Shown here one piece after another: positions 1 through 47,320 of a stretch of DNA of 47,320 nt. Within the stretch, counting starts at the first letter, position 1; the number at the start of each line of letters is the position of its first letter. The notes beneath the pieces were generated by a model, which saw only the letters and a program-made list of their open reading frames with translations, had not been told where the DNA came from and searched no databases. The stretch is taken from positions 1-47,320 of IMG/VR virus record IMGVR_UViG_3300037140_000063. One strand, given 5' to 3'. The position numbers and the translations under genes are program-made. This DNA is from a virus.

Positions 1-919
1 CCGGCAGGCCCTCCGTCGTCGTCAGGACGATTGGCGTTCCGGCGGGCAGGCCGTGATAGTTCCAGGTGATTACGCCAGGCGCGCCGATGCTGATCGTGAC
101 GACGGCGGAAGGCGCCAAGGTAACGACGTTGCCGGCGACGGCGGTTTGAGCGCCGGATTGCTGCGGCGTCGGATTGGTGATGATCTGCGCGCCGCCCGGC
201 GTCAAGCTGAGATAGAAGGTATTGGTCTCGAGCAGGATCGCGCAAACATAATAGACCGGACCCTGGCTAAAACCGCCTGGAAGCGTGCCCGTCGTGTAAA
301 GATTGATCGGCGTATTCGCGCCAAGGCCGTGCGCGGCCCAGATGATCGTTCCCGGAGCGCTCCCGGTGATTGTCCCGCTCGGCGATCCAGACGTTGCGAT
401 GCTGTTCGTTCCCGCCAGCGCATGCGCGTAGGTGTCAGCGATCTGAAACGCGTTCGCGCCGTAGCCCGTCAGGCTGATGTAACAGATCGTATTGGAGACG
501 ATGCCTGTGGGAAGAGTGCCGGTCGACGTGAAGCGAACCGCCGTCCCAATCGGCAGGCCATGTCCTGTCCATGTGACGACGCCAGGCGTCGCGAGGCTCA
601 TCGTTACGGTCGCCGATGGCGAGATGGTGACTGGACTACCCGCGGCCACGAATTCGACCGATGACGCGCCGAGCTGCAACGTGTCGCCAACCGCGGGATT
701 TTGCGTGAAGTTTACCGCGCCATTGGCGTTCGTCTGCAGGAGCGACAAATTTCGACGGTCAGTCGACCATTCGTAGTAGACGATTGGATCGTCAACCGCC
801 GCCCGCATGTGCGCGCGGAACTTACCGGAGCCAGGCGGATAAAGATCACTCCAGGGAGTCATCACGCGCGAATAAACGAAACTCGCAGTATTGCACGCGA
901 GAATATCAATAATGTCCAT
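1..919 (-). CDS. Phage structural protein with FCCH-like repeats (3' end outside window)
   Basis: This frame is open from an ATG at 919 to the left edge, so about 306 residues are visible and the C-terminus is missing. The first 75 residues (MDIIDILACNTASF start) look like a conserved head region. They are followed by at least three tandem repeats of about 70-80 residues, each with a core like PGVVTWTGHGLPIGT. This PGxxTxxxHGLxxGTxxxF/L pattern is the one databases call the ubiquitin-activating E1 FCCH domain in phage proteins, a beta-rich fold common in virion appendages. It is the last gene seen in the tail module, 39 bases after the preceding stop. I infer a secreted or virion surface protein such as a fibre or decoration protein; the exact role is unknown. 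Overlapping plus-strand ORFs are shadows. Confidence 0.8.
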   Translation of the reverse strand, partial: MDIIDILACNTASFVYSRVMTPWSDLYPPGSGKFRAHMRAAVDDPIVYYEWSTDRRNLSLLQTNANGAVNFTQNPAVGDTLQLGASSVEFVAAGSPVTISPSATVTMSLATPGVVTWTGHGLPIGTAVRFTSTGTLPTGIVSNTICYISLTGYGANAFQIADTYAHALAGTNSIATSGSPSGTITGSAPGTIIWAAHGLGANTPINLYTTGTLPGGFSQGPVYYVCAILLETNTFYLSLTPGGAQIITNPTPQQSGAQTAVAGNVVTLAPSAVVTISIGAPGVITWNYHGLPAGTPIVLTTTEGLP

Positions 920-958
920 CGCCTACCCCGCCGATCGCCGCGAAAACGCTCGGACGCG

Positions 959-2791
959 CTAGACCCAGCCCGCCAGGACCGCGCTGGCGCCGCCGACCGT
1001 GCCGCGACATCCCCACGGCAGCGAGGCGCGCCGGTCGAACGAATTGCCGATCGGGAAGTATTGCGTTGACGGCAATTGGAAATATCCGGCCGAATTGATC
1101 GTCACCGCGCCGCCATTGGCTGCCGCCGCCGCCGCGACGCCGAACACCGAGCTTTTGTCGATCTTTTGACAGCCGACGATGAGCTGCAGCGTTCCAACGG
1201 AAAAATAGCTCGTGAAGATGACGCCATCGCCGCCGCCGCAGCATGGAGCTGGGCAACTCATGTCGCTAGCCGTCTGCGGCTGTTGGACAATAATGCCGAC
1301 CGGCAGGTCGTATGAAACGGCCCAGTTCATGCCACCCTGCGAAACGCCGAAGGATTGTCCACCGCTTCGCGACCATTGGATGTTGATTGCCCCAGGAGGG
1401 AGCACGCCATTCGACGGCGGAGACCCAAATACCGTCGAAACATATGTCCCGTTGAAATGCGTATTCTTCACGCCGACCGCATCGGAGAACGACAGCTGGT
1501 TGTGGACCGTCGCGCCATTGTTGAAATAACGCGAGAACACGACCGATGAGCCGCTCCAATCGAGATAGATGTTCACGACGCCAGTCTGACCGGACGCCAG
1601 GCTTGGCGCCGTCGTGTCGAGAACCACGTTCTGCTGGAGGCAGTTCCCGTTGAAATCGAAGAACGATCCATAGGTGTTCGGCTGAGCATTGAGCGCATGA
1701 CCGATGCAGAATCCAGCCGGCGTGATGCAGATCGGGTTCGCGACGGCGGCGTCATGGTAGCTCGCGCCGATGTCGACTTTCTTGACCAGCGCGCCGAGAT
1801 ACGAACACACATGCGCTTTCGAATAGGTGTCGGTGTCAGGGAGCATCCAGACGAAATTGTTCTGCGCCGGCGTGCCGGGATTGCTGTTCAGCTCGAACAG
1901 TCGATTTTTCGGCGGATGAACGAGGCCGAGATCTGGCTGCGCGAAATAGGTCGTTCCGGCGCACGGCATCTGCGGCCCCCACGTGATGGAGCCGGCCGCC
2001 GTGATGCGATAGATTTTGTGCTTCGTCGCCGTAGGATCATAGCATCCGACCAGGAAATCACCGTTCGCGCATGGGGTCGCGATGTGAAAGCCACCGTTGC
2101 CGAAGCTATCGATCGAGATGTTGGAGCCGACCAATGCTCCAGTAGACCCGTTGATAATCTGGCCAAGGAACGCCGATGAAGTCGCCCAGCCAAGATGGAA
2201 GTTCCCGCCGATGAGCGCGCATGCCGAATGCCACGGCACCTTGCCTGACGTAACGACGCTTGTCGAAAGCGTAAGGATTGATCCAATCATCACGCCGAAC
2301 TGCGTGAATGTCGCGCATTTCATCGTTGCGCTGGTATGCCAAATCAGTGAGAAGTTCCCGCCAATTAGCGGCAGAACCTCCGGGAACGTCGTGCATGTGT
2401 CTGTGGCGATGCTGAACGGAGGGCAAAGCTCTGAACCATTCGCCGCGTGGATGCGGAAACCTACGCCGATCGACCCGCGACAATGGATCGGGGTTATGAA
2501 ATATCCGCACGGCAATCGCACGGGATGACCGCATGAAAATGCCGTCGTGCAAGTGCTCGCAAATACGAGATCAGTGATTGGCGCGATGACCTCCAACACG
2601 ATCGGGACCGTGCCATCCGAGTTGAGGACGTTCCAAGGCAAGGACGGATCGGCTCGCCGGATCGCGCCGGAATCGTGAAGGCAGGTCAGTTCGCCGGAAC
2701 CGATGGCGCCCGTGGCATAAGCGTTGATCGTGCCTGTGGCAAGGAAGCCAGGATTAAGTGTGGTATCCGGCTTGCTTATGAACTGAGTGAT
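959..2791 (-). CDS. Hypothetical tail-appendage protein, probable ATC start
   Basis: About 610 residues if translation starts at the ATC codon at 2791-2789. The frame is open from a TAG just upstream, and an AGGAGG Shine-Dalgarno lies five bases before ATC. The first conventional start codon is a TTG at 2641, which has no ribosome binding site and would discard 50 residues that read like a normal phage N-terminus (ITQFISKPDTTLNPGF). The protein is rich in Gly, Ser, Asn and Cys, has no transmembrane segment that I recognise and matches no family I know. Its place after the fibre genes suggests a tail tip, fibre-associated or receptor-binding component. Alternative: the TTG at 2641 is the true start. 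Confidence 0.7.
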   Translation of the reverse strand: MTQFISKPDTTLNPGFLATGTINAYATGAIGSGELTCLHDSGAIRRADPSLPWNVLNSDGTVPIVLEVIAPITDLVFASTCTTAFSCGHPVRLPCGYFITPIHCRGSIGVGFRIHAANGSELCPPFSIATDTCTTFPEVLPLIGGNFSLIWHTSATMKCATFTQFGVMIGSILTLSTSVVTSGKVPWHSACALIGGNFHLGWATSSAFLGQIINGSTGALVGSNISIDSFGNGGFHIATPCANGDFLVGCYDPTATKHKIYRITAAGSITWGPQMPCAGTTYFAQPDLGLVHPPKNRLFELNSNPGTPAQNNFVWMLPDTDTYSKAHVCSYLGALVKKVDIGASYHDAAVANPICITPAGFCIGHALNAQPNTYGSFFDFNGNCLQQNVVLDTTAPSLASGQTGVVNIYLDWSGSSVVFSRYFNNGATVHNQLSFSDAVGVKNTHFNGTYVSTVFGSPPSNGVLPPGAINIQWSRSGGQSFGVSQGGMNWAVSYDLPVGIIVQQPQTASDMSCPAPCCGGGDGVIFTSYFSVGTLQLIVGCQKIDKSSVFGVAAAAAANGGAVTINSAGYFQLPSTQYFPIGNSFDRRASLPWGCRGTVGGASAVLAGWV

Positions 2792-2830
2792 GGCAGCCTC
2801 CTATATCTGGATGTTGTATTCTAGGCAGCC

Positions 2831-3136
2831 TTAAATCATTAGGCCGATAACGGATGCGCTGATGCCGACCGCGCCCGTGTAAACAAAGACCTGATCGCCG
2901 GTCAAAAGCGGAATGCCGCCCTTTTCGAGCATCTGGTTCCCGTCGAGAGGTTGCTGGTAGACAACCCAATGCTGGTTTGCCGGAGAGCCTGTGCCGCTTG
3001 GCACTACAGCGATCGAGACCGAGATTGGGCTCGCCGTCCTATTCGCAAGCAACACGTTCACGGTCGCAGCCGCCGCCATGGTTGCGACACTCGTGTTCGT
3101 GCTGGCCGGAACGTCGGATTGACCAAGGATGCTCAT
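2831..3136 (-). CDS. Small hypothetical tail protein
   Basis: A 101-residue protein with an N-terminal Ala/Thr-rich stretch followed by beta-strand-like sequence (VNVLLANRTASPISVSIAVV, VFVYTGAVGISASVIGL). This resembles the small beta-sandwich proteins often encoded beside phage tail fibres, but I do not recognise a named family. The start overlaps the stop of the upstream fibre gene by four bases (ATGA type), so it is probably translated by coupling. No membrane segment is evident. It could be a fibre adaptor, a fibre chaperone or a virion decoration protein; the sequence does not decide between them. Confidence 0.7.
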   Translation of the reverse strand: MSILGQSDVPASTNTSVATMAAAATVNVLLANRTASPISVSIAVVPSGTGSPANQHWVVYQQPLDGNQMLEKGGIPLLTGDQVFVYTGAVGISASVIGLMI

Positions 3137-4641
3137 CTACTAGAACCTTTCGCGGACAGCGGGTTAAGATCGCTCTTCAAAAACTCAACGCCATTGGCGT
3201 CAAAATGCTCCACAGCAATTTTATCCTTACGTGTGCCAATTAGGAGGACGTTGTATTTCCCCTTCAGCTCGAAAGTTGCATGGAGCAATGTCAATTCTTC
3301 ATTGACCGCACCGTAGCCGCGCCCGAAAGAATCGACGGAAGAGATCCAAACCTGGGGGTTCTCGTTCAGGTATTTCCAGTAGCCTGGCAGATCCAGCGAT
3401 AATGTTTGGTTGTCTTCGTCGGCTTCCATTAAGAAACGATAGATGTTGTCCCCACGAGTGGGACTTTCAACGAAGCAGTGTCGTAGCCTGTGTGTCGCGG
3501 TTTTTGCCGGATCGGGGTGATCGATCAGGAACGAACCAGACCCTTTCGACACCGATCCCGTAACCGTCAAATTTCCGGCAACGGTAAACGAACCAGTCGG
3601 CGAAAAGTTGCTAGGGCTGAAGTAACCTTTGGCTGTAACCCATGCCTGGGTGGCATAGCTCGATAATGCACTCGTCACGTAAGTCGTGGAAGCAATATTA
3701 TTGTAAGTCGCCCAATTGTTACACCATGCAGTGGTGGCGATCTGATTGGAGCTATTGGTATTCGACGCCGTTGGCGCGGTGGGGGTCCCGGTTAGCGCGG
3801 GCGAGGCTAGCGGGGCATAACCGGCGCTCGACGTGGCGTATCCTTGGCTTGTGACCCACGACTGAGTGGCGTAGGTGGAGAGACTGGCGATAGTGGCGTA
3901 GACGGTCAAACTAGAGATCGGTGCATAGGTAGAAGCAGCCACGCTGGTAGTCAGATAGGTGTTGCCCCCAAGAGCCGTCCACGCGGCTCCGGTGGTCGCG
4001 GCTTGAAGGATCGAAAGGCCAGTCGCTCCCGGTGTCGCTAGACCAAACGCTGTCAGCCACGCGCTGGCGTTGGTTAGAGGCATAAGCGTCCCGGAGAACG
4101 TGCTCGGGGCGAGGCTGCTCGCACTCGCCGCCGCCGCGATCGCACTGATTGCCGCCGATGTGGCGCTGCCCGACGCCGCCGCGGCGCTGCCCGACGCGGC
4201 GCTGGCGTCCGCAATAACGGCAAGCGCGGTCGCGACAACAGTCGCCGCCGCCGCAGCCGCCGCCGAGGCGCTGCTTTGCGCCGCTGTCGCGCTCACCGCC
4301 GCCGCGGTGGAAGCAGTCTGCGCGGCCGTTAGCGCTGAATTTACTTGCGCCGCAAGATTCGTGATGACTTCAGAGGTGATTGATCCACCAAGCGCGCCGC
4401 CGGTGACAACCGCCTGAGTGATCGACTCTTGCGCTGCCACGATGATGTTCGCCGCGGTTTGCGCCGCTTGAGCCGCTGCTGCCGCCGCTGCTGCGCTGGA
4501 CGCCGATTGCGCCGCCGCCACCATAGACGCCGAAAGCTTCGCTTGTGCCGCCGTGAGCGCGTCGGCGAGCGTCGGCGACATCGGGTTCGCGTCGGTCGAG
4601 TCGGGCGTCGCGCCGACAGTAAATACCGTGTCCGCGCACAT
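3133..4641 (-). CDS. Tail fibre protein with Ala-rich coiled repeats and chaperone-like tip
   Basis: A 502-residue protein. Residues about 20-190 are extremely rich in Ala and Ser in short heptad-like repeats (AAQSASSAAAAAAAAQ), typical of phage fibre shafts. Residues about 190-350 carry repeated short units such as STYATQSWVTSQGYA, also typical of trimeric fibres. The C-terminal 150 residues start with SFTVAGNLTVTGSVSKGSG and SFLIDHP...FVESPTRGDNIY, a motif I recall from the tips of many fibre and exported repeat proteins. I infer a host-recognition fibre. It starts exactly where the upstream fibre gene stops. GC-rich simple codon repeats make this region prone to recombination. Confidence 0.85.
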   Translation of the reverse strand: MCADTVFTVGATPDSTDANPMSPTLADALTAAQAKLSASMVAAAQSASSAAAAAAAAQAAQTAANIIVAAQESITQAVVTGGALGGSITSEVITNLAAQVNSALTAAQTASTAAAVSATAAQSSASAAAAAAATVVATALAVIADASAASGSAAAASGSATSAAISAIAAAASASSLAPSTFSGTLMPLTNASAWLTAFGLATPGATGLSILQAATTGAAWTALGGNTYLTTSVAASTYAPISSLTVYATIASLSTYATQSWVTSQGYATSSAGYAPLASPALTGTPTAPTASNTNSSNQIATTAWCNNWATYNNIASTTYVTSALSSYATQAWVTAKGYFSPSNFSPTGSFTVAGNLTVTGSVSKGSGSFLIDHPDPAKTATHRLRHCFVESPTRGDNIYRFLMEADEDNQTLSLDLPGYWKYLNENPQVWISSVDSFGRGYGAVNEELTLLHATFELKGKYNVLLIGTRKDKIAVEHFDANGVEFLKSDLNPLSAKGSSR

Positions 4642-5777
4642 CAGAGCTGCCCCGCGAAAAATAGCAACCCGGCGCTCGGAAGCCTAATCGGAACCCAGAT
4701 GTTGCTACCGATGTTTTCGTAATAGACGCTGGTCGCGCTCGAACCAATAACCGACGTTTTGGGATAGGATCGATAAACCCAGGCCGTCCCGTTCCATTGC
4801 GCCAATTGCCCGACCAGCGACGCCCAGGCGCCAGACGCACCGATCGGAATGAGATAGGTGTCTCCAGTTGATGGTGATCCTGGCGGAGATGCGACCACTT
4901 CCGAGTTTACGGATATCCAATATGGACGAAATGGCCCCGTGATATCGTCGATGCCTGCTAGGCCGCCGGACGCGAGCGTTTGCGGATTGAGAAGCTGCGC
5001 CTCCACGCCATCATAGACGATGAGCGCCAGCGTGCCGCCGACGAGATCGCCGGCTTGCAGCGGATGGCCCGCGCCGCGCGTGATATTGACGGTTGGGAAA
5101 GTTGGGCCGCCGATCGCGCTCGTTACCGAGATCGTGACGGTCGGGTTAGTGTTGGTGATCGCTGGCTTGATGGTGATAGGAAGGCTATTCGACCACGCCG
5201 CGCCCACGGTGTCTGTCGTCGTCACGATGATCTGATTGACCGTCGCCGAGCTGTCTTGGGCATAGTGCCAAAGGCTGTCCGGGCCAGGATATGCGAGCGA
5301 TCCGGGAACGCTGATGAGCTGGAATTTCGTTCCGTCGAACGCGATCAGGATGAGACCATTCGCGACGATATCGTTTGGCGAAAGGGCCGCGCCGGTGATG
5401 CGCGTAAGCGGAACGGTTCCGATGCCGGAGACATTGACCGTCGTGGCCGCCGTGCAATTATTCCCGACAACCACGATGAAAATCAGCGGTATTTCGTAGG
5501 CCGTGACAATTGGATCTGGATTGATCACGAGATTGTTGATCGAGCCCTCGTCAACGCAAACTGGAATTTCGCCGAGCAGCTTGATCGCCTGCAACAGCTG
5601 CGTCAGATCGTCGTTGCTTGGCGTGAGCCCGGCGCCAGCGATGGCGTTGGTGATCTCCCTTTGGGGAAATTCGATCGCGGTGGCGGGCGGGATTGAGCCG
5701 GGCGTCCCGGTTACGGGATTGCCCAAAATATAGGGCGCGTTCGGATTTGAGACGCCAAATGGTTGATTATATTGCAT
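4641..5777 (-). CDS. Tail fibre/tail collar protein with DUF2793-like C-terminus
   Basis: A 378-residue protein beginning MQYNQPFGVSNPNAPYI, with the early motif NAIAGAGLTPSNDDLTQLLQAI, which is common in phage tail fibre proteins next to the baseplate. The C-terminal region (about 275-360) reads PYWISVNSEVVASPPGSP, GDTYLIPIGASGAWASLVGQ and LAQWNGTAWVYRSYP, closely following the DUF2793 pattern (ASPPxSPxxGDxYIVxxxATGAWxGxxxxIAxWxxGxWxF) found in alphaproteobacterial phage and prophage tail proteins. The gene lies directly after the gp48-like gene (three bases between), which is where the first fibre gene sits in Mu-like tails. Role inferred: proximal fibre or collar attached to the baseplate. 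Confidence 0.82.
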   Translation of the reverse strand: MQYNQPFGVSNPNAPYILGNPVTGTPGSIPPATAIEFPQREITNAIAGAGLTPSNDDLTQLLQAIKLLGEIPVCVDEGSINNLVINPDPIVTAYEIPLIFIVVVGNNCTAATTVNVSGIGTVPLTRITGAALSPNDIVANGLILIAFDGTKFQLISVPGSLAYPGPDSLWHYAQDSSATVNQIIVTTTDTVGAAWSNSLPITIKPAITNTNPTVTISVTSAIGGPTFPTVNITRGAGHPLQAGDLVGGTLALIVYDGVEAQLLNPQTLASGGLAGIDDITGPFRPYWISVNSEVVASPPGSPSTGDTYLIPIGASGAWASLVGQLAQWNGTAWVYRSYPKTSVIGSSATSVYYENIGSNIWVPIRLPSAGLLFFAGQL

Positions 5778-5780
5778 TTT

Positions 5781-6500
5781 TTATGGTGTCCCCGCCATCG
5801 CGCCATTAAGCAGCACGCCGCTATAGTCAAATTGCAAGGCGGAATGCGCTGGTTTAATTCTAGTTAGAAGGCACTCGAGGTCCGTATAAATTCCGACGAT
5901 CAGCATCGGATCGATTCCGCACTGGCCGGAACCACATCGAAACCACGAAAGACGCGGCTGCAACACCAAAACCGTCCACCATTGCCGCATGCTCGTCGGC
6001 CCAATTTCCCAGCGAAAATTGCTGCTGACGCCGCTCAGACCTGTCGTATCGCCGACCTGAGAAATGCCGCACATAAAAGGCGAATGCTCAAGAACCTCGA
6101 TCTGATAGCCAATGTTCGCCGCCGTCGCGACCATGAACTGCGGGTCTTGCGCGCCGAGCATAGTGACCCGCGCGACCAACGCGGTTCGGCGATCGGCAAT
6201 CGTCAGTGGCTCGGCGAGACAGGAATCCGGCAAACCAAATGCCTGCTCCCAATCGGGGAGCATCTGCGTCGTGTAGCGCGGGTCGGTCTCTATCCCGAGC
6301 AGATCGGCGGCGCTGCCATCAACGCTCGGCCCAGGGTTCGCCGCGGACTGCCCCCAAATCCCACAGAGCCCAAGCAGAAGGTTTTGCAGAACCGTTCCGG
6401 GTTCTGTCGGCCATGCGGAGCCCTGTGGAAGGAGCGACGTGAGCGCGGTCGCGTAGTCCGTATCGCTCCGGCGGATCGCGTCGGAAGGGGAGTCAGCCAA
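5781..6500 (-). CDS. Baseplate wedge protein, Mu gp48/YmfQ-like (DUF2313)
   Basis: A 239-residue protein matching the Mu gp48/YmfQ pattern: an N-terminal segment with YATALTSLLPQGSAWP, then TDPRYTTQMLPDWEQAFGLPD, then TIADRRTALVARVTMLGAQ and YQIEVLEHSPFMCGISQVG. This family caps the wedge of simple contractile-tail baseplates and connects fibres. The order gp45-gp46-gp47-gp48-fibre is conserved here. The start overlaps the end of the gp47-like gene by eight bases, as expected for coupled translation. Length is a little above the roughly 190-200 residues usual for the family. Confidence 0.9.
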   Translation of the reverse strand: MADSPSDAIRRSDTDYATALTSLLPQGSAWPTEPGTVLQNLLLGLCGIWGQSAANPGPSVDGSAADLLGIETDPRYTTQMLPDWEQAFGLPDSCLAEPLTIADRRTALVARVTMLGAQDPQFMVATAANIGYQIEVLEHSPFMCGISQVGDTTGLSGVSSNFRWEIGPTSMRQWWTVLVLQPRLSWFRCGSGQCGIDPMLIVGIYTDLECLLTRIKPAHSALQFDYSGVLLNGAMAGTP

Positions 6501-7593
6501 GAGAAATGCTTCCTAGCGTTGCGATGCTCGACGGGGTGGGCATCACGTGGTCACAGGGCATCACGAGGTCAAAGTAAGCGACGCCAGCCGCATTGAACAC
6601 CGCGTCGCTCACCCATGCCGCATAGATCGTTTGCGCCGGGACTGGCGACCCATTGACAGCTTGCGCCGGCGCGCCTTGAGCCGCCAGCATCGCCTGAACG
6701 CTGGCCGCGATATTGGCCATCGTGCCCGAGTCCGTGGCGTTGAGATTTTTGAGCGTGAAAGAAATCGGCTCCGGGATCGGCGCGACGACGAAGCAGTCGA
6801 TCGCCGTCACGGGCCGCTTTGAATTGAGATAGGTCTGCACCGCCGCGACATCGGTCTGCGTCGGGAACCCGCCAGACGCCGCGCGAAGATCATCCATCAT
6901 GAACCGCACGGTGACGGTTCCTGGTCCCATCTCGGTCGGCGAACACCATGCCCGCGTCACGCCGGGGACGCCGAGCACCCATTCCACGTAGTCCGAGGCA
7001 TCGCCACCCATCGGCGGCTGACGGATGCGCAGCAACAGCCGCGCGCGCAGCTCGTCGTCGGTTTCCTCATCAGCCCCGCCGGTCAGCGAGATGACCGTCG
7101 CCGCACCGTTTAGCCCAGCGATGGCCGGGCTCCATCCAAGCACGATTCCAGGAGCCTGATCGCCAGCCGCGCCGCCCGACAACGCGACGATTGGGACCGT
7201 CGTCGCGGTGATGCCGACCGTCGTCTGCTGCGTCGCTTGATAGGTCTGGCCTCCTGGCGCGACAAGCTGCGCCCCGAGTGGGACAATCAGCGCCGAGCCA
7301 GCTATCGCCGTTACTGTCCCACTGGCCAGCGACGCCGGCTTGCGGCCGCCGCCGAATTCGTTGGTCAGGAAAATGTCGGCCCACCGGTCAAGCCAGTCGG
7401 TCGCTGTATCGGGCATTACCTGCGTTGCGACATATTGCAGATACATGAACACAAGGAACGCCATGCCAGCGTTCGAATCCGCCAGAACACGCGCGATCGA
7501 ATTTGGAACGAGCGGTGCGGAATGCAAATTCGCGACGATGTTGTCGCGGTTCTGCGAACGAAGCTGGTCTAATGTCGGGACGGTGAAAGGCAT
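6493..7593 (-). CDS. Baseplate J/gp47-like wedge protein
   Basis: A 366-residue protein with the hallmarks of the baseplate J/Mu gp47 family. The N-terminus is MPFTVPTLDQLRSQNRDNIVANL, then comes the helical segment with YVATQVMPDTATDWLDRWADIF, then the Ig-like beta domain (GTVTAIAGSALIVPLGAQLVAPGG) and the RLLLRIRQPPMGGDASDYVEWVLGVPGVTRAWCSP motif that marks this family. It forms the wedge ring of the baseplate, interacting with gp46 and gp48. It is one base downstream of the gp46-like gene and is followed by gp48, so stoichiometry is probably set by coupled translation. Length is normal. Confidence 0.94.
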   Translation of the reverse strand: MPFTVPTLDQLRSQNRDNIVANLHSAPLVPNSIARVLADSNAGMAFLVFMYLQYVATQVMPDTATDWLDRWADIFLTNEFGGGRKPASLASGTVTAIAGSALIVPLGAQLVAPGGQTYQATQQTTVGITATTVPIVALSGGAAGDQAPGIVLGWSPAIAGLNGAATVISLTGGADEETDDELRARLLLRIRQPPMGGDASDYVEWVLGVPGVTRAWCSPTEMGPGTVTVRFMMDDLRAASGGFPTQTDVAAVQTYLNSKRPVTAIDCFVVAPIPEPISFTLKNLNATDSGTMANIAASVQAMLAAQGAPAQAVNGSPVPAQTIYAAWVSDAVFNAAGVAYFDLVMPCDHVMPTPSSIATLGSISLG

Positions 7594-7594
7594 T

Positions 7595-8095
7595 TCAAGT
7601 CCCTATATTAGCCTGCAACTCAGACCACAACGCCTGAAAATTAAGAGCGATAGACGCCTTCGGCCCGCGATATATCGTAACGCATGCGCTGATGGACTGG
7701 CTGCTAGTCTGCCGCGCCGTCACGGTGAATTGCGAACATATTTTTGCGTCGACGAACGGCTGCATCGCATTCGAGATGTATTGCTGCACTCGCGTTATCG
7801 TCGCACCTTGGCGCGCGCCCGAATCCGTGATGCTCGAACGCTTCAGCAGCCAAAGCCGCGATCCTAAATCCCAGCCGCCCCAAATCGCATTGGCGTTTTC
7901 GTCTGCCCACCATCCGCGTCGGTCATCAGAATTTGGATCAGGCAACTGATCGTCTGGCGCCGCGAGGGAGTCGCTACACAAGGCGATCAGCACGGCGCTG
8001 GTCAGCGACGCGGTTTCGTCGAGTTGGCCGAGCGGCGTCATCAAAAGATCGAGCAGCATTATGGGCGCTGCGACTGGGACCAAACGAAAATCCAT
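7595..8095 (-). CDS. Baseplate protein, Mu gp46-like
   Basis: A 166-residue protein. The motif DDRRGWWADENANAIWGGWDLGSRLWLLKR is characteristic of phage GP46 family proteins, the Mu counterpart of the T4 gp25/P2 W sheath-initiator position. The N-terminal half resembles the family pattern in which a short beta segment leads into TASLTSAVLIALCSD (usually LETAVLISLFTD). It starts where the gp45-like gene stops (the single base 8095 is shared) and precedes gp47, the conserved Mu order. Proposed role: inner baseplate wedge component and seed for sheath polymerisation. Confidence 0.9.
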   Translation of the reverse strand: MDFRLVPVAAPIMLLDLLMTPLGQLDETASLTSAVLIALCSDSLAAPDDQLPDPNSDDRRGWWADENANAIWGGWDLGSRLWLLKRSSITDSGARQGATITRVQQYISNAMQPFVDAKICSQFTVTARQTSSQSISACVTIYRGPKASIALNFQALWSELQANIGT

Positions 8096-9276
8096 CAGGT
8101 CAGCCTCGATTGAAGCGAGCCCGAGGAGCTGTTGATATACCAGCCGCCAACGGGAACGCTCGCGGCCTGAGCAGCTGCATCGTTCGCATATTGGCCTAAG
8201 CCGGATGCGGATATAGGACCGCCAATCGCCATAGCTCCGGGGCCGGAGCCCGTGTCCGGTTGGACCTCCAAAGCGCCGGTCGATAGTCCGCCCAAGAGAC
8301 TGAGCAACTGGGAAACGCCCAATGTGCCCTGAACATTCGTCTGACCGTCAAGCGAGATTTGCGACGCCTTTTGGGTGATCGAGGTTTTACCAAGCGCGAT
8401 CGACACAGCGCCATTGAAGACGCTGTGGACAATGCCAGAACCTGGGCTCAGCGAGATCGAGTGCAACGCGTTCTGGACGCTCTGGATGATGCCCTTGGTC
8501 GGATCGATCGTCGTGCTATGCAGCCCGTTCTGGACGCTTTGAACGATGCCCTTGAGCTTGTTGAGCGTGATCGAGTGGAGAAGCTGATTGACCGAATGGA
8601 GGATGCCATTCGTCTGGTCGACCACCGATTGATGGATGACCGTCTGCTGGTCGTTTGTGTCCGTTACCTGATGGTTGATCGTGCCGGGGTGCTGGACCGT
8701 GCGGGTCTTGTTGTCGATGTTGTGATAGGCGTATGGCGTTTTCGGCAGCCACGCTGTCTGACCATATTGCGAGTTTGACGATGATCCGGATGCTCCAGAA
8801 CCGGCCGCCGACCCGCCTGTGGCTCCAGTCGAGCTTTGATCAGCCGAGCCGGCAACGCTGTCCTTCTGCCGCATAATGCGCGCGGCGAACGCCATATTAA
8901 ACGGCGTGCTTACGTAAATTCCCTTGCGGGAGATGTGGAGCTGTTGCGTCTGATCGTCGTGCAGCGCGACCTCGCCTGGCTGCAGCGGATGCAGCCTATA
9001 GCGTCGATCTCCGGTGACGATCGCGAGGCCGTGCGAGCGGTTTCCATTGCCAAAAAACAGAAACGATTCCGCCGTCTTCCCGTCCGGCGTCGGCGGTTGT
9101 GGAACGGCAGTGAAACCGTAAGGATGAACATGCTCGATCGTCTGCTGGGATTCGCCGGCATAGAGATTATGCGTCGATTCCTGCATCAACTTGGTGTCGT
9201 CGGCCGCCTGAAATGTGGTGCGCGATATTCCATTTACGATGCGATCAGTTCCGTCGCGGCTCGTCGAATGGCGCAT
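8095..9276 (-). CDS. Baseplate spike/assembly protein, Mu gp45-like
   Basis: A 393-residue protein. Residues about 1-140 match the Mu gp45 family (R...GI.R, QESTHNLYAGESQQTIEHVHPYGFTAVPQPP, AESFLFFGNGNRSHGLAIVTGDRRYR, GEVALHDDQTQQLHISRKGIYVS). The middle is Gly/Ser-rich, and residues about 215-300 contain near-identical short repeats of the form G-I-V/L-H/Q-S-V-x-N-x-L-H-S-I/T, giving a beta-helical spike of the kind seen at the membrane-puncturing tip. Mu gp45 is about 195 residues, so this version has an extended repeat-built needle. It acts as the central spike beneath the gp44 hub. Position between gp44-like and gp46-like genes supports the call. Confidence 0.9.
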   Translation of the reverse strand: MRHSTSRDGTDRIVNGISRTTFQAADDTKLMQESTHNLYAGESQQTIEHVHPYGFTAVPQPPTPDGKTAESFLFFGNGNRSHGLAIVTGDRRYRLHPLQPGEVALHDDQTQQLHISRKGIYVSTPFNMAFAARIMRQKDSVAGSADQSSTGATGGSAAGSGASGSSSNSQYGQTAWLPKTPYAYHNIDNKTRTVQHPGTINHQVTDTNDQQTVIHQSVVDQTNGILHSVNQLLHSITLNKLKGIVQSVQNGLHSTTIDPTKGIIQSVQNALHSISLSPGSGIVHSVFNGAVSIALGKTSITQKASQISLDGQTNVQGTLGVSQLLSLLGGLSTGALEVQPDTGSGPGAMAIGGPISASGLGQYANDAAAQAASVPVGGWYINSSSGSLQSRLT

Positions 9277-9282
9277 CTGGCT

Positions 9283-10398
9283 TTAGCCCTCGGTCGGGAC
9301 TACGCCCTGCTGCTGCGGAGCGTTAGGCGCTAGACCTATTTCTAGGCAAAGCGTCAATTCGGTGCGCGTGCCATTGTTGTTGTCCTGCATGTGCTTGACG
9401 CCCCTCAGCTTCAAGGGGACTGAGGTCGTGCTCCCGGGCCAGAGCATCGGTGATGTCACCGTGACATCGACCGTGCCATCGGCTCCGCTCGTCAACTTGC
9501 TGATCCAAAGCGTCCCGTCGGGACAGAGCCATCCCTGCACGGTGATAACCACCTCTAGGAACTGAATCATGTCGAGATTCAATTGATGGTTGGCGCGCAT
9601 TTGCGCGAATGTTTTGTTTCCAGTCTGCTCGGCGACAAGCACTAGATTGCGGATGCCGTTGAAATAGGGATTTGTGACCGTCGCGCTGATGTTCTGCGCA
9701 TCCGTGCTCCAATGGGCATCAGTGCCGGGTTGATGTATTGGCACGGTGATCCGTGCGGTCAGCATGTCGTTGCGCATGACCATGCGCGCCGACAGGATGT
9801 TTTGTCCTTCGACAAGCGAGAGACTGCCGCCAGAGCCGCCGCCGGACGCGCGAAAGAAATTTAGATTTCCATTCGCGTCATCGACGACGTGCAGATTGAC
9901 CATACGCGCGAGGCGTTCGCAGAACTGAAATACGGTCTCGCCGATATGCACCGATACCCGCTCGAACGGCGTATTCGCGCCTGATGGACTTCCGATTATC
10001 TTGACATTGACGCCAACTTTTTGACACTCAGCTTGCGCCATCTGCTGAAATGTCGAATTCTGATATTGCCCTGGCTGTCCGTTGACGGTTCCCGCGACAG
10101 TATTCTGCGTCAGCGAACAGACCCTAATTTGAACGCCGTGGTTCTTGGCGTCATACATCACTTGACGAACATCAACGTTCCCAGTGATTGCTAGTTGTCC
10201 AGCCAATAATCCAGTTACAGAGTCTCCAGGCGCCAACTTCAATGTGGCAGCCCCAGCCGAACTAGATATTTCCTCGCAGGTCATGGTAAGATAACTGACG
10301 CCAGTTCCGAATGTTCTTTCAACCTCAACGCTAGTCCAGTAAGAAAAAACGCTCCCGCCCGCGATGATTGTCGCAATTTCTGTCGGGTTCGGGGCCAT
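9283..10398 (-). CDS. Baseplate hub protein, Mu gp44 (gpP)/late control D-like
   Basis: A 371-residue protein of the Mu gp44/P2 gpD hub type. The N-terminal beta domain begins EIATIIAGGSVFSYWTSVEVERTFG and continues LAPGDSVTGLLAGQLAITGNVDVRQVMYDAKNHGVQIRVCSLT. The central segment NTPFERVSVHIGETVFQFCERLARMVNLHVVDDANGNLNFFR is the typical hub motif. The C-terminal part (TLWISKLTSGADGTVDVTVTSPMLWPGS) matches the end of the family. It forms a trimeric hub joining the tail tube to the spike. It follows the gpN-like genes by three bases and precedes gp45, as in Mu. Confidence 0.93.
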   Translation of the reverse strand: MAPNPTEIATIIAGGSVFSYWTSVEVERTFGTGVSYLTMTCEEISSSAGAATLKLAPGDSVTGLLAGQLAITGNVDVRQVMYDAKNHGVQIRVCSLTQNTVAGTVNGQPGQYQNSTFQQMAQAECQKVGVNVKIIGSPSGANTPFERVSVHIGETVFQFCERLARMVNLHVVDDANGNLNFFRASGGGSGGSLSLVEGQNILSARMVMRNDMLTARITVPIHQPGTDAHWSTDAQNISATVTNPYFNGIRNLVLVAEQTGNKTFAQMRANHQLNLDMIQFLEVVITVQGWLCPDGTLWISKLTSGADGTVDVTVTSPMLWPGSTTSVPLKLRGVKHMQDNNNGTRTELTLCLEIGLAPNAPQQQGVVPTEG

Positions 10399-10401
10399 GC
10401 G

Positions 10402-11076
10402 TTAGGCGGACAGCGCGCGGATTGAAAGCGGCATGAAGAGTGGATTCGGCACTTGGTTTTCGAGCACCATTTCTCCGGCGCGTGACGCGTCTTGATATAT
10501 TCTCTGCGCGAGATAGAGCGCCGAAAGCGGTCGCTGGAAATTGTAATAGATGATCCTAGGTAGCGTCTGCTCGCGGTTCGACAGATCCTGCGCCACGGCG
10601 GCGTGCAGGCTGATCAGGGCCTGATAGGAAACAGTATCGAATGCACCAGCCGCGGTGTCTTCCGCCGAGCAAAACGCCGCATTGATTGTGTCGAGCGCGG
10701 CGTCGATGTCGTCACGGCTGACGAAGGTCGTCGCCGCTAGGATTTGCGCCAGCTCGACCAGCGACATGCGGATTGAATAATTCTGGACAGCGATGCCAAT
10801 TGGGCTGATCGGGGTCAGTGCGGCGGCCGTGGTCCGCACCAAATCAATCTCGGCATATGTCGCGCCCGCCGTGCGCGCCAGTTCGAAGCAGTTGGCGAGG
10901 TCCGGCCAAAACGCGCCGGTCGTGAATTCATCCTGAAGGTCGGCGAGGATTTGCCCGCATGACCAGGTGAGCGACGTTCCCGCGACGCCAGTGCTTCCGC
11001 CAAGCGTCGCCATGAGCGCATTGATCACGGTCGTCGCGCCCGCGACCGCATCGTTCATGTCGCGCTTTTTGATCAT
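10402..11076 (-). CDS. C-terminal half of a split DNA circularisation protein gpN-like
   Basis: A 224-residue mostly helical protein (DAVAGATTVINALMATLG..., INAAFCSAEDTAAGAFDTVSYQALISLHAAVAQDLSNREQTLPRIIYYNFQRPLSALYLAQRIYQDASRAGEMVLENQVPNPLFMPLSIRALSA). The final LSALYLAQRIY...A.EM...N...NPLFMP pattern is what I expect at the C-terminus of Mu gpN (DNA circularisation) proteins. Here it is a separate reading frame starting at an ATG that overlaps the stop of the N-terminal half by four bases (ATGA). Function inferred: baseplate hub plug or tail-tube closing component. The split could be natural or reflect a short deletion. Confidence 0.72.
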   Translation of the reverse strand: MIKKRDMNDAVAGATTVINALMATLGGSTGVAGTSLTWSCGQILADLQDEFTTGAFWPDLANCFELARTAGATYAEIDLVRTTAAALTPISPIGIAVQNYSIRMSLVELAQILAATTFVSRDDIDAALDTINAAFCSAEDTAAGAFDTVSYQALISLHAAVAQDLSNREQTLPRIIYYNFQRPLSALYLAQRIYQDASRAGEMVLENQVPNPLFMPLSIRALSA

Positions 11077-11561
11077 GTCGAGGTGATCTCCGGCGCTTGC
11101 TGGAATTGTGTGATTGCGCTTTGCGCCGCAGTCGTCACCGCGCCGTTCGTGTCGGCGGTCGGCGTGAGTGCGGAGGCCGAACCTGCCTCAAGGAACTCTA
11201 TCTCGAACTCTGCAATACCGCCACGTTCTCGTCGCTCGGTAACGCTGTAATTGTCACAGTAGACGGTATCCACGCCCATCGTCGGATGGACAAGCTGGCC
11301 GGGGTTGTCGTCTTCCAACGCAGCGATCAGCGCGTCACGCGCGCTCTGATAGTCAGGCATATTCGGTCCGAATACGATATAGGCGGCCATCCGATATTTG
11401 CGGATGCGACGGCCCATCGACTCAGCGTAGTTGTTTTCCGATTTTGGAAACTCGAACGGAACCATACGGAGACCGGACGATTTCGCGTCAACGTCAACGT
11501 GAAACGGCACTCCCTTGAAACTCGCTGGCTGTAAATTCAATCTCCAAAGGGGCGTCGCCAT
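11073..11561 (-). CDS. N-terminal half of DNA circularisation protein gpN-like (DNA_circ_N)
   Basis: A 162-residue protein with a clear DNA_circ_N domain: LQPASFKGVPFHVD...VPFEFPKSENNYAESMGRRIRKYRMAAYIVFG..DYQSARDALIAALEDDNPGQLVHPTMG...CDNYSVTERRERGGIAEFEIEFLEAG. This matches the first about 150 residues of Mu gpN-type proteins, which are normally about 400-490 residues as one chain. After residue 150 the reading frame ends and the C-terminal half continues as the next gene through an ATGA overlap. The family sits between the tape measure and gp44 in Mu-like tails, as here, except that a plus-strand cassette lies between it and the tape measure gene. Confidence 0.88.
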   Translation of the reverse strand: MATPLWRLNLQPASFKGVPFHVDVDAKSSGLRMVPFEFPKSENNYAESMGRRIRKYRMAAYIVFGPNMPDYQSARDALIAALEDDNPGQLVHPTMGVDTVYCDNYSVTERRERGGIAEFEIEFLEAGSASALTPTADTNGAVTTAAQSAITQFQQAPEITST

Positions 11562-11574
11562 TCAGCATTTCCCC

Positions 11575-11611
11575 TTGATGCGCTCATAATAAGCGCTTAT
11601 ATTAATCGACA
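11575..11611 (+). promoter_or_regulatory. Sigma70-like promoter with palindromic operator for the plus-strand cassette
   Basis: TTGATG (11575-11580), exactly 17 bases, then TATATT (11598-11603). A perfect 12-bp palindrome ATAAGCGCTTAT (11589-11600) overlaps the end of the spacer and the -10 box, and a wider GCGCT/AGCGC dyad spans the spacer. The first ATG is seven bases after the -10 box, so the transcript is likely leaderless. The palindrome is a natural operator for the HTH protein encoded second in the cassette. Confidence 0.7.
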
Positions 11612-11880
11612 TGACATACCGCGCACCAAAACCTCACACCCCAAGATCGTCATTCCGCGTAATCGGGATGACGAAAAGACAATGGCGCCGCCAACCATTA
11701 CCACCTGTTGGATCAGCGGCGGCCGCGCATCTTGTCAATGAAGCTGAGCGAGTTCGCTGGGCGCTCAACCATATGAGCGCGAAGCGCAAGGGACCGATGC
11801 TCAAATCAGAGGTGATTGCTTGCTTATGCCAGCTTTATGGACTGCCAACCTATCTCGACACAATCATTGACGATGACTAA
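11611..11880 (+). CDS. Hypothetical small basic protein, first gene of plus-strand cassette
   Basis: An 89-residue protein that I do not recognise. The N-terminal 35 residues are very basic (RAPKPHTPRSSFRV, MTKRQWRRQ); the second half is helical and ends acidic (TYLDTIIDDD). The segment MSAKRKGPMLKSEVIACLCQLYGL could be a short DNA-binding or nucleic-acid-associated helix pair. The start is the first ATG, seven bases after the -10 box of a good promoter. It overlaps the next gene through ATGACTAA. Expressed against the tail operon, it belongs to a small moron-like unit and might be produced in the prophage state. Confidence 0.6.
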   Translation: MTYRAPKPHTPRSSFRVIGMTKRQWRRQPLPPVGSAAAAHLVNEAERVRWALNHMSAKRKGPMLKSEVIACLCQLYGLPTYLDTIIDDD

Positions 11881-12064
11881 CGCCAAACACCTTCCGCCCG
11901 ACTACCTTCGCAACTGGCGAAAATCGCACAACATCTCATGCGCCACGCTAGCCGAGGCGCTTGGAGTATCCGTTCCAACCCTTCGCCGCTGGGAGACCGC
12001 AAACAATATCCCGGTGACGCGCGTCGCATCCGTTCGGCGCATTCTCGCGTCATTCAAGAAATAG
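11873..12064 (+). CDS. Mini HTH DNA-binding protein
   Basis: A 63-residue protein starting at the ATG at 11873, overlapping the previous stop by eight bases. The core NWRKSHNISCATLAEALGVSVPTLRRWETANNIP is a complete helix-turn-helix of the XRE/HTH_29 or MerR-like kind: a turn after LAEALGVS, then a recognition helix with PTLRRWE. The protein is essentially only this domain plus a short basic tail (SVRRILASFKK). Inferred role: autoregulator binding the palindrome in the cassette promoter, 0.3 kb upstream. A longer in-frame start at 11816 exists but lacks a plausible ribosome site. Confidence 0.7.
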   Translation: MTNAKHLPPDYLRNWRKSHNISCATLAEALGVSVPTLRRWETANNIPVTRVASVRRILASFKK

Positions 12065-12073
12065 GAGACAGCC

Positions 12074-12334
12074 ATGTCGATAGAGGTTCAAGTAAATCCC
12101 GCGCCGCCGCCAGACCGCGAACAATTCTTGCGCGATATGGAAGCAACGACCCGTGTCGGATGGGGACCTGCGGACGAACTTCCAGCCGCTTTTTGCGAGG
12201 CGCTGATCCGTCGACAGGCGATATATGAATCGAACAACACTCCCGGCCTCACAGAAGTAGAATCGGCCGATTTATTCGAGCGTCTTTATGACGAACTGAC
12301 GCAATCCGCGAGAGACCAGGGATACCCAACATAA
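12074..12334 (+). CDS. Hypothetical acidic small protein
   Basis: An 86-residue soluble, acidic protein starting MSIEVQVNPAPPPDREQFL, not recognised. A GGAGA ribosome site lies nine bases before the ATG. It contains a conserved-looking aromatic/acidic segment (VGWGPADELPAAFCEALIRRQAIYE) and a C-terminal helix (SADLFERLYDELTQSARDQG). No catalytic motif is visible. Third gene of the plus-strand cassette, nine bases after the HTH gene. Confidence 0.6.
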   Translation: MSIEVQVNPAPPPDREQFLRDMEATTRVGWGPADELPAAFCEALIRRQAIYESNNTPGLTEVESADLFERLYDELTQSARDQGYPT

Positions 12335-12344
12335 GGAGACCGCC

Positions 12345-12758
12345 ATGCTCATCATCATCATCGCCATTGGCGTTTTCGCCGGGCTGCTGCTGTTCAAAGC
12401 GCGCTGGGTGATCCTCATCGCGATTGGCGTGCTGGTCTATCTGTTGCCGGCGCACGCCTCGGATTACAGGCCGCTGACGACGCAAAAGATGGAAGCGCTG
12501 GAATCTGTGTGGATATCGAACAAGGCAGCTCAGGAATGCAAAGGTCTTGTTCTCGATAAAACCGAAGCTGGCAGGCTTATTGCGCGCGCCGGGTTCACGG
12601 CGGACGAATATGAAAACTCATCGCAAGTGCTTTTCTATGGGTTCAGAAAGCTCGGCGAAATCAAGAAGCTTTACGAGAGCGACCCGGAAGCTTTCTGCGC
12701 CGCATCCGAGAGCATGTATGGCCCCAAGGCAGGAAGGTTACTCAAGACTGACGACTAA
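12345..12758 (+). CDS. Exported or membrane-anchored small protein
   Basis: A 137-residue protein. The first 36 residues form either two short membrane segments (LIIIIAIGVFAGLLLF and VILIAIGVLVYLLPAH) or a long signal sequence ending in a signal-peptidase-like site (LLPAHA, then SDYRPLTT). The remaining about 100 residues are soluble and contain a conserved-looking pair of cysteines (AAQECKGLVL; EAFCAASESMYG) that could form a periplasmic disulphide. Function unknown; a superinfection-exclusion or envelope protein would fit a moron cassette, but this is inference. It is preceded by a GGAGA site and converges on the tape measure gene, overlapping it by four bases. Confidence 0.65.
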   Translation: MLIIIIAIGVFAGLLLFKARWVILIAIGVLVYLLPAHASDYRPLTTQKMEALESVWISNKAAQECKGLVLDKTEAGRLIARAGFTADEYENSSQVLFYGFRKLGEIKKLYESDPEAFCAASESMYGPKAGRLLKTDD

Positions 12759-15700
12759 CCCTCCTGATCCGCCATCGGCGCCGCCAGCCCGCGATACATG
12801 GTCAGCGTCTTGAACATCCCGTTGATCTCCCCCTTGGTTTTCGTGCCCTTCGGGAACCCATGCAGATCAATCCGCAGCGATGCGTCTCCGGTTACTTTAT
12901 GAGCTTGCTGCGTCAGCTCCGCCTTGCGTGCGCTTTCTAGGAGGTTGATTCCGGCACCAGGTCCTGACTGTGACCCGTGCAATGCCTTGAGGGCTTTTTT
13001 GGCCCATTCAAGGCGGCTGCGCATCGCCTTAACGCCGGCTCTCTCGAATGTGCGTTCGAATGATCGAACAGCTCCGCCAAGTGTGTGAGTTCTGCGCAGC
13101 GCCTCGACTGTCTTGTGATATGGCCCCGATAGATCATTCGAAAGATTGGCAAAATTGGCTTCGTCGCTATGCCAGTCTAGCCCCATTCCCTTGGCAAGCG
13201 AAAGAAAGCTCCTGGCCCGGATCCCGGTCCATTGCGCCCAGCCATAGCCGCCTTTTCCTGCCGGCATTTCTCTATAGCTCTTGCCTCGGCCCATCATTTC
13301 GCGCAACTTAGTGAGACCCGTCGTCTCGCGGCCGAAGTTACCGGGAATAGCGGCGGCCTGAAAATCCCGCAGGGCATATTGTTCCATTAGGCGCCGGATG
13401 ATCGCCGGCGCTTTTTCCTTGAAGACGGCGTTTGGCTCGATTTTACCGGACTGCTTTGGAACGAATAGCTCTGGGCCGTGCTCGCCGACAAAATATGGAA
13501 GTCCAGCGTCAACAGGGCCGCCTGTAGCCCTCCCTTCAGGATGCGAGCCGCGCTGCTGCGCAATCCATTCGTTCATGCCATTGGCGGCAGGATGGCTCTC
13601 ACGTTTGGCGGCCTGTTCCTTCGATGGATGATAGCCGGACTCGCCCCAATGCGGATCTGCGTCGCGAGGTCTCTTATAGCCCTGCCAATTCGGGTATGGA
13701 CTGTAATTAGGGTTCTTGGCGTATTTCTTCCTCAGATAATTGGCGACCCAGCGAACCTGGGCGGGAATCGTCGACGGGTCTCTCACATCAAGGCCGGTCT
13801 CTTTTTCAAACTCGGTTCCAGTTCCGCGCCGACGATTCAGTTGGAATGGCCCCCACGATGACTCAAGGGCGTCGTCTTTTTTGTCGTATGTGCTCTTGTG
13901 TCCAGACTCACCGGCGCGGATGCCTTGCATGATACGCGGGTCAATCCCAGCGCGACGGGCTTCCTCGTTGATCAGCTCGGTTAGGCTGCCGGCTTTGGCC
14001 CCGCCATCGGCGAAATCCTTCATGGCCCGCGCCGCAGCCGCCTCGGATGGCTCGCTGCGCGACGCTGGTGGGGTTGTCCCGTGGGGCGCGCTTGGCGCGG
14101 CTGGCGTGGTTGTTGGAGCCGACTGGACGCGAGGCGTCGCGCCTTGTTCTGGCGTTTGAGAATGCGGCGTCGTGGCGGCGGGAGCTTTCGTGATGTTCCG
14201 ACCGCCAGAACCGTCCCCAATGCCGCCCGATGCGCCTGGCTGGTAATTGGCATTGGTGAATCCGCCCTCACCCTGCCGGCGGGATTCAACCCATTCCTTG
14301 AAGGCCGCGATAACGCCTTGGCGGGTGCCTTCGAACGTGCCCTTGAGAATGGCCCGCTCTGCCGCGTCTTCCTTACCGAAGGACGCCGCATCGGTCTTTC
14401 CGCCGTAGCTGATGGGCGTCAGCCGCCCATAATGAGTCGGCTCATCCTCCGGCGCCGAGATCTTCTTTCGGATGGAACGCGCGGCCGCATGGACGCTCTT
14501 TTCCTCGTCCTTCGGCGCTAGTCCATATTTTTTCTGACGCGCTAATTCGTCTTCGCCCTTGTTGAGGTCCTGCGGCCTGACGGTCTCGATTAATGCCTTC
14601 GCCGATACGCCGGCTAGCAGCGCTAGCAGCCATGCGGGGGCGGTAAGTGCGGTGAGCGTCGCGCCCATCGCCACCAACGACGCCGTCGTTCTAACGGCGG
14701 CGAGGCCCAGCATGGCAACAGGAGCAACAAAGTTCGCGAGCTTGATGGCGACCAGGCCCTCCATTACCGTCTTCCAACCGCCGATGGACCGCACGACGCT
14801 ATCGACGCTTTTTGCCGCGGCGCGAATGTCGTCGCCCCACTCTCGCCACGGCGCATCACGAATTGCGCCAGCAACATCGGCGAAAAACTTGCGGAGTTCC
14901 CCGCCGTTCGCCTCGATGAACGCGCGAACCGCATCCGTTGCCTCCGTCATTGCTGGCGCGAGTTCAGATCCGATTTCGGTTTTCAGCTTGCTGACAGATT
15001 CGCGAATGCGGTCGAAAGCCGCTTCGGCGGCGAGTCCCTTGGCGATATCCGCCGGCGTTATCTGGCCAATCTGCTTGCGCACGTCGGCGAGCGCGTCGGT
15101 TAGTTCCTTGCCCTTCAGCCGCGCGAGGTTCGGATCGAGCCCCAGCGCCTCATAAAATGAACGCCGCTCGCTTTCCTTCGGCATCATGCCGGCGAGTGCT
15201 TCTACCTTGCTGAGCGCGGTCGCTTGATCCTTGGTGTGGACAAGCGCCTCGCCAAGCTGGCGGATATAACCAGCACCCTCGCCGAAGCGGCTTGCGAAGA
15301 ATTCGCGCAGCGGCCCAAGGCGATGGCGCCACTGATCCATATTCGCGGCGAACTTCGCCATGCCGGATGTCATCGCATCCGGCGTCGAGCCAACGCGCGA
15401 GGCTAGCGCCTGATATTCGCGGAGCTGCTGGATCGAGAGACCAGTTTCCTTGCGGGCGAATTCTAGGCTGCGCGAGGAATCAGAAAAGCTCCGTATCGCC
15501 GCTGTGACGCCAGCTATCGCCGCTCCAGTCGATATCGCCCCAATTCCGAGGCCAACCATCGCCGGCTCAAGAATGCCTTTGACGTGCTCTCCGGTTTCCT
15601 TGACCGATTTGCGGAGATCCGAGAACGCTTTTTCGTGCGCCGATGCTGCCTGCCGTCCAGCCTTGTGCGAGGCGACATTGCGCTGCGTCAAGCCTTCGAG

Positions 15701-15781
15701 AGACTTTCTCATGGCCAGGATCGGGCCGCTAAATTTATCAACGACCTGTGCTACGAGTTGAAGGGTCTCTTGCTGTGACAA
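12755..15781 (-). CDS. Tape measure protein with two muramidase-like domains
   Basis: A 1008-residue protein starting at TTG 15781 with a GGAGG site six bases before. Residues 1-500 are long helices with a membrane-like patch (345-400), typical of tape measures. Residues about 595-745 look like a lytic transglycosylase/SLT domain: IDPRIMQGIRAGESGH with a candidate catalytic Glu at 625, then SSWGPFQLN. Residues 754-780 carry the common tape-measure motif GGPVDAGLPYFVGEHGPELFVP. Residues about 795-935 match the phage tail lysozyme fold (AAAIPGNFGRETTG with Glu 819; GKGGYGWAQWTGIRA). It sets tail length and is ejected into the periplasm, where the two domains may open peptidoglycan. Confidence 0.93.
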   Translation of the reverse strand: MSQQETLQLVAQVVDKFSGPILAMRKSLEGLTQRNVASHKAGRQAASAHEKAFSDLRKSVKETGEHVKGILEPAMVGLGIGAISTGAAIAGVTAAIRSFSDSSRSLEFARKETGLSIQQLREYQALASRVGSTPDAMTSGMAKFAANMDQWRHRLGPLREFFASRFGEGAGYIRQLGEALVHTKDQATALSKVEALAGMMPKESERRSFYEALGLDPNLARLKGKELTDALADVRKQIGQITPADIAKGLAAEAAFDRIRESVSKLKTEIGSELAPAMTEATDAVRAFIEANGGELRKFFADVAGAIRDAPWREWGDDIRAAAKSVDSVVRSIGGWKTVMEGLVAIKLANFVAPVAMLGLAAVRTTASLVAMGATLTALTAPAWLLALLAGVSAKALIETVRPQDLNKGEDELARQKKYGLAPKDEEKSVHAAARSIRKKISAPEDEPTHYGRLTPISYGGKTDAASFGKEDAAERAILKGTFEGTRQGVIAAFKEWVESRRQGEGGFTNANYQPGASGGIGDGSGGRNITKAPAATTPHSQTPEQGATPRVQSAPTTTPAAPSAPHGTTPPASRSEPSEAAAARAMKDFADGGAKAGSLTELINEEARRAGIDPRIMQGIRAGESGHKSTYDKKDDALESSWGPFQLNRRRGTGTEFEKETGLDVRDPSTIPAQVRWVANYLRKKYAKNPNYSPYPNWQGYKRPRDADPHWGESGYHPSKEQAAKRESHPAANGMNEWIAQQRGSHPEGRATGGPVDAGLPYFVGEHGPELFVPKQSGKIEPNAVFKEKAPAIIRRLMEQYALRDFQAAAIPGNFGRETTGLTKLREMMGRGKSYREMPAGKGGYGWAQWTGIRARSFLSLAKGMGLDWHSDEANFANLSNDLSGPYHKTVEALRRTHTLGGAVRSFERTFERAGVKAMRSRLEWAKKALKALHGSQSGPGAGINLLESARKAELTQQAHKVTGDASLRIDLHGFPKGTKTKGEINGMFKTLTMYRGLAAPMADQEG

Positions 15782-15795
15782 CTAGAGCCTCCAAA

Positions 15796-16286
15796 TCAAT
15801 CCGAATTCATCGATCGGATCACTTTCAACCGCCGATCGACCGCGACGAACAGGCGTTCAATTTCATCGCTTGGCTTGTCGAGGAAGGCATAAGGCGAACA
15901 GTGGAAAACTAGCGACAAATCGATGCACGGATCGATCAGGTCTCCTACGTTTTCGGGAGAAAAAAACTTGATAATTGCCAAGCGCAAGAGGCCAAATCGC
16001 GCGGGTCCATCTTCTCGACGGAACCGGTCGGAATATTCGCCAAGCGCGCGATCATCGCGACCATGCGCGGCATGTTGTGTTCAATGCGCGGCGGGTCGGA
16101 AACCGGATCAAACTGCACGGGATTTCCGACCTTGATGAGGTCGAGCCCCGTCGGCTTGCGCATCGTGATGACCGAGCGCATCTCCGCGAACACCGGAATG
16201 GGGGAAGAGAGCGTGACGACGATTTCGTTGCTCTCGGCGACGGGCGCTTCCTCGGAAGCAACTTCGTTCTCGAATGAGTCCGTCAT
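15796..16286 (-). CDS. Frameshifted tail assembly chaperone (long form)
   Basis: Predicted product of a -1 ribosomal frameshift on T TTT TTT at 15966-15960. The ribosome reads the 113-codon gp41-like frame as far as the two Phe codons, then continues in the overlapping frame that begins SPENVGDLIDPCIDLSLVF and stops at 15796, giving about 163 residues. Lambda G/GT, P2 E/E+E' and Mu have the same arrangement directly before the tape measure gene. The long form is a scaffold that coats the tape measure during tube assembly. The downstream frame has no convincing ribosome site of its own; its first candidate TTG (15987) lies inside the upstream frame. Confidence 0.85.
15945..16286 (-). CDS. Tail assembly chaperone short form, Mu gp41/P2 E-like
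   Basis: A 113-residue protein with an acidic disordered N-terminus (MTDSFENEVASEEAPVAESNE) and the family core VVTLSSPIPVFAEMRSVITMRKPTGLDLIKVG...RIEHNMPRMVAMIARLANIPTGSVEKMDPRDLASCAWQLSSFF. The segments F..V..RKPTG.DL and LAN.P...V..M...D match phage tail assembly proteins of the Mu gp41/P2 E kind. It starts just after the tube gene stop and stops at TAG 15945, shortly after the heptamer used for frameshifting. Assembly factor, not expected in the virion. Confidence 0.9.
   Translation of the reverse strand: MTDSFENEVASEEAPVAESNEIVVTLSSPIPVFAEMRSVITMRKPTGLDLIKVGNPVQFDPVSDPPRIEHNMPRMVAMIARLANIPTGSVEKMDPRDLASCAWQLSSFFLPKT
15960..15966 (-). promoter_or_regulatory. -1 programmed ribosomal frameshift site (T TTT TTT)
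   Basis: Seven consecutive T on the coding strand, in the phase AG T|TTT|TTT|CTC, so they fit the X XXY YYZ slippery heptamer. The zero frame meets TAG 15 bases later; the -1 frame stays open for 54 more codons. Confidence 0.85.
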
Positions 16287-16664
16287 TTACGATGACATTT
16301 CTTGGAGGGTAATACCTTCCAACGTCACGTCGACCTTGCCGTCGTGCGCATCGATCACGAACGCGCTGGTCGTCCACGCCTGCGTCAGCACGTAGGTCAT
16401 GCCGTTGGCTAGATTTACCTGCGCGGTGACGTTGGTGAGACCCTCAAGCACATCCAGCGATAGCTGATTGCCGATCGACCAATCGCCTTTTATGGAAGGA
16501 ACCAATGGCTCTTCGATATAACCGTGAACCGTATCCTGACCGGCGACGCCAGTCCTCTTGACGGTCATGCCGGTTACTTGAAAGTTACCACGCGCTTCAT
16601 AAGTTTGCCCTCCCACTATAATTGCGAGAAGACCACCAATACGATTGGTGTTGTTGGTTGCCAT
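16287..16664 (-). CDS. Tail tube protein (Mu gpM-like)
   Basis: A 125-residue protein of the usual length for phage tail tubes. The family features are the N-terminal NRIGGLLAIIVGGQTYEARGNF, the central VKRTGVAGQDTVHGYIEEPLVPSIKGDWSIG, and the C-terminal MTYVLTQAWTTSAFVIDAHDGKVDVTLEGIT (Tail_tube pattern LxxAxxxxxxxxxxxxGxxxxxFxG). It polymerises into the inner tube of the contractile tail. It follows the sheath gene and precedes the assembly chaperone, as in Mu. Translation starts from a structured leader duplicated in front of the sheath gene; a GGAG site lies eight bases before the ATG. Confidence 0.93.
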   Translation of the reverse strand: MATNNTNRIGGLLAIIVGGQTYEARGNFQVTGMTVKRTGVAGQDTVHGYIEEPLVPSIKGDWSIGNQLSLDVLEGLTNVTAQVNLANGMTYVLTQAWTTSAFVIDAHDGKVDVTLEGITLQEMSS

Positions 16665-16764
16665 GACGTGGCTCCATCTGAGGGATGGCCGGCGCTGTCA
16701 CAGCGCTGGCTCGCGGGCGTCTCACGACGCGCGCAAAGGAGTTGCCCGAAGGAATACGGGCAAT
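16665..16764 (-). repeat. Structured 100-nt leader of the tube gene (copy 1 of 2)
   Basis: RNA-strand order: hairpin TTGCCCG/CGGGCAA; hairpin GCGTC-GTGA-GACGC with a GNRA loop; spacer CCGCGAGCCA; hairpin GCGCTG-TGA-CAGCGC; hairpin CCATC-CCTCA-GATGG that contains the GGAG ribosome site, then the ATG. A copy of equal length and the same fold lies before the sheath gene, with different stem bases that still pair. Confidence 0.75.
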
Positions 16765-16787
16765 AAAAAACCCGCCGTTAGGCGGAC
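16765..16787 (-). terminator. Rho-independent terminator after the sheath gene
   Basis: Coding-strand hairpin TCCGCC-TAAC-GGCGGG followed by six T. It lies between the sheath stop and the tube leader, so part of sheath transcription should end here and the tube gene may depend on read-through or a local promoter. Confidence 0.8.
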
Positions 16788-16824
16788 TTGATTGATGTCG
16801 ATGCTAATATATAGTATAGATTTA

Positions 16825-18342
16825 TTAGTTAGTAGCAACAGGAGGATAAAGCAACCGAAATTGGGCAAGCGCATTGAATTGTCGAAGTTGCCCAGCAAGC
16901 TGAGGAGGGTATAATACGTCGATTTTATTCGGGTTATTGTTGTCTATCTGGACGATCAGATTTGCCTTGAAGTCCGGTAGGTCAGCGACGAGGCCGTTAT
17001 ACATCGCATTCACGAATTCGGCGACGAGTTCGGCCTTGATCACAGATGGCGTAACAATCGCCTGGCCAGGTCCATACGCTGTGCCGTCCGGGACAAGTTT
17101 GACGCGCGGATATTTGCTGGTGATCGCCGACTTCATGGCGCTGAGAAGCGCGGTAAGCGTCGACAACACGGTCAGTAATCCGAATGCGGTATCGGCCTGT
17201 CCATAGCTGTTGAGCTGATACTGCGTCTGCTCACGTAGGATCATCGGATTGCCGTCAGGCGCGACCGATTGGATCGCGAAGCCGCTGTTCGTCAGATTGT
17301 TGAGCTGGGCCTGCGAGTAGCGGTTTTGCACTGCCGCCGGAAGAATTCCGATCATCTCAAGCGTTTGCAGTGGGCGCGCCGGGTCATCCGAGAATCCAAG
17401 TGCCGCTAGGCCGGCATAGGCAGCGGTCCATTCCCAGATCGGCGACGGGGCCAGCTGCTCGATCGCCATCGTCGAGATCACGGGAGAATTTTGCGCGAGC
17501 CCCCAAGTGATCGAATCCGCGTAATCGTTGCGAAGGGCGTTGACCATGAATCCGTATTGCTGGCGCGAGTAGTTCCAACGACCACCTGACGAGAACCCAA
17601 ACTCCGTCGCCCAGGCCGTCTGCGACGCGCTGTCCGTGTAAGGCATCGCGACATAGAAGAACTGCAGCGCCTGTATCGCCGAGATAGCCGAGGTGAAAGT
17701 CGGCTCGCTCGTGCCGCCATTCATCGCGACAATCGTCAGCGTCAGGCCAACGGGCAACGCCTGCCCGCCATAGGCGCCGAGATAGTTCGGAATGATCGTA
17801 AAATCGTTGCCGGTGAGTCCCTTCCAATCGCATGTCAGCGCCACGACGCCAGTTGTGGCGACCGCCGTAATCGCGAGATCATTATTCGCGTTGATCGCCG
17901 CGGCCAGATTGGTCGCTACGGTCGCGACTAGATCGGTCGAGCCGACGGCGGTTTGGATCAGCTGTCCGCCGATGTAAATGAATAGCGTGCCAGATTGCGT
18001 TGGCGCGGTCGCGATGGTGATCGAGCCCGTCGCCGCGACGCCGGCGCCCGGATCGGGAACAGGGATCGCATAGAGCAACTGATTGGTGTTGACGGCGAAC
18101 CAGGATGCCACCATGCGGGCGAGCATCGAGCCCTGGCCAAATAGGTTTTTGGCCATCGCAACTGAACCAACCGGAACCGGCACATTCGCGACGCAGGTCC
18201 CGGCATTCGCGCCAGTGGCGTTGTATTGACCGACGAGCAGGGCGGGCTGAGACTGCGTAAGGTTGCCCGCCATCGAACCATCGACGGATATCCATACCAG
18301 CGGCAGCTGCCAGGACTCGGGAATTCCGGTTGAAACTGCCAT
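16825..18342 (-). CDS. Tail sheath protein (Mu gpL-like)
   Basis: A 505-residue protein of typical sheath length. It starts MAVSTGIPESWQLPLVWISVDGS and contains LLVGQYNATGANAGTCVANVPVPVGSVAMAKNLFGQGSMLARM, the early sheath motif (..G.......SA..A..LFG.GS.L..M). Residues about 104-195 form an inserted beta domain (GSITIATAPTQSGTLFIYIGGQLIQ). The C-terminal part FTSAISAIQALQFFYVAMPYTD and the end NKIDVLYPPQLAGQLRQFNALAQFRL are also family features. It contracts to drive the tube into the cell envelope. A terminator lies before its leader and another after its stop. Confidence 0.95.
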   Translation of the reverse strand: MAVSTGIPESWQLPLVWISVDGSMAGNLTQSQPALLVGQYNATGANAGTCVANVPVPVGSVAMAKNLFGQGSMLARMVASWFAVNTNQLLYAIPVPDPGAGVAATGSITIATAPTQSGTLFIYIGGQLIQTAVGSTDLVATVATNLAAAINANNDLAITAVATTGVVALTCDWKGLTGNDFTIIPNYLGAYGGQALPVGLTLTIVAMNGGTSEPTFTSAISAIQALQFFYVAMPYTDSASQTAWATEFGFSSGGRWNYSRQQYGFMVNALRNDYADSITWGLAQNSPVISTMAIEQLAPSPIWEWTAAYAGLAALGFSDDPARPLQTLEMIGILPAAVQNRYSQAQLNNLTNSGFAIQSVAPDGNPMILREQTQYQLNSYGQADTAFGLLTVLSTLTALLSAMKSAITSKYPRVKLVPDGTAYGPGQAIVTPSVIKAELVAEFVNAMYNGLVADLPDFKANLIVQIDNNNPNKIDVLYPPQLAGQLRQFNALAQFRLLYPPVATN

Positions 18343-18442
18343 AAGCTGGCTCCATCAAGAGGGACGGCCGGCGTCATCACGACGCGGGCTTGCGGGCGCT
18401 TCACAGCGCGCGCGCGACCTTGCCAGGGGTCGAATGGGCAAC
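18343..18442 (-). repeat. Structured 100-nt leader of the sheath gene (copy 2 of 2)
   Basis: RNA-strand order: hairpin TTGCC/GGCAA; hairpin GCGCT-GTGA-AGCGC; spacer CCGCAAGCCC; hairpin GCGTC-GTGAT-GACGC; hairpin CCGTC-CCTCTT-GATGG overlapping the GGAG ribosome site. The stem sequences of the second and third hairpins are exchanged relative to the tube leader, yet both still fold. Confidence 0.75.
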
Positions 18443-18466
18443 AAAAAACCCGCCATGAGGCGGGCT
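18443..18466 (-). terminator. Rho-independent terminator before the sheath leader
   Basis: Coding-strand hairpin GCCCGCC-TCAT-GGCGGG followed by six T, 29 bases after the stop of the DUF2635 gene. It separates head/neck transcription from the sheath leader. Confidence 0.8.
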
Positions 18467-18494
18467 GTTTTGAATGGGGTGTGGAGCGCCTAGA

Positions 18495-18737
18495 CTAGGC
18501 GGTTGGTTTGGTGGCCCGAGGCGCGTCAACGCGCATGGTGTCCATCTCCGGCTGCGGCGCTAACGGATTGCCGGCCCATGCCTTCGCGCGATCCAGCGTG
18601 AATATGCCATCGGTCAGCATGCGCGCCGTGAAGCCGTCATTCTCCCACAAGCAGCCGTCGATCTTGGGGAGGCCGTCGCTTGGATGGCGCACGTTCATCG
18701 CATTTGCTTTTGTGGGCCACAGCATCACTTTCGGCAT
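18495..18737 (-). CDS. Mu gp38-like protein (DUF2635)
   Basis: An 80-residue protein. The core MNVRHPSDGLPKIDGCLWENDGFTARMLTDGIFTLDRAKAWAG fits DUF2635 (Mu gp38): a short KVRxPxxG..L...G..V..... pattern followed by W/R-rich residues. The family always sits directly before the sheath gene, as here, and has no established biochemical role. The tail is Pro/Ala-rich. It ends just before a terminator. Confidence 0.75.
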   Translation of the reverse strand: MPKVMLWPTKANAMNVRHPSDGLPKIDGCLWENDGFTARMLTDGIFTLDRAKAWAGNPLAPQPEMDTMRVDAPRATKPTA

Positions 18738-18752
18738 CGGATTTCTCTTTCG

Positions 18753-19325
18753 TTAGGGCGACGGCGGCCAGTCGGCGCCCTCGGGGAATTGTATTTCGAT
18801 AACTGGTGTGCCGGGAGCCGGATTGGTTTTCACGTCGATCATCAGAAGATCGTTCGGCGCAAACGGGGTGTAAATCGTGTGGTAGCTGACTGTGATGCGC
18901 AGGCGCAGCTCGGCGATGTAGGCTTCGCCCTCTTTGGAAAACTGATATTCGCGGCTTGTTCCCTCGACAAACTCGAAAAGTTCGAGAAACGTCGGGTCAC
19001 GGAACAGCATGTCTTTCGCCACGCCGACGAAGCGATCAAGCGTTCCGTCGATCAGCAACGCGTCGCTACTCATCACCAACCAGGAAATACCAAGTTCCAA
19101 ATTCGTGATGAAGCGTGGCAGCGTTACGTTGCCTTCCGGCGTCTCGCGCTCTGATAAGACGAACACGCCAAGAGCCGGCAACTGATCTGGCTGAACCGTG
19201 GTAATCGGGGCCTTGCGTGTCGATCGCATCCAGGCGCCATTGATCGTCAGGCGCGATACGCGGTCGAATGCGGCGTCGCGTATCTCGACGGCGCGGGTCT
19301 GATGATGCTCTCCGCTCAGCATCAC
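18753..19325 (-). CDS. Putative tail terminator/neck protein
   Basis: A 190-residue protein with no exact family recognised. The pattern fits tail terminator or tail completion proteins (Mu gp37 or P2 gpR position): an N-terminal helix, LPALGVFVLSERETPEGNVTLPRFITNLELGISWLVMSSD, RFVGVAKDMLFRDPTFLELFEFVEG and AELRLRITVSYHTIYTPF. Such proteins cap the tail tube at the head-proximal end. It overlaps the upstream joining-protein gene by four bases and lies 16 bases upstream of the DUF2635 gene. Confidence in a neck or tail-terminator role is moderate. Confidence 0.75.
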   Translation of the reverse strand: MMLSGEHHQTRAVEIRDAAFDRVSRLTINGAWMRSTRKAPITTVQPDQLPALGVFVLSERETPEGNVTLPRFITNLELGISWLVMSSDALLIDGTLDRFVGVAKDMLFRDPTFLELFEFVEGTSREYQFSKEGEAYIAELRLRITVSYHTIYTPFAPNDLLMIDVKTNPAPGTPVIEIQFPEGADWPPSP

Positions 19326-19690
19326 ATTACCCGCTTCATGATCAGCTTGCTCGCGCCTCCGGAATCGTCGCGCACATCATCGACAAGCAGATTGACCACG
19401 CTGCCGGGAGCGGCGTTGGTGGCGAGCACGACGAATTGATCATCGGCGATGATTGCGATTTGGTCGCCCTGAAGAATTGGAACTGGCAATTCAGACAGGT
19501 TGACATCGATCGAGATCGTTCGGCTCGTCATGATGCCGCCGTCCTCCAGCGCGATATCGACGTGGCGGACGGTCCAGATGCCGCGTGCGGCGTATGCCGG
19601 GCGGTATGGCATAGATTTTAGCGGCGTCACGATGATCGGCTTGGAGAAGGCATCCTGACATGGGCCGACGACGAGTGAACCGAAATCCAT
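19322..19690 (-). CDS. Head-tail joining protein, gpFII-like
   Basis: A 122-residue, beta-rich protein. MPYRPAYAARGIWTVRHVDIALEDGGIMTSRTISIDVNLSELPVPILQGDQIAI resembles lambda gpFII/Phage_attach proteins, small beta barrels that bind the portal-gpW stack and present the tail-binding surface (typical length about 110-120). Its position after the major capsid gene and before the tail genes agrees. Coupled to the next gene by an overlap of four bases. Confidence 0.7.
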   Translation of the reverse strand: MDFGSLVVGPCQDAFSKPIIVTPLKSMPYRPAYAARGIWTVRHVDIALEDGGIMTSRTISIDVNLSELPVPILQGDQIAIIADDQFVVLATNAAPGSVVNLLVDDVRDDSGGASKLIMKRVM

Positions 19691-19697
19691 GGTCGGA

Positions 19698-20006
19698 TCA
19701 GACTTGCGTGGCGATCGGCTTAACGCCGGTTTCCGTGAAGTGCGGGCCTTCCGCCATCGGCGGGATGACCTGGGCCGGATCGAGCAGGAACCCGCGCGCG
19801 CGCAGGCTCACGATTTCGTCCGGCGCCAGTTCGACTTCGTTGCCTTGGCTGTATTCGACCAGCTTCGAGCGCCAAATCGGCTTTCCTTCCGGCGTATGAC
19901 CGGTGATGGTCTTGTTCGTCGGATCTGGAATGACGATTGTGCGGCCGCGCGCGACGGTCGCTCGTATCACGGCCGCGCGCTGCTGCGGTTTATTGTCTTC
20001 AGCCAT
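19698..20006 (-). CDS. Hypothetical head/neck protein
   Basis: A 102-residue protein, not recognised by name. It has a basic N-terminus (KPQQRAAVIRATVARGRTIVI), a central strand-rich part (TITGHTPEGKPIWRSKLVEYSQGNEVELA) and the motif PDEIVSLRARGFLLDP, which recurs in small alphaproteobacterial phage proteins encoded between capsid and joining genes. Lambda gpFI occupies a similar position, but I see no real sequence likeness to it. Structural or packaging role inferred from position only. Confidence 0.65.
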   Translation of the reverse strand: MAEDNKPQQRAAVIRATVARGRTIVIPDPTNKTITGHTPEGKPIWRSKLVEYSQGNEVELAPDEIVSLRARGFLLDPAQVIPPMAEGPHFTETGVKPIATQV

Positions 20007-20044
20007 TTAACGTCTCCATGTATTCGCGGTAGATCACTGAAAAC

Positions 20045-21136
20045 TCAATAAAATACCGGAGCCGTGACACTCGCCGCGAAGCACGCGTTCACTCGCGCCG
20101 GAATGACGATCGGGCTCGACTGCATCAGGATGTAGCGCTGCGCCGGATCTTGCTCGACCCATGTCTTCGGGGCGAAAGGCAACGCAGAATAGTTGAACGC
20201 CGGGTCCAGGATCTGGCCAAAGGCGCGCGTGCCCATCATGTCAGGGCCGCACATAACGATCATGCCGTCTGTAAGCATCGGGTATTCCTTGTCGGCCGTG
20301 CCGCCCTCGGTCCCGCTGTCCACATACCAATCGTTGTAAATCCAGAGGTCATATTGACCCCATCGGCCCTTGTAGACCGCGCCTCGCTGGATTTCGGCAC
20401 CAGGATTGATGACGTTGCCGCTGTTTGCGAGGTTAGGATAAAAGACCGCGCCCTTAAGCAGCGGATCAGCTATGAATCCTTCGTAAGCGCTAGTCGTGAA
20501 AACAATGTCCTTCACGACAGCTCCGGACTTCTTCAAAATCTGCCGCTGCCATGCCTCGATGTTCAATGTCGGCGTAGCCGTTCCGGCAGTGACATAGGCC
20601 GGCGTCCAGCATGCCGTGCTGGTCAGCGCGACAGTGAGCGAAGGATCGCGGCCAAAGTCCACGAGAACGGTCGGGAAGCCTTCTCCGGAGATTGTAACCG
20701 ATCCGTTGGAAAGAACCTGGGCCGCCATCCATTCGAGACGACGCGTCAGAACATCGATCTGGTCCGTCATCTCGAATTCAAGATTGGCCATCTCACGCTC
20801 GGCGCCGGTCATGTCGCCGCCAATGCGCTCGCCGATCATGCGGCGAACAGGCTTGCGCAGATCAGGCGCGCGCTTGTCTTTGATGTATGCGGGCTTGAAC
20901 ACGTTGGTCTGCATGCGGCGCTGCTCGACCAGCTTGCCTTCGACCATCGGGCTCACAAACGGCGCGATGCGGCGCTTGCCTACGTCAACGTCGATCGAGA
21001 CAAATTCGGAATCCGAAGTGATAATATTCGGAAAGAACTTGTCAAGCAGAAACGTCTGCGCGCGCTTCAAATTTGGAATCACGGCCACTAATGTGTTCGT
21101 GTCGTAGACCATATTCATGCCAGGGGCAGTAGCCAT
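20045..21136 (-). CDS. Major capsid protein, lambda gpE-like
   Basis: A 363-residue protein of the phage capsid E family. It starts MATAPGMNMVYDTNTLVAVIPNLKRAQTFLLDKFFPNIITSDSEFVSIDVDVGKRRIAPFVSP, followed by VEGKLVEQRRMQTNVFKPAYIKDKRAPD, the E-loop/N-arm region of this family. The rest (RLEWMAAQVLSNGSVTISGEGFPT..DFGRD and PMLTDGMIVMCGPDMMG) follows the family order. Length is close to lambda E (341). It makes the HK97-fold shell and needs the upstream protease, scaffold and decoration proteins. Its start codon is predicted to lie in a 10-bp stem (21126-21176), suggesting translational control. Confidence 0.95.
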   Translation of the reverse strand: MATAPGMNMVYDTNTLVAVIPNLKRAQTFLLDKFFPNIITSDSEFVSIDVDVGKRRIAPFVSPMVEGKLVEQRRMQTNVFKPAYIKDKRAPDLRKPVRRMIGERIGGDMTGAEREMANLEFEMTDQIDVLTRRLEWMAAQVLSNGSVTISGEGFPTVLVDFGRDPSLTVALTSTACWTPAYVTAGTATPTLNIEAWQRQILKKSGAVVKDIVFTTSAYEGFIADPLLKGAVFYPNLANSGNVINPGAEIQRGAVYKGRWGQYDLWIYNDWYVDSGTEGGTADKEYPMLTDGMIVMCGPDMMGTRAFGQILDPAFNYSALPFAPKTWVEQDPAQRYILMQSSPIVIPARVNACFAASVTAPVFY

Positions 21137-21176
21137 TGACGTATCTCCTAAGAGTTATGTTGATCGTGGCTACTGC
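21126..21176 (-). promoter_or_regulatory. Hairpin enclosing the ribosome site and start codon of the capsid gene
   Basis: Perfect 10-bp inverted repeat: GCAGTAGCCA in the leader (21176-21167 on the minus strand) pairs with TGGCTACTGC (21135-21126), which includes the last two bases of the ATG and codons 2-3. The loop of 31 bases contains the TAGGAG ribosome site. Folding would hide the start codon of the most abundant virion protein. Confidence 0.65.
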
Positions 21177-21208
21177 GATGAGTGGCCGTATCTGATTTTT
21201 GTAGTCGC

Positions 21209-22240
21209 TTACGTCGGGTCGTCGGCCGGCACGACCGCCTTGATGTAAATTGCCCGGCTCAGGAAGGCTTGCTTCACGGACTGGAGAGACAGGCTCGGAT
21301 CGAGCACCAAGGCGTTGCCGTTGAACTCGCCCATGACATAAACGCCCGCGGTAACATTGCCGGCGGTCGGGTCGGTGTAGTCGACCAGAATGCCAGCCGG
21401 CTTCTCGCTGCCGTCAACAGCCGTCGCGGTGCAAAGGCGATAGACGCCAGCGGCGCCAGGAGCGGCGGCAAGAACGAACGCATCACCAACCGCAGGCGAG
21501 CCGCCAGTGGTGATCGTGAAGTTGATCTGCGGATTGACGAAGGCCGTTCCCATCGTGGTCTGGCCGAGTTCTTCGCCGGTCGGGTCGAACACGTTGCCGA
21601 CCGTCGCGCTGGTCAAAACGACGGAGTAGTTGCCGGCCTTGACGGACGCGCCAGCCGATATCGAGCCAACGGTCGCCGTGCCGGTGTTGTTCGTGCCGCT
21701 CGCAAGCGTCGCGCCAGAGAGCGTGAACGCGGTCGAATCCGACGTGGCCAGCGTGTAGGCGTTGCCGCCCGTGCCGGGGATGTTCGCATTCGCGGTGATC
21801 GTCGAGCCACTGAGCGAATAATTGAGCTTGCTCAGATTGACATCGGTCGATCCAACGAGGAACGCCAACAGCGCCTGCGCGGTGGCTGCGGTCGTCGCGC
21901 CGATAAACACCTGATTGCCGACCGGAGCCGTATAGGGTGTCGGCTGCGCCGCGAAGGTGATCACCGTGCCCTGAATCGTCAGCGTGTCGGCGGCGGCCGG
22001 CAGAGCGGCGATCAGGATCGTGCCGGTCGCGAATAGCTTGCCCGCCGTGGCCGCGATGCTGCCGAAGCTGGTCAATCCCATGACCGATCCGCGCTGTAGA
22101 ACGGCGGAACCGGTGACGACGGCGAAATCGTCGGTCACGAGTTTGAGGGAGCCAGCAATGAGCTGGTCAGGAATGAAAACTTCAGCGCCGCTGTATGGCT
22201 GCTGAACATTTTCGCCGAAAGTAGTGGGAACGAGAACCAT
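21209..22240 (-). CDS. Head decoration protein (gpD-like) with inserted domain
   Basis: A 343-residue protein, three times the length of lambda gpD. Residues 1-70 (SGAEVFIPDQLIAGSLKLVTDDFAVVTGSAVLQRGSVMG) and 260-343 (GVYRLCTATAVDGSEKPAGILVDYTDPTAGNVTAGVYVMGEFNGNALVLD) form the gpD core. Residues about 70-185 (ATGTILIAALPAAADTLTIQGTVITF...GTGGNAYTLA) are an inserted beta domain that resembles the insert in the sheath protein. Residues about 190-260 hold a second insert (KAGNYSVVLTSAT). It trimerises on the mature capsid to stabilise it. A GGAG site lies seven bases before the ATG; the gene is between scaffold and capsid genes as in lambda. Confidence 0.88.
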   Translation of the reverse strand: MVLVPTTFGENVQQPYSGAEVFIPDQLIAGSLKLVTDDFAVVTGSAVLQRGSVMGLTSFGSIAATAGKLFATGTILIAALPAAADTLTIQGTVITFAAQPTPYTAPVGNQVFIGATTAATAQALLAFLVGSTDVNLSKLNYSLSGSTITANANIPGTGGNAYTLATSDSTAFTLSGATLASGTNNTGTATVGSISAGASVKAGNYSVVLTSATVGNVFDPTGEELGQTTMGTAFVNPQINFTITTGGSPAVGDAFVLAAAPGAAGVYRLCTATAVDGSEKPAGILVDYTDPTAGNVTAGVYVMGEFNGNALVLDPSLSLQSVKQAFLSRAIYIKAVVPADDPT

Positions 22241-22299
22241 TGCGGTCTCCTAGTGATTTGTGAGGTTGAAGACGGCCGAAGGTTCTCGCGCCGCTTGGA

Positions 22300-22518
22300 T
22301 CAGAGTAGTTTTCCAATGCTTTGGGCGAAAACTATTTCGTCCTTAGCGCCCTTGGATAGATTGCATGGAGCGCAAAGCCACTGGAGGTTGTTTGGCCAAT
22401 TTGAACCGCCATTTACGAGCGCGACGCGATGATCTAGGTGGCCTTTGCGACCAAGTCCTACTCCGCAGTGAACTACCCCCGCCTGAAGGCGGGGGTAGTT
22501 CACGAGACTATACCTCAC
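22300..22518 (-). pseudogene. HNH endonuclease remnant
   Basis: A 72-residue frame starting GTG 22518, overlapping the end of the scaffold gene. Residues about 22-72 (GRKGHLDHRVALVNGGSNWPNNLQWLCAPCNLSKGAKDEIVFAQSIGKLL) are the second half of a phage HNH endonuclease: the DH of the ββα-metal motif, the NN...L.CAPCN segment and the typical FAQSIGKLL ending. The usual upstream domain with the first CxxC is missing. In its place the frame runs through a 36-bp perfect palindrome. Probably a decayed homing endonuclease; activity is doubtful. Confidence 0.7.
22468..22503. repeat. 36-bp perfect palindrome at the HNH remnant
   Basis: Two 16-base arms, GTGAACTACCCCCGCC and its exact complement, around a TGAA/TTCA loop. 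It lies immediately after the scaffold stop codon. It has no T-tract on either strand, so it is not an ordinary terminator. Such GC-rich palindromes occur at the ends of some small mobile elements (IS200/IS605-type and related RNA-guided nuclease loci), which would fit an insertion scar; that link is inference. Confidence 0.75.
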
Positions 22519-23125
22519 CTCTGCGGCGGCGTCCCGCGAGTATTATTTGAGCCGCCAAGTCCGGAGCCGGGCTCGGCGACGCGCCGCCGACGTTCGGCTG
22601 CGGCGCGGCGGCCATGCGCTCGCGAAGATCGTCGCGGCGTGGCGCTGGCGCGGCGGTGGCTGCCGGCGCATCCAAGTTCCGAGCCGTCAGGTGGGCGATG
22701 GCGTCGGCCCTTGGAATCGAAGTATTCAGCGCGTAATGCTCAGCCATTCTTGGGAAAGACCCTGCGGCTTCGCACGAGACGATTGCTCGAATGCGCGATC
22801 GCTCACGAGCCCGAGCGGCTTTGGCAGCCGGCTCTTTCTCGTCATCATCGTCGTCGTCGCCGTCTTCCTTGTCGGCCTTTTTGGATTTGGCCTTTTTGGC
22901 CTCTTCGTCTTTTTTCTTTTTGTCGTCTTCCTCGGCCTTTTTCTTGGCCGCATCGTCGTCCTCAGCCTTGCGTTTGGCTTCCTTTTTTTCTTCGTCTTCC
23001 TCTTCGGCTTTGCGCTTAGCCTCTTCGTCCTTCTTCTTCTTGTCGTCGTCATCTTCCGACGCCAAAGGAGGCTTGGGAGCGAGGTGCGCGAACGCCGACC
23101 GGCCCGTGTTAGGAACAGTGCTCAT
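22508..23125 (-). CDS. Capsid scaffold-like protein with charged repeat tract
   Basis: A 205-residue protein. Residues about 24-100 are a highly charged coiled-coil or disordered tract of Lys/Glu/Asp (EEDEEKKEAKRKAEDDD). Then follows RARERSRIRAIVSCEAAGSFPRMAEHYALNTSIPRADAIAHLTA, the conserved segment found after S49 proteases in lambda-like phages (E..RI.AI...EA......LA...A..T......A...L), the scaffold part equivalent to lambda Nu3. The C-terminal tail is Ala/Pro-rich. It lies 29 bases downstream of the protease gene as a separate gene. It would nucleate procapsid assembly and be cleaved or ejected. Confidence 0.82.
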   Translation of the reverse strand: MSTVPNTGRSAFAHLAPKPPLASEDDDDKKKKDEEAKRKAEEEDEEKKEAKRKAEDDDAAKKKAEEDDKKKKDEEAKKAKSKKADKEDGDDDDDDEKEPAAKAARARERSRIRAIVSCEAAGSFPRMAEHYALNTSIPRADAIAHLTARNLDAPAATAAPAPRRDDLRERMAAAPQPNVGGASPSPAPDLAAQIILAGRRRRGEV

Positions 23126-23154
23126 CGATATTTTCCTTCTGAAGATTGGCGCGT

Positions 23155-23976
23155 TTAGGCGATCGATTCCATCAGTGCGACGAAAGCGGCGTCAGGGGCT
23201 AGAACCATGTCTGCTAGGCCGTTTTCTACCCCGGCGGCGCCTAGAAAAGTTCCCGCTTCGGTTTCTCTGATTTTGTCCGGCGTCGTCTTGCGATTGCGCG
23301 CGACTAGTTCGACGAACATCTCGCCCATCACGTCGATTTGCTGCTGCATCCTGCCGAGCGCTTCATCGGATAGCGTCGTCGTCGGATAGGAATCGTCCTT
23401 GCGAGAGCCGAACTTGATCGTCGTGACTTTCATCCCGGCCTGCTCGAGCATGCCAGTCACATCGACGCGCAACGCAATCACGCCGATCGAACCAGTCCCG
23501 CCCGTCCGGGGAACGATGATTGTGTCTGCGGCGCTCGCCAAAGCGTATGCCGCCGAATACGCGCAATCGTCCAAGATCGCCCATATCGGCTTTACGCCGC
23601 GCATCTGAAATATCGCCTCTGCGGCATCGAAACAGCCCGATACCTCGCCGCCCGGCGAATTTACGTGCAGCGCGATGGCTGATACGTCCGGATCATCAAG
23701 CGCCTCAAGCATCGTCGATATAATGCGCGAATAGGCCGTTTCGTCCCAAAACCAGCATGCGTCGTGAACCAAGACGCCCCAAATGGGGACGATGGCTATA
23801 CCGTTGACGACCTCATATGGACGAGACACGACATCGATGGCGCTAACAATTGCCGCCGGCATGAGCGGCGCGACATCCGCGCGACCGCGCAGCATCTCCA
23901 GCACAACGGCGGCATGATCCTGTTGCAGCGCCAGTGGTCTATTCAAAAACCGCTGCGCCAAGATCGGGATCATCAA
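23155..23976 (-). CDS. S49 family capsid maturation protease (lambda gpC-like)
   Basis: A 273-residue SppA/S49-type peptidase. Motifs: IPIWGVLVHD (about 64-72), ALHVNSPGGEVSGCFDAAEAI (the oxyanion region, 102-122), AYSAAYALASAAD (139-151) with the nucleophile Ser141, GGTGSIGVI, then IKFGSRKDDSYP with Lys193 as the likely dyad lysine. Substrates are the scaffold and portal/capsid N-termini in the procapsid. It overlaps the portal stop by four bases (ATGA). Lambda gpC carries its scaffold domain at the C-terminus; here the scaffold is a separate downstream gene. Confidence 0.93.
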   Translation of the reverse strand: MMIPILAQRFLNRPLALQQDHAAVVLEMLRGRADVAPLMPAAIVSAIDVVSRPYEVVNGIAIVPIWGVLVHDACWFWDETAYSRIISTMLEALDDPDVSAIALHVNSPGGEVSGCFDAAEAIFQMRGVKPIWAILDDCAYSAAYALASAADTIIVPRTGGTGSIGVIALRVDVTGMLEQAGMKVTTIKFGSRKDDSYPTTTLSDEALGRMQQQIDVMGEMFVELVARNRKTTPDKIRETEAGTFLGAAGVENGLADMVLAPDAAFVALMESIA

Positions 23977-25700
23977 ACGGCCTCGGGTTTCTTAGCGGCT
24001 TTTTGCGCACCGCCCTTGGCATCTTCGGATTGCAGCCCGACTAGCTCGCCAGCCCATTCCGGGCGCGGGATTTTGTATTCATCGAATAGTTGCAGCTCGT
24101 AACGGCGCTGCTCCAGCACTTCCTCGAAGTCGAGGCCCTGCTGCGAACATTCGTCTTGCAGCGTCGACAGCGCGCCATCCATCCGCATGATCGCGCCCTG
24201 CGATTCCGCGACGGGATCAACCCAGCCGACGCCAGGCCCAACCCATGTCGCCCGCGCGTAGGCACCGCGGCACTCGACAAACTTCGGCGCTCCATTGGGG
24301 AGCGGGAGATCATCGACGGCGTGAGCCTCTTCGAGCCAACCAATCCGGATCGGCGCGGCGAATCCTTCCGCGAAGTCATGACGGCGCCGACCGAGTGTCT
24401 TCCAAGCCTCTAGCAGAGCGCCGCGCGCGCTGGAGTAGTTCACATCCGACCAGTCATTCGAAACTTGCTGCGCGGAAAGGCCAATGCCGCTTGCTACATT
24501 ACGCAGCACGGCGTTTTCGAACGCGGCGAAATTCTCGGTCGGCCGACTCGACGCCACGGTCCCGATTTTCTCTCCGGGAGCCAGCAATGTAACTCTTGAA
24601 TTGCCAACGCTGATATTCGCTGCGTTGTGAAATTTTGCCCGCATATCTTGATAGGCGTTCAGCCCGTTTAGCTGCGCGCCCTGACCATCATCCAGCGCAT
24701 CGGCGACAAGCTCGTGGTCGAAGGGAGACTCGACATAGGCCGCGAAGATCGAATTTATGATGGCCGAGTCCAACTCGACGCCATCGTATTTGATAAGCAT
24801 CTTGAGACGCTGCATAACCGGCGTGAATATTCCGGCGCCGCCGCGATGCTGCGAGGCGCGGTCGCCGTCATAGTCATGGATGACGATCGGACGGCCCCAC
24901 GCCGTCTCTCTCGGCACGCGCTCCCAAGTCACGGACTGCGCCGCGCTAAACCAATCGCCGGCGTGCGCCTTGCGGATATGGTAGGCAACAGCCGATCCAA
25001 ACTCGTCGATCTCGACGCCGCCGCGCATCGCCATCTGGTCGAACTGTAGCTGCGGATTCGACAGCCGATCCGGATCGATCAGCTGGACCGCCGTGGCATA
25101 TCGCGCGCGGCCGAGGCCAACACGCTCCGGCAGCCAAACCATCAGCGCGAGCGCGTCGCCGTCAATCAGCTTGTGGCGAAACGCGATACGCATCAGTTGG
25201 CTGAAATTGTTGTTTCGTGCCGCATCGCAATAATGACCGTGATCCGTCACAGCCCAACTGCGGAACCCGGCGTCTACCGCTCTCGCGTATTCCTTGGCCC
25301 AGAGATGATCAAAACCCTTGATGCCAGTGACGCTAGCTAGGAAACGATGGTCCGGCTTCGGGATAGGACGAAGGTTTGCGCCAATACAGTTGTCAAGAAT
25401 TCGGGTTACGGCACCGGAGGCCCATCCATCGTTGAGCGAAATGTCGCGGGCGCGGCTAACTATCCGGTCGCGAAATTGATTGAGGGCTCCATCCGGGCTA
25501 TATAAAAACGGATTCCATTCGGCAGAATGCTGTCCATAAATATCAGCGGCGTCATAAGCCGGTCCGCCAAAACGACCGTTACCACCATTTAGAGCACTCG
25601 GTCCGCGAACTCCTTTAGCGCGCGCCGGTAGCCGGTCTGATTTATTGGGGATAGGTTTCCCATCCGCCCCAAGAATTTTCACTTCGTTTTTATCTGTCAT
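23973..25700 (-). CDS. Portal protein, lambda gpB-like
   Basis: A 575-residue protein of the phage portal lambda family. Features: HSAEWNPFLYSPDGALNQFRDRIVSRARDISLNDGWASGAVTRILDNCIGANLRPIP (the N-terminal signature), KLIDGDALALMVWLPE, ATAVQLIDPDRLSNP, GRPIVIHDYDGDRASQHRGGAGIFTPVMQRLKML and NDWSDVNYSSARGALLEAWKT. It forms the dodecameric ring at the packaging vertex and docks terminase and gpW. It lies upstream of the protease gene with an ATGA overlap. A plus-strand endonuclease gene separates it from gpW. Length normal. Confidence 0.95.
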   Translation of the reverse strand: MTDKNEVKILGADGKPIPNKSDRLPARAKGVRGPSALNGGNGRFGGPAYDAADIYGQHSAEWNPFLYSPDGALNQFRDRIVSRARDISLNDGWASGAVTRILDNCIGANLRPIPKPDHRFLASVTGIKGFDHLWAKEYARAVDAGFRSWAVTDHGHYCDAARNNNFSQLMRIAFRHKLIDGDALALMVWLPERVGLGRARYATAVQLIDPDRLSNPQLQFDQMAMRGGVEIDEFGSAVAYHIRKAHAGDWFSAAQSVTWERVPRETAWGRPIVIHDYDGDRASQHRGGAGIFTPVMQRLKMLIKYDGVELDSAIINSIFAAYVESPFDHELVADALDDGQGAQLNGLNAYQDMRAKFHNAANISVGNSRVTLLAPGEKIGTVASSRPTENFAAFENAVLRNVASGIGLSAQQVSNDWSDVNYSSARGALLEAWKTLGRRRHDFAEGFAAPIRIGWLEEAHAVDDLPLPNGAPKFVECRGAYARATWVGPGVGWVDPVAESQGAIMRMDGALSTLQDECSQQGLDFEEVLEQRRYELQLFDEYKIPRPEWAGELVGLQSEDAKGGAQKAAKKPEAV

Positions 25701-25741
25701 GCTATTCTAGCCATTCAACGAACTGAATTCGAGGATGGCGC

Positions 25742-26311
25742 ATGACGAAACCCATTGGTGAGATATCAAAACAGCGACAAGCCAGACTTGATTATCAACG
25801 ACAATGGGTAGCCGCCAATCGTGAGAGACACCGAGAAACCTGCCGTAAATGGCGCATAGCCAATCCTGACAAAGCACAAGGCGCCCAACAAAAATATCGG
25901 GATGCGAACCGAGAAAAGATGCGCGAGCGTTCTATCGAGCAGCGCGCTATCAATCCTGAACCATTCAGAGAAAGGTGCCGCCGATATAACGCAGCAAATA
26001 AAGAAAAGATCGCAGATCGGAAACGCGAAAAGAACGAGGCTAATCCAACCATAAGCAGGAACAACAGACTTCGCCAAAGGTATGGCCTAACTCTACAAGA
26101 TTGGGATGCCCTATTCCTTAACCAGGGAAATCGATGCGCGATATGCGATGCAGAGGAACCAGGAACGAAGGGTTGGCACACAGATCACAACCACGATACA
26201 GGGGGCGTGCGCGGCATACTCTGCCATACATGCAACATAGGTCTCGGCGCATTCAAAGATAATCACGAGGCGCTTATTGCAGCTGCGGATTATCTACTTT
26301 CGCATTCCTAG
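25742..26311 (+). CDS. Endonuclease VII-type homing nuclease
   Basis: A 189-residue protein. Residues 1-105 are basic helical repeats (RERHRETCRKWRIANPDKAQ, REKMRERSIEQRAINPEPFRERCRRYNAANKEK) that likely wrap DNA. Residues about 110-185 form a recombination endonuclease VII/His-Me finger domain: YGLTLQDWDALFLNQGNRCAICDAEEPGTKGWHTDHNHDTGGVRGILCHTCNIGLGAFKDN. CxxC and CxxC zinc pairs and the DH/N catalytic signature are present. It is on the plus strand between portal and gpW genes and is less GC-rich than its neighbours, as expected for a free-standing homing endonuclease. Its stop overlaps the gpW stop by four bases. Confidence 0.92.
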   Translation: MTKPIGEISKQRQARLDYQRQWVAANRERHRETCRKWRIANPDKAQGAQQKYRDANREKMRERSIEQRAINPEPFRERCRRYNAANKEKIADRKREKNEANPTISRNNRLRQRYGLTLQDWDALFLNQGNRCAICDAEEPGTKGWHTDHNHDTGGVRGILCHTCNIGLGAFKDNHEALIAAADYLLSHS

Positions 26312-26559
26312 CGAAAGTAGGGGATCAGCGGGCGTCTCTCGCGACGCCCGGAAATCTGCGATTGGAGCAGCACAATCCAATTCTGGAGGTTTTGGCCCTG
26401 TGCTGGAGTGTAGGACACCGCTTTGCCTTCATAGGAAATCGAAACAGGCTTCCCGCCAGTCATCAGCAGCGCATAGGCGCTCTGCGCGTCGGATAGCCAT
26501 TGCACGAGAGTAGGACGCGGGATGCCCGCAAGCATGGTGCGTGATGGATCAAATCGCAT
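26308..26559 (-). CDS. Head-tail joining protein gpW-like
   Basis: An 83-residue protein with the gpW pattern: LAGIPRPTLVQWLSDAQSAYALLMTGGKPVSISYEGKAVSYTPAQGQNLQNWIVLLQSQI (lambda gpW is 68 residues, with the same L..L..AQ.A...L..G......Y....V.YT.A....L..YI..L). It stabilises packaged DNA at the portal and forms the first neck ring. A TAGGAG site precedes the ATG. In lambda W lies between A and B; here the order terminase...gpW, endonuclease, portal is equivalent. Confidence 0.9.
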   Translation of the reverse strand: MRFDPSRTMLAGIPRPTLVQWLSDAQSAYALLMTGGKPVSISYEGKAVSYTPAQGQNLQNWIVLLQSQISGRRERRPLIPYFR

Positions 26560-26568
26560 CGCGCGCTC

Positions 26569-26700
26569 CTATCGGCCTATCAACCGGCGCACCGCGCGGC
26601 AAAGAACACAGGGAACATGGCTTTTCGGAACCCATGGCGCTTTCGCGGTATTCCGTGGCGGGATGCTGAGGCGCGGCAGCTTTGGAAGTTTCAATTTCAT
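26569..26700 (-). CDS. Small basic CxxC protein
   Basis: A 43-residue frame starting at an ATG that overlaps the stop of the upstream gene (ATGA) and ending at TAG nine bases before the gpW ATG, so it fills an otherwise empty gap in the coupled operon. Sequence features: MKLKLPKLPRLSIPPRN, a Pro/Lys-rich start; then HVPCVLCRAVRRLIGR, a CxxC followed by a basic helix. No family recognised. The precise overlap argues that it is translated. Confidence 0.55.
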   Translation of the reverse strand: MKLKLPKLPRLSIPPRNTAKAPWVPKSHVPCVLCRAVRRLIGR

Positions 26701-27290
26701 CGCGCCGTTCTCATCGCCAGCGCCATGCGCTCGGGGAATGACGCCTCGACCGCGCGCCGCATGGCCTCGGTGAAATCTCGCTCAAACGGCACGTCAGCGG
26801 GTTGGACAGCCATCGGTTTGAAACTGTATTGTAAGACGAGCCGTCCACCCTGGCCGATGAATATGCCCTTTGGCGTGATGCGGAGTGCTCTCTTAGGCGT
26901 AGCGGCTATCAGCGCCCGTGGACGCTGCGCCTTCGGGATACCCCACGTGCCTCGGCTGAATTTCCCCTTAACAGGTATCGCGAGGTTTGAGCCCTTCGGA
27001 AGTTTCGTCCCGCCGTAGTTGTGCCGCCAAAGGCTAGCGCGCCCGAGCCGGTCGAATATCTCGACGCGGAGATTGTCCTTTCGGGAAAAGTTCGTAACGA
27101 GCGCCGCCTTGATGAAGCTCTTATTGACCGCATTGACGGAGGTTGGCCATGTTGTTTCAGTCAGGACAACGCGCGCGACCTTCGCAGCGTCGTTGAGAGC
27201 GCGGCTGAGCGCGTAAGGGACCTGCGACTCGGCGGCCCCGAGCGAGCGGGCCTTGGCTTCGAAATCCGTTAAATTAAGGAGAAGTTCCAC
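26697..27290 (-). CDS. Minor tail protein Z-like/tail completion protein
   Basis: A 197-residue basic protein. The N-terminal half (LNLTDFEAKARSLGAAESQVPYALSRALNDAAKVARVVL, then TTWPTSVNAVNKSFIKAALV) matches the start of lambda gpZ-type minor tail proteins (L......Q...A...ALN.TA..A), and LRVEIFDRLGRASLWRHNYGGTKLPKGSNLAIPV corresponds to their central region. gpZ is needed for correct DNA positioning in the tail and head-tail joining. Its location between terminase and gpW is unusual compared with lambda, where Z lies after FII. Its start overlaps the preceding small gene by 17 bases. Confidence 0.75.
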   Translation of the reverse strand: MELLLNLTDFEAKARSLGAAESQVPYALSRALNDAAKVARVVLTETTWPTSVNAVNKSFIKAALVTNFSRKDNLRVEIFDRLGRASLWRHNYGGTKLPKGSNLAIPVKGKFSRGTWGIPKAQRPRALIAATPKRALRITPKGIFIGQGGRLVLQYSFKPMAVQPADVPFERDFTEAMRRAVEASFPERMALAMRTAR

Positions 27291-27564
27291 GGGGCGTCGT
27301 TGCGAGTAACGTGTTGACTAATTCGCACCACGATCCGTCGGCCCATTGAGATAGCAGTTTGTCGTGTAATTCTTGAATCACATTAAATATCTGCGCCGAT
27401 GACGGATCGCTCATGCGGTTCCAGACCCGTTCGCGAAAGTTAGCGTCGACCTCAATCCCCTCATCCGGCCACCGGCGGACGAGACCATACATTCCAGCAA
27501 TTTCATCCAAAAACCCACCGCCAATAGGCTGACCGACAATGTAAGTGGACGCTTCCATTTGCAT
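27274..27564 (-). CDS. Hypothetical protein
   Basis: A 96-residue acidic protein, not recognised. It contains IVGQPIGGGFLDEIAGMYGLVRRWPDEGIEVDANFRERVWNRMSDPSSAQIFNVIQELHDKLLSQWAD. The mixed hydrophobic/acidic pattern looks like a folded soluble protein. It overlaps the gpZ-like start by 17 bases, so it probably belongs to the same transcript. ATG at 27564 or 27558; an AAGGA site lies ten bases before the first. It is the first head-operon gene after the tRNA-like element and the regulator. Confidence 0.55.
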   Translation of the reverse strand: MQMEASTYIVGQPIGGGFLDEIAGMYGLVRRWPDEGIEVDANFRERVWNRMSDPSSAQIFNVIQELHDKLLSQWADGSWCELVNTLLATTPRGTSP

Positions 27565-27836
27565 GATCTGGTGATCCTTGAATTTACGGACGCGACGTTA
27601 TATCGTTCGAGAGATGGCTCCTCGCGCAAGCAAGCGCATGTGAGTGGATCGGTTGTGTATAGCGACCGATATGTTGGTGCCAATCCAACCGCGCAAAAAC
27701 GGATGACGATCCGCAGGAGCCATCACTTACTCCGAACGGACGGCTAATCCCGCTTTGATCGCAAGGGTTCAGGGTGAGAGATTGCCGCCGTTCGAAGATG
27801 TTTCCGACCGAGCGCCCCGTTTGCAACCGGTTTGCC
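27565..27836. other. Intergenic stretch without a supported gene
   Basis: Several short frames are open on both strands (for example 62 residues on plus from 27559 and 84 residues on minus from 27838), but none has a ribosome site and family-like sequence together. Probably the 3' trailer of the tRNA-like element and the 5' leader of the next gene. Confidence 0.4.
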
Positions 27837-27906
27837 ACACGCTGGCGGGATTCGAACCCGCGACCTGTCCCTCGGGGACTGCTCTATCCAGGTGAGCTAC
27901 AGCGAC
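27837..27906 (-). tRNA. tRNA-like element with a shortened anticodon loop
   Basis: 70 bases on the minus strand fold as a tRNA. D-arm GCTC-ACCTGGATA-GAGC. T-arm GCGGG-TTCGAAT-CCCGC, canonical. Acceptor: the five inner pairs CGCTG/CAGCG, but the two outermost positions do not pair. Anticodon arm: GTCCC/GGGAC with only three loop bases (CGA) instead of seven, followed by a normal five-base AGGTC variable region. No encoded CCA (GGC follows the discriminator). It is therefore four bases shorter than a normal tRNA, exactly in the anticodon loop, and cannot decode in the usual way. Could be a degraded tRNA or a functional tRNA mimic. Confidence 0.6.
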
Positions 27907-28065
27907 GGTCGAAACTCTTGTTGCTTCCGCCGTCGTCTAGCCCATTGGCACTGGGCGCTGGCGAAATTCACGAGTATGGTTTGTGGATTTGTCACATCGG
28001 CCAGATTTGGGCGCGCGAAGCGACGTTATTCTTTTATGGGCTTGTTGCTTCACATTTGTCAAGCT

Positions 28066-28317
28066 CTATATTTTATGTCGGGTTGGTTTTTTGACTGATC
28101 CGATGTCCCGCAGTCTGATACCCGGCCCCCCCTCGCCATCAAGAAAGGTAACGCCCGCGCTTTCGAGAGCCCCGCGCATCTTCGCAATAGCCTGTTCCGA
28201 CACGCCCCCTAAATTTCCATTTTCGAAACGCTGAACCGTCATCCAAGAGACGCCGGCGCGCTCACCGAGATCGGGGCGAGACCAATCTAGGATGGCCCGC
28301 GCCGCCACGCTCCGCAA
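28066..28317 (-). CDS. XRE-family transcriptional regulator
   Basis: About 83 residues from TTG 28317, which has a GGAG site seven bases upstream; a longer frame opens at 28362. Sequence: ARAILDWSRPDLGERAGVSWMTVQRFENGNLGGVSEQAIAKMRGALESAGVTFLDGEGGPGIRLRD. The pattern ARALL.WSQ.DLA..AGVS..T..RFE.G....S......+R.ALE.AGV.F....G.GVRL is a very common alphaproteobacterial HTH_3 regulator. It binds DNA as a dimer. It lies between terminase and the tRNA-like element, so it could tune late gene expression. GATCGGGGC sequences recur inside and beside the gene and may be its operator. Confidence 0.85.
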   Translation of the reverse strand: MRSVAARAILDWSRPDLGERAGVSWMTVQRFENGNLGGVSEQAIAKMRGALESAGVTFLDGEGGPGIRLRDIGSVKKPTRHKI

Positions 28318-28366
28318 CGCCCCGCTCCTCTTCGCCTCGCCTCTCCCCGCGATGCATCGCAACGAG

Positions 28367-28390
28367 CCCCGATCCTAATAGATCGGGGCA
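28367..28390. promoter_or_regulatory. GCCCCGATC inverted repeat between terminase and XRE gene
   Basis: Nine-base arms GCCCCGATC and GATCGGGGC around a six-base loop, with no T-tract. The same GCCCCGATC word recurs inside the regulator gene. It may be an operator or a weak terminator after the terminase gene. Confidence 0.5.
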
Positions 28391-28392
28391 CT

Positions 28393-30153
28393 TCACCTCG
28401 CCAATTGCGCCCAAAGCGGCTGCTTTTTTTCAGGTTTATTGCGCAAATTTGCTTCTCTCTGGTCGAGATTCGGCTTTATCGCGGCGCGGGCGGCTATCGC
28501 CATGGTCACACAGTCAAGCGCTTCATTTCGCCGCCCGGAGATCGGCTCAAAACGGCGGATCGGACGGCCCTTGTAATAGCGGGTGATGCGGCGCTCGGCG
28601 CAAAGCTGCTCGAAAAAAACAGCAGGCAAATCCTTGGAAAAGTTAATCATTTGATTGCGTTGAAGCCTATCGAAAAGCTGCGTTTTGATGACGTCGACGC
28701 CCATAACCCAAAGCCGACCGCCGCCCTTCACCTTACCCCGTGACGCCTCGATCACTGGCCGGCTGCCACCGACACCCTTGCCGGCCATGATATGGCGCGA
28801 GGCTCGCGGGAAGCAGAAGTCGTAAACCTTCTGCGTCCAGTCGCCATCGCCACTATCGACAATCGCGGCGTCAATGCCGATTTGTCCGCCCAAAGGGTGA
28901 ATCCAGCGCGATTTCAAAAAGTCGTCAACCTCGATCCAAAGGCTGTTTTCATCTGGGCTACCCCAAAAAACGAAATGCGCGAGGATAAAAATCTCGCCCT
29001 TGCGATTCCAGCCGAGCAGCGTGATTTCGATGCGGTCATCCTGCACGTCGAGGCCCGCGCTGATAATCAAAACCTCGACCGGGATTTCCTCGATGCCAAA
29101 CGGCTTAACGCGCGAGGCGAGCAGGTGATCATCGATCTCCGGCGCGGATTCCTTCCACGGCTCAGCGAGCACGGTATTGACGAAGACCTGCAGGTCGGCC
29201 GGGTTGTCCTTCGCCTGCAGCCATTGCGCGGCGAGCTTCGCCCATGAGACGTTTGCCAGAACTGAGACCAGGCTGTTAAGCCGAAATCCCGCGTGGCCTT
29301 TCACATCTGGCTGCGTCGCCCGCCAGCGCCCGGCGGAGACCATCGCGAACTTGCGATTTTCGTCGATCATCACGCCGCAATGGGGACAACCAAACATCGC
29401 GGTCTCTGGCTTGCCCTCATCCCATTTGATGTGCTCCCACCTGATCTCTGTGAATTCGCCGCATTCCGGGCATGGAACCTCATAGACGCGCTGATCACTC
29501 TGTGCATAAGACTTGATGACGTTAGACGTGTCCTCAAAGATCGGCGTCGATCCGATGACAATTTTTCGATCAGGGAATGTATCAGTTCGCTTTTCAGCTA
29601 GGGTAATCGGGTTGCCTTCGAGGCCAGTTTCGCAGGCATCGGCCTCATCGATAAACAGCAGCCTAGCCGTATGTCGCCGAAGGTTGCGCGGCGAGCGTGC
29701 GGCAATTATTTTTAGAGACCCGCCGGGAAACCGCCGCGACAAGATGGTGTTTCGATCCGTCTCGCCGACATCGACCTTTAATGCCATACGCAATACCGGC
29801 GTCGCGGCAAAGGTCGGCTCAAGGTCGGAGACGGAAAAATCGCGGGCATCGGATTCGGTCGGTAAAACGACTAGAACTTGCGCTGGATCATTGGACACAT
29901 AGGAGCCGATTGCCGCGACAATCAATTGCGTGAAACCAATACGGGTAGCCTTTACCAGCGTGACGCGCTCGATCTCAGGGTCTGACAGCGAATCCGCTAT
30001 GTCCCGTTGATATGGATCAAGCCGCATCTTCCCAGGTCGAGCAGTCACACCAGCCGGCAAGACGACATGCTTCTCGATCCAGTCCGATAGGACGAGCCGA
30101 GGCGGAGGGATCAATGCCAAGCGCACGAAAGAAAGAACCTCAGATGCGCTCAT
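28393..30153 (-). CDS. Terminase large subunit (GpA family)
   Basis: A 586-residue GpA-type terminase. N-terminal ATPase: PGKMRLDPYQRDIADSLSDPEIERVTLVKATRIGFTQL (Walker A variant at about 68-76), VLVVLPTESDARDFS, RNLRRHTARLLFIDEADACE (Walker B at 165-172) and the coupling motif KIVIGSTP. Two CxxC zinc-ribbon pairs lie in the linker (PCPECGEF; GCPHCGVM). The C-terminal nuclease holds VLIISAGLDVQDDRIEITLLGWNRKGE and GIDAAIVDSGDGDWTQKVYDF, with acidic residues spaced as in the family. It overlaps the small subunit gene by four bases (ATGA). It packages DNA into the procapsid and cuts it. Confidence 0.96.
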   Translation of the reverse strand: MSASEVLSFVRLALIPPPRLVLSDWIEKHVVLPAGVTARPGKMRLDPYQRDIADSLSDPEIERVTLVKATRIGFTQLIVAAIGSYVSNDPAQVLVVLPTESDARDFSVSDLEPTFAATPVLRMALKVDVGETDRNTILSRRFPGGSLKIIAARSPRNLRRHTARLLFIDEADACETGLEGNPITLAEKRTDTFPDRKIVIGSTPIFEDTSNVIKSYAQSDQRVYEVPCPECGEFTEIRWEHIKWDEGKPETAMFGCPHCGVMIDENRKFAMVSAGRWRATQPDVKGHAGFRLNSLVSVLANVSWAKLAAQWLQAKDNPADLQVFVNTVLAEPWKESAPEIDDHLLASRVKPFGIEEIPVEVLIISAGLDVQDDRIEITLLGWNRKGEIFILAHFVFWGSPDENSLWIEVDDFLKSRWIHPLGGQIGIDAAIVDSGDGDWTQKVYDFCFPRASRHIMAGKGVGGSRPVIEASRGKVKGGGRLWVMGVDVIKTQLFDRLQRNQMINFSKDLPAVFFEQLCAERRITRYYKGRPIRRFEPISGRRNEALDCVTMAIAARAAIKPNLDQREANLRNKPEKKQPLWAQLAR

Positions 30154-30719
30154 TCTAGCGATTCCCCGCTAAGCTCTTGCAGCGCGTCCCTGACTTCCTT
30201 ATCGATCACGGCAACCTCTGACCTTGACAAGTGCGATAATCGTGCGCCACAGCGCGACGGAATCGTCAACATCCGCTTGCGGAGGTCCGTAAGATAGCCC
30301 CGCCAGGTCGAATCAACCTCGGTTGCATCCAGCAGCCGACCAGCCCGCTGCTCAAATTCCAATTGCTTGAGCTTCGCGACAGCGCTTTCCTTGCGCCGGA
30401 TCGCCTCGGCGGTTGTCCACCGCTCATCTGGATCATCGTCGGGGGGCGTAGGCGCGACGACGGCAACGGCCCGAGTCTCCGCTGTCCGCGCTGGCTTCCT
30501 CGCGCTGGCTGCCTTCCTGACGGACTCCGGCGATGGAGCCGAGCATTTGCCGCCCTTGTGGATTTCAGGCCGACCATCCAGCAGAGCGTTAGACGCCTCG
30601 ACATTCACCCGGCCATCGTCAGACAGAACGAGCAGCCCCTTCGCCTGCCACGCCGTCAGAAGCTGGCGCGTCACGCCGCGAATGCGAGCAAATTCAATCT
30701 TCTTTACGAACGCAGCCAT
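30150..30719 (-). CDS. Terminase small subunit (Nu1-like)
   Basis: A 189-residue protein. N-terminal winged helix: FARIRGVTRQLLTAWQAKGLLVLSDDGRVNVEASNALLDGRPE, the Nu1-type DNA-binding domain that binds the packaging site. Then a Lys/Pro/Ala-rich linker. The C-terminal helix AEAIRRKESAVAKLKQLEFEQRAGRLLDATEVDSTWRGYLTDLRKRMLTIPSR is the typical dimerisation and large-subunit-binding region. It lies directly upstream of the large subunit. A 0.5-kb hairpin-repeat array and a cluster of TGTAAA boxes lie just before its start. Confidence 0.9.
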   Translation of the reverse strand: MAAFVKKIEFARIRGVTRQLLTAWQAKGLLVLSDDGRVNVEASNALLDGRPEIHKGGKCSAPSPESVRKAASARKPARTAETRAVAVVAPTPPDDDPDERWTTAEAIRRKESAVAKLKQLEFEQRAGRLLDATEVDSTWRGYLTDLRKRMLTIPSRCGARLSHLSRSEVAVIDKEVRDALQELSGESLE

Positions 30720-30732
30720 CTATTTTAATTCC

Positions 30733-30778
30733 ACATTTTACAAGAGTGTAAACGGGTATTTTACATTTTACAAGAGTC
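30733..30778 (-). promoter_or_regulatory. TGTAAA/TTTACA box cluster upstream of the terminase genes
   Basis: On the plus strand: TTTACA at 30737, TGTAAA at 30747, TTTACA at 30760 and TTTACA at 30767. The first two form an inverted repeat with a four-base spacer, and a 15-base direct repeat ACATTTTACAAGAGT occurs twice. On the coding strand TTTACA-17-ATTAAA could be a promoter ending just before the ATG. Likely late-gene promoter/operator. Confidence 0.5.
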
Positions 30779-30860
30779 ATGGCAAGCGCTCGTGCGCTAC
30801 CCGCAATGAAATCAAAGGCTTAGAGAGGGACCCCAACAAAATCAATGACTTATGAGGAAT

Positions 30861-31346
30861 GGCCAAGGTCCGGTCTCCTTACGGGCAAGGCTTGGTCGTG
30901 GGGATTGGCAGTCGGTAGTTGGACCTCTCGGTCGCAATGCGAGTGGCCAATCCCCATCTCCCCACGCGATGGATGAGCACACCGCGGCGGGCGTCGGCAA
31001 ATTTCCTATGGCTCATCTCATCAATCACCTAGCTGCTTGCGGCATTGGCCGCTTGTGGTTTCCGGGGGACTGGCAAGCATCGGCTGGACCTTTCGGTCAC
31101 GCTGCAATTGGCCAATCCCCCGAACTTTGAAGACGATGGTGCGGCACTCGGCATGCGACCAATTACTGGCAACTACTCAATGGCCGCATCATCGCCTAAC
31201 TTTGGGGAAGGCACACATATTCTAGCGCTCTCACGCATTCTTATTATGGCCTTCCCCTCCGGGCATCACCGGAAACTGTAAGACGATGGATGGGCAAAGT
31301 GGAAATGGCCGTCACTAGCACGCGCCATATGGCCACATCCATCGTC
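30861..31346 (-). repeat. Array A: GNRA-capped hairpin repeats before the terminase genes
   Basis: Six units of 54-65 bases in one orientation: 30900-30955, 30968-31022, 31064-31121, 31135-31193, 31204-31257, 31282-31346; a degenerate seventh at 30861-30897. Each has an outer stem of 8-11 bp (for example GGGGATTGGC/GGCCAATCCCC, GGGGAAGGC/GCCTTCCCC, GACGATGGATG/CATCCATCGTC) and, in most units, an inner short hairpin whose minus-strand loop is GAGA, GAAA, GTAA or GTGA. Outer stems differ completely between units but keep pairing. Units come in pairs joined by a linker resembling CGGAACTGTAAGACGATGG. No convincing protein is encoded here. Confidence 0.75.
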
Positions 31347-31357
31347 TATCTCTCGCA

Positions 31358-32422
31358 TCACGCGGCGTCCCTCATCTCGCGTGCTGCCAAATCCTTGTTC
31401 CACTCGCGCCACAGGTCTGACACGACGGCCTTGACCATCACCCTGAGCGCGTCGCCACGGGAATGGCCCTTGCTCCAATCTGGATGCGTGACGGCTGTGT
31501 GTTCGCGCCGCCGCACGTAGACCTCGCCATATGGGCCGATCGGCTTGCCGAACGTCGTCTCGGACTTGGCCGCGCTTTCCATCTGTAGGTTTCCGAGCGG
31601 CACTTCGATGCAGGCGTAAATTTCGGCTCGACGTTTCGGGTTGTATCTGGCGCCAACCCATTCGTCCGCGCTCAGTCCGCCCTTCGCCCGCCATTGGGAG
31701 AATGCCTTCCCCTGATATGGGGCGAGACCAAGCCGGCTCCATAGCTTCTCGTCCTTCGGGTATTTTGACAGGTCGCCAGCCTCGCCGATCAGCACGGCAA
31801 ACGCCTTGTCTCCAAATCCCCTGATGCCTTTGACGAATGAATAGGCTGGTAGCAGACGCGCCAGCCGTTCCATTTCCGACTCGATCTCATCGCGCCTCGC
31901 TTGGATTGGCTCAAGTGAAAGGCGGATAGCTTCGATCTCCGCATCCACAGCTTTGAGAATGTCCACGTCCGCCTCGGCTTGAGGCTTACCCGAAAACGCC
32001 TTGCCTATGATCGTGCGCGCCCGAGCCTCGACCTTTTCCTGTGCCGCCTCGTCGTCATGAGCGGGAATTCCTATCATACGCTTAACGAGGCCGGCGGCAC
32101 GATTGGTCGATGACACGACAATCTTGATGCAGAACTTTCGGCGGACTTGCAGCTCTTGCAAGGCGACGACGACGGTAGGGATTTGAGGGCCGCCGTCACT
32201 TGCGCGTTGGCCAAGTTCGGCAGCTGGCGAATGGACGGCGGCGCTCTTTCCCTTGCGGGATTTATTGGAGGGGGCGTCTTTTGCGCGGCCATTTTCGGCA
32301 AAAGGGCGACGGCCCCCTCCTTCCGGTCTCCCGGAATCTGAATTGATGCCTTCATATTCGGCTATTACCTCGTCATTGTCGAGATAGTCCGCGACATTGA
32401 AAGGCGCAAATTTCGTTTTCAT
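31358..32422 (-). CDS. HigA-like N-terminus fused to IS110/Tnp_20-like DNA-binding tail
   Basis: A 354-residue frame. Residues 1-23 (MKTKFAPFNVADYLDNDEVI start) match the first helix of HigA-type addiction-module antitoxins. Residues about 35-78 are translated from two hairpin repeats (array B). Residues about 88-345 match a family with a C-terminal IS110-like Transposase_20 domain: RRKFCIKIVVSSTNRAAGLVKRMIG, a coiled coil, LLPAYSFVKGIRGFGDKAFAVLIGEAGDLSKYP, LWSRLGLAPYQGKAF and IGPYGEVYVRRREHTAVTHP. The HhH-like GIRGFG segment suggests DNA binding. The catalytic DEDD half of IS110 is absent, so transposition is unlikely. It is coupled to the upstream ORF by ATGA. Confidence 0.75.
   Translation of the reverse strand: MKTKFAPFNVADYLDNDEVIAEYEGINSDSGRPEGGGRRPFAENGRAKDAPSNKSRKGKSAAVHSPAAELGQRASDGGPQIPTVVVALQELQVRRKFCIKIVVSSTNRAAGLVKRMIGIPAHDDEAAQEKVEARARTIIGKAFSGKPQAEADVDILKAVDAEIEAIRLSLEPIQARRDEIESEMERLARLLPAYSFVKGIRGFGDKAFAVLIGEAGDLSKYPKDEKLWSRLGLAPYQGKAFSQWRAKGGLSADEWVGARYNPKRRAEIYACIEVPLGNLQMESAAKSETTFGKPIGPYGEVYVRRREHTAVTHPDWSKGHSRGDALRVMVKAVVSDLWREWNKDLAAREMRDAA
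32189..32320 (-). repeat. Array B: two GNRA-type hairpin repeats inside an ORF
   Basis: Unit 32189-32242 has a perfect 9-bp outer stem GCCGCCGTC/GACGGCGGC. Unit 32267-32320 has GGAGGGGGC/GCCCCCTCC plus GTC/GAC with one bulge. Both are 54 bases, as are two units of arrays A and C. Between them is a small hairpin TCCC-GCAA-GGGA on the minus strand, and after the second unit a hairpin TTCCGG-GAGA-CCGGAA (32321-32336); both loops are GNRA. The insert is read in frame as residues about 35-78 of the host ORF. Confidence 0.75.
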
Positions 32423-33252
32423 GGCGTCACCTCGCTACCCGCATCAACCATCTCCGCTGCCTTCTGTAACATGCGTTGCATCGTCTCGATGTTCACGATG
32501 TCACGGATACGGGCGTTCTGATCGCAGGGCTGGCCATGGTCACGAACCAATCGCAGCAATGCGGCCTCCTTTGTATTGGTCGCGATGAACCGATCGATCT
32601 GCGAGAATCGGAGATCACCGAGCGGCGTCCCGTCGCGTAGCAACTGCGTGTCGAAAATGCTCGGCATTGCGTCGCGGACAACCGAGAGTTCGGCTAATCC
32701 GCGCTTTGGGGCTCCGGGGGAGGGCACAGCGATAATGGCCCTTTCAGGCAAGCGGGCATGGGCCACCCCGGAACTGGAAGACGACGGGCGGGCATTGGGG
32801 AAGCGGCCATCACTGGCACCACTAGACTGGCCCACCACGCCGTCTGTTTTCGGGGAAGGCATTAGCGTTCTGGCGCTTTCGCGCAAACAGCTACTGGCCT
32901 TCCCCTCCCGTTCGCCACGGGAATTAGCGAAGGGGGCAAGCGCGTGCTGGCCATCTCTGGCACCGTGCCGCTGGCCCCCTCCATCCGCTTTCGCGGAATC
33001 CTTCAACGCATCTCCACGCATGTCACGCGCGACGCGCTCTAGGTAATTGATTGCATCGATTTCCAGATGCTTGGGCGAGATCAGCTTCGCCATGATGCCG
33101 CCCGCATCCTTGACCTCTTCCATGAACGGGTCAAGCGCCACGCGCGGGGCAAGAAGGGATTTCCGCAGCAGATCGACAGCAATCCGATTCAGCAGCGCGG
33201 CATCGGTATCAACGCCCGCTTTCGCGAGCTGTTCAGCCATTAGCGTTTTCAT
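32419..33252 (-). CDS. Hypothetical protein interrupted in frame by hairpin repeats
   Basis: A 277-residue frame starting at the ATG at 33252, which overlaps the upstream stop (ATGA). Residues 1-85 (MKTLMAEQLAKAGVDTDAAL start, then RVALDPFMEEVKDAGGIMAKLISPKHLEIDAINYLERVARDM) and 182-277 (AELSVVRDAMPSIFDTQLLRDGTPLGDLRFSQIDRFIATNTKEAALLRLVRDHG) look like a normal folded phage protein. Residues about 86-180 are low-complexity Gly/Ser/Arg/Pro, translated from four hairpin repeats (array C). No known family is recognised; the position in the replication/regulation operon suggests a DNA-metabolism or regulatory role. The insert probably forms a disordered loop. Confidence 0.7.
   Translation of the reverse strand: MKTLMAEQLAKAGVDTDAALLNRIAVDLLRKSLLAPRVALDPFMEEVKDAGGIMAKLISPKHLEIDAINYLERVARDMRGDALKDSAKADGGGQRHGARDGQHALAPFANSRGEREGKASSCLRESARTLMPSPKTDGVVGQSSGASDGRFPNARPSSSSSGVAHARLPERAIIAVPSPGAPKRGLAELSVVRDAMPSIFDTQLLRDGTPLGDLRFSQIDRFIATNTKEAALLRLVRDHGQPCDQNARIRDIVNIETMQRMLQKAAEMVDAGSEVTP
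32713..32996 (-). repeat. Array C: four GNRA-type hairpin repeats inside an ORF
   Basis: Units 32713-32772, 32780-32844, 32852-32905 and 32931-32980, same orientation as arrays A and B. Unit three shares the outer stem GGGGAAGGC/GCCTTCCCC and the 54-base length with the fifth unit of array A, and the inner stem is GCGC-GAAA-GCGC. Unit four has inner GCCA-GAGA-TGGC, unit two GCCA-GTGA-TGGC. A closing hairpin CCGC-GAAA-GCGG lies at 32985-32996. Translated in frame as residues about 86-180. Confidence 0.75.
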
Positions 33253-33881
33253 TGCGGTTCTCCATGAAGGTCCCAATATTCGGCCAGATCCTCCAGCCCT
33301 TTACGAAACAGACGAACGGCTCTCGCCGATCCGCCCTTGCTGCGATACCAACCCGCTCCAGCGCGAGGCTCTTGGGCGAGTTTCGCAGCGACTTGGGGGA
33401 ATGGTAGCCTGTCGCCCAGAACACACGACAAAATGCACTCCGGTATCGGACCAATCGCCTTTCTCGCATCAGCCCGCAGATGCACCGTCGCCTCGGCGGC
33501 ATCCATCCTCGCGGCCATGGCCTGTTCATTAGAGCCGCCACCATTCGATGGCTCCATGGAACATCCACCGCTTGTCGCGCCGCGTGATCGCTCAATGATG
33601 CGCTGGTAAATCGTGCCCGCCCGATATGCCGCTGGTGATAGCCGCCCATAGCTGTGCTCGCGCTCCAACGCGTCGGTATTGCGGTTGATCGCCACGCGCT
33701 GACGGCGTTTGCCGACCTGGCCTTTGACATTTTCCAACGCCTGATTTGGATCGATCTCATGTCCGCGAATGATCTGGATTTTCCCGCCGGCGCGCTTGCC
33801 CTCATGCGGAACGTCGATCCTCGCAACGTCGGCGGTCTCCGGCGAGTAGCGGCTGATTTTGCGATAGTCGGCGGCCATCAT
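33249..33881 (-). CDS. DUF6456-like regulatory protein
   Basis: A 210-residue protein. Residues about 65-110 (RNTDALEREHSYGRLSPAAYRAGTIYQRIIERSRG) and 125-205 (DAAEATVHLRADARKAIGPIPECILSCVLGDRLPFPQVAAKLAQ...SARAVRLFRKGLEDLAEYWDL) follow the DUF6456 pattern of alphaproteobacterial regulators and phage proteins (L..L...G.L....YRAG..YR..YE.A...; ..L......VL..VC.EG.....VA..LG.....A...LR.ALD.LA..YG). The second half ends in an HTH-like region. Probable DNA-binding regulator. Coupled by ATGA to the next gene. Confidence 0.7.
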   Translation of the reverse strand: MMAADYRKISRYSPETADVARIDVPHEGKRAGGKIQIIRGHEIDPNQALENVKGQVGKRRQRVAINRNTDALEREHSYGRLSPAAYRAGTIYQRIIERSRGATSGGCSMEPSNGGGSNEQAMAARMDAAEATVHLRADARKAIGPIPECILSCVLGDRLPFPQVAAKLAQEPRAGAGWYRSKGGSARAVRLFRKGLEDLAEYWDLHGEPQ

Positions 33882-33928
33882 CGATCAATCCTTGTTTTCG
33901 GTTTCGAGCAACGCGGGCGGGAACGCGG

Positions 33929-34141
33929 TTAGTCTTTCGAGGGCATCCAGAAATCGGCGGGGAACCCGTGGGTGGAGAAGCGCGGGACTCTGGCCATGTC
34001 GGCTTGCATTCCAGTCATAGGCTCCGCAGGTGGATTCTCTGGCGATTTGGATGGCCTTGCGGATTTTCGGGCTTCGCGGCGGTCTGGTGGGATCGAGCGC
34101 TTCTCGACGACAAAGGGACGGCGAGCGCGGCGCTTGGTCAT
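33929..34141 (-). CDS. Small basic hypothetical protein
   Basis: 70 residues starting at an ATG that overlaps the previous stop (ATGA, 34141-34138). Strongly basic N-terminus (TKRRARRPFVVEKRSIPPDRREARKSARPSK), Pro-rich middle and an acidic/aromatic end GFPADFWMPSKD. No family recognised. The competing minus frame ending at 33885 has poorer composition and no coupled start, so this frame was chosen. Confidence 0.6.
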   Translation of the reverse strand: MTKRRARRPFVVEKRSIPPDRREARKSARPSKSPENPPAEPMTGMQADMARVPRFSTHGFPADFWMPSKD

Positions 34142-34440
34142 TCGGAGACCGCATCGACCATGACGCGCCACCCGTCTCGCCATGTCGGATCTGACTTGCT
34201 TTCCCAATCCAATTTCACGGCGGCTCTGTCCATATCGTCACTCGGCTCTCGCGGGACGATCACGAACCCCGATTCCTTGAGAGCGGCGATATGCTCCTCG
34301 ATAGCCGCGCGGGCTAACCGTAGGCATCGGCATGCTTCCGGTGGGCAACCATTTATGTCGCCGCATTCCTCGCGATCAGAAGCGATCACATTTGCCACGC
34401 GCTCGATAATCTCGTTGTTTGCCATCATTCCCTTACTCAT
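34138..34440 (-). CDS. Hypothetical protein
   Basis: A 100-residue soluble protein, not recognised. It contains IIERVANVIASDREECGDINGCPPEACRCLRLARAAIEEHIAALKESGFVIVPREPSDDM. Four Cys in a C-x6-C-x3-C-x-C arrangement might bind metal. The ending DWESKSDPTWRDGWRVMVDAVSE resembles small phage proteins of the kind expressed with replication genes. Its ATG overlaps the upstream stop by four bases. Confidence 0.65.
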   Translation of the reverse strand: MSKGMMANNEIIERVANVIASDREECGDINGCPPEACRCLRLARAAIEEHIAALKESGFVIVPREPSDDMDRAAVKLDWESKSDPTWRDGWRVMVDAVSE

Positions 34441-34910
34441 CGGCCGAACCTCATTTTCCCTGGCTGCATAAATCTTCCCGCCGCCAGCATTCCAGCCGAC
34501 GCCGGGCTCCGCCTTGTCACCAATTCGGCGTCGGCTGCTTCCTTGGCCTTGCGTTCCCGCTCAATCCGCATGGACCATCCGCCCTTGTCCAAATATTCCC
34601 TGTTCTGTCGCGCGCGATATTCCGCATATCCAGGATCGACATACTTGCGGAGGATATGAACTCGGACGCCAAACTGTCGAGCCATCATGTTCCACGAAGC
34701 GCCGTCGCATTTCATCACTTTCGCCTGATCCACCCATGACGGCGGCGCCGAAGTGGCGGCCGAGACCTCCAGATTTATCCGATAGCGGAGGAATGTTTTG
34801 CTGATGACGCTTTCGGACTTGCCGAGGAACATGCCGATCTGCTTGTAGGTCTTGCCTTCTAGGCGCATTTGTTTGACGGTTTGGAGCCAGTCTGGTCTGG
34901 TGACGGTCAT
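34437..34910 (-). CDS. Double helix-turn-helix DNA-binding protein
   Basis: 157 residues from the ATG at 34910, which overlaps the upstream TGA (ATGA). Two HTH-like units are visible: MRLEGKTYKQIGMFLGKSESVISKTFLRYR (residues about 11-40) and MKCDGASWNMMARQFGVRVHILRKYVDPGY (about 62-90). Both have the M..xG.s...Ia..lG.s...i pattern used in GcrA-like and SANT/HTH phage regulators. A basic helical C-terminus follows (MRIERERKAKEAADAELVTRR). Likely a transcription factor or replication accessory protein. A longer frame starting at 35033 exists, but its extra residues overlap the upstream gene. Confidence 0.7.
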   Translation of the reverse strand: MTVTRPDWLQTVKQMRLEGKTYKQIGMFLGKSESVISKTFLRYRINLEVSAATSAPPSWVDQAKVMKCDGASWNMMARQFGVRVHILRKYVDPGYAEYRARQNREYLDKGGWSMRIERERKAKEAADAELVTRRSPASAGMLAAGRFMQPGKMRFGR

Positions 34911-35419
34911 GTGAACTCCGGGTTTTTGGCAGTCATCGTCTCGCCAACTTCGGTTAGCCATCGTTTGATTCTCGAATTTTCGTTTGGCGGGTCGCCCCAT
35001 TGCGGCGCCCACGATTGCGGGTTTTCTCGCCATTTTTCGACGGCTCTGCGAAGATTGTTTTCCGGCATTGGATACATGCTTCCGATGTCTATTTTCCTTG
35101 GAACAATCCTATTTTTCAGCACTTGACGGATTTCAGCGACCGTCGGAGCCCAATGGCCGTCGCCCAAATCTCCGCGACGAAATTCAGCCAGAACAGAGCG
35201 CGTCAACGCGAGAGGAAATTCGTCCAAATCAGCGAGGTAAACTTGCAAAACGAGCTTCATGTCCGCGCTGCCGCCGGACTTATGCGCGAGGCCGGCGAAC
35301 ATAACCGCAAGTTCTTGTGTTAACGCTATTTTCTCCGACTTATCGAGACGTGGCGAAGATGTCGATAATTGTTGCGCCTTCGTTGTTGCAACTTCTTGTT
35401 TCTCGCTCGATTTCATCAT
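34907..35419 (-). CDS. Putative helicase loader-like replication protein
   Basis: A 170-residue frame. The core KIALTQELAVMFAGLAHKSGGSADMKLVLQVYLADLDEFPLALTRSVLAEFRRGDLGDGHWAPTVAEIRQVLKN resembles the small phage proteins placed after DnaB/initiator genes, in which a helical domain with YL.DL...P......AL..F.RG....WAPT..EIR is a common signature; helicase loading has been suggested for some relatives. The first 27 residues overlap the upstream gene by 80 bases, so the true start may be further in. An ATA codon with GGAG upstream lies just after the upstream stop. Function is inferred from position. Confidence 0.6.
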   Translation of the reverse strand: MMKSSEKQEVATTKAQQLSTSSPRLDKSEKIALTQELAVMFAGLAHKSGGSADMKLVLQVYLADLDEFPLALTRSVLAEFRRGDLGDGHWAPTVAEIRQVLKNRIVPRKIDIGSMYPMPENNLRRAVEKWRENPQSWAPQWGDPPNENSRIKRWLTEVGETMTAKNPEFT

Positions 35420-36047
35420 TCAATTCCTGCATGATTTCTACGGCTGCTTGGTTCATCGCGTCGCGTTTTTCGGCTCTCTGCGGCCCAGCGCGAGACTTGA
35501 ATCGCTTGCCGTTGCGCAGCCAAGTCGCCCACGCCAAATGCCAGTTTTTCATGAGGGTTCCGCGAGAGCAGTGGAAATCTCGGAAAGCTCGCCATTCGTC
35601 GCGAAACTCGCTCGGCGTTAGGCGTGCCTCGTCGGCCAGACACTTGTCGGCATCCGTTGGCTGCGCATCCTCGGCAAGGGATGATTTTCGAGCAAGGGGC
35701 TTTCGCTCGGCTTTTGACAAACCCAAAGGGTTTGGTTTTTCTTCTAATCTAACTGGTTCTGACTGAAAGGAAGAACCATTCGAGATTAACGCATCCGCGC
35801 GAGAGTTATCCTTATATACGGGCGGCTCTGTAACGATTTTATCCGTTACCTGCGTTACATCTGTAACGATTTCTTGCGTTACCGGCGTTACGGCGTTACA
35901 TTCGTTTCCCCTGAATTTCCTAACGCGCGCGGCTGTAACCTCTCGATGATGAATCTTTTTGTCGATAGCCATTTGCTCGACGACGGATAGAATAGCGTCG
36001 GACGAATATCCGAGCTTCCTCATTGCGGCCATAACTTCAGCGCTCAA
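35340..36047 (-). CDS. Replication initiator/primosome-like protein with internal iterons
   Basis: A 235-residue frame from TTG 36047, overlapping the DnaB stop (TTGA); a GGAGAG site precedes it. The N-terminus (MSAEVMAAMRKLGYSSDAILSVVEQMAID) is a small helical domain. Residues about 50-75 are encoded by a 33-bp repeat and read VTPVTQEIVTDVTQVTDKIVT. The C-terminal part SEFRDEWRAFRDFHCSRGTLMKNWHLAWATWLRN is the W-rich segment seen at the end of many phage O-like and DnaT-like proteins. Together with the adjacent DnaB helicase it suggests a replication initiator or primosomal adaptor whose gene contains the origin, as in lambda O. Confidence 0.65.
   Translation of the reverse strand: MSAEVMAAMRKLGYSSDAILSVVEQMAIDKKIHHREVTAARVRKFRGNECNAVTPVTQEIVTDVTQVTDKIVTEPPVYKDNSRADALISNGSSFQSEPVRLEEKPNPLGLSKAERKPLARKSSLAEDAQPTDADKCLADEARLTPSEFRDEWRAFRDFHCSRGTLMKNWHLAWATWLRNGKRFKSRAGPQRAEKRDAMNQAAVEIMQELNDEIERETRSCNNEGATIIDIFATSR
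35827..35898. repeat. 33-bp iteron-like repeats (candidate replication origin)
   Basis: Two direct repeats of 33 bp begin at 35827 and 35860 (TCTGTAACGATTT, a variable base or two, then CGTTACC.GCGTTAC). Seven copies of GTAACG or its complement CGTTAC lie within about 75 bp, some arranged as GTAACG-8-CGTTAC dyads. They lie inside the putative initiator gene, a layout like lambda ori. Confidence 0.6.
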
Positions 36048-37468
36048 CGATCTCTCCCCGATATAAAGCTCGCCGCCGGGTCACAAAACAGCTTGACCAT
36101 CTTCGTCGGCCCGGTCCGCACCTTGGCGCAAATCACGTCGAGGTCATTCTTGATCGTCTCTAAATGCTCGATCGCCACCGGATCGTTGGCGATGTATTCC
36201 GGTGAGCGCACGGCGTAGTAGGCTTCCCGGTAAAGGAAGTTCACAACGTCGGCGCATTGCTCGATGTCGCCGCTGTTGCGGAGGTCTTGCAGTTGCGGTC
36301 GGCGGTCATTCGCGGCGCGGCCTTCGACCTGACGATTGAGCTGGCAGAACAGATGGATTTGAACCTTCTCGCGCCGCGCCAGCGCCTTCAGTCCGGTCAT
36401 AATCTCGAAAATCTCTTGAACACGGTTGCCGGAATAGCGGTCGGTCGCGTCGAGATAGTCGAGATGGTCGATCATGACGACGGCGAGGCGGATGTCGCGC
36501 GCGGCGAGACGTGACTTTACCTGTTTTATCCGGGCTCCAAGACGAGCCAAGGTGATGCGCTCTGAATCATCGATGACTAGGGGAAGATCGCGAAGTCGTT
36601 GCCACGCCATTGAGACGCGAGCGCGGTCCGTTTCGCTGGGCAGGTCACGGTCGAGTATGCGGGAGAAGAAAACCGCATTCGACGACGAATAGGCTAAATC
36701 CGCGAGGTGACGCGAAACGGCTTGATCCTTTCCGTTCTCAAGCGGGAATTCCAAGACGCCAAGGCCGGTTTGCGCGACGCGCCGCGACGCTGCCGTGGCG
36801 AAAATTGATTTACCGGCGCCCGGCCTTCCCGCGGTAACGATGACCTCACCAGGGCGATAGCGCGTAACTCGGTCGAGCGGCTCGAACCCGGTCGTGAATG
36901 TTTCGAAATGAAGCGTCCCGGCTTGAACCTGGTCGATTTCATCTAGGATGCCGCCTGCTATGTCTCCCGCCCACGCCACGGTCGATCTATCGTCAGAATC
37001 GAGTATCGGGCGCGTCGTTTCGGAAAACCAATCCAGCGCCTTCGCTGGGCTTTCCGTGATCGGCATATTTCGAGCGGACGCGCACAGCTCATTTGATGCG
37101 GCGATGATGGCGCGGCGATGCGCAAGGTCGCGGACGACGGTTGCGTAGTCAGGCGCGTTGATGATTGGCGGCGCCTCGGCGCAAAGATGCGCGAGATATG
37201 ACCGCATGTTCTGGCCTTCCGGCATTTGGACATGCGCGAATGCGTCCTTCAACGTGACGACGTTCGCGACCTTTCCGGCGCCAACAGCATCGGTTATCGC
37301 TTGATAGACCGCGCCGTGAACCGGATCGGCGAAATGCTCGACATGCAGAATTCCCGTGACGTGCGCGACCGCCTCGTTTCGCATGAGGCAAGCGCCCAAA
37401 ACGGCTTGCTCGGCTTCGAGATTGCAAGGGCCTAAATCTGATGGCGGGATGCTATTTTGTGCGGTCAT
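36044..37468 (-). CDS. dnaB: Replicative DNA helicase DnaB
   Basis: A 474-residue DnaB-type helicase. N-terminal domain: NLEAEQAVLGACLMRNEAVAHV (17-38). RecA-like domain: TTGFEPLDRVTRYRPGEVIVTAGRPGAGKS with Walker A GRPGAGKS at about 214-221, Walker B VVMIDHLDYL at about 330-339, QLNRQVE (sensor region, about 376-382), then RPQLQDLRNSGDIEQCADVVNFLYRE and FCDPAASF. It unwinds the phage fork and recruits primase. It starts with ATG 37468 inside the 3' end of a small ORF, with a GGGG purine tract upstream. Slightly longer than average phage DnaB; no intein seen. Confidence 0.95.
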   Translation of the reverse strand: MTAQNSIPPSDLGPCNLEAEQAVLGACLMRNEAVAHVTGILHVEHFADPVHGAVYQAITDAVGAGKVANVVTLKDAFAHVQMPEGQNMRSYLAHLCAEAPPIINAPDYATVVRDLAHRRAIIAASNELCASARNMPITESPAKALDWFSETTRPILDSDDRSTVAWAGDIAGGILDEIDQVQAGTLHFETFTTGFEPLDRVTRYRPGEVIVTAGRPGAGKSIFATAASRRVAQTGLGVLEFPLENGKDQAVSRHLADLAYSSSNAVFFSRILDRDLPSETDRARVSMAWQRLRDLPLVIDDSERITLARLGARIKQVKSRLAARDIRLAVVMIDHLDYLDATDRYSGNRVQEIFEIMTGLKALARREKVQIHLFCQLNRQVEGRAANDRRPQLQDLRNSGDIEQCADVVNFLYREAYYAVRSPEYIANDPVAIEHLETIKNDLDVICAKVRTGPTKMVKLFCDPAASFISGRDR

Positions 37469-37607
37469 CGTTCCCCGCGATCGGCTTGAGGCTGGCCAGA
37501 ACGCGGTTCAAAACGCTATCAAGGCGCTCGAACGTGTCGGGCGCTTCGTCTTCCGGGATTTCAATAGGGAATTGCGGGCAATCTCTGCCCGTGGTATCAG
37601 TGTTCAA
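37452..37607 (-). CDS. Small acidic protein upstream of dnaB
   Basis: 51 residues from TTG 37607 with an AGGAG site seven bases upstream; the TTG overlaps the stop of the preceding small gene (TTGA), and the 3' end overlaps the dnaB start by 17 bases. Sequence features: DCPQFPIEIPEDEAPDTFERLDSVLNRVLASLKP, an acidic stretch then an amphipathic helix. No family recognised. Could be a helicase modulator by position. Confidence 0.55.
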   Translation of the reverse strand: MNTDTTGRDCPQFPIEIPEDEAPDTFERLDSVLNRVLASLKPIAGNDDRTK

Positions 37608-37759
37608 AGCAGTTCTCCTAGTGGTTTAGGCGTTCTGTTAGGGGCGGAGGGCTCGTTGCAAGCGGCCTTTCGTCCCGATTCATTTTCATAGCAAGAACGC
37701 GCTGATTCGTAAAGCGTTTTACAGCTTGACTCGCATGTATTTCGGGGAGTTGAGGTCAT
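37604..37759 (-). CDS. Small Cys/Ser-rich protein
   Basis: 51 residues from the ATG at 37759, which overlaps the preceding TGA (ATGA). Composition is Thr/Ser/Cys/Lys-rich (TPRNTCESSCKTLYESARSCYENESGRKAACNEP), with four Cys that might bind metal. No family recognised. A longer frame starting at 37798 is less likely given the coupled start. Confidence 0.5.
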   Translation of the reverse strand: MTSTPRNTCESSCKTLYESARSCYENESGRKAACNEPSAPNRTPKPLGELL

Positions 37760-38007
37760 CCGTCGCTCCCTTTGAGAGCGGCGCGGGCGGCAAGCCATCC
37801 TCTGAACGGAATCCAGAATGGATCGCGTTCTAACATTGGCTGTTGATCAAGTGGCATCCCATCCTTGCCGATTAGCAATGGACCGAATCGGTCGCTAAAC
37901 TCGAATGTCCACTTTTTCTTGTCGGTTCCGACCGTGAATGGACCCGCGCCCCATGAATCCATGAAAGCGTTGCCGACGAGAAATCCATGATGTCCGAAGT
38001 CGCTCAT
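37756..38007 (-). CDS. Hypothetical protein
   Basis: An 83-residue protein with a compact aromatic pattern (FGHHGFLVGNAFMDSWGAGPFTVGTDKKKWTFEFSDRFGPLLIGKDGMPL), then PFWIPFRGWLAARAALKGSDG. The FGP.L....G.P...Q......FW..F..W......G pattern is familiar from small alphaproteobacterial phage proteins without known function. It overlaps its neighbours by four bases at both ends. Confidence 0.7.
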   Translation of the reverse strand: MSDFGHHGFLVGNAFMDSWGAGPFTVGTDKKKWTFEFSDRFGPLLIGKDGMPLDQQPMLERDPFWIPFRGWLAARAALKGSDG

Positions 38008-38222
38008 CCTTCGCTCCCCTTGAGAGCGGAGCGGGCGCGGATAACTTTGGCGATTTCAATGCCGACTGCGGCTCCATTGGAGCCGTCGTGTCCCCATCTC
38101 TCAATCATATGGGTCTCGGCAATCTTCGCGCACGCCTCGCGCTCGGCCAGCACGGCCTTTTCGATTTTGGAGTTCAGAAACGCTTCTAGGCCGGGCGCGA
38201 GCGTGAAATCGTCGTTAGTCAT
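38004..38222 (-). CDS. Hypothetical protein
   Basis: A 72-residue, mainly helical protein: LEAFLNSKIEKAVLAEREACAKIAETHMIERWGHDGSNGAAVGIEIAKVIRARSALKGSEG. The segment REACAKIAE...........G..IA..IRAR is typical of small phage proteins near early genes (function unknown). Its C-terminal LKGSEG copies the LKGSDG ending of the next gene; both stop codons sit in ATGA overlaps, so the two 3' ends may derive from a short duplication. Confidence 0.7.
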   Translation of the reverse strand: MTNDDFTLAPGLEAFLNSKIEKAVLAEREACAKIAETHMIERWGHDGSNGAAVGIEIAKVIRARSALKGSEG

Positions 38223-38673
38223 TGGCGCGGGTCTCCTCGCTAGCGATCAAGGCGTGCAGCATGGCTTCGCATAGAGCTAGCGCCGGAGTGGCCGCATTCG
38301 TTACGATGAAAGGGAAGCGCCCGGCGTCAATTTGCGCCCCTGGAGTGTGCCCGCCCTCTACGCACCACTGCCCGAACGTCACCCAATAGCGCCCCGGCAG
38401 CACGCACCCAATCAGCGCGGTCGCGGCGTCGATGGATGCGGTGTATTTTGGGATGGGGGTGTAATCTTCGAACGGCTCGCCGTCTCTATCGTGAAGAACC
38501 TCAGTCCCTTCCCAATAGGCTTCTCCATGGAGGGAAAACGGATAAAATGTCACGTTGCTGTAGAGCGTAAGCCCCTTGGCTATTTCCGCGTCCAGTTCGG
38601 CATCTGGCCCGGTTGCCGCCTCGACCCGCTTCAGCAGCGCCCGGAGCTTGGAAACATCAAAATGCTTGGTCAT
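38215..38673 (-). CDS. Phage ABA-sandwich-like protein
   Basis: 152 residues from the ATG at 38673 (an earlier in-frame start at 38718 overlaps the methyltransferase further). KLRALLKRVEAATGPDAELDAEIAKGL, followed by PKYTASIDAATALIGCVLPGRYWVTFGQWCVEGG and TNAATPALALCEAMLHALIA. This is the layout of the phage ABA sandwich family (L...VE.A.G.D..LD..I........ YT.S.DAA..L.P.......W...AT..LALC.A.L.A). Function of the family is unknown. It overlaps the methyltransferase end by 17 bases. Confidence 0.75.
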   Translation of the reverse strand: MTKHFDVSKLRALLKRVEAATGPDAELDAEIAKGLTLYSNVTFYPFSLHGEAYWEGTEVLHDRDGEPFEDYTPIPKYTASIDAATALIGCVLPGRYWVTFGQWCVEGGHTPGAQIDAGRFPFIVTNAATPALALCEAMLHALIASEETRAND

Positions 38674-39502
38674 AGATTGCGCTCCTTGCGGTGGCTGATG
38701 GTCGGAACGTCGCTGCAATATGTCGGCTCAATGGCAAAGGTATCTTGGCGATCATCGCGCTTGCCATTTTTCGGCCGGTAGACTTTGAGCCGTGGCGGCG
38801 CTGCATTGAGGATTTGTCACCTGGGCCAAACCAATCGTTCCCATTCTTCACGCCGCCGCAATGTTCCCCTGCCAAGCGTGTAAAATCCTGACCGCGCTTC
38901 GTCTGGTCCGACCAATTCATTCCTTGCGATTTTCGTCCGGTCTCCTGGACAGACGCCGATTGAAAGGACTTCCCGCTCCCATCAAACCGAAAGCCCGGAA
39001 CCTTCGCAGCCTTGCGTGTAGGTGGCATAAGCGCCGGGACATCTCCCCAAAAATGAAATGAGCCATAGTTCCACCGCGAGCGCCCAACCCATTCATTTGC
39101 CCCGCGCACGTTCTCGACAATCATCGGAATATGCCGCCCCGCCGCGGCGCAAGCCTCGCGCTGAATGCGAAAGCACGCATCGAATAGCGCGGTGAGCTTC
39201 GCGCGGGCATCTCCGCTTTCATCCGCCAAGATCGCCGCGCGCTTTGCCTTCGCCTTAGACCAAGGCATGGCCATGTAAGAAAATTCTTGGCAGGGAGGAG
39301 AGGCAACGATCAGCGCGGCATCTTTGAATTGCGATCCGTGCAGCGTCAGAACGTCTTGGATGACGAGTTGTGCGGGATAGCGGTGGTCGCCATATTCGTG
39401 GCGCTCAATGTCGAAACCGACGACGTAATAACCCTCCGCGAGCAGACCATCTGTCCAGCCGCCTAAACCGGCATACAAATCTATAGCCAGTGGCCGCCTC
39501 AT
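38657..39502 (-). CDS. DNA (cytosine-5) methyltransferase
   Basis: A 281-residue Dcm-like enzyme. Motif I DLYAGLGGW (8-16), motif IV ASPPCQEFSY with the catalytic Cys at 71, motif VI IVENVRGANEWVG with Glu130, and ARSAIYDQAF near the end. It transfers a methyl group from S-adenosylmethionine to C5 of cytosine in a target not deducible here. No cognate restriction enzyme is adjacent, so self-protection of phage DNA is the simplest role. The order of motifs is normal; the target-recognition region (about 145-240) is rather short. Upstream gene coupled by ATGA. Confidence 0.9.
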   Translation of the reverse strand: MRRPLAIDLYAGLGGWTDGLLAEGYYVVGFDIERHEYGDHRYPAQLVIQDVLTLHGSQFKDAALIVASPPCQEFSYMAMPWSKAKAKRAAILADESGDARAKLTALFDACFRIQREACAAAGRHIPMIVENVRGANEWVGRSRWNYGSFHFWGDVPALMPPTRKAAKVPGFRFDGSGKSFQSASVQETGRKSQGMNWSDQTKRGQDFTRLAGEHCGGVKNGNDWFGPGDKSSMQRRHGSKSTGRKMASAMIAKIPLPLSRHIAATFRPSATARSAIYDQAF

Positions 39503-39738
39503 TTTCCCACCCCCTCAAGAAATTCCTCAATCAGCCGCTTGTGCCTCTTGTGACCATGCTCAGGTATCCGCCAGAGATTGGTGCGCAGAATCGCGCAAGC
39601 CTCGTCGAGTTTTGATGGTCGGCACCCGTGTATCCAGACGAACGCGCGCCTGATGATGTAGGATCTGGCCAGCGAAACGACGGTCATGATGGCTGTCGCC
39701 GCGAAGTTCTCCGCGAGGTTTAGGTTTACGCCTATCAT
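39499..39738 (-). CDS. C-terminal part of a frameshifted DUF7220-like membrane protein
   Basis: A 79-residue frame, MIGVNLNLAENFAATAIMTVVSLARSYIIRRAFVWIHG then a soluble tail (PSKLDEACAILRTNLWRIPEHGHKRHKRLIEEFLEGVGK). The segment NxxxTxxMTVVSLxRSYxxRRxF is the second half of a small phage membrane protein family (DUF7220-like) whose first half is encoded by the frame directly upstream. It can be read either from its own ATG (overlapping the upstream TGA) or by a -1 shift at TTTCCCA. One transmembrane segment is visible (ATAIMTVVSLARSYII). Confidence 0.7.
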   Translation of the reverse strand: MIGVNLNLAENFAATAIMTVVSLARSYIIRRAFVWIHGCRPSKLDEACAILRTNLWRIPEHGHKRHKRLIEEFLEGVGK

Positions 39739-39833
39739 GGGAAAATGAATTGGACTGCGAGCATGGACAGGGCGAAGCCGCTCGCTGTGTTGAGCGTCGC
39801 CTCGATTAGGGAGTGAGATCGGGATTGAGTCAT
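39735..39833 (-). CDS. N-terminal part of a frameshifted DUF7220-like membrane protein
   Basis: 32 codons from the ATG at 39833 (overlapping the DnaA-domain stop, ATGA): TQSRSHSLIEATLNTASGF then ALSMLAVQFIFP, stop. This is the typical start of DUF7220-like proteins (M.Q.R..S.IE...N...GF..S......V.P), but the rest of the family sequence continues in the -1 frame. The heptamer TTTCCCA (39744-39738) is in the correct phase for -1 slippage, giving a 111-residue fusion. A real frameshift mutation or sequencing error is the alternative. Confidence 0.65.
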   Translation of the reverse strand: MTQSRSHSLIEATLNTASGFALSMLAVQFIFP

Positions 39834-40147
39834 GCGTAATCCGCCCCGCCTAGTTGAGCCTCGATCGCCGCCAACGACTGCAGCGTCGAGATTGACCCGT
39901 CGGCGATCTGCGCTTCGATCTTGTGAACGGCGTGGACCGGTGTCGTATGATCGCGATTAAAGGCGCGGCCGATTTGCTCCCATGAACCGCCAGCAATCTT
40001 GCGAGATAAATACATCGCAACGTGGCGCGGCTCGACCAGATGCGCCATGCGAGATTCGGATAGCATGTCTCGGCGCCCGATCCGAAAATGAGCGCACGCG
40101 GCGTGTTGGATTTGCCGAATGGTTGTTTTCTTGCTTGTGGGTGTCAT
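39830..40147 (-). CDS. Free-standing DnaA domain IV-like DNA-binding protein
   Basis: 105 residues from the ATG at 40147 (overlapping the DUF1064 stop, ATGA). RQIQHAACAHFRIGRRDMLSESRMAHLVEPRHVAMYLSRKIAGGSWEQIGRAFNRDHTTPVHAVHKIEAQI matches the C-terminal domain of DnaA almost throughout: the signature A.YL.R......S...IG..FNRDHTT..HA..KI. is intact, with one extra Pro in DHTTP. This domain binds DnaA boxes. Without the ATPase domain it probably competes with or mimics host DnaA, or marks the phage origin. The long upstream extension of the frame is a shadow of the DUF1064 gene. Confidence 0.9.
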   Translation of the reverse strand: MTPTSKKTTIRQIQHAACAHFRIGRRDMLSESRMAHLVEPRHVAMYLSRKIAGGSWEQIGRAFNRDHTTPVHAVHKIEAQIADGSISTLQSLAAIEAQLGGADYA

Positions 40148-40527
40148 CTCGTAACCACGCTTATTTCCACTCCAAAAAACGCCTCGACGCAACGCTTGCG
40201 GATGCGGAAAGCCGCGTCGGCGGTCCCTCCAGCGCCCCGGCTCTTCACGTCTTCGACGGTCCATTCTCCGGTCTCCGGGTCTCGGTATTTGAAATCCGCC
40301 GTGTAGGTCATGACGTGGATTGCGTTGATGCTGACTCGGTATTCGGGTTGCCGAGTCAGCTCGCAAATCATCCCGGCTTTCTCGCGCTGGCGCAGTTCTG
40401 CAAAGCGCATCATCTCGATCTTGCTATCGAACGTGATGCCATCAAATGTCCGAAACTCCGCAGCGCTCTTGGGAAAGCGCCCGAGCTTCTTGCTTGTCAT
40501 GAATGATGCGGGAACGCGCGCCGTCAT
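40144..40527 (-). CDS. DUF1064 nuclease-like protein
   Basis: A 127-residue protein. RTFDGITFDSKIEMMRFAELRQREKAGMICELTRQPEYRVS, then YTADFKYRDPETGEWTVEDVKSRG, is the DUF1064 signature: conserved E in FDSK.E, D in YTADF, and the E/D-x-K pair in VEDVKS, the same layout as PD-(D/E)XK nucleases and Holliday-junction resolvase-like proteins. Probably a DNA-recombination or end-processing nuclease used by many phages of Proteobacteria. It overlaps the ParB/MT-A70 gene by four bases. Confidence 0.9.
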   Translation of the reverse strand: MTARVPASFMTSKKLGRFPKSAAEFRTFDGITFDSKIEMMRFAELRQREKAGMICELTRQPEYRVSINAIHVMTYTADFKYRDPETGEWTVEDVKSRGAGGTADAAFRIRKRCVEAFFGVEISVVTR

Positions 40528-41663
40528 GCCGCGACCTCATTCTCTGGCGCTTCTAATCCCCAACTATCCCAACCGTCACGACGATTGCGCGCATTCAACT
40601 CAATCTTAGGCAACGTCGGAAAATAGCCCTCGATCAACTCATAGACCTTCACTGGCTTTTCCGAATGACGGCCAATCGGCGCATCGATGATTGACGCCCA
40701 TTGAGTCCCTGGTGATGGGCACGGAACATTTCCGCGCGTTCCTATCAGCAACAGCTCATGTTGATTGCGGAACCAATATCCCGTCCCTATCCGATCCTTC
40801 GCCCATATCGCATGGGATTTGTATTTGAAGCCCCAAGCATTCATGACGGAGAGAGCTTCGGGTAACATGGGAGCTGTCGCCCAAAGGAACAACACGCAAT
40901 CATCTGCGGCTAGGTTACCGACCTTGCGATCCATGATGACGCCGGTTTCGCTGCATGGATAATGGTTGTCGGCCGAACGATCCATGCCATTCTCCGACCA
41001 CGTTTCAAATTTCCATTCAGGGTCCGCGAGGATGACGCCGAAGCGCGCGTCAGGAAGCGCGGTCTGCTTCGCCCCAAGCGATTCTTCTTTCTTCGCCCTC
41101 TCGATTTTCTTTATTGCCGCAGCAGGCTTTTTGTCAGCAGCGATCTTATTTTGCTGATCGGGTAGAAGGTCGACGATCTTCTCGGCGGCATTGACGGAAA
41201 CGCGACCGGATGAAACAGCTTTGACTATTTCCGGCGTTCCCTTTTCAAGAACCTTATTGGCGCGTGCAATCGACCGAACGGAAACTCCAGTGGTATTAGA
41301 TATGGCCTTGCGGGTGAGAGATGCCGAGTCGACATCTCTAGGCCTCTGCCCGTGCTTTAACGTCTCCATCCTTGCAGACGCGAGCTGCTTAGCGCCCTCG
41401 GTCAAATGTCGGCGTTGATAATTCTTCGACCAGACGAACGCCAGCGCGGCGTCTCGATCGCCTTCAAATTCGACGAACCGAGGCGGAATGGATGCTCGAA
41501 TGCACGCCGCATAACGATTGCGCCCATCTAGGATCATGCCTTCGTAAAGAGTGATCGGGTCTAAAAGACCGTTTTTGCCAATGTCCTCGATCAATTCTTT
41601 CGACGTTTCGGCGTCTGCCATGTCGAATATTTCAGAGAACCGATGCGGCGAATATCCCGACAT
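40524..41663 (-). CDS. ParB-domain/MT-A70 adenine methyltransferase fusion
   Basis: 379 residues from the ATG at 41663 (AAGGGAAG seven bases upstream). Residues 1-100: ParB/Srx-like domain (KELIEDIGKNGLLDPITLYEGMILDGRNRYAACI). Residues 100-200: HTH-like middle (AISNTTGVSVRSIARANKVL, VSSGRVSVNAAEKI). Residues 205-370: MT-A70 methyltransferase with GVILADPEWKFETWSENG, where the usual DPPW is DPEW (Asp214, Trp217), then FLWATAPMLPEALSVMNAWGFKY and HSEKPVKVYELIEGYFP. Likely N6-methylates adenine in phage DNA with target guidance from the ParB/HTH part. Longer ATGs upstream lack ribosome sites. Confidence 0.9.
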   Translation of the reverse strand: MSGYSPHRFSEIFDMADAETSKELIEDIGKNGLLDPITLYEGMILDGRNRYAACIRASIPPRFVEFEGDRDAALAFVWSKNYQRRHLTEGAKQLASARMETLKHGQRPRDVDSASLTRKAISNTTGVSVRSIARANKVLEKGTPEIVKAVSSGRVSVNAAEKIVDLLPDQQNKIAADKKPAAAIKKIERAKKEESLGAKQTALPDARFGVILADPEWKFETWSENGMDRSADNHYPCSETGVIMDRKVGNLAADDCVLFLWATAPMLPEALSVMNAWGFKYKSHAIWAKDRIGTGYWFRNQHELLLIGTRGNVPCPSPGTQWASIIDAPIGRHSEKPVKVYELIEGYFPTLPKIELNARNRRDGWDSWGLEAPENEVAA

Positions 41664-41718
41664 TAGTGTCTTCCCTTTGAAGGGGAGCGCCGGCATCGCC
41701 AGCGCTCGCTTTTGGTGC

Positions 41719-42783
41719 TTAGGAGATTTCAGGATAGGGAGTTGCCGAATCCCAACGAACCGAAACAACCGTAACGGCGCGGGCTTCGCGATAGGCGTTC
41801 CATGCGTTAATCAAGATAGCGTTGCGGAACGTCTCATTGATCCGACCGCCGGAGTCGATCGTGGCTTTGCGCAGAGCACTAAAGGCAGACCTCGCTTGAT
41901 TCTTGTTCTCAAGCATTAGATTGGCGAATCCTTTAGCGTCCTTTTTCGATTTACCGGAGAAAAGATAGAGCAGCGCAGCGACGGGTGCCGCCGGGACTTT
42001 CGTCTTGAACGCCTTAACCTCTTTTTCGATCTTGACGGCGATTTGCACGCATTCGTCGAACAGCTTTTGATCAACGTTTTTGCGATAAAATTGCAACGCC
42101 TCCTCGTTTGTGAGTTGCGTATGACGCGCCGTAGGGTCTTCCTCCAGAATGCTTATCCACCGTGTCGCGTGTGCGCTAACAGTCGCATAAGGAATTCCGG
42201 CGATTGAGAAAGCGTCAACGTTTGATCGCTTCCTTCCTATATCGATCAACGTGAAGACCGCATCATCAATTCCGAAAACGAGATAGCTGTAGAATGGCTG
42301 TCCAGACCGGACACACGCGAGAAGTCTGTGCTGGCCGTCGATAAGATGTCCGAGCTTACCAAACACCAATGTCGCGCCGGTCACTCTCCACCAGTCCTCG
42401 GACATGGCGGATTCATACTCCTCTACTTTCACTGAAGACGCCTTACGGTTGCCAATCCCGTGCCGCTTTTCCAAAATCCACTGTGCGAGTTGCGGTGTAA
42501 TTAGATGGACGCGGGACGGCTCGTTTGTTTTTGCCGTTGAAATCAGATCGAGCAATATCTCGACCTGCTCTTCAAGAGCCTGAGACGGCGTGAAAAAGCG
42601 CTGAAGTTGTCTCACCTTTGGAAGCTGGTGCACTGGTGTCGGGGCGATATCCCCGCCGATTTGTCCGGTTGCTATCTCGGCAATCCGGCCACCATTGCAG
42701 CCAAAATGAGCCGCTATGTCGTGCTGCTTGTGGCCGAGTTTCAAGAACCCTTTAGCGTGGCCGATTTCATCGTTGGTAAGCAT
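41719..42783 (-). CDS. HTH plus DGQHR-motif phage protein
   Basis: A 354-residue protein. Residues 1-45: HTH (MLTNDEIGHAKGFLKLGHKQHDIAAHFGCNGGRIAEIATGQI). Residues about 100-215: ILEKRHGIGNRKASSVKVEEYESAMSEDWWRVTGATLVFGKLGHLIDGQHRLLACVRSGQPFYSYLVFGIDDAVFTLIDIGRKRSNVDAF, a ParB-like DGQHR segment. The remainder is helical and basic (KVEKEVKAF.., SGKSKKDAKGFANLML). Similar proteins occur in many phages without known function; nuclease- or partition-like roles are guessed from the DGQHR motif. It lies 55 bases upstream of the MT-A70 gene. Confidence 0.75.
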   Translation of the reverse strand: MLTNDEIGHAKGFLKLGHKQHDIAAHFGCNGGRIAEIATGQIGGDIAPTPVHQLPKVRQLQRFFTPSQALEEQVEILLDLISTAKTNEPSRVHLITPQLAQWILEKRHGIGNRKASSVKVEEYESAMSEDWWRVTGATLVFGKLGHLIDGQHRLLACVRSGQPFYSYLVFGIDDAVFTLIDIGRKRSNVDAFSIAGIPYATVSAHATRWISILEEDPTARHTQLTNEEALQFYRKNVDQKLFDECVQIAVKIEKEVKAFKTKVPAAPVAALLYLFSGKSKKDAKGFANLMLENKNQARSAFSALRKATIDSGGRINETFRNAILINAWNAYREARAVTVVSVRWDSATPYPEIS

Positions 42784-42866
42784 CTTGTTTCTCTTCGTTC
42801 AGGGAACCTTTACGGCCGGGCTCCCAGCGGCCAAACCGCCGATTGGCGGAGTTCTCTAGAGTCTCG

Positions 42867-43124
42867 TCAAAACCCCAAATCCATTTGAAGGGCGTCACCA
42901 TAAAGGCGGAGAAGTTCCGCTTCCTCGGTGCGAGCATCGGCTGATTTCTTGCGAAGCGCGATCAGCCTTTTGAATATTTTGCCGTCGAATCCAGCGGACT
43001 TAATCTCTTTGATAAGCTCCGCTTGATCCTCGACAACAGCCTTGCGGTCTTCATCAAGCTTCTCAAACCGCTCGACGAACGCCTTTAGCTGCCCGCCATC
43101 CGGCGCGTTGCCAGCGCCGCTCAT
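42867..43124 (-). CDS. gapR: GapR-like nucleoid protein (DUF2312)
   Basis: An 85-residue protein with the DUF2312 pattern: GGQLKAFVERFEKLDEDRKAVVEDQAELIKEIKSAGFDGKIFKRLIALRKKSADARTEEAELLRLYGDALQM (family: QL+.FIERIERLE.EK......I+.VY.EAK..G+D.K..R.I+R+R...A.R.E.E.LLD.Y..AL). GapR binds overtwisted DNA as a clamp-like dimer and supports topology ahead of forks in alphaproteobacteria; the phage copy may serve phage replication. It overlaps the small membrane protein gene by ATGA. Confidence 0.92.
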   Translation of the reverse strand: MSGAGNAPDGGQLKAFVERFEKLDEDRKAVVEDQAELIKEIKSAGFDGKIFKRLIALRKKSADARTEEAELLRLYGDALQMDLGF

Positions 43125-43321
43125 AATCTTTCACCGTCAGGGCATCTAAAATCAACGGGGCGCATGCCGTCCAAACACAACAGCAAATGCTCCGACTGAG
43201 TGATCGTCGGCTTGATGGCGTTGGACGGATTTTTGGGGCCGTCGAAAACGTAGGCGGCGAGGATGATGGCCGCCATAATCGCGCCACCCGCGAGATCGAT
43301 CATCCACAACTTCAGTTTCAT
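43121..43321 (-). CDS. Small membrane protein
   Basis: 66 residues from the ATG at 43321, preceded by a strong GGAGGTGA site. One transmembrane helix: LWMIDLAGGAIMAAIILAAYVF (4-25), then a soluble tail with two Cys (SEHLLLCLDGMRPVDFRCPDGERL). No family recognised. The in-frame start at 43363 has no comparable ribosome site. Coupled to gapR by ATGA. Confidence 0.65.
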   Translation of the reverse strand: MKLKLWMIDLAGGAIMAAIILAAYVFDGPKNPSNAIKPTITQSEHLLLCLDGMRPVDFRCPDGERL

Positions 43322-43366
43322 GTTCACCTCCATCATCCACGGCACCGCGCGGACTGCGCGCACCTG

Positions 43367-43483
43367 TCAATCGTCTTCGCCAGCCACAACAGCAGCCGCG
43401 CGAACAAGAGCCTTACTAACCAGAGTTTTCGCTTCGGCAACCGCACTCGACATCGACACACCTCGCAAAAGCTTTTTACGCAT
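43367..43483 (-). CDS. Very small Ala-rich protein
   Basis: 38 codons from 43483, or 28 from the ATG at 43453, which has GAGGTG five bases upstream. Sequence: MSSAVAEAKTLVSKALVRA then AAVVAGEDD, one amphipathic helix with an acidic end. Too short for family assignment; kept because it lies in the operon with a ribosome site. Confidence 0.35.
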   Translation of the reverse strand: MRKKLLRGVSMSSAVAEAKTLVSKALVRAAAVVAGEDD

Positions 43484-43632
43484 CTTGCAAACGCTCCCGT
43501 GCTCAACTCACAGCATGGAAACGCAGCACACAGACCCAACAGACCTACGTAGTTTCACCAGTCTCGCCATTGCAGTGGCGAGCGTTATTTCCAACTTGCC
43601 CCGAAAAGCACCGAGCGAACCGCGGGCGCGGC

Positions 43633-43845
43633 TCAAGCTCGGTGAAGTCGGGGAGGACTACCAAGGAGGAGGAACCCTTGGCCTTCGCGCCGGAGGAAGC
43701 CAACGCGAAGCTCTGCCACGGCTTTCGCCGCGAATAGGTTGCCGTCTCTCCGAGCTGTCACCGTCTGATGGCCTAACAGGATCACGGTTCTACCTTTTGG
43801 CTTACCATCTAGCCCCATCCACCAATGCAGATCGCAAATGGGCAT
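43633..43845 (-). CDS. Small hypothetical protein
   Basis: 70 residues from the ATG at 43845 (AGGGAAAGA upstream): MPICDLHWWMGLDGKPKGRT, then VILLGHQTVTARRDGNLFAAKAVAELRVGFLRREGQGFLL. Basic, probably soluble, no family recognised. The same stretch is open on the plus strand (from 43515), so the coding strand is not certain; the purine-rich site and agreement with operon direction favour minus. Confidence 0.4.
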   Translation of the reverse strand: MPICDLHWWMGLDGKPKGRTVILLGHQTVTARRDGNLFAAKAVAELRVGFLRREGQGFLLLGSPPRLHRA

Positions 43846-44003
43846 TCTTCTTTCCCTGACGCCGAGGCGTTGGAGCGGCTGCATAGAAACAACGAACGCT
43901 CTTGCGAGCGAATAACCGCGACGCTCATGCACAGAGGCCAGTCCAGACACGAGCGTCGCTAGGCTTGCGGGCGTTATTGTCCGCAATTCGAATTAGTCGG
44001 TTT

Positions 44004-44276
44004 TCAGTGGAGCCCAGCGAGTTGCGCCATATCCTCAGCATGAGACTTGGCGTCATATGGCCAAACCATCGGAGCCGCTCTCATGATCGGTTCGAACTCA
44101 CCAGGCTTGTGCCACTTCGTTGGCGCGAAATAGTAGTTCAATTCGTCGGCCTGTTCCCGCGCGGACTCGTAGCTCTCGCACGGGGTCAGTTCGTCGGGGC
44201 CGCGCACATGGCAACACCAAAGCAGGGGACGTTTGCGAATGAGAAAATCGCGGAGATGCTCCAGAATATCACTCAT
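44004..44276 (-). CDS. Hypothetical protein downstream of the repressor
   Basis: 90 residues from the ATG at 44276 (overlapping the repressor stop, ATGA): MSDILEHLRDFLIRKRPLLW, CCHVRGPDELTPCESYESAREQADELNYYFAPTKWHK and EPIMRAAPMVWPYDAKSHAEDMAQLAGLH. Residues resemble small phage proteins with an H/C-rich core (WCCHVRGPDE...). No function known. Co-transcribed with the repressor from the leaderless promoter. Confidence 0.65.
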   Translation of the reverse strand: MSDILEHLRDFLIRKRPLLWCCHVRGPDELTPCESYESAREQADELNYYFAPTKWHKPGEFEPIMRAAPMVWPYDAKSHAEDMAQLAGLH

Positions 44277-44527
44277 GGCGTTTCCCCCGTTTCGATTGGG
44301 ATAGACGGCGACGGTGACGGGATCAGGATTTCGCAATCGCGAAAGGGAAAGAAGTCTTCTGGCTTCACGTCTCCCTTCGTCGCTTCGAAAATGCGCTGGA
44401 TAAGACCGATCGGAGTGCTCAACTTTGAATCCCGTAGGCGGCTGATCGTCGATTGCGATACGCCGACGAGATCAGCGAATTGCTGCTGCGTCAGCCCGTT
44501 TTCCTTGATGTAAGCCTCGATCTTCAT
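44273..44527 (-). CDS. XRE-family repressor (CI/Cro-like)
   Basis: 84 residues from the ATG at 44527: MKIEAYIKENGLTQQQFADLVGVSQSTISRLRDSKLSTPIGLIQRIFEATKGDVKPEDFFP. Residues 1-60 form a full HTH_3/XRE domain with the QQQFADLVGVSQSTISRLRD recognition segment. The tail is Pro/Ser-rich, with no cleavage/oligomerisation domain, so it is shorter than lambda CI. The promoter TTGACG-17-CATATT puts +1 at about the A of the ATG, so the message is probably leaderless. Operator-like sites in that promoter recur at 47.06-47.11 kb, suggesting autoregulation and control of the plus-strand gene. Confidence 0.88.
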   Translation of the reverse strand: MKIEAYIKENGLTQQQFADLVGVSQSTISRLRDSKLSTPIGLIQRIFEATKGDVKPEDFFPFRDCEILIPSPSPSIPIETGETP

Positions 44528-44533
44528 TCCTCG

Positions 44534-44580
44534 AATATGCATGACATTCATATGCGCGTCAAGCATCAAAATGCATCAAG
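44534..44580 (-). promoter_or_regulatory. Repressor promoter with two operator-like sites
   Basis: Minus-strand promoter: -35 TTGACG (44562-44557), 17-bp spacer, -10 CATATT (44539-44534). The spacer and -10 contain an imperfect dyad, on plus ATATGCATGACATTCATAT (44535-44553). A second site, CTTGATGCATTTTGATGCTT on minus, overlaps the upstream side of the -35. The same arrangement recurs at the promoter of the plus-strand gene. Confidence 0.7.
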
Positions 44581-44701
44581 CGCTATTCAGTCTCAGCAGC
44601 GGCTAAGGGCATAGTTCCGCCTTCCGCTATTCCCGGCTACTAAGCCAAGCGGTAATGGGGAGCCATCCTAGACCGTATCCCTGAGATGCCATGCCTTTCG
44701 G

Positions 44702-45043
44702 CTATCGCCCCGAGGTCTCCGCATAGCTATCGTCGTTCTCGTAAACGCGGATGCTGTGGCATCCGGTTATGCGGATATAAAGCCACGTAGCGATGTTTTC
44801 GGCTGTTGGATTTTCCAATCCATCGACATCATTTAACAGCCGATGGTCGAGAATCTTGATTATAGGCATAATCGCGGCGTCCATGTCGGCAAAGTCCGCG
44901 ACGAAACCGCGATCATCGAGATTGCCGGAAAAAACGACTTCGATCCTATAATTGTGACCATGCATGTTTTTGCATTTGTGACCGTCCGGCACGAGCGGAA
45001 GGCGATGCGCGGCTTCGAAACGGTAAGTTCGACCTATTTTCAT
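44702..45043 (-). CDS. queD: 6-carboxy-5,6,7,8-tetrahydropterin synthase (QueD)
   Basis: A 113-residue QueD/PTPS-type enzyme of normal length. Zinc ligands His13 (FEAAHRL), His28 and His30 (MHGHNY); catalytic Cys24 (GHKCKN) and His67 (LDHRLLND); substrate-binding Glu102 near the end (VYENDDS) and PTAENIA. It converts dihydroneopterin triphosphate to carboxy-tetrahydropterin, the second step to 7-deazaguanine (preQ0). In phages it is usually grouped with folE, queE, queC and dpdA; only a TGT/DpdA-like gene and a PP-loop protein are visible nearby, so the others may lie outside or be supplied by the host. Confidence 0.95.
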   Translation of the reverse strand: MKIGRTYRFEAAHRLPLVPDGHKCKNMHGHNYRIEVVFSGNLDDRGFVADFADMDAAIMPIIKILDHRLLNDVDGLENPTAENIATWLYIRITGCHSIRVYENDDSYAETSGR

Positions 45044-45162
45044 CTGTTATTCTCCGTCTCTACTTTTCCACAATGTTTGCATTTACGCGACCAAATCCCG
45101 TAGGAGGCGGCTAGTTGATCGTAAATCCAGCAGTGGATTCCAAAGAAGCATTGCAGTTTCAT
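45040..45162 (-). CDS. Mini zinc-ribbon-like protein
   Basis: 40 residues from the ATG at 45162 (GGAG site; overlaps the upstream stop through ATGA): MKLQCFFGIHCWIYDQLAAS then YGIWSRKCKHCGKVETENNR. The C.FG.H.W......R.C..CG pattern is a familiar small phage zinc-ribbon protein: one Cys/His pair at the N-terminus and CxxC at the C-terminus. Function unknown. Its stop overlaps the queD ATG, so it is part of the same coupled cluster. Confidence 0.65.
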   Translation of the reverse strand: MKLQCFFGIHCWIYDQLAASYGIWSRKCKHCGKVETENNR

Positions 45163-45836
45163 ATCAACTCCATTTGTTCGTGCCTTTGGTGCCATGTTCC
45201 CGGCGTCTGCATCGCGTCCCATCGGTCAGCCATAGTGCGCGGCGTGTTTTGGGGGCGATTATGGTTTCTGGCGATGTCCGTGCTATCGACGGAAGCGAAT
45301 GGCCAGCGATGACCGCTGCACTGCAACCCGCGAAGCATATGAATCGACGGGAGGAAACGATGGCGTTTGGCCAATTCGTTCCAACATTCGTCCATCCGGC
45401 GCTCCCATGACGGGGAGAGAACAACCGCATATTCAGCAGTAGAACCGACGCAGACGCGCGGCCATTTCTCAGTGAGCTTGAGAAGGCGATTGAGTGGTTC
45501 GTCCATGTGCCAAACCGGAGCGCCCTTATGCCCGTGTGGCCATTCTCGCAAAAGCGCTTCTTGGACTTGAGAACCGCCGTCGATAACGTCTGGAATTACA
45601 GCCCAGGTTGTCGGGTATGAAAGCCACCGTTCGCACCAAGCGTAAAACGATGGCCAATCTGTCGGCAATCCAGACTTCCACTTTGAAAACGCACCATTAT
45701 CGAGCATGACGGATTGCCCGATTTGATGGACGCGCGCCACGTCTTGCGGAGCCTGATGGCTCACGCACAAATGCCGCCCGCTCAGTTCATAGAGCGCGGT
45801 CAGCGGAGTGATCGGCGTCCCGTGATAATGGATCAC
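45159..45836 (-). CDS. TGT/DpdA-like nucleobase transglycosylase
   Basis: A 225-residue protein with the compact tRNA-guanine-transglycosylase barrel pattern I associate with phage DpdA. VMLDNGAFSKWKSG has Asp46 in the place of the nucleobase-binding/nucleophile region, AVIPDVIDGG has Asp83, VWHMDEPLNRLLKLTEKW and VCVGSTAEY follow, and WPFASVDSTDIARNHN carries the final SVDS segment. In DpdA systems the enzyme exchanges guanine in DNA for preQ0. The neighbouring queD supports this assignment. It is shorter than TGT (about 380) and lacks its zinc domain. Could alternatively act on another nucleobase or on RNA. Confidence 0.7.
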   Translation of the reverse strand: MIHYHGTPITPLTALYELSGRHLCVSHQAPQDVARVHQIGQSVMLDNGAFSKWKSGLPTDWPSFYAWCERWLSYPTTWAVIPDVIDGGSQVQEALLREWPHGHKGAPVWHMDEPLNRLLKLTEKWPRVCVGSTAEYAVVLSPSWERRMDECWNELAKRHRFLPSIHMLRGLQCSGHRWPFASVDSTDIARNHNRPQNTPRTMADRWDAMQTPGTWHQRHEQMELI

Positions 45837-45992
45837 AGGTTGCTTTCTGGCGCGAAAACGCCTAAATATCTGCCTGTCGGCACTGGTTTCCCAACCACTC
45901 TCTTGCTGGCCATTCCCCGGGGCCGGGCTCTGGCAATCTGTCTCGCCAGTAAGGAACGACTCGCGGCTGGCCTCAAACCGCAGCGAGTGTTC
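45837..45992. other. Intergenic stretch between the TGT-like and PAPS-like genes
   Basis: No ORF with a ribosome site. Several GC-rich inverted repeats are visible, notably an 11-bp stem with one bulge around ACTCGC (GGAAC...GCGAGTGTTCC, about 45952-45992). It may be the 3' hairpin of the upstream message. Confidence 0.4.
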
Positions 45993-46766
45993 CTAGCGAG
46001 CCGCCTCCATTTCCTGTTCGGCCATATAGCAGAGCAAGGAGCATTCGCCCTTTGGCTCGGCGTCGAACTTTCCGCGCGATGGATCTAGATTGTCGAGTAG
46101 GATCGGCGTGCCGTCATCCTCGCGCCAAAGCGCGCTGCCATCGCCGAGGCGACGCTGAAGCGTGGCCATCCTCTCGAAAACCTCTGGGAAATCGACGCGA
46201 ATCTTGTTCCAATAGCCCATGCCAGCCTTGCAGCATCCGATGCAATTATTGTTATGATAACCAAGGAGATACATCTCTGGGATGGCGATGCCGGCGCGCT
46301 CGACCATCGCTAAGCAATCTGTTTTGGTGAGGCCCGCGTCAATTAGCGGCGTTTCAATAGAAATTTCGAAGTTCTGCTCTCTTAGCCTCGATGCCCGCGC
46401 AATGTCGGGGCCATCGGCGGTATATCCAAAAACCGTGATATCATCTGGCCTCGCGAACGCCATTGCTGGCTGCCGCTTTAGAAACCCCGTGCATGGGGCG
46501 CCAGCGTGTGACGTGATAAACCGCTCGCCCTCCCATACTGCCCATGTGTCGGCATATTTCCCTTTGGGAAGCGTAATGATTTCAACGCCAAGCCACCGCT
46601 CGCAGTCGCGCAAAAATCGTGGGTTGTCAGAGCTTTCAGAGCCCGGATCGCTATAGGTCACGACGATGCGCTCGTCGCCGTATTTATGGATGGCCAGCTT
46701 GGCGGCGACCGCACTTGCGGCACCACATGAGAACCGGCAGACGACGCGCGGGAGCCGGATCAACAC
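45993..46766 (-). CDS. PAPS reductase-like PP-loop protein
   Basis: 257 residues from GTG 46766, which overlaps the stop of a small ORF. PP-loop VCRFSCGAASAVAAKLA (9-25), ITSHAGAPCTGFLKRQP (about 84-100), VFGYTADG, then a cysteine cluster NNNCIGCCKAGMGYWNKIRVDFPEVFERM (Cys175, Cys178, Cys179) and ECSLLC at the end. The PP-loop lacks the strict SGGxDS and reads SCGAASA. Members of this PAPS-reductase-like superfamily activate sulphate or transfer sulphur, and related phage proteins accompany modified-base gene sets; QueC is a distant relative. The exact reaction is unknown. The five Cys could bind an Fe-S cluster or zinc. Confidence 0.8.
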   Translation of the reverse strand: MLIRLPRVVCRFSCGAASAVAAKLAIHKYGDERIVVTYSDPGSESSDNPRFLRDCERWLGVEIITLPKGKYADTWAVWEGERFITSHAGAPCTGFLKRQPAMAFARPDDITVFGYTADGPDIARASRLREQNFEISIETPLIDAGLTKTDCLAMVERAGIAIPEMYLLGYHNNNCIGCCKAGMGYWNKIRVDFPEVFERMATLQRRLGDGSALWREDDGTPILLDNLDPSRGKFDAEPKGECSLLCYMAEQEMEAAR

Positions 46767-46915
46767 CAAAATCCCAATGACGTAGCTATAAGAATCAAGA
46801 TCAGGCCAACCATGATCCCGACCGTTACCCCGATGGCGAATATGCGTTGCCCCTGCGTCATTGTCATGCAGTTGCGCGATGATCCGCCCGAGTGTATATC
46901 TTTGCCTGTCGGCAT
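46760..46915 (-). CDS. Small single-pass membrane protein
   Basis: 51 residues from the ATG at 46915 with AAGGAG eight bases upstream. A soluble N-terminus (PTGKDIHSGGSSRNCMTMTQGQ) leads into a transmembrane helix (FAIGVTVGIMVGLILILIAT) and a short end SLGFWC. The 3' end overlaps the GTG of the next gene by seven bases. No family recognised. Probably the first gene of the minus-strand cluster that includes queD. Confidence 0.6.
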   Translation of the reverse strand: MPTGKDIHSGGSSRNCMTMTQGQRIFAIGVTVGIMVGLILILIATSLGFWC

Positions 46916-46990
46916 CGTTGGTTCTCCTTATACCTTCGTTCCAATGCTGGCCTCCCCCGGAGCGGTCAACTCGCGTGGGGAACCCTATTC

Positions 46991-47030
46991 GCCCGTCAGG
47001 CTTCACAGCCTGGCGGGCGTTCTTGTTTTA
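46991..47030 (+). terminator. Terminator-like hairpin, plus strand
   Basis: GCCCGTCAGGC and GCCTGGCGGGC pair over 11 bp (one G-T) around TTCACA, followed by GTTCTTGTTTT on plus. No supported plus-strand gene lies upstream within the window, so it may act on antisense transcription or on an unseen small RNA. Confidence 0.6.
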
Positions 47031-47060
47031 GGCTAGCTCAAGCCACCGGTCAATAAAAAT

Positions 47061-47112
47061 ATGCTTGAGATGCATTTTTAGGCTTGACCAGCGTATGCAT
47101 GAGATGCATTAT
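47061..47112 (+). promoter_or_regulatory. Promoter with two operator-like sites for the right-end gene
   Basis: -35 TTGACC (47084-47089), 17 bases, -10 CATTAT (47107-47112). Dyad TATGCATGAGATGCATTA fills the spacer and -10; a second site ATGCTTGAGATGCATT (47061-47076) lies before the -35. Both resemble the sites at the repressor promoter. Confidence 0.7.
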
Positions 47113-47170
47113 CCTCCACATCGAACCACCCACCGCGCCGCACCGGCGCATGGATCGAGGGAGACCGAGA

Positions 47171-47320
47171 GTGACGAAAGCCCCGACCAAGACGAAGAAG
47201 GCCGCTAAGCCGAAGGAAGTCGAGGCTGTTGTCGATGCGCCCGCGCCGGTCGCGGCTCAAGAGCTAGTGACGCTCACTGCCTTCAAAGGCTTCGACAAAG
47301 ACCTAAAATGCCGCTACTTC
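47171..47320 (+). CDS. DUF7666-like phage protein (5' part)
   Basis: The first 50 residues are visible from GTG 47171, with GGAG seven bases upstream; an in-frame ATG at 47150 lacks a good site. A basic Ala/Lys start (TKAPTKTKKAAKPKEVEAVV) is followed by LVTLTAFKGFDKDLKCR, which matches the opening of DUF7666-like phage proteins (.YKGF...+.CRGFQ.E.G..Y), whose function is unknown. The gene is divergent from the rest and carries the operator-bearing promoter, so it is probably the first gene of a rightward operon, repressed by the XRE repressor. Confidence 0.7.
   Translation, partial: MTKAPTKTKKAAKPKEVEAVVDAPAPVAAQELVTLTAFKGFDKDLKCRYF

Follow-up and report, generated by a model that had tools for sequence, protein, structure and literature searches.

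A family of pseudoknotted leader RNAs before high-copy virion genes of phages, with a probable role in translation initiation

Why should the tail sheath gene and the tail tube gene of one phage each stand behind a terminator and a leader of nearly the same length? The question is raised by an IMG/VR virus record, analysed here over its full 47,320 nucleotides (the window), whose structural genes are of myovirus type, lie on the minus strand, and include a sheath protein akin to those of SfV- and Mu-type phages (34-45% identity among cultured phages). A sequence-only reading of this DNA had described a terminator and then a leader of about 100 bases before both genes, folded into four hairpins preserved by selection, and had proposed that the leaders either set high and balanced expression of the two proteins or serve a tail protein as a feedback repressor site. 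The arrangement is indeed present, with leaders of 104 and 103 nt. Its parts are listed below, where R1 is a covariance model described further on and SD stands for Shine-Dalgarno sequence.

18447..18466, minus strand: terminator-like (intrinsic) hairpin ahead of the sheath leader
18343..18446, minus strand: sheath leader RNA, 104 nt (R1 match 18347-18440; alignment with the tube leader)
18415..18432, minus strand: sheath hairpin 1, CGACC/GGUCG, loop CCUGGCAA (from sequence; family helix 1 covaries at 5/5 pairs)
18392..18413, minus strand: sheath hairpin 2, an extra copy of the hairpin-3 module
18367..18389, minus strand: sheath hairpin 3, the conserved core hairpin (plan scan; family helix 2 covariation)
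18350..18353, minus strand: sheath SD GGAG, within conserved GAUGGAGCC
18346..18350, minus strand: sheath post-SD strand GCCAG, complement of CUGGC in the hairpin-1 loop (pseudoknot; family covariation)
16825..18342, minus strand: tail sheath gene (PF04984, PF17482, phrog_165), the first leader-bearing gene
16768..16789, minus strand: terminator-like (intrinsic) hairpin ahead of the tube leader
16665..16767, minus strand: tube leader RNA, 103 nt (R1 match 16669-16740)
16742..16763, minus strand: tube hairpin 1 in its folded form, UUGCCCG/CGGGCAA (lacks the hairpin-1 stem that is usual in the family)
16713..16734, minus strand: tube hairpin 2, an extra copy of the hairpin-3 module
16688..16710, minus strand: tube hairpin 3, the conserved core hairpin (plan scan; family helix 2 covariation)
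16672..16675, minus strand: tube SD GGAG, within conserved GAUGGAGCC
16669..16672, minus strand: tube post-SD strand GCCA, 3 bp with loop GGC (weaker pseudoknot; sequence and family covariation)
16287..16664, minus strand: tail tube gene (PF10618, phrog_185), the second leader-bearing gene

The capsid gene of the window, though also an abundant virion gene, has no leader in an R1 scan of the window. Elsewhere in the window, an Rfam tRNA model matches positions 27840-27904 (minus strand) with 39 bits, at a site not called by ARAGORN.

Hairpins 2 and 3 follow a single plan in both leaders, with a 3-bp outer stem, a 1x1 C.C or A.C mismatch, a 5-bp inner stem, and a loop of GUGA or GUGA plus one base; on both strands of the 47 kb, this plan with a GUGA loop occurs at the four leader sites and at one other. 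The central stems are swapped, as had been noticed, GCGCU/AGCGC and GCGUC/GACGC trading places between hairpins 2 and 3, and stem bases in these hairpins differ between the copies in a compensated way that keeps the pairing and the GUGA loops. The likeness of all four hairpins, in turn, holds for hairpins 2 and 3 but not for hairpin 1, which is a different helix in each leader, the usual stem having been lost in that of the tube gene. A fourth hairpin over the ribosome site (CCRUC/GAUGG) is present in the two leaders of the window without being conserved across the wider family, and it was dropped as a family-wide feature since its two variable pairs can form in just 58 of 97 distinct elements. 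What is general there is a short UCC..GGA pairing, nearly invariant and, because it hardly varies, beyond covariation testing. Fold z-scores for the leaders alone are -1.8 (sheath) and -4.1 (tube), so that thermodynamics by themselves are modest and the case rests on covariation with relatives.

Because the nearest sheath homologues have no leader, relatives were sought with the leader DNA itself, using patterns drawn first from the stretch between hairpin 3 and the SD, then loosened, then given a variant outer stem. These matched six other contigs, 38 stretches and 85 stretches, respectively, nearly all of them true elements directly before a virion gene; five loci that fit DNA patterns and lack the structure or gene context (L107, L118, L119, L123 and L236) were rejected. 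R1, built from 20 pattern-found leaders of other phages with the window excluded, matches the tube leader at E 1.4e-11 and the sheath leader at E 1.1e-10, the next best match in the window having 0.17, and both leaders share the family core of a mismatch hairpin with a GNRA-type loop, UCCC..GAUGGAG, and a virion gene behind. About 100 more distinct copies occur in viral contigs and in prophages of Hyphomicrobiales, most of them found with patterns that fix TCCC and GATGGAG, the invariance of both being partly imposed. R1 also finds second copies within the same phages, for example before a scaffold gene that precedes the capsid gene by 1.1 kb, and loci fetched by capsid protein, with no DNA pattern used, carry the leader as well, which argues that the family is not a pattern artefact.

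Blastn of the window leaders against 50,697 phage records returned terminators only, consensus queries against cultured phages gave no convincing match, and among LUZ24-like and related cultured or named phages R1 had no match, their scaffold-capsid gap being too short for a leader. Rfam 15 has no RNA match over the leaders of the window and ten other carriers, and a lax Rfam search of four short loci gave narK as its sole match (19.5 bits), outside the leader. A literature search, in which coverage of the field is incomplete, found no description of such a leader, which we rate a new RNA family, apparently undescribed, of a known general kind and with an unusual regulon. As a separate observation, capsid genes of the LUZ24-like contigs L103 (2690-3700), L101, L104 and L115 look interrupted by an insert soon after their start; the insert of L103 holds an HNH-like open reading frame and is a possible intron.

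Covariation across other phages supports the earlier claim that the structure is kept by selection. In an alignment of 98 distinct elements, the cells of both nested helices are 95.9% paired and include 255 two-sided ones, where shuffles give 84 and slid versions 15-33; the alignment had been fitted to the tested structure and is to that extent biased in its favour. Helix 1 covaries at all five of its pairs, while helix 2 is 99.6% paired, with two-sided changes at 5 of 8 pairs.

A further contact, absent from the sequence-only reading, joins the loop of hairpin 1 (..NGGC..) to the bases just after the SD GGAG (GCCN), and was first hinted at by RNAalifold on the first 20 elements. Of 53 distinct elements, 31 have a Watson-Crick outer pair here, against 17.8 expected (0/20000 permutations), and own loops with own post-SD strands beat exchanged ones (0/20000 overall, 61/20000 within the GGC group), in tests that do not fully allow for the kinship of the sequences; all four Watson-Crick pair types occur, and slid controls do worse. 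Loops that read GCGGGAC(C) instead of GGC have a matching post-SD strand, G(G)UCCC or GUCUCGC, and variant loop/post-SD pairs include GGGAUC/GAUCCC (L179), GGGACC/GGUCCC (L182) and GCGGGAC/GUCUCGC (L225). In the window, the sheath leader has the full 5 bp, CUGGC/GCCAG, whereas the tube leader is reduced to 3 bp, GGC/GCC. Hairpin 1 and the post-SD GCC tend to co-occur or to be absent together (Fisher p 2e-6), both being missing in scaffold-gene leaders and L245, and since the former lack hairpin 1 the pseudoknot is not required everywhere.

Scaffold and protease apart, nearly all genes behind the leader encode high-copy virion parts. Among 65 downstream proteins Pfam recognises Phage_capsid, SU10_MCP, Phage_cap_E, Phage_tube_2, Tail_tube, Phage_tail_3, TTP_11, TTP_12, sheath, cement, and prohead protease, which places the leader before three unrelated families of major capsid protein and five of tail tube; PHROGs adds head scaffolding and labels one group of nine as ‘minor tail protein’ (phrog_290). 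Carrier phages have one to three copies, and scaffold and capsid genes of one and the same phage can both have it. Relatives with leaders had been called for as a check on the original observation, and they exist: other myoviruses carry one before sheath and/or tube (L165, L171, L180, L182, L187/G767, L210 and L237), several of them before both. The sheath homologues of highest identity (59-72%) have no such leader, from which it follows that the leader moves independently of the sheath gene.

Some loci near these genes deserve mention in their own right. Relatives without the leader keep terminator-like hairpins, before the sheath gene in L003 and before the tube gene in L007 and L063/L088. 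A sheath relative (48%), L020, has another short leader, ..CCGAGGGCCATGAC..CCCGCGC..GCGGGAA..GGAGGA, repeated before sheath and tube (2050-2190 and about 3690-3770), and to judge from its sequence paired sheath/tube leaders may have more than one origin. In the structural region of L126 (5920-5990, minus strand), a tRNA lies directly ahead of a leader copy.

The distribution of the family also points to a host. R1 matches at E <= 1e-4 were obtained in 9 of 398 genomes of Hyphomicrobiales, the order of G003, a Bradyrhizobium (best 2e-16), and in 0 of 369 Gammaproteobacteria, the class of G006 in GTDB, an empty result that alone is weakly telling. An even draw of 385 Alphaproteobacteria yielded five matches at E <= 0.001, L141 and L145 being judged real; genome matches L138, L140, L143 and L144 are at chance level, as are those in Sinorhizobium meliloti, which fall inside the ISRm21 transposase. 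Two hosts can be named, Kaistia dalseonensis (L139) and Sinorhizobium medicae SU277 (L156), with the leader on plasmid pSU277_1 of the latter species at E 1e-13, and one prophage (L365) has, before its tail tube gene, the window layout of terminator, UUGCCC, hairpin 1, doubled core hairpin, and SD. Because leader-bearing prophages and named hosts belong to this order, and given the layout of L365, the window phage probably infects a member of Hyphomicrobiales. In the Kaistia dalseonensis prophage (match 1501-1567, minus strand), the core hairpin is reverse-complemented, with loop AUCAC for GUGAU, and hairpin 1 and the SD part are in the usual orientation nonetheless.

Covariation thus establishes the helices and the pseudoknot of a leader family sited before the start codons of virion genes. 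We consider, with a probability of roughly 0.6, that these leaders are one family of Hyphomicrobiales phages and serve as cis-acting translation-initiation elements for high-copy virion genes. Control of initiation in cis is what we infer from the sequences, and an effect at this step is the most direct reading because most members of the family place the SD 6-9 nt ahead of the start codon and the conserved contacts are made at the ribosome-binding site. Action at this site of abundant tail proteins, as first suggested, appears well founded on these grounds, over a wider range of genes than had been noted. The leader begins, at its 5′ side, with hairpin 1 and its loop CUUNGGCAA; next comes a hairpin of 3+5 bp (or 3+4 bp), interrupted by a 1x1 mismatch and closed by a GNRA-type loop, of which the window has two, and then a C-rich UCCC strand, the SD GAUGGAG, and a GCCN that pairs back into the hairpin-1 loop. 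In the mechanism that we propose, pseudoknot and UCC/GGA pairing would fold the ribosome site, whose opening or presentation would decide initiation, so that the fold could hold back or boost translation and the leader would set how much protein the high-copy virion genes yield from a long late mRNA. High and balanced expression is the more likely of the two functions first suggested.

Whether a partner takes part bears on the alternatives. A phage gene shared by 16 carriers, the window included, was sought in 20-kb pieces with greedy open reading frames, where divergent small proteins could be missed, and none was present in more than seven, the top families being long proteins; hence the leader either works without a trans factor or takes one from the host. 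The latter would suit a switch, a rival and less likely reading, in which the loop of hairpin 1 has two alternative partners, an upstream UGCC(C) and the post-SD strand, and a host signal, protein or small RNA could flip the ribosome site open or closed. Complementarity between the upstream strand and its own loop emerges from a flexible test (2/20000; 16/20000 in the GGC group) and the strand occurs in both window leaders (UUGCC..GGCAA), but its distance varies and pairing at a fixed register has no support and was rejected, leaving the flexible test alone as a suggestion. Somewhat more speculatively, unrelated phages of Hyphomicrobiales might have exchanged one RNA family that makes a common regulon of their high-copy virion genes (capsid, tube, sheath, and scaffold), with the hairpin-1 loop toggling between upstream and post-SD strands on a host factor. 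It is rather unlikely that the leader is instead an mRNA stabiliser or processing boundary shielding the 5′ ends of processed mRNAs of the abundant genes, perhaps through a block to a 5′ exonuclease: the hairpins, which are stable, and the pseudoknot on the 5′ side of these genes, with terminators or stop codons just upstream, would fit this, but the conserved contact involves the bases around the SD and not just the 5′ end.

Feedback by the encoded tail protein on its own leader, the other function first suggested, is improbable. The leader's position over the ribosome site would suit such an operator, and T4 gp32 offers a precedent for a phage pseudoknot operator (PMC3014915), but genes of unrelated families, for capsid, tube, sheath, cement, scaffold, and protease, all have the leader, and within one phage it serves both scaffold and capsid genes. 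With downstream proteins so unrelated and no gene in more than seven of the 16 carriers, the encoded product is not a general ligand. Still less credible is a DNA-level feature (a binding palindrome, a mobile repeat, or a recombination linker between modules), which palindromic arms and the leader's absence from the closest sheath homologues might suggest, since orientation before the start codon is fixed and loop/post-SD covariation and G.U pairs are only sensible in RNA. Equally hard to credit is an antitermination signal of the boxB/nut kind for read-through of the preceding terminators: terminators adjoin the leaders, the 5-bp stem with its GNRA(-like) pentaloop resembles boxB, and the sheath leader does lie upstream of the sheath/tube terminator, but each leader is downstream of its adjacent terminator, T-runs of at least 5 lie upstream in just 9 of 106 distinct elements, and no common N-like gene was found among the 16 carriers, where a small divergent one could be missed.

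Several known RNAs resemble the leader in part. Riboswitches of the preQ1-II and SAM-II types sequester the SD in a pseudoknot, and like them the leader has a loop that pairs with the ribosome-site region, as covariation indicates here, an arrangement whose folding can control initiation; unlike them, it has no Rfam match and precedes virion rather than metabolic genes. The boxB hairpin in the nut sites of lambda and P22 is likewise a short stem with a GNRA-like loop in phage RNA, as is the core hairpin of the leader, which differs in its place just before late-gene start codons, its variable stem, its pseudoknot, and the lack of any N-like partner seen. Coat-protein operators of RNA phages (MS2/PP7) also have a small hairpin with an unpaired stem interruption at the ribosome site, whereas the leader belongs to double-stranded DNA phages, has another loop, and precedes genes for unrelated proteins. 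The T4/T2 gene 32 leader, in which gp32 binds its own mRNA at a pseudoknot operator near the ribosome site, was considered in a 2010 review to be perhaps the sole viral pseudoknot in translational autoregulation (PMC3014915). It shares with the present leader a pseudoknot near the ribosome site of a phage mRNA, but the latter precedes many unrelated virion genes, has its pseudoknot strand right after the SD, and lacks the specificity to the binding protein's gene that defines an autogenous operator. By analogy, it perhaps works like the SD-region pseudoknots of riboswitches or like the gene 32 operator.

The family illustrates that Rfam misses cis-regulatory RNAs of phages with poorly cultured hosts. 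A phage needs its capsid and tail-tube proteins by the hundred and portal or terminase in few copies, all from long shared mRNAs; a single RNA module reused before the abundant genes in unrelated phages would, if the proposed role is true, directly and testably explain how these ratios are set, and the leader would then serve as a portable expression part for Rhizobiales.

What the first reader, a model, noticed from the sequence alone, without database searches (positions are those of the whole stretch)
30861..33000. Family of about twelve GNRA-capped hairpin repeats in three clusters
Arrays A (30861-31346), B (32189-32320) and C (32713-32996) share a unit of 50-65 bases: an outer stem of roughly 7-11 bp, a conserved GGCCA...TGCC frame, and in most units an inner 4-bp hairpin that on the minus strand closes with GAGA, GAAA, GTAA or GTGA (for example GCCA-GAGA-TGGC, GACC-GAAA-GGTC, GCGC-GAAA-GCGC). 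Outer stems are unrelated in sequence between units yet complementary within each unit, which is covariation and argues for selection on structure. All units point the same way as phage transcription, come in pairs with a recurring linker, and small extra GNRA hairpins sit between pairs. I know of no described family with this layout. It could be a structured RNA, a processing or packaging signal, or a mobile palindromic element.
Basis: partly seen in the sequence, partly recalled or inferred. Interest (0 to 1): 0.9.

Follow-up and report, generated by a model that had tools for sequence, protein, structure and literature searches.

The report
Phage RNA-guide array with TasA protein
The hairpin repeats are an array of about twelve small guide RNAs of the recently described TIGR-Tas kind, sitting around and partly inside the phage genes for the guide-binding protein and its neighbour, so the repeats are real but of a known kind, with an unusual placement inside genes.

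Summary
On the minus strand of 30899-32986 there are 12 hairpin units in three clusters (4+2+6); the same grammar finds 10 here against 0.1 in shuffled sequence. The claim of "no described family" is wrong. Each unit reads: variable outer stem - CCA - 9 nt - TG - inner hairpin (GNRA loop in 8 of 12) - CCA - 9 nt - TG - stem. That is the stem-loop type of TIGR guide-RNA array (Faure et al. 2025, PMC12045711). The ORF at 31358-32422 is its nuclease-less TasA protein: NCBIfam TIGR_Tas E 9e-18, and the only significant solved-structure profile match is TasR, 9MTY. Six related Rhizobium phage/prophage loci carry the same kind of array beside tasA. Between units that share a stem, across loci, stems are about 90% identical and the 9-nt spacers 27%, near chance, as expected of guides. 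The unusual part is placement: two of three clusters lie in frame inside coding sequence (tasA and a conserved upstream partner gene), and in-gene units recur in most relatives. No DNA targets were found. Processing, target binding and any autoregulation are inferred. Verdict: new variant of a known kind, moderate interest.

The parts
32927..32986 (-). unit C1: spacers GCGGCACGG / GCACGCGCT, GAGA loop; inside partner gene
32852..32905 (-). unit C2: spacers GTAGCTGTT / GAACGCTAA, GAAA loop; inside partner gene
32780..32844 (-). unit C3: spacers GTCTAGTGG / CTTCCCCAA, GTGA loop; inside partner gene
32713..32773 (-). unit C4: spacers ATGCCCGCT / TTATCGCTG, GAAA loop; inside partner gene; weakest fold (z -1.6)
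32267..32320 (-). unit B1: spacers TCGCCCTTT / CGCAAAAGA; inside tasA ORF
32187..32244 (-). unit B2: spacers TTCGCCAGC / ACGCGCAAG; inside tasA ORF
31281..31347 (-). unit A1: spacers TATGGCGCG / TTTCCACTT, GTGA loop
31204..31257 (-). unit A2: spacers TAATAAGAA / GAATATGTG, GAGA loop
31132..31196 (-). unit A3: spacers TTGAGTAGT / CATGCCGAG, 5-nt loop
31064..31121 (-). unit A4: spacers ATTGCAGCG / GCCGATGCT, GAAA loop
30968..31022 (-). unit A5: spacers TAGGAAATT / GCCGCGGTG, shortened 6-nt loop repeat
30899..30956 (-). unit A6: spacers CTCGCATTG / ACTACCGAC, GAGA loop
30861..30898 (-). decayed or partial thirteenth unit (CCAAG...CTTGG), boxes not intact
   Evidence: read from sequence
31358..32422 (-). 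tasA: nuclease-less Nop-domain (TIGR-associated) protein, 354 aa; ATG overlaps the stop of the partner gene
32419..33252 (-). partner gene (ATG at 33252 likely; the listed ORF starts at 33276), interrupted in frame by cluster C; homologue upstream of tasA in L055
32984..32997 (-). small linker hairpin TCCGC-GAAA-GCGGA before unit C1
32321..32336 (-). small linker hairpin TTCCGG-GAGA-CCGGAA before unit B1
32249..32260 (-). small linker hairpin TCCC-GCAA-GGGA between B1 and B2

Best explanation
A phage-borne TIGR-Tas system of the stem-loop type. The phage transcribes partner gene, tasA and the downstream cluster from the minus strand. Each hairpin is one guide RNA (tigRNA): the outer stem replaces the edge repeat, and CCA (box C) and TG (box D) flank two 9-nt spacers separated by a GNRA-capped loop repeat. 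TasA (a Nop-domain protein without nuclease) binds the released hairpins as a dimer, and the two spacers pair with opposite strands of an 18-20 bp DNA site (target = spacer A + reverse complement of spacer B). Without a nuclease, the likely outcome is RNA-guided DNA binding and bending that blocks transcription or replication of competing elements, or tunes host or phage genes. Shown here: the grammar, strand, pairing, hypervariable spacers and TasA homology. Inferred: transcription, processing, DNA binding, outcome.
For: Grammar matches the published stem-loop arrays point by point. It is enriched about 100-fold over shuffles and confined to this locus. TasA: NCBIfam TIGR_Tas_endo E 9e-18 (65 bits) against IS110 38.8 bits; profile with orthologues against PDB has TasR 9MTY as the only significant match, E 1.1e-5; an orthologue's AlphaFold model (pLDDT 73) has TasH-tigRNA 9W03 as the only match below 1e-3, followed by IS110 structures. 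Six distinct Rhizobium phage/prophage loci carry the same unit grammar on the tasA strand. Pairs of units with the same stem in different loci (85 non-independent pairs): stem identity 0.90, spacer identity 0.27. The window's own same-stem pairs behave alike (stem 0.93-1.0, spacer 0.17-0.39).
Against: No target found: none with at most 2 mismatches in the right geometry in the window, and one 2-mismatch hit in seven related sequences. In 299 Rhizobiaceae genomes 6 exact 18-mers (about 2.7 expected, my estimate) against 3 for the wrong-orientation control. No match in the phage collection (sensitivity for 18-mers not calibrated there). P0001 is below the curated NCBIfam cut-off (65 of 100 bits). 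Its own AlphaFold model is poor (pLDDT 50) and gave no match. No transcription data. Box identity is partly built into the search grammar.
Confidence: 0.92

Rival explanations
1. An IS110-family transposon with a bridge RNA: the protein is a recombinase and the hairpins are donor/target loops.
For: The protein has the IS110-type C-terminal domain (Transposase_20, E 0.0014; NCBIfam IS110 E 6e-10); a bridge-RNA loop has the same two-guide layout.
Against: No DEDD catalytic domain found in the N-terminal part; TIGR_Tas scores higher than IS110; 12 separate units rather than one two-loop RNA per element; relatives keep the same arrangement of units around tasA.
Confidence: 0.03
2. Mobile palindromic elements (like Rickettsia palindromic elements) that insert in frame into genes, without guide function.
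For: Units sit in frame inside two ORFs here, and inside tasA in relatives; RHph_X2_25 tasA has 41 extra codons made of units.
Against: Confined to the tasA neighbourhood; always on the tasA strand; stems conserved while 9-nt interiors are replaced, the reverse of what a mobile palindrome predicts.
Confidence: 0.03
3. Packaging, replication or processing signals near the terminase genes.
For: Cluster A abuts the small terminase gene.
Against: RHph_X2_25 carries its array next to a repressor and other early-type genes, not terminase; spacers hypervariable; no fixed sequence element.
Confidence: 0.01

Closest known systems
TIGR-TasA stem-loop array of the Peromyscus leucopus gut contig (Faure et al. 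2025, PMC12045711, Fig. 7)
   Same: Nuclease-less TasA; about a dozen (13 there, 12 here) stem-loop units in three sub-arrays; variable palindromic outer stems; [quoted passage not shown]
   Different: Here the loop repeat is mostly a 4-bp GNRA-capped hairpin, two sub-arrays lie in frame inside ORFs, and a conserved partner gene precedes tasA. The text read there describes arrays as lying upstream, downstream or between genes; supplements were not readable here.
[quoted passage not shown] esperanzae and Metarhizobium album (found here)
   Same: Same unit grammar, 9-nt spacers, same strand as tasA, units inside the 5' part of tasA in most.
   Different: Box D is CG rather than TG; loop repeat is a bare 4-nt loop; TasA only about 27% identical over the matched part.
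IS110 bridge RNA (IS621, ISCro4)
   Same: Nop-type RNA-binding domain; split guide in an internal loop.
   Different: No DEDD recombinase domain here; arrays of single-loop units.

Membership tests
TIGR-Tas, stem-loop branch | Nop-domain Tas protein encoded with the array | tested here: met
   NCBIfam TIGR_Tas E 9e-18, above IS110 but below the curated cut-off of 100 bits; PDB profile match to TasR 9MTY E 1.1e-5; orthologue model matches TasH 9W03.
TIGR-Tas, stem-loop branch | Two 8-12 nt variable spacers per unit | tested here: met
   9 + 9 nt in 12 of 12 units, allowing a few box variants; spacer identity near chance.
TIGR-Tas, stem-loop branch | Box C (CCA) and box D (UG) flanking the spacers, C pairing with G | tested here: met
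   CCA in 10/12 first and 7/12 second boxes, near variants elsewhere; TG in 11/12 of each D box.
TIGR-Tas, stem-loop branch | Variable but palindromic outer stems instead of edge repeats | tested here: met
   76/84 pairs formed, 54.5 +/- 2.9 after shuffling.
TIGR-Tas, stem-loop branch | Array expressed and processed to Tas-bound units | not testable with these tools
   No RNA data.
TIGR-Tas, stem-loop branch | Spacer pair matches a DNA target on opposite strands | tested here: inconclusive
   No target above chance.
TasR or TasH | N-terminal RuvC or HNH nuclease | tested here: not met
   No nuclease domain in Pfam scans of P0001; hence TasA.
IS110 transposase | DEDD catalytic domain plus a two-loop bridge RNA | tested here: not met
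   Only the coiled-coil and C-terminal domain match; 12 one-loop units.
CRISPR array | Near-identical direct repeats | tested here: not met
   Short diverse stems, no long identical repeat.
Any Rfam 15 family | Covariance-model match | tested here: not met
   No match in the region even at E <= 1.

The most novel reading that the evidence does not exclude
The guide units inside tasA and the partner gene serve twice: they are translated as flexible linkers and are cut out as guides, so each guide made destroys a tasA or partner message and TasA, by binding units in its own message, limits its own synthesis. Units also act as cassettes whose stems stay fixed while both spacers are replaced, an unknown way of renewing guides.
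Probability: 0.35. Interest if true: 0.75.

Novelty: new variant of a known kind. Interest (0 to 1): 0.58.

Why it matters
The origin of TIGR spacers, their natural targets and the role of nuclease-less TasA are stated open questions (PMC12045711). The Rhizobium relatives found here include an isolated phage of a culturable Sinorhizobium and prophages of named strains, a set in which guides, processing and targets can be tested in native hosts. The comparison shows wholesale spacer replacement within conserved stems, and guide units placed inside genes, which constrains models of array growth and regulation.

Tried and rejected
Targets: type II geometry (A + rc B, gap 0-2) against the window and seven phage sequences: nothing above controls. 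70 concatenated targets against 299 Rhizobiaceae genomes, after a positive control showed that exact 18-mers are found: B1 matched at T-rich terminator-like sites (after groEL in two genomes, and at an unrelated site in a third), L035_3956 at one orthologous gene start in two genomes; the total is near expectation and the wrong-orientation control gave 3: treated as chance. Viral-contig scans for A3, A4, A6: A4 gave 36 hits, but most come from one phage clade with the same gene, so one chance event multiplied by sampling. P0001 alone and the A6 profile found no relatives in viral contigs; a draw of 385 genomes from the class gave only the R. esperanzae prophage. Fold of P0001 itself: poor and uninformative. 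The Wolbachia WO hit reads as an ordinary IS110-type transposase (judged from its sequence, not tested). A homology between the window partner gene and the small gene upstream of tasA in the Rhizobium phages was suspected and not shown.

Full report
What is there. The minus strand of 30899-32986 carries twelve hairpin units in clusters C (4), B (2) and A (6), in transcription order. Written out, they share one grammar: outer stem ending in a C-G pair, CCA, 9 nt, TG, a loop repeat of usually 10 nt that folds as a small hairpin, CCA, 9 nt, TG, closing stem. The first C of the CCA pairs with the G of the TG at the base of the outer stem. Eight of the twelve loop repeats have a GNRA tetraloop. The grammar finds 10 units in the region and none elsewhere on the minus strand; shuffles average 0.1. 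Outer and inner stems pair far more often than when partners are shuffled between units, and units fold better than shuffled sequence, unit C4 least. No Rfam family matches.

The protein. The ORF at 31358-32422 is called transposase by PHROGs and matches the IS110 C-terminal domain weakly. NCBIfam's TIGR_Tas model scores it at 65 bits, E 9e-18, above the IS110 model at 38.8 bits, though below the curated cut-off of 100. A profile of it and five orthologues matches one solved structure significantly, 9MTY, which is the TasR structure of the TIGR-Tas paper. An orthologue's predicted structure matches TasH-tigRNA 9W03 best. No nuclease domain was found, so it is a TasA.

Known kind. Faure et al. 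[quoted passage not shown] their example has a TasA and 13 units in three sub-arrays. In the TasR structure box C is CCA and box D is UG, with Watson-Crick pairing between them. The window matches each point.

Relatives. Rhizobium phage RHph_X2_25 encodes a TasA homologue (27% identity over 207 residues, E 2e-15). Around it lie units with CCA / 9 / CG / 4 nt / CCN / 9 / CG. Viral and genome collections gave further loci: L005/L029/L031 (R. esperanzae prophage), L006/L032, L033, L034, L007/L030/L035 (Metarhizobium album) and the fragment L008, with 58 units in all. Across loci, units with the same stem have stems about 90% identical and spacers 27% identical, near the chance level (the 85 pairs are not independent, and box identity is partly imposed by the search). 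Only one 9-mer recurs among 140 spacers. This is how guides behave. The phrog_4285 protein of Arthrobacter phage Talia1610 also has several stem-loops with cores of 31-34 nt on its own strand just upstream; their boxes were not worked out.

Closest to the window is L055 (genome G456, same order as R. esperanzae): its TasA is 36% identical. Upstream lies a homologue of the window's partner gene (34% over 123 residues, E 1e-18), and the tasA start overlaps the partner stop in both. Its units also have GNRA-type loops (CC-GCAA-GG) and lie inside the partner gene and the start of tasA.

Units inside genes. In the window, cluster C (278 nt) has no stop in the partner frame but 1 and 5 in the other frames. 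Cluster B has none in the tasA frame. Non-coding cluster A has 9, 3 and 7. In the Rhizobium set, five of six full loci have one to three units inside the tasA ORF; RHph_X2_25 has 41 extra codons there relative to its orthologues. Whether this is regulation, or simply room in a disordered N-terminus, is not settled.

Mechanism. By analogy with TasR, a TasA dimer holds one unit and the spacers pair with opposite strands of a bent 18-20 bp site. The geometry used here, A + rc(B), follows from the reported 8-nt 3' overhangs (my derivation). Without a nuclease, blocking transcription or replication of another element, or regulation, is most likely; this is inference.

Targets. None was found above chance (see Tried and rejected). 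The host of the window phage is unknown, and the set of phages sharing its host may simply not be sampled.

Conclusion. A real, well-formed TIGR-TasA stem-loop system: a known kind, with a GNRA-capped loop repeat, a conserved partner gene and in-frame placement of units in genes as variant features.

Noticed in passing
window 32419-33252 (-) and L055 8620-9384 (-): Conserved partner gene directly upstream of tasA, no Pfam, PHROG or NCBIfam assignment; its C-terminal half is conserved and its middle holds guide units. A different small gene stands upstream of tasA in the Rhizobium phages; homology to it was not shown.
   Followed up: partly
window 31358-32422 (-), residues 1-25: The N-terminus of TasA resembles the start of HigA-type addiction-module antidotes (PF21716, E 0.006), as if an antitoxin start had been fused to it.
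   Followed up: no
window 32984-32997, 32321-32336, 32249-32260 (-): Small GNRA hairpins in the linkers between or before units; possibly processing sites or folding insulators.
   Followed up: partly
window 30728-30777: Two copies of a 20-nt AT-rich direct repeat (ACATTTTACAAGAGT core) between cluster A and the small terminase gene.
   Followed up: no
L003 (Arthrobacter phage Talia1610) 2173-2814 and 2839-3522: Strong phrog_4285 member (E 3e-70) preceded on its own strand by several stem-loops with 31-34-nt cores (for example 2509-2567, 2661-2715, 2763-2814): probably another stem-loop TIGR array, in an actinobacterial phage.
   Followed up: partly
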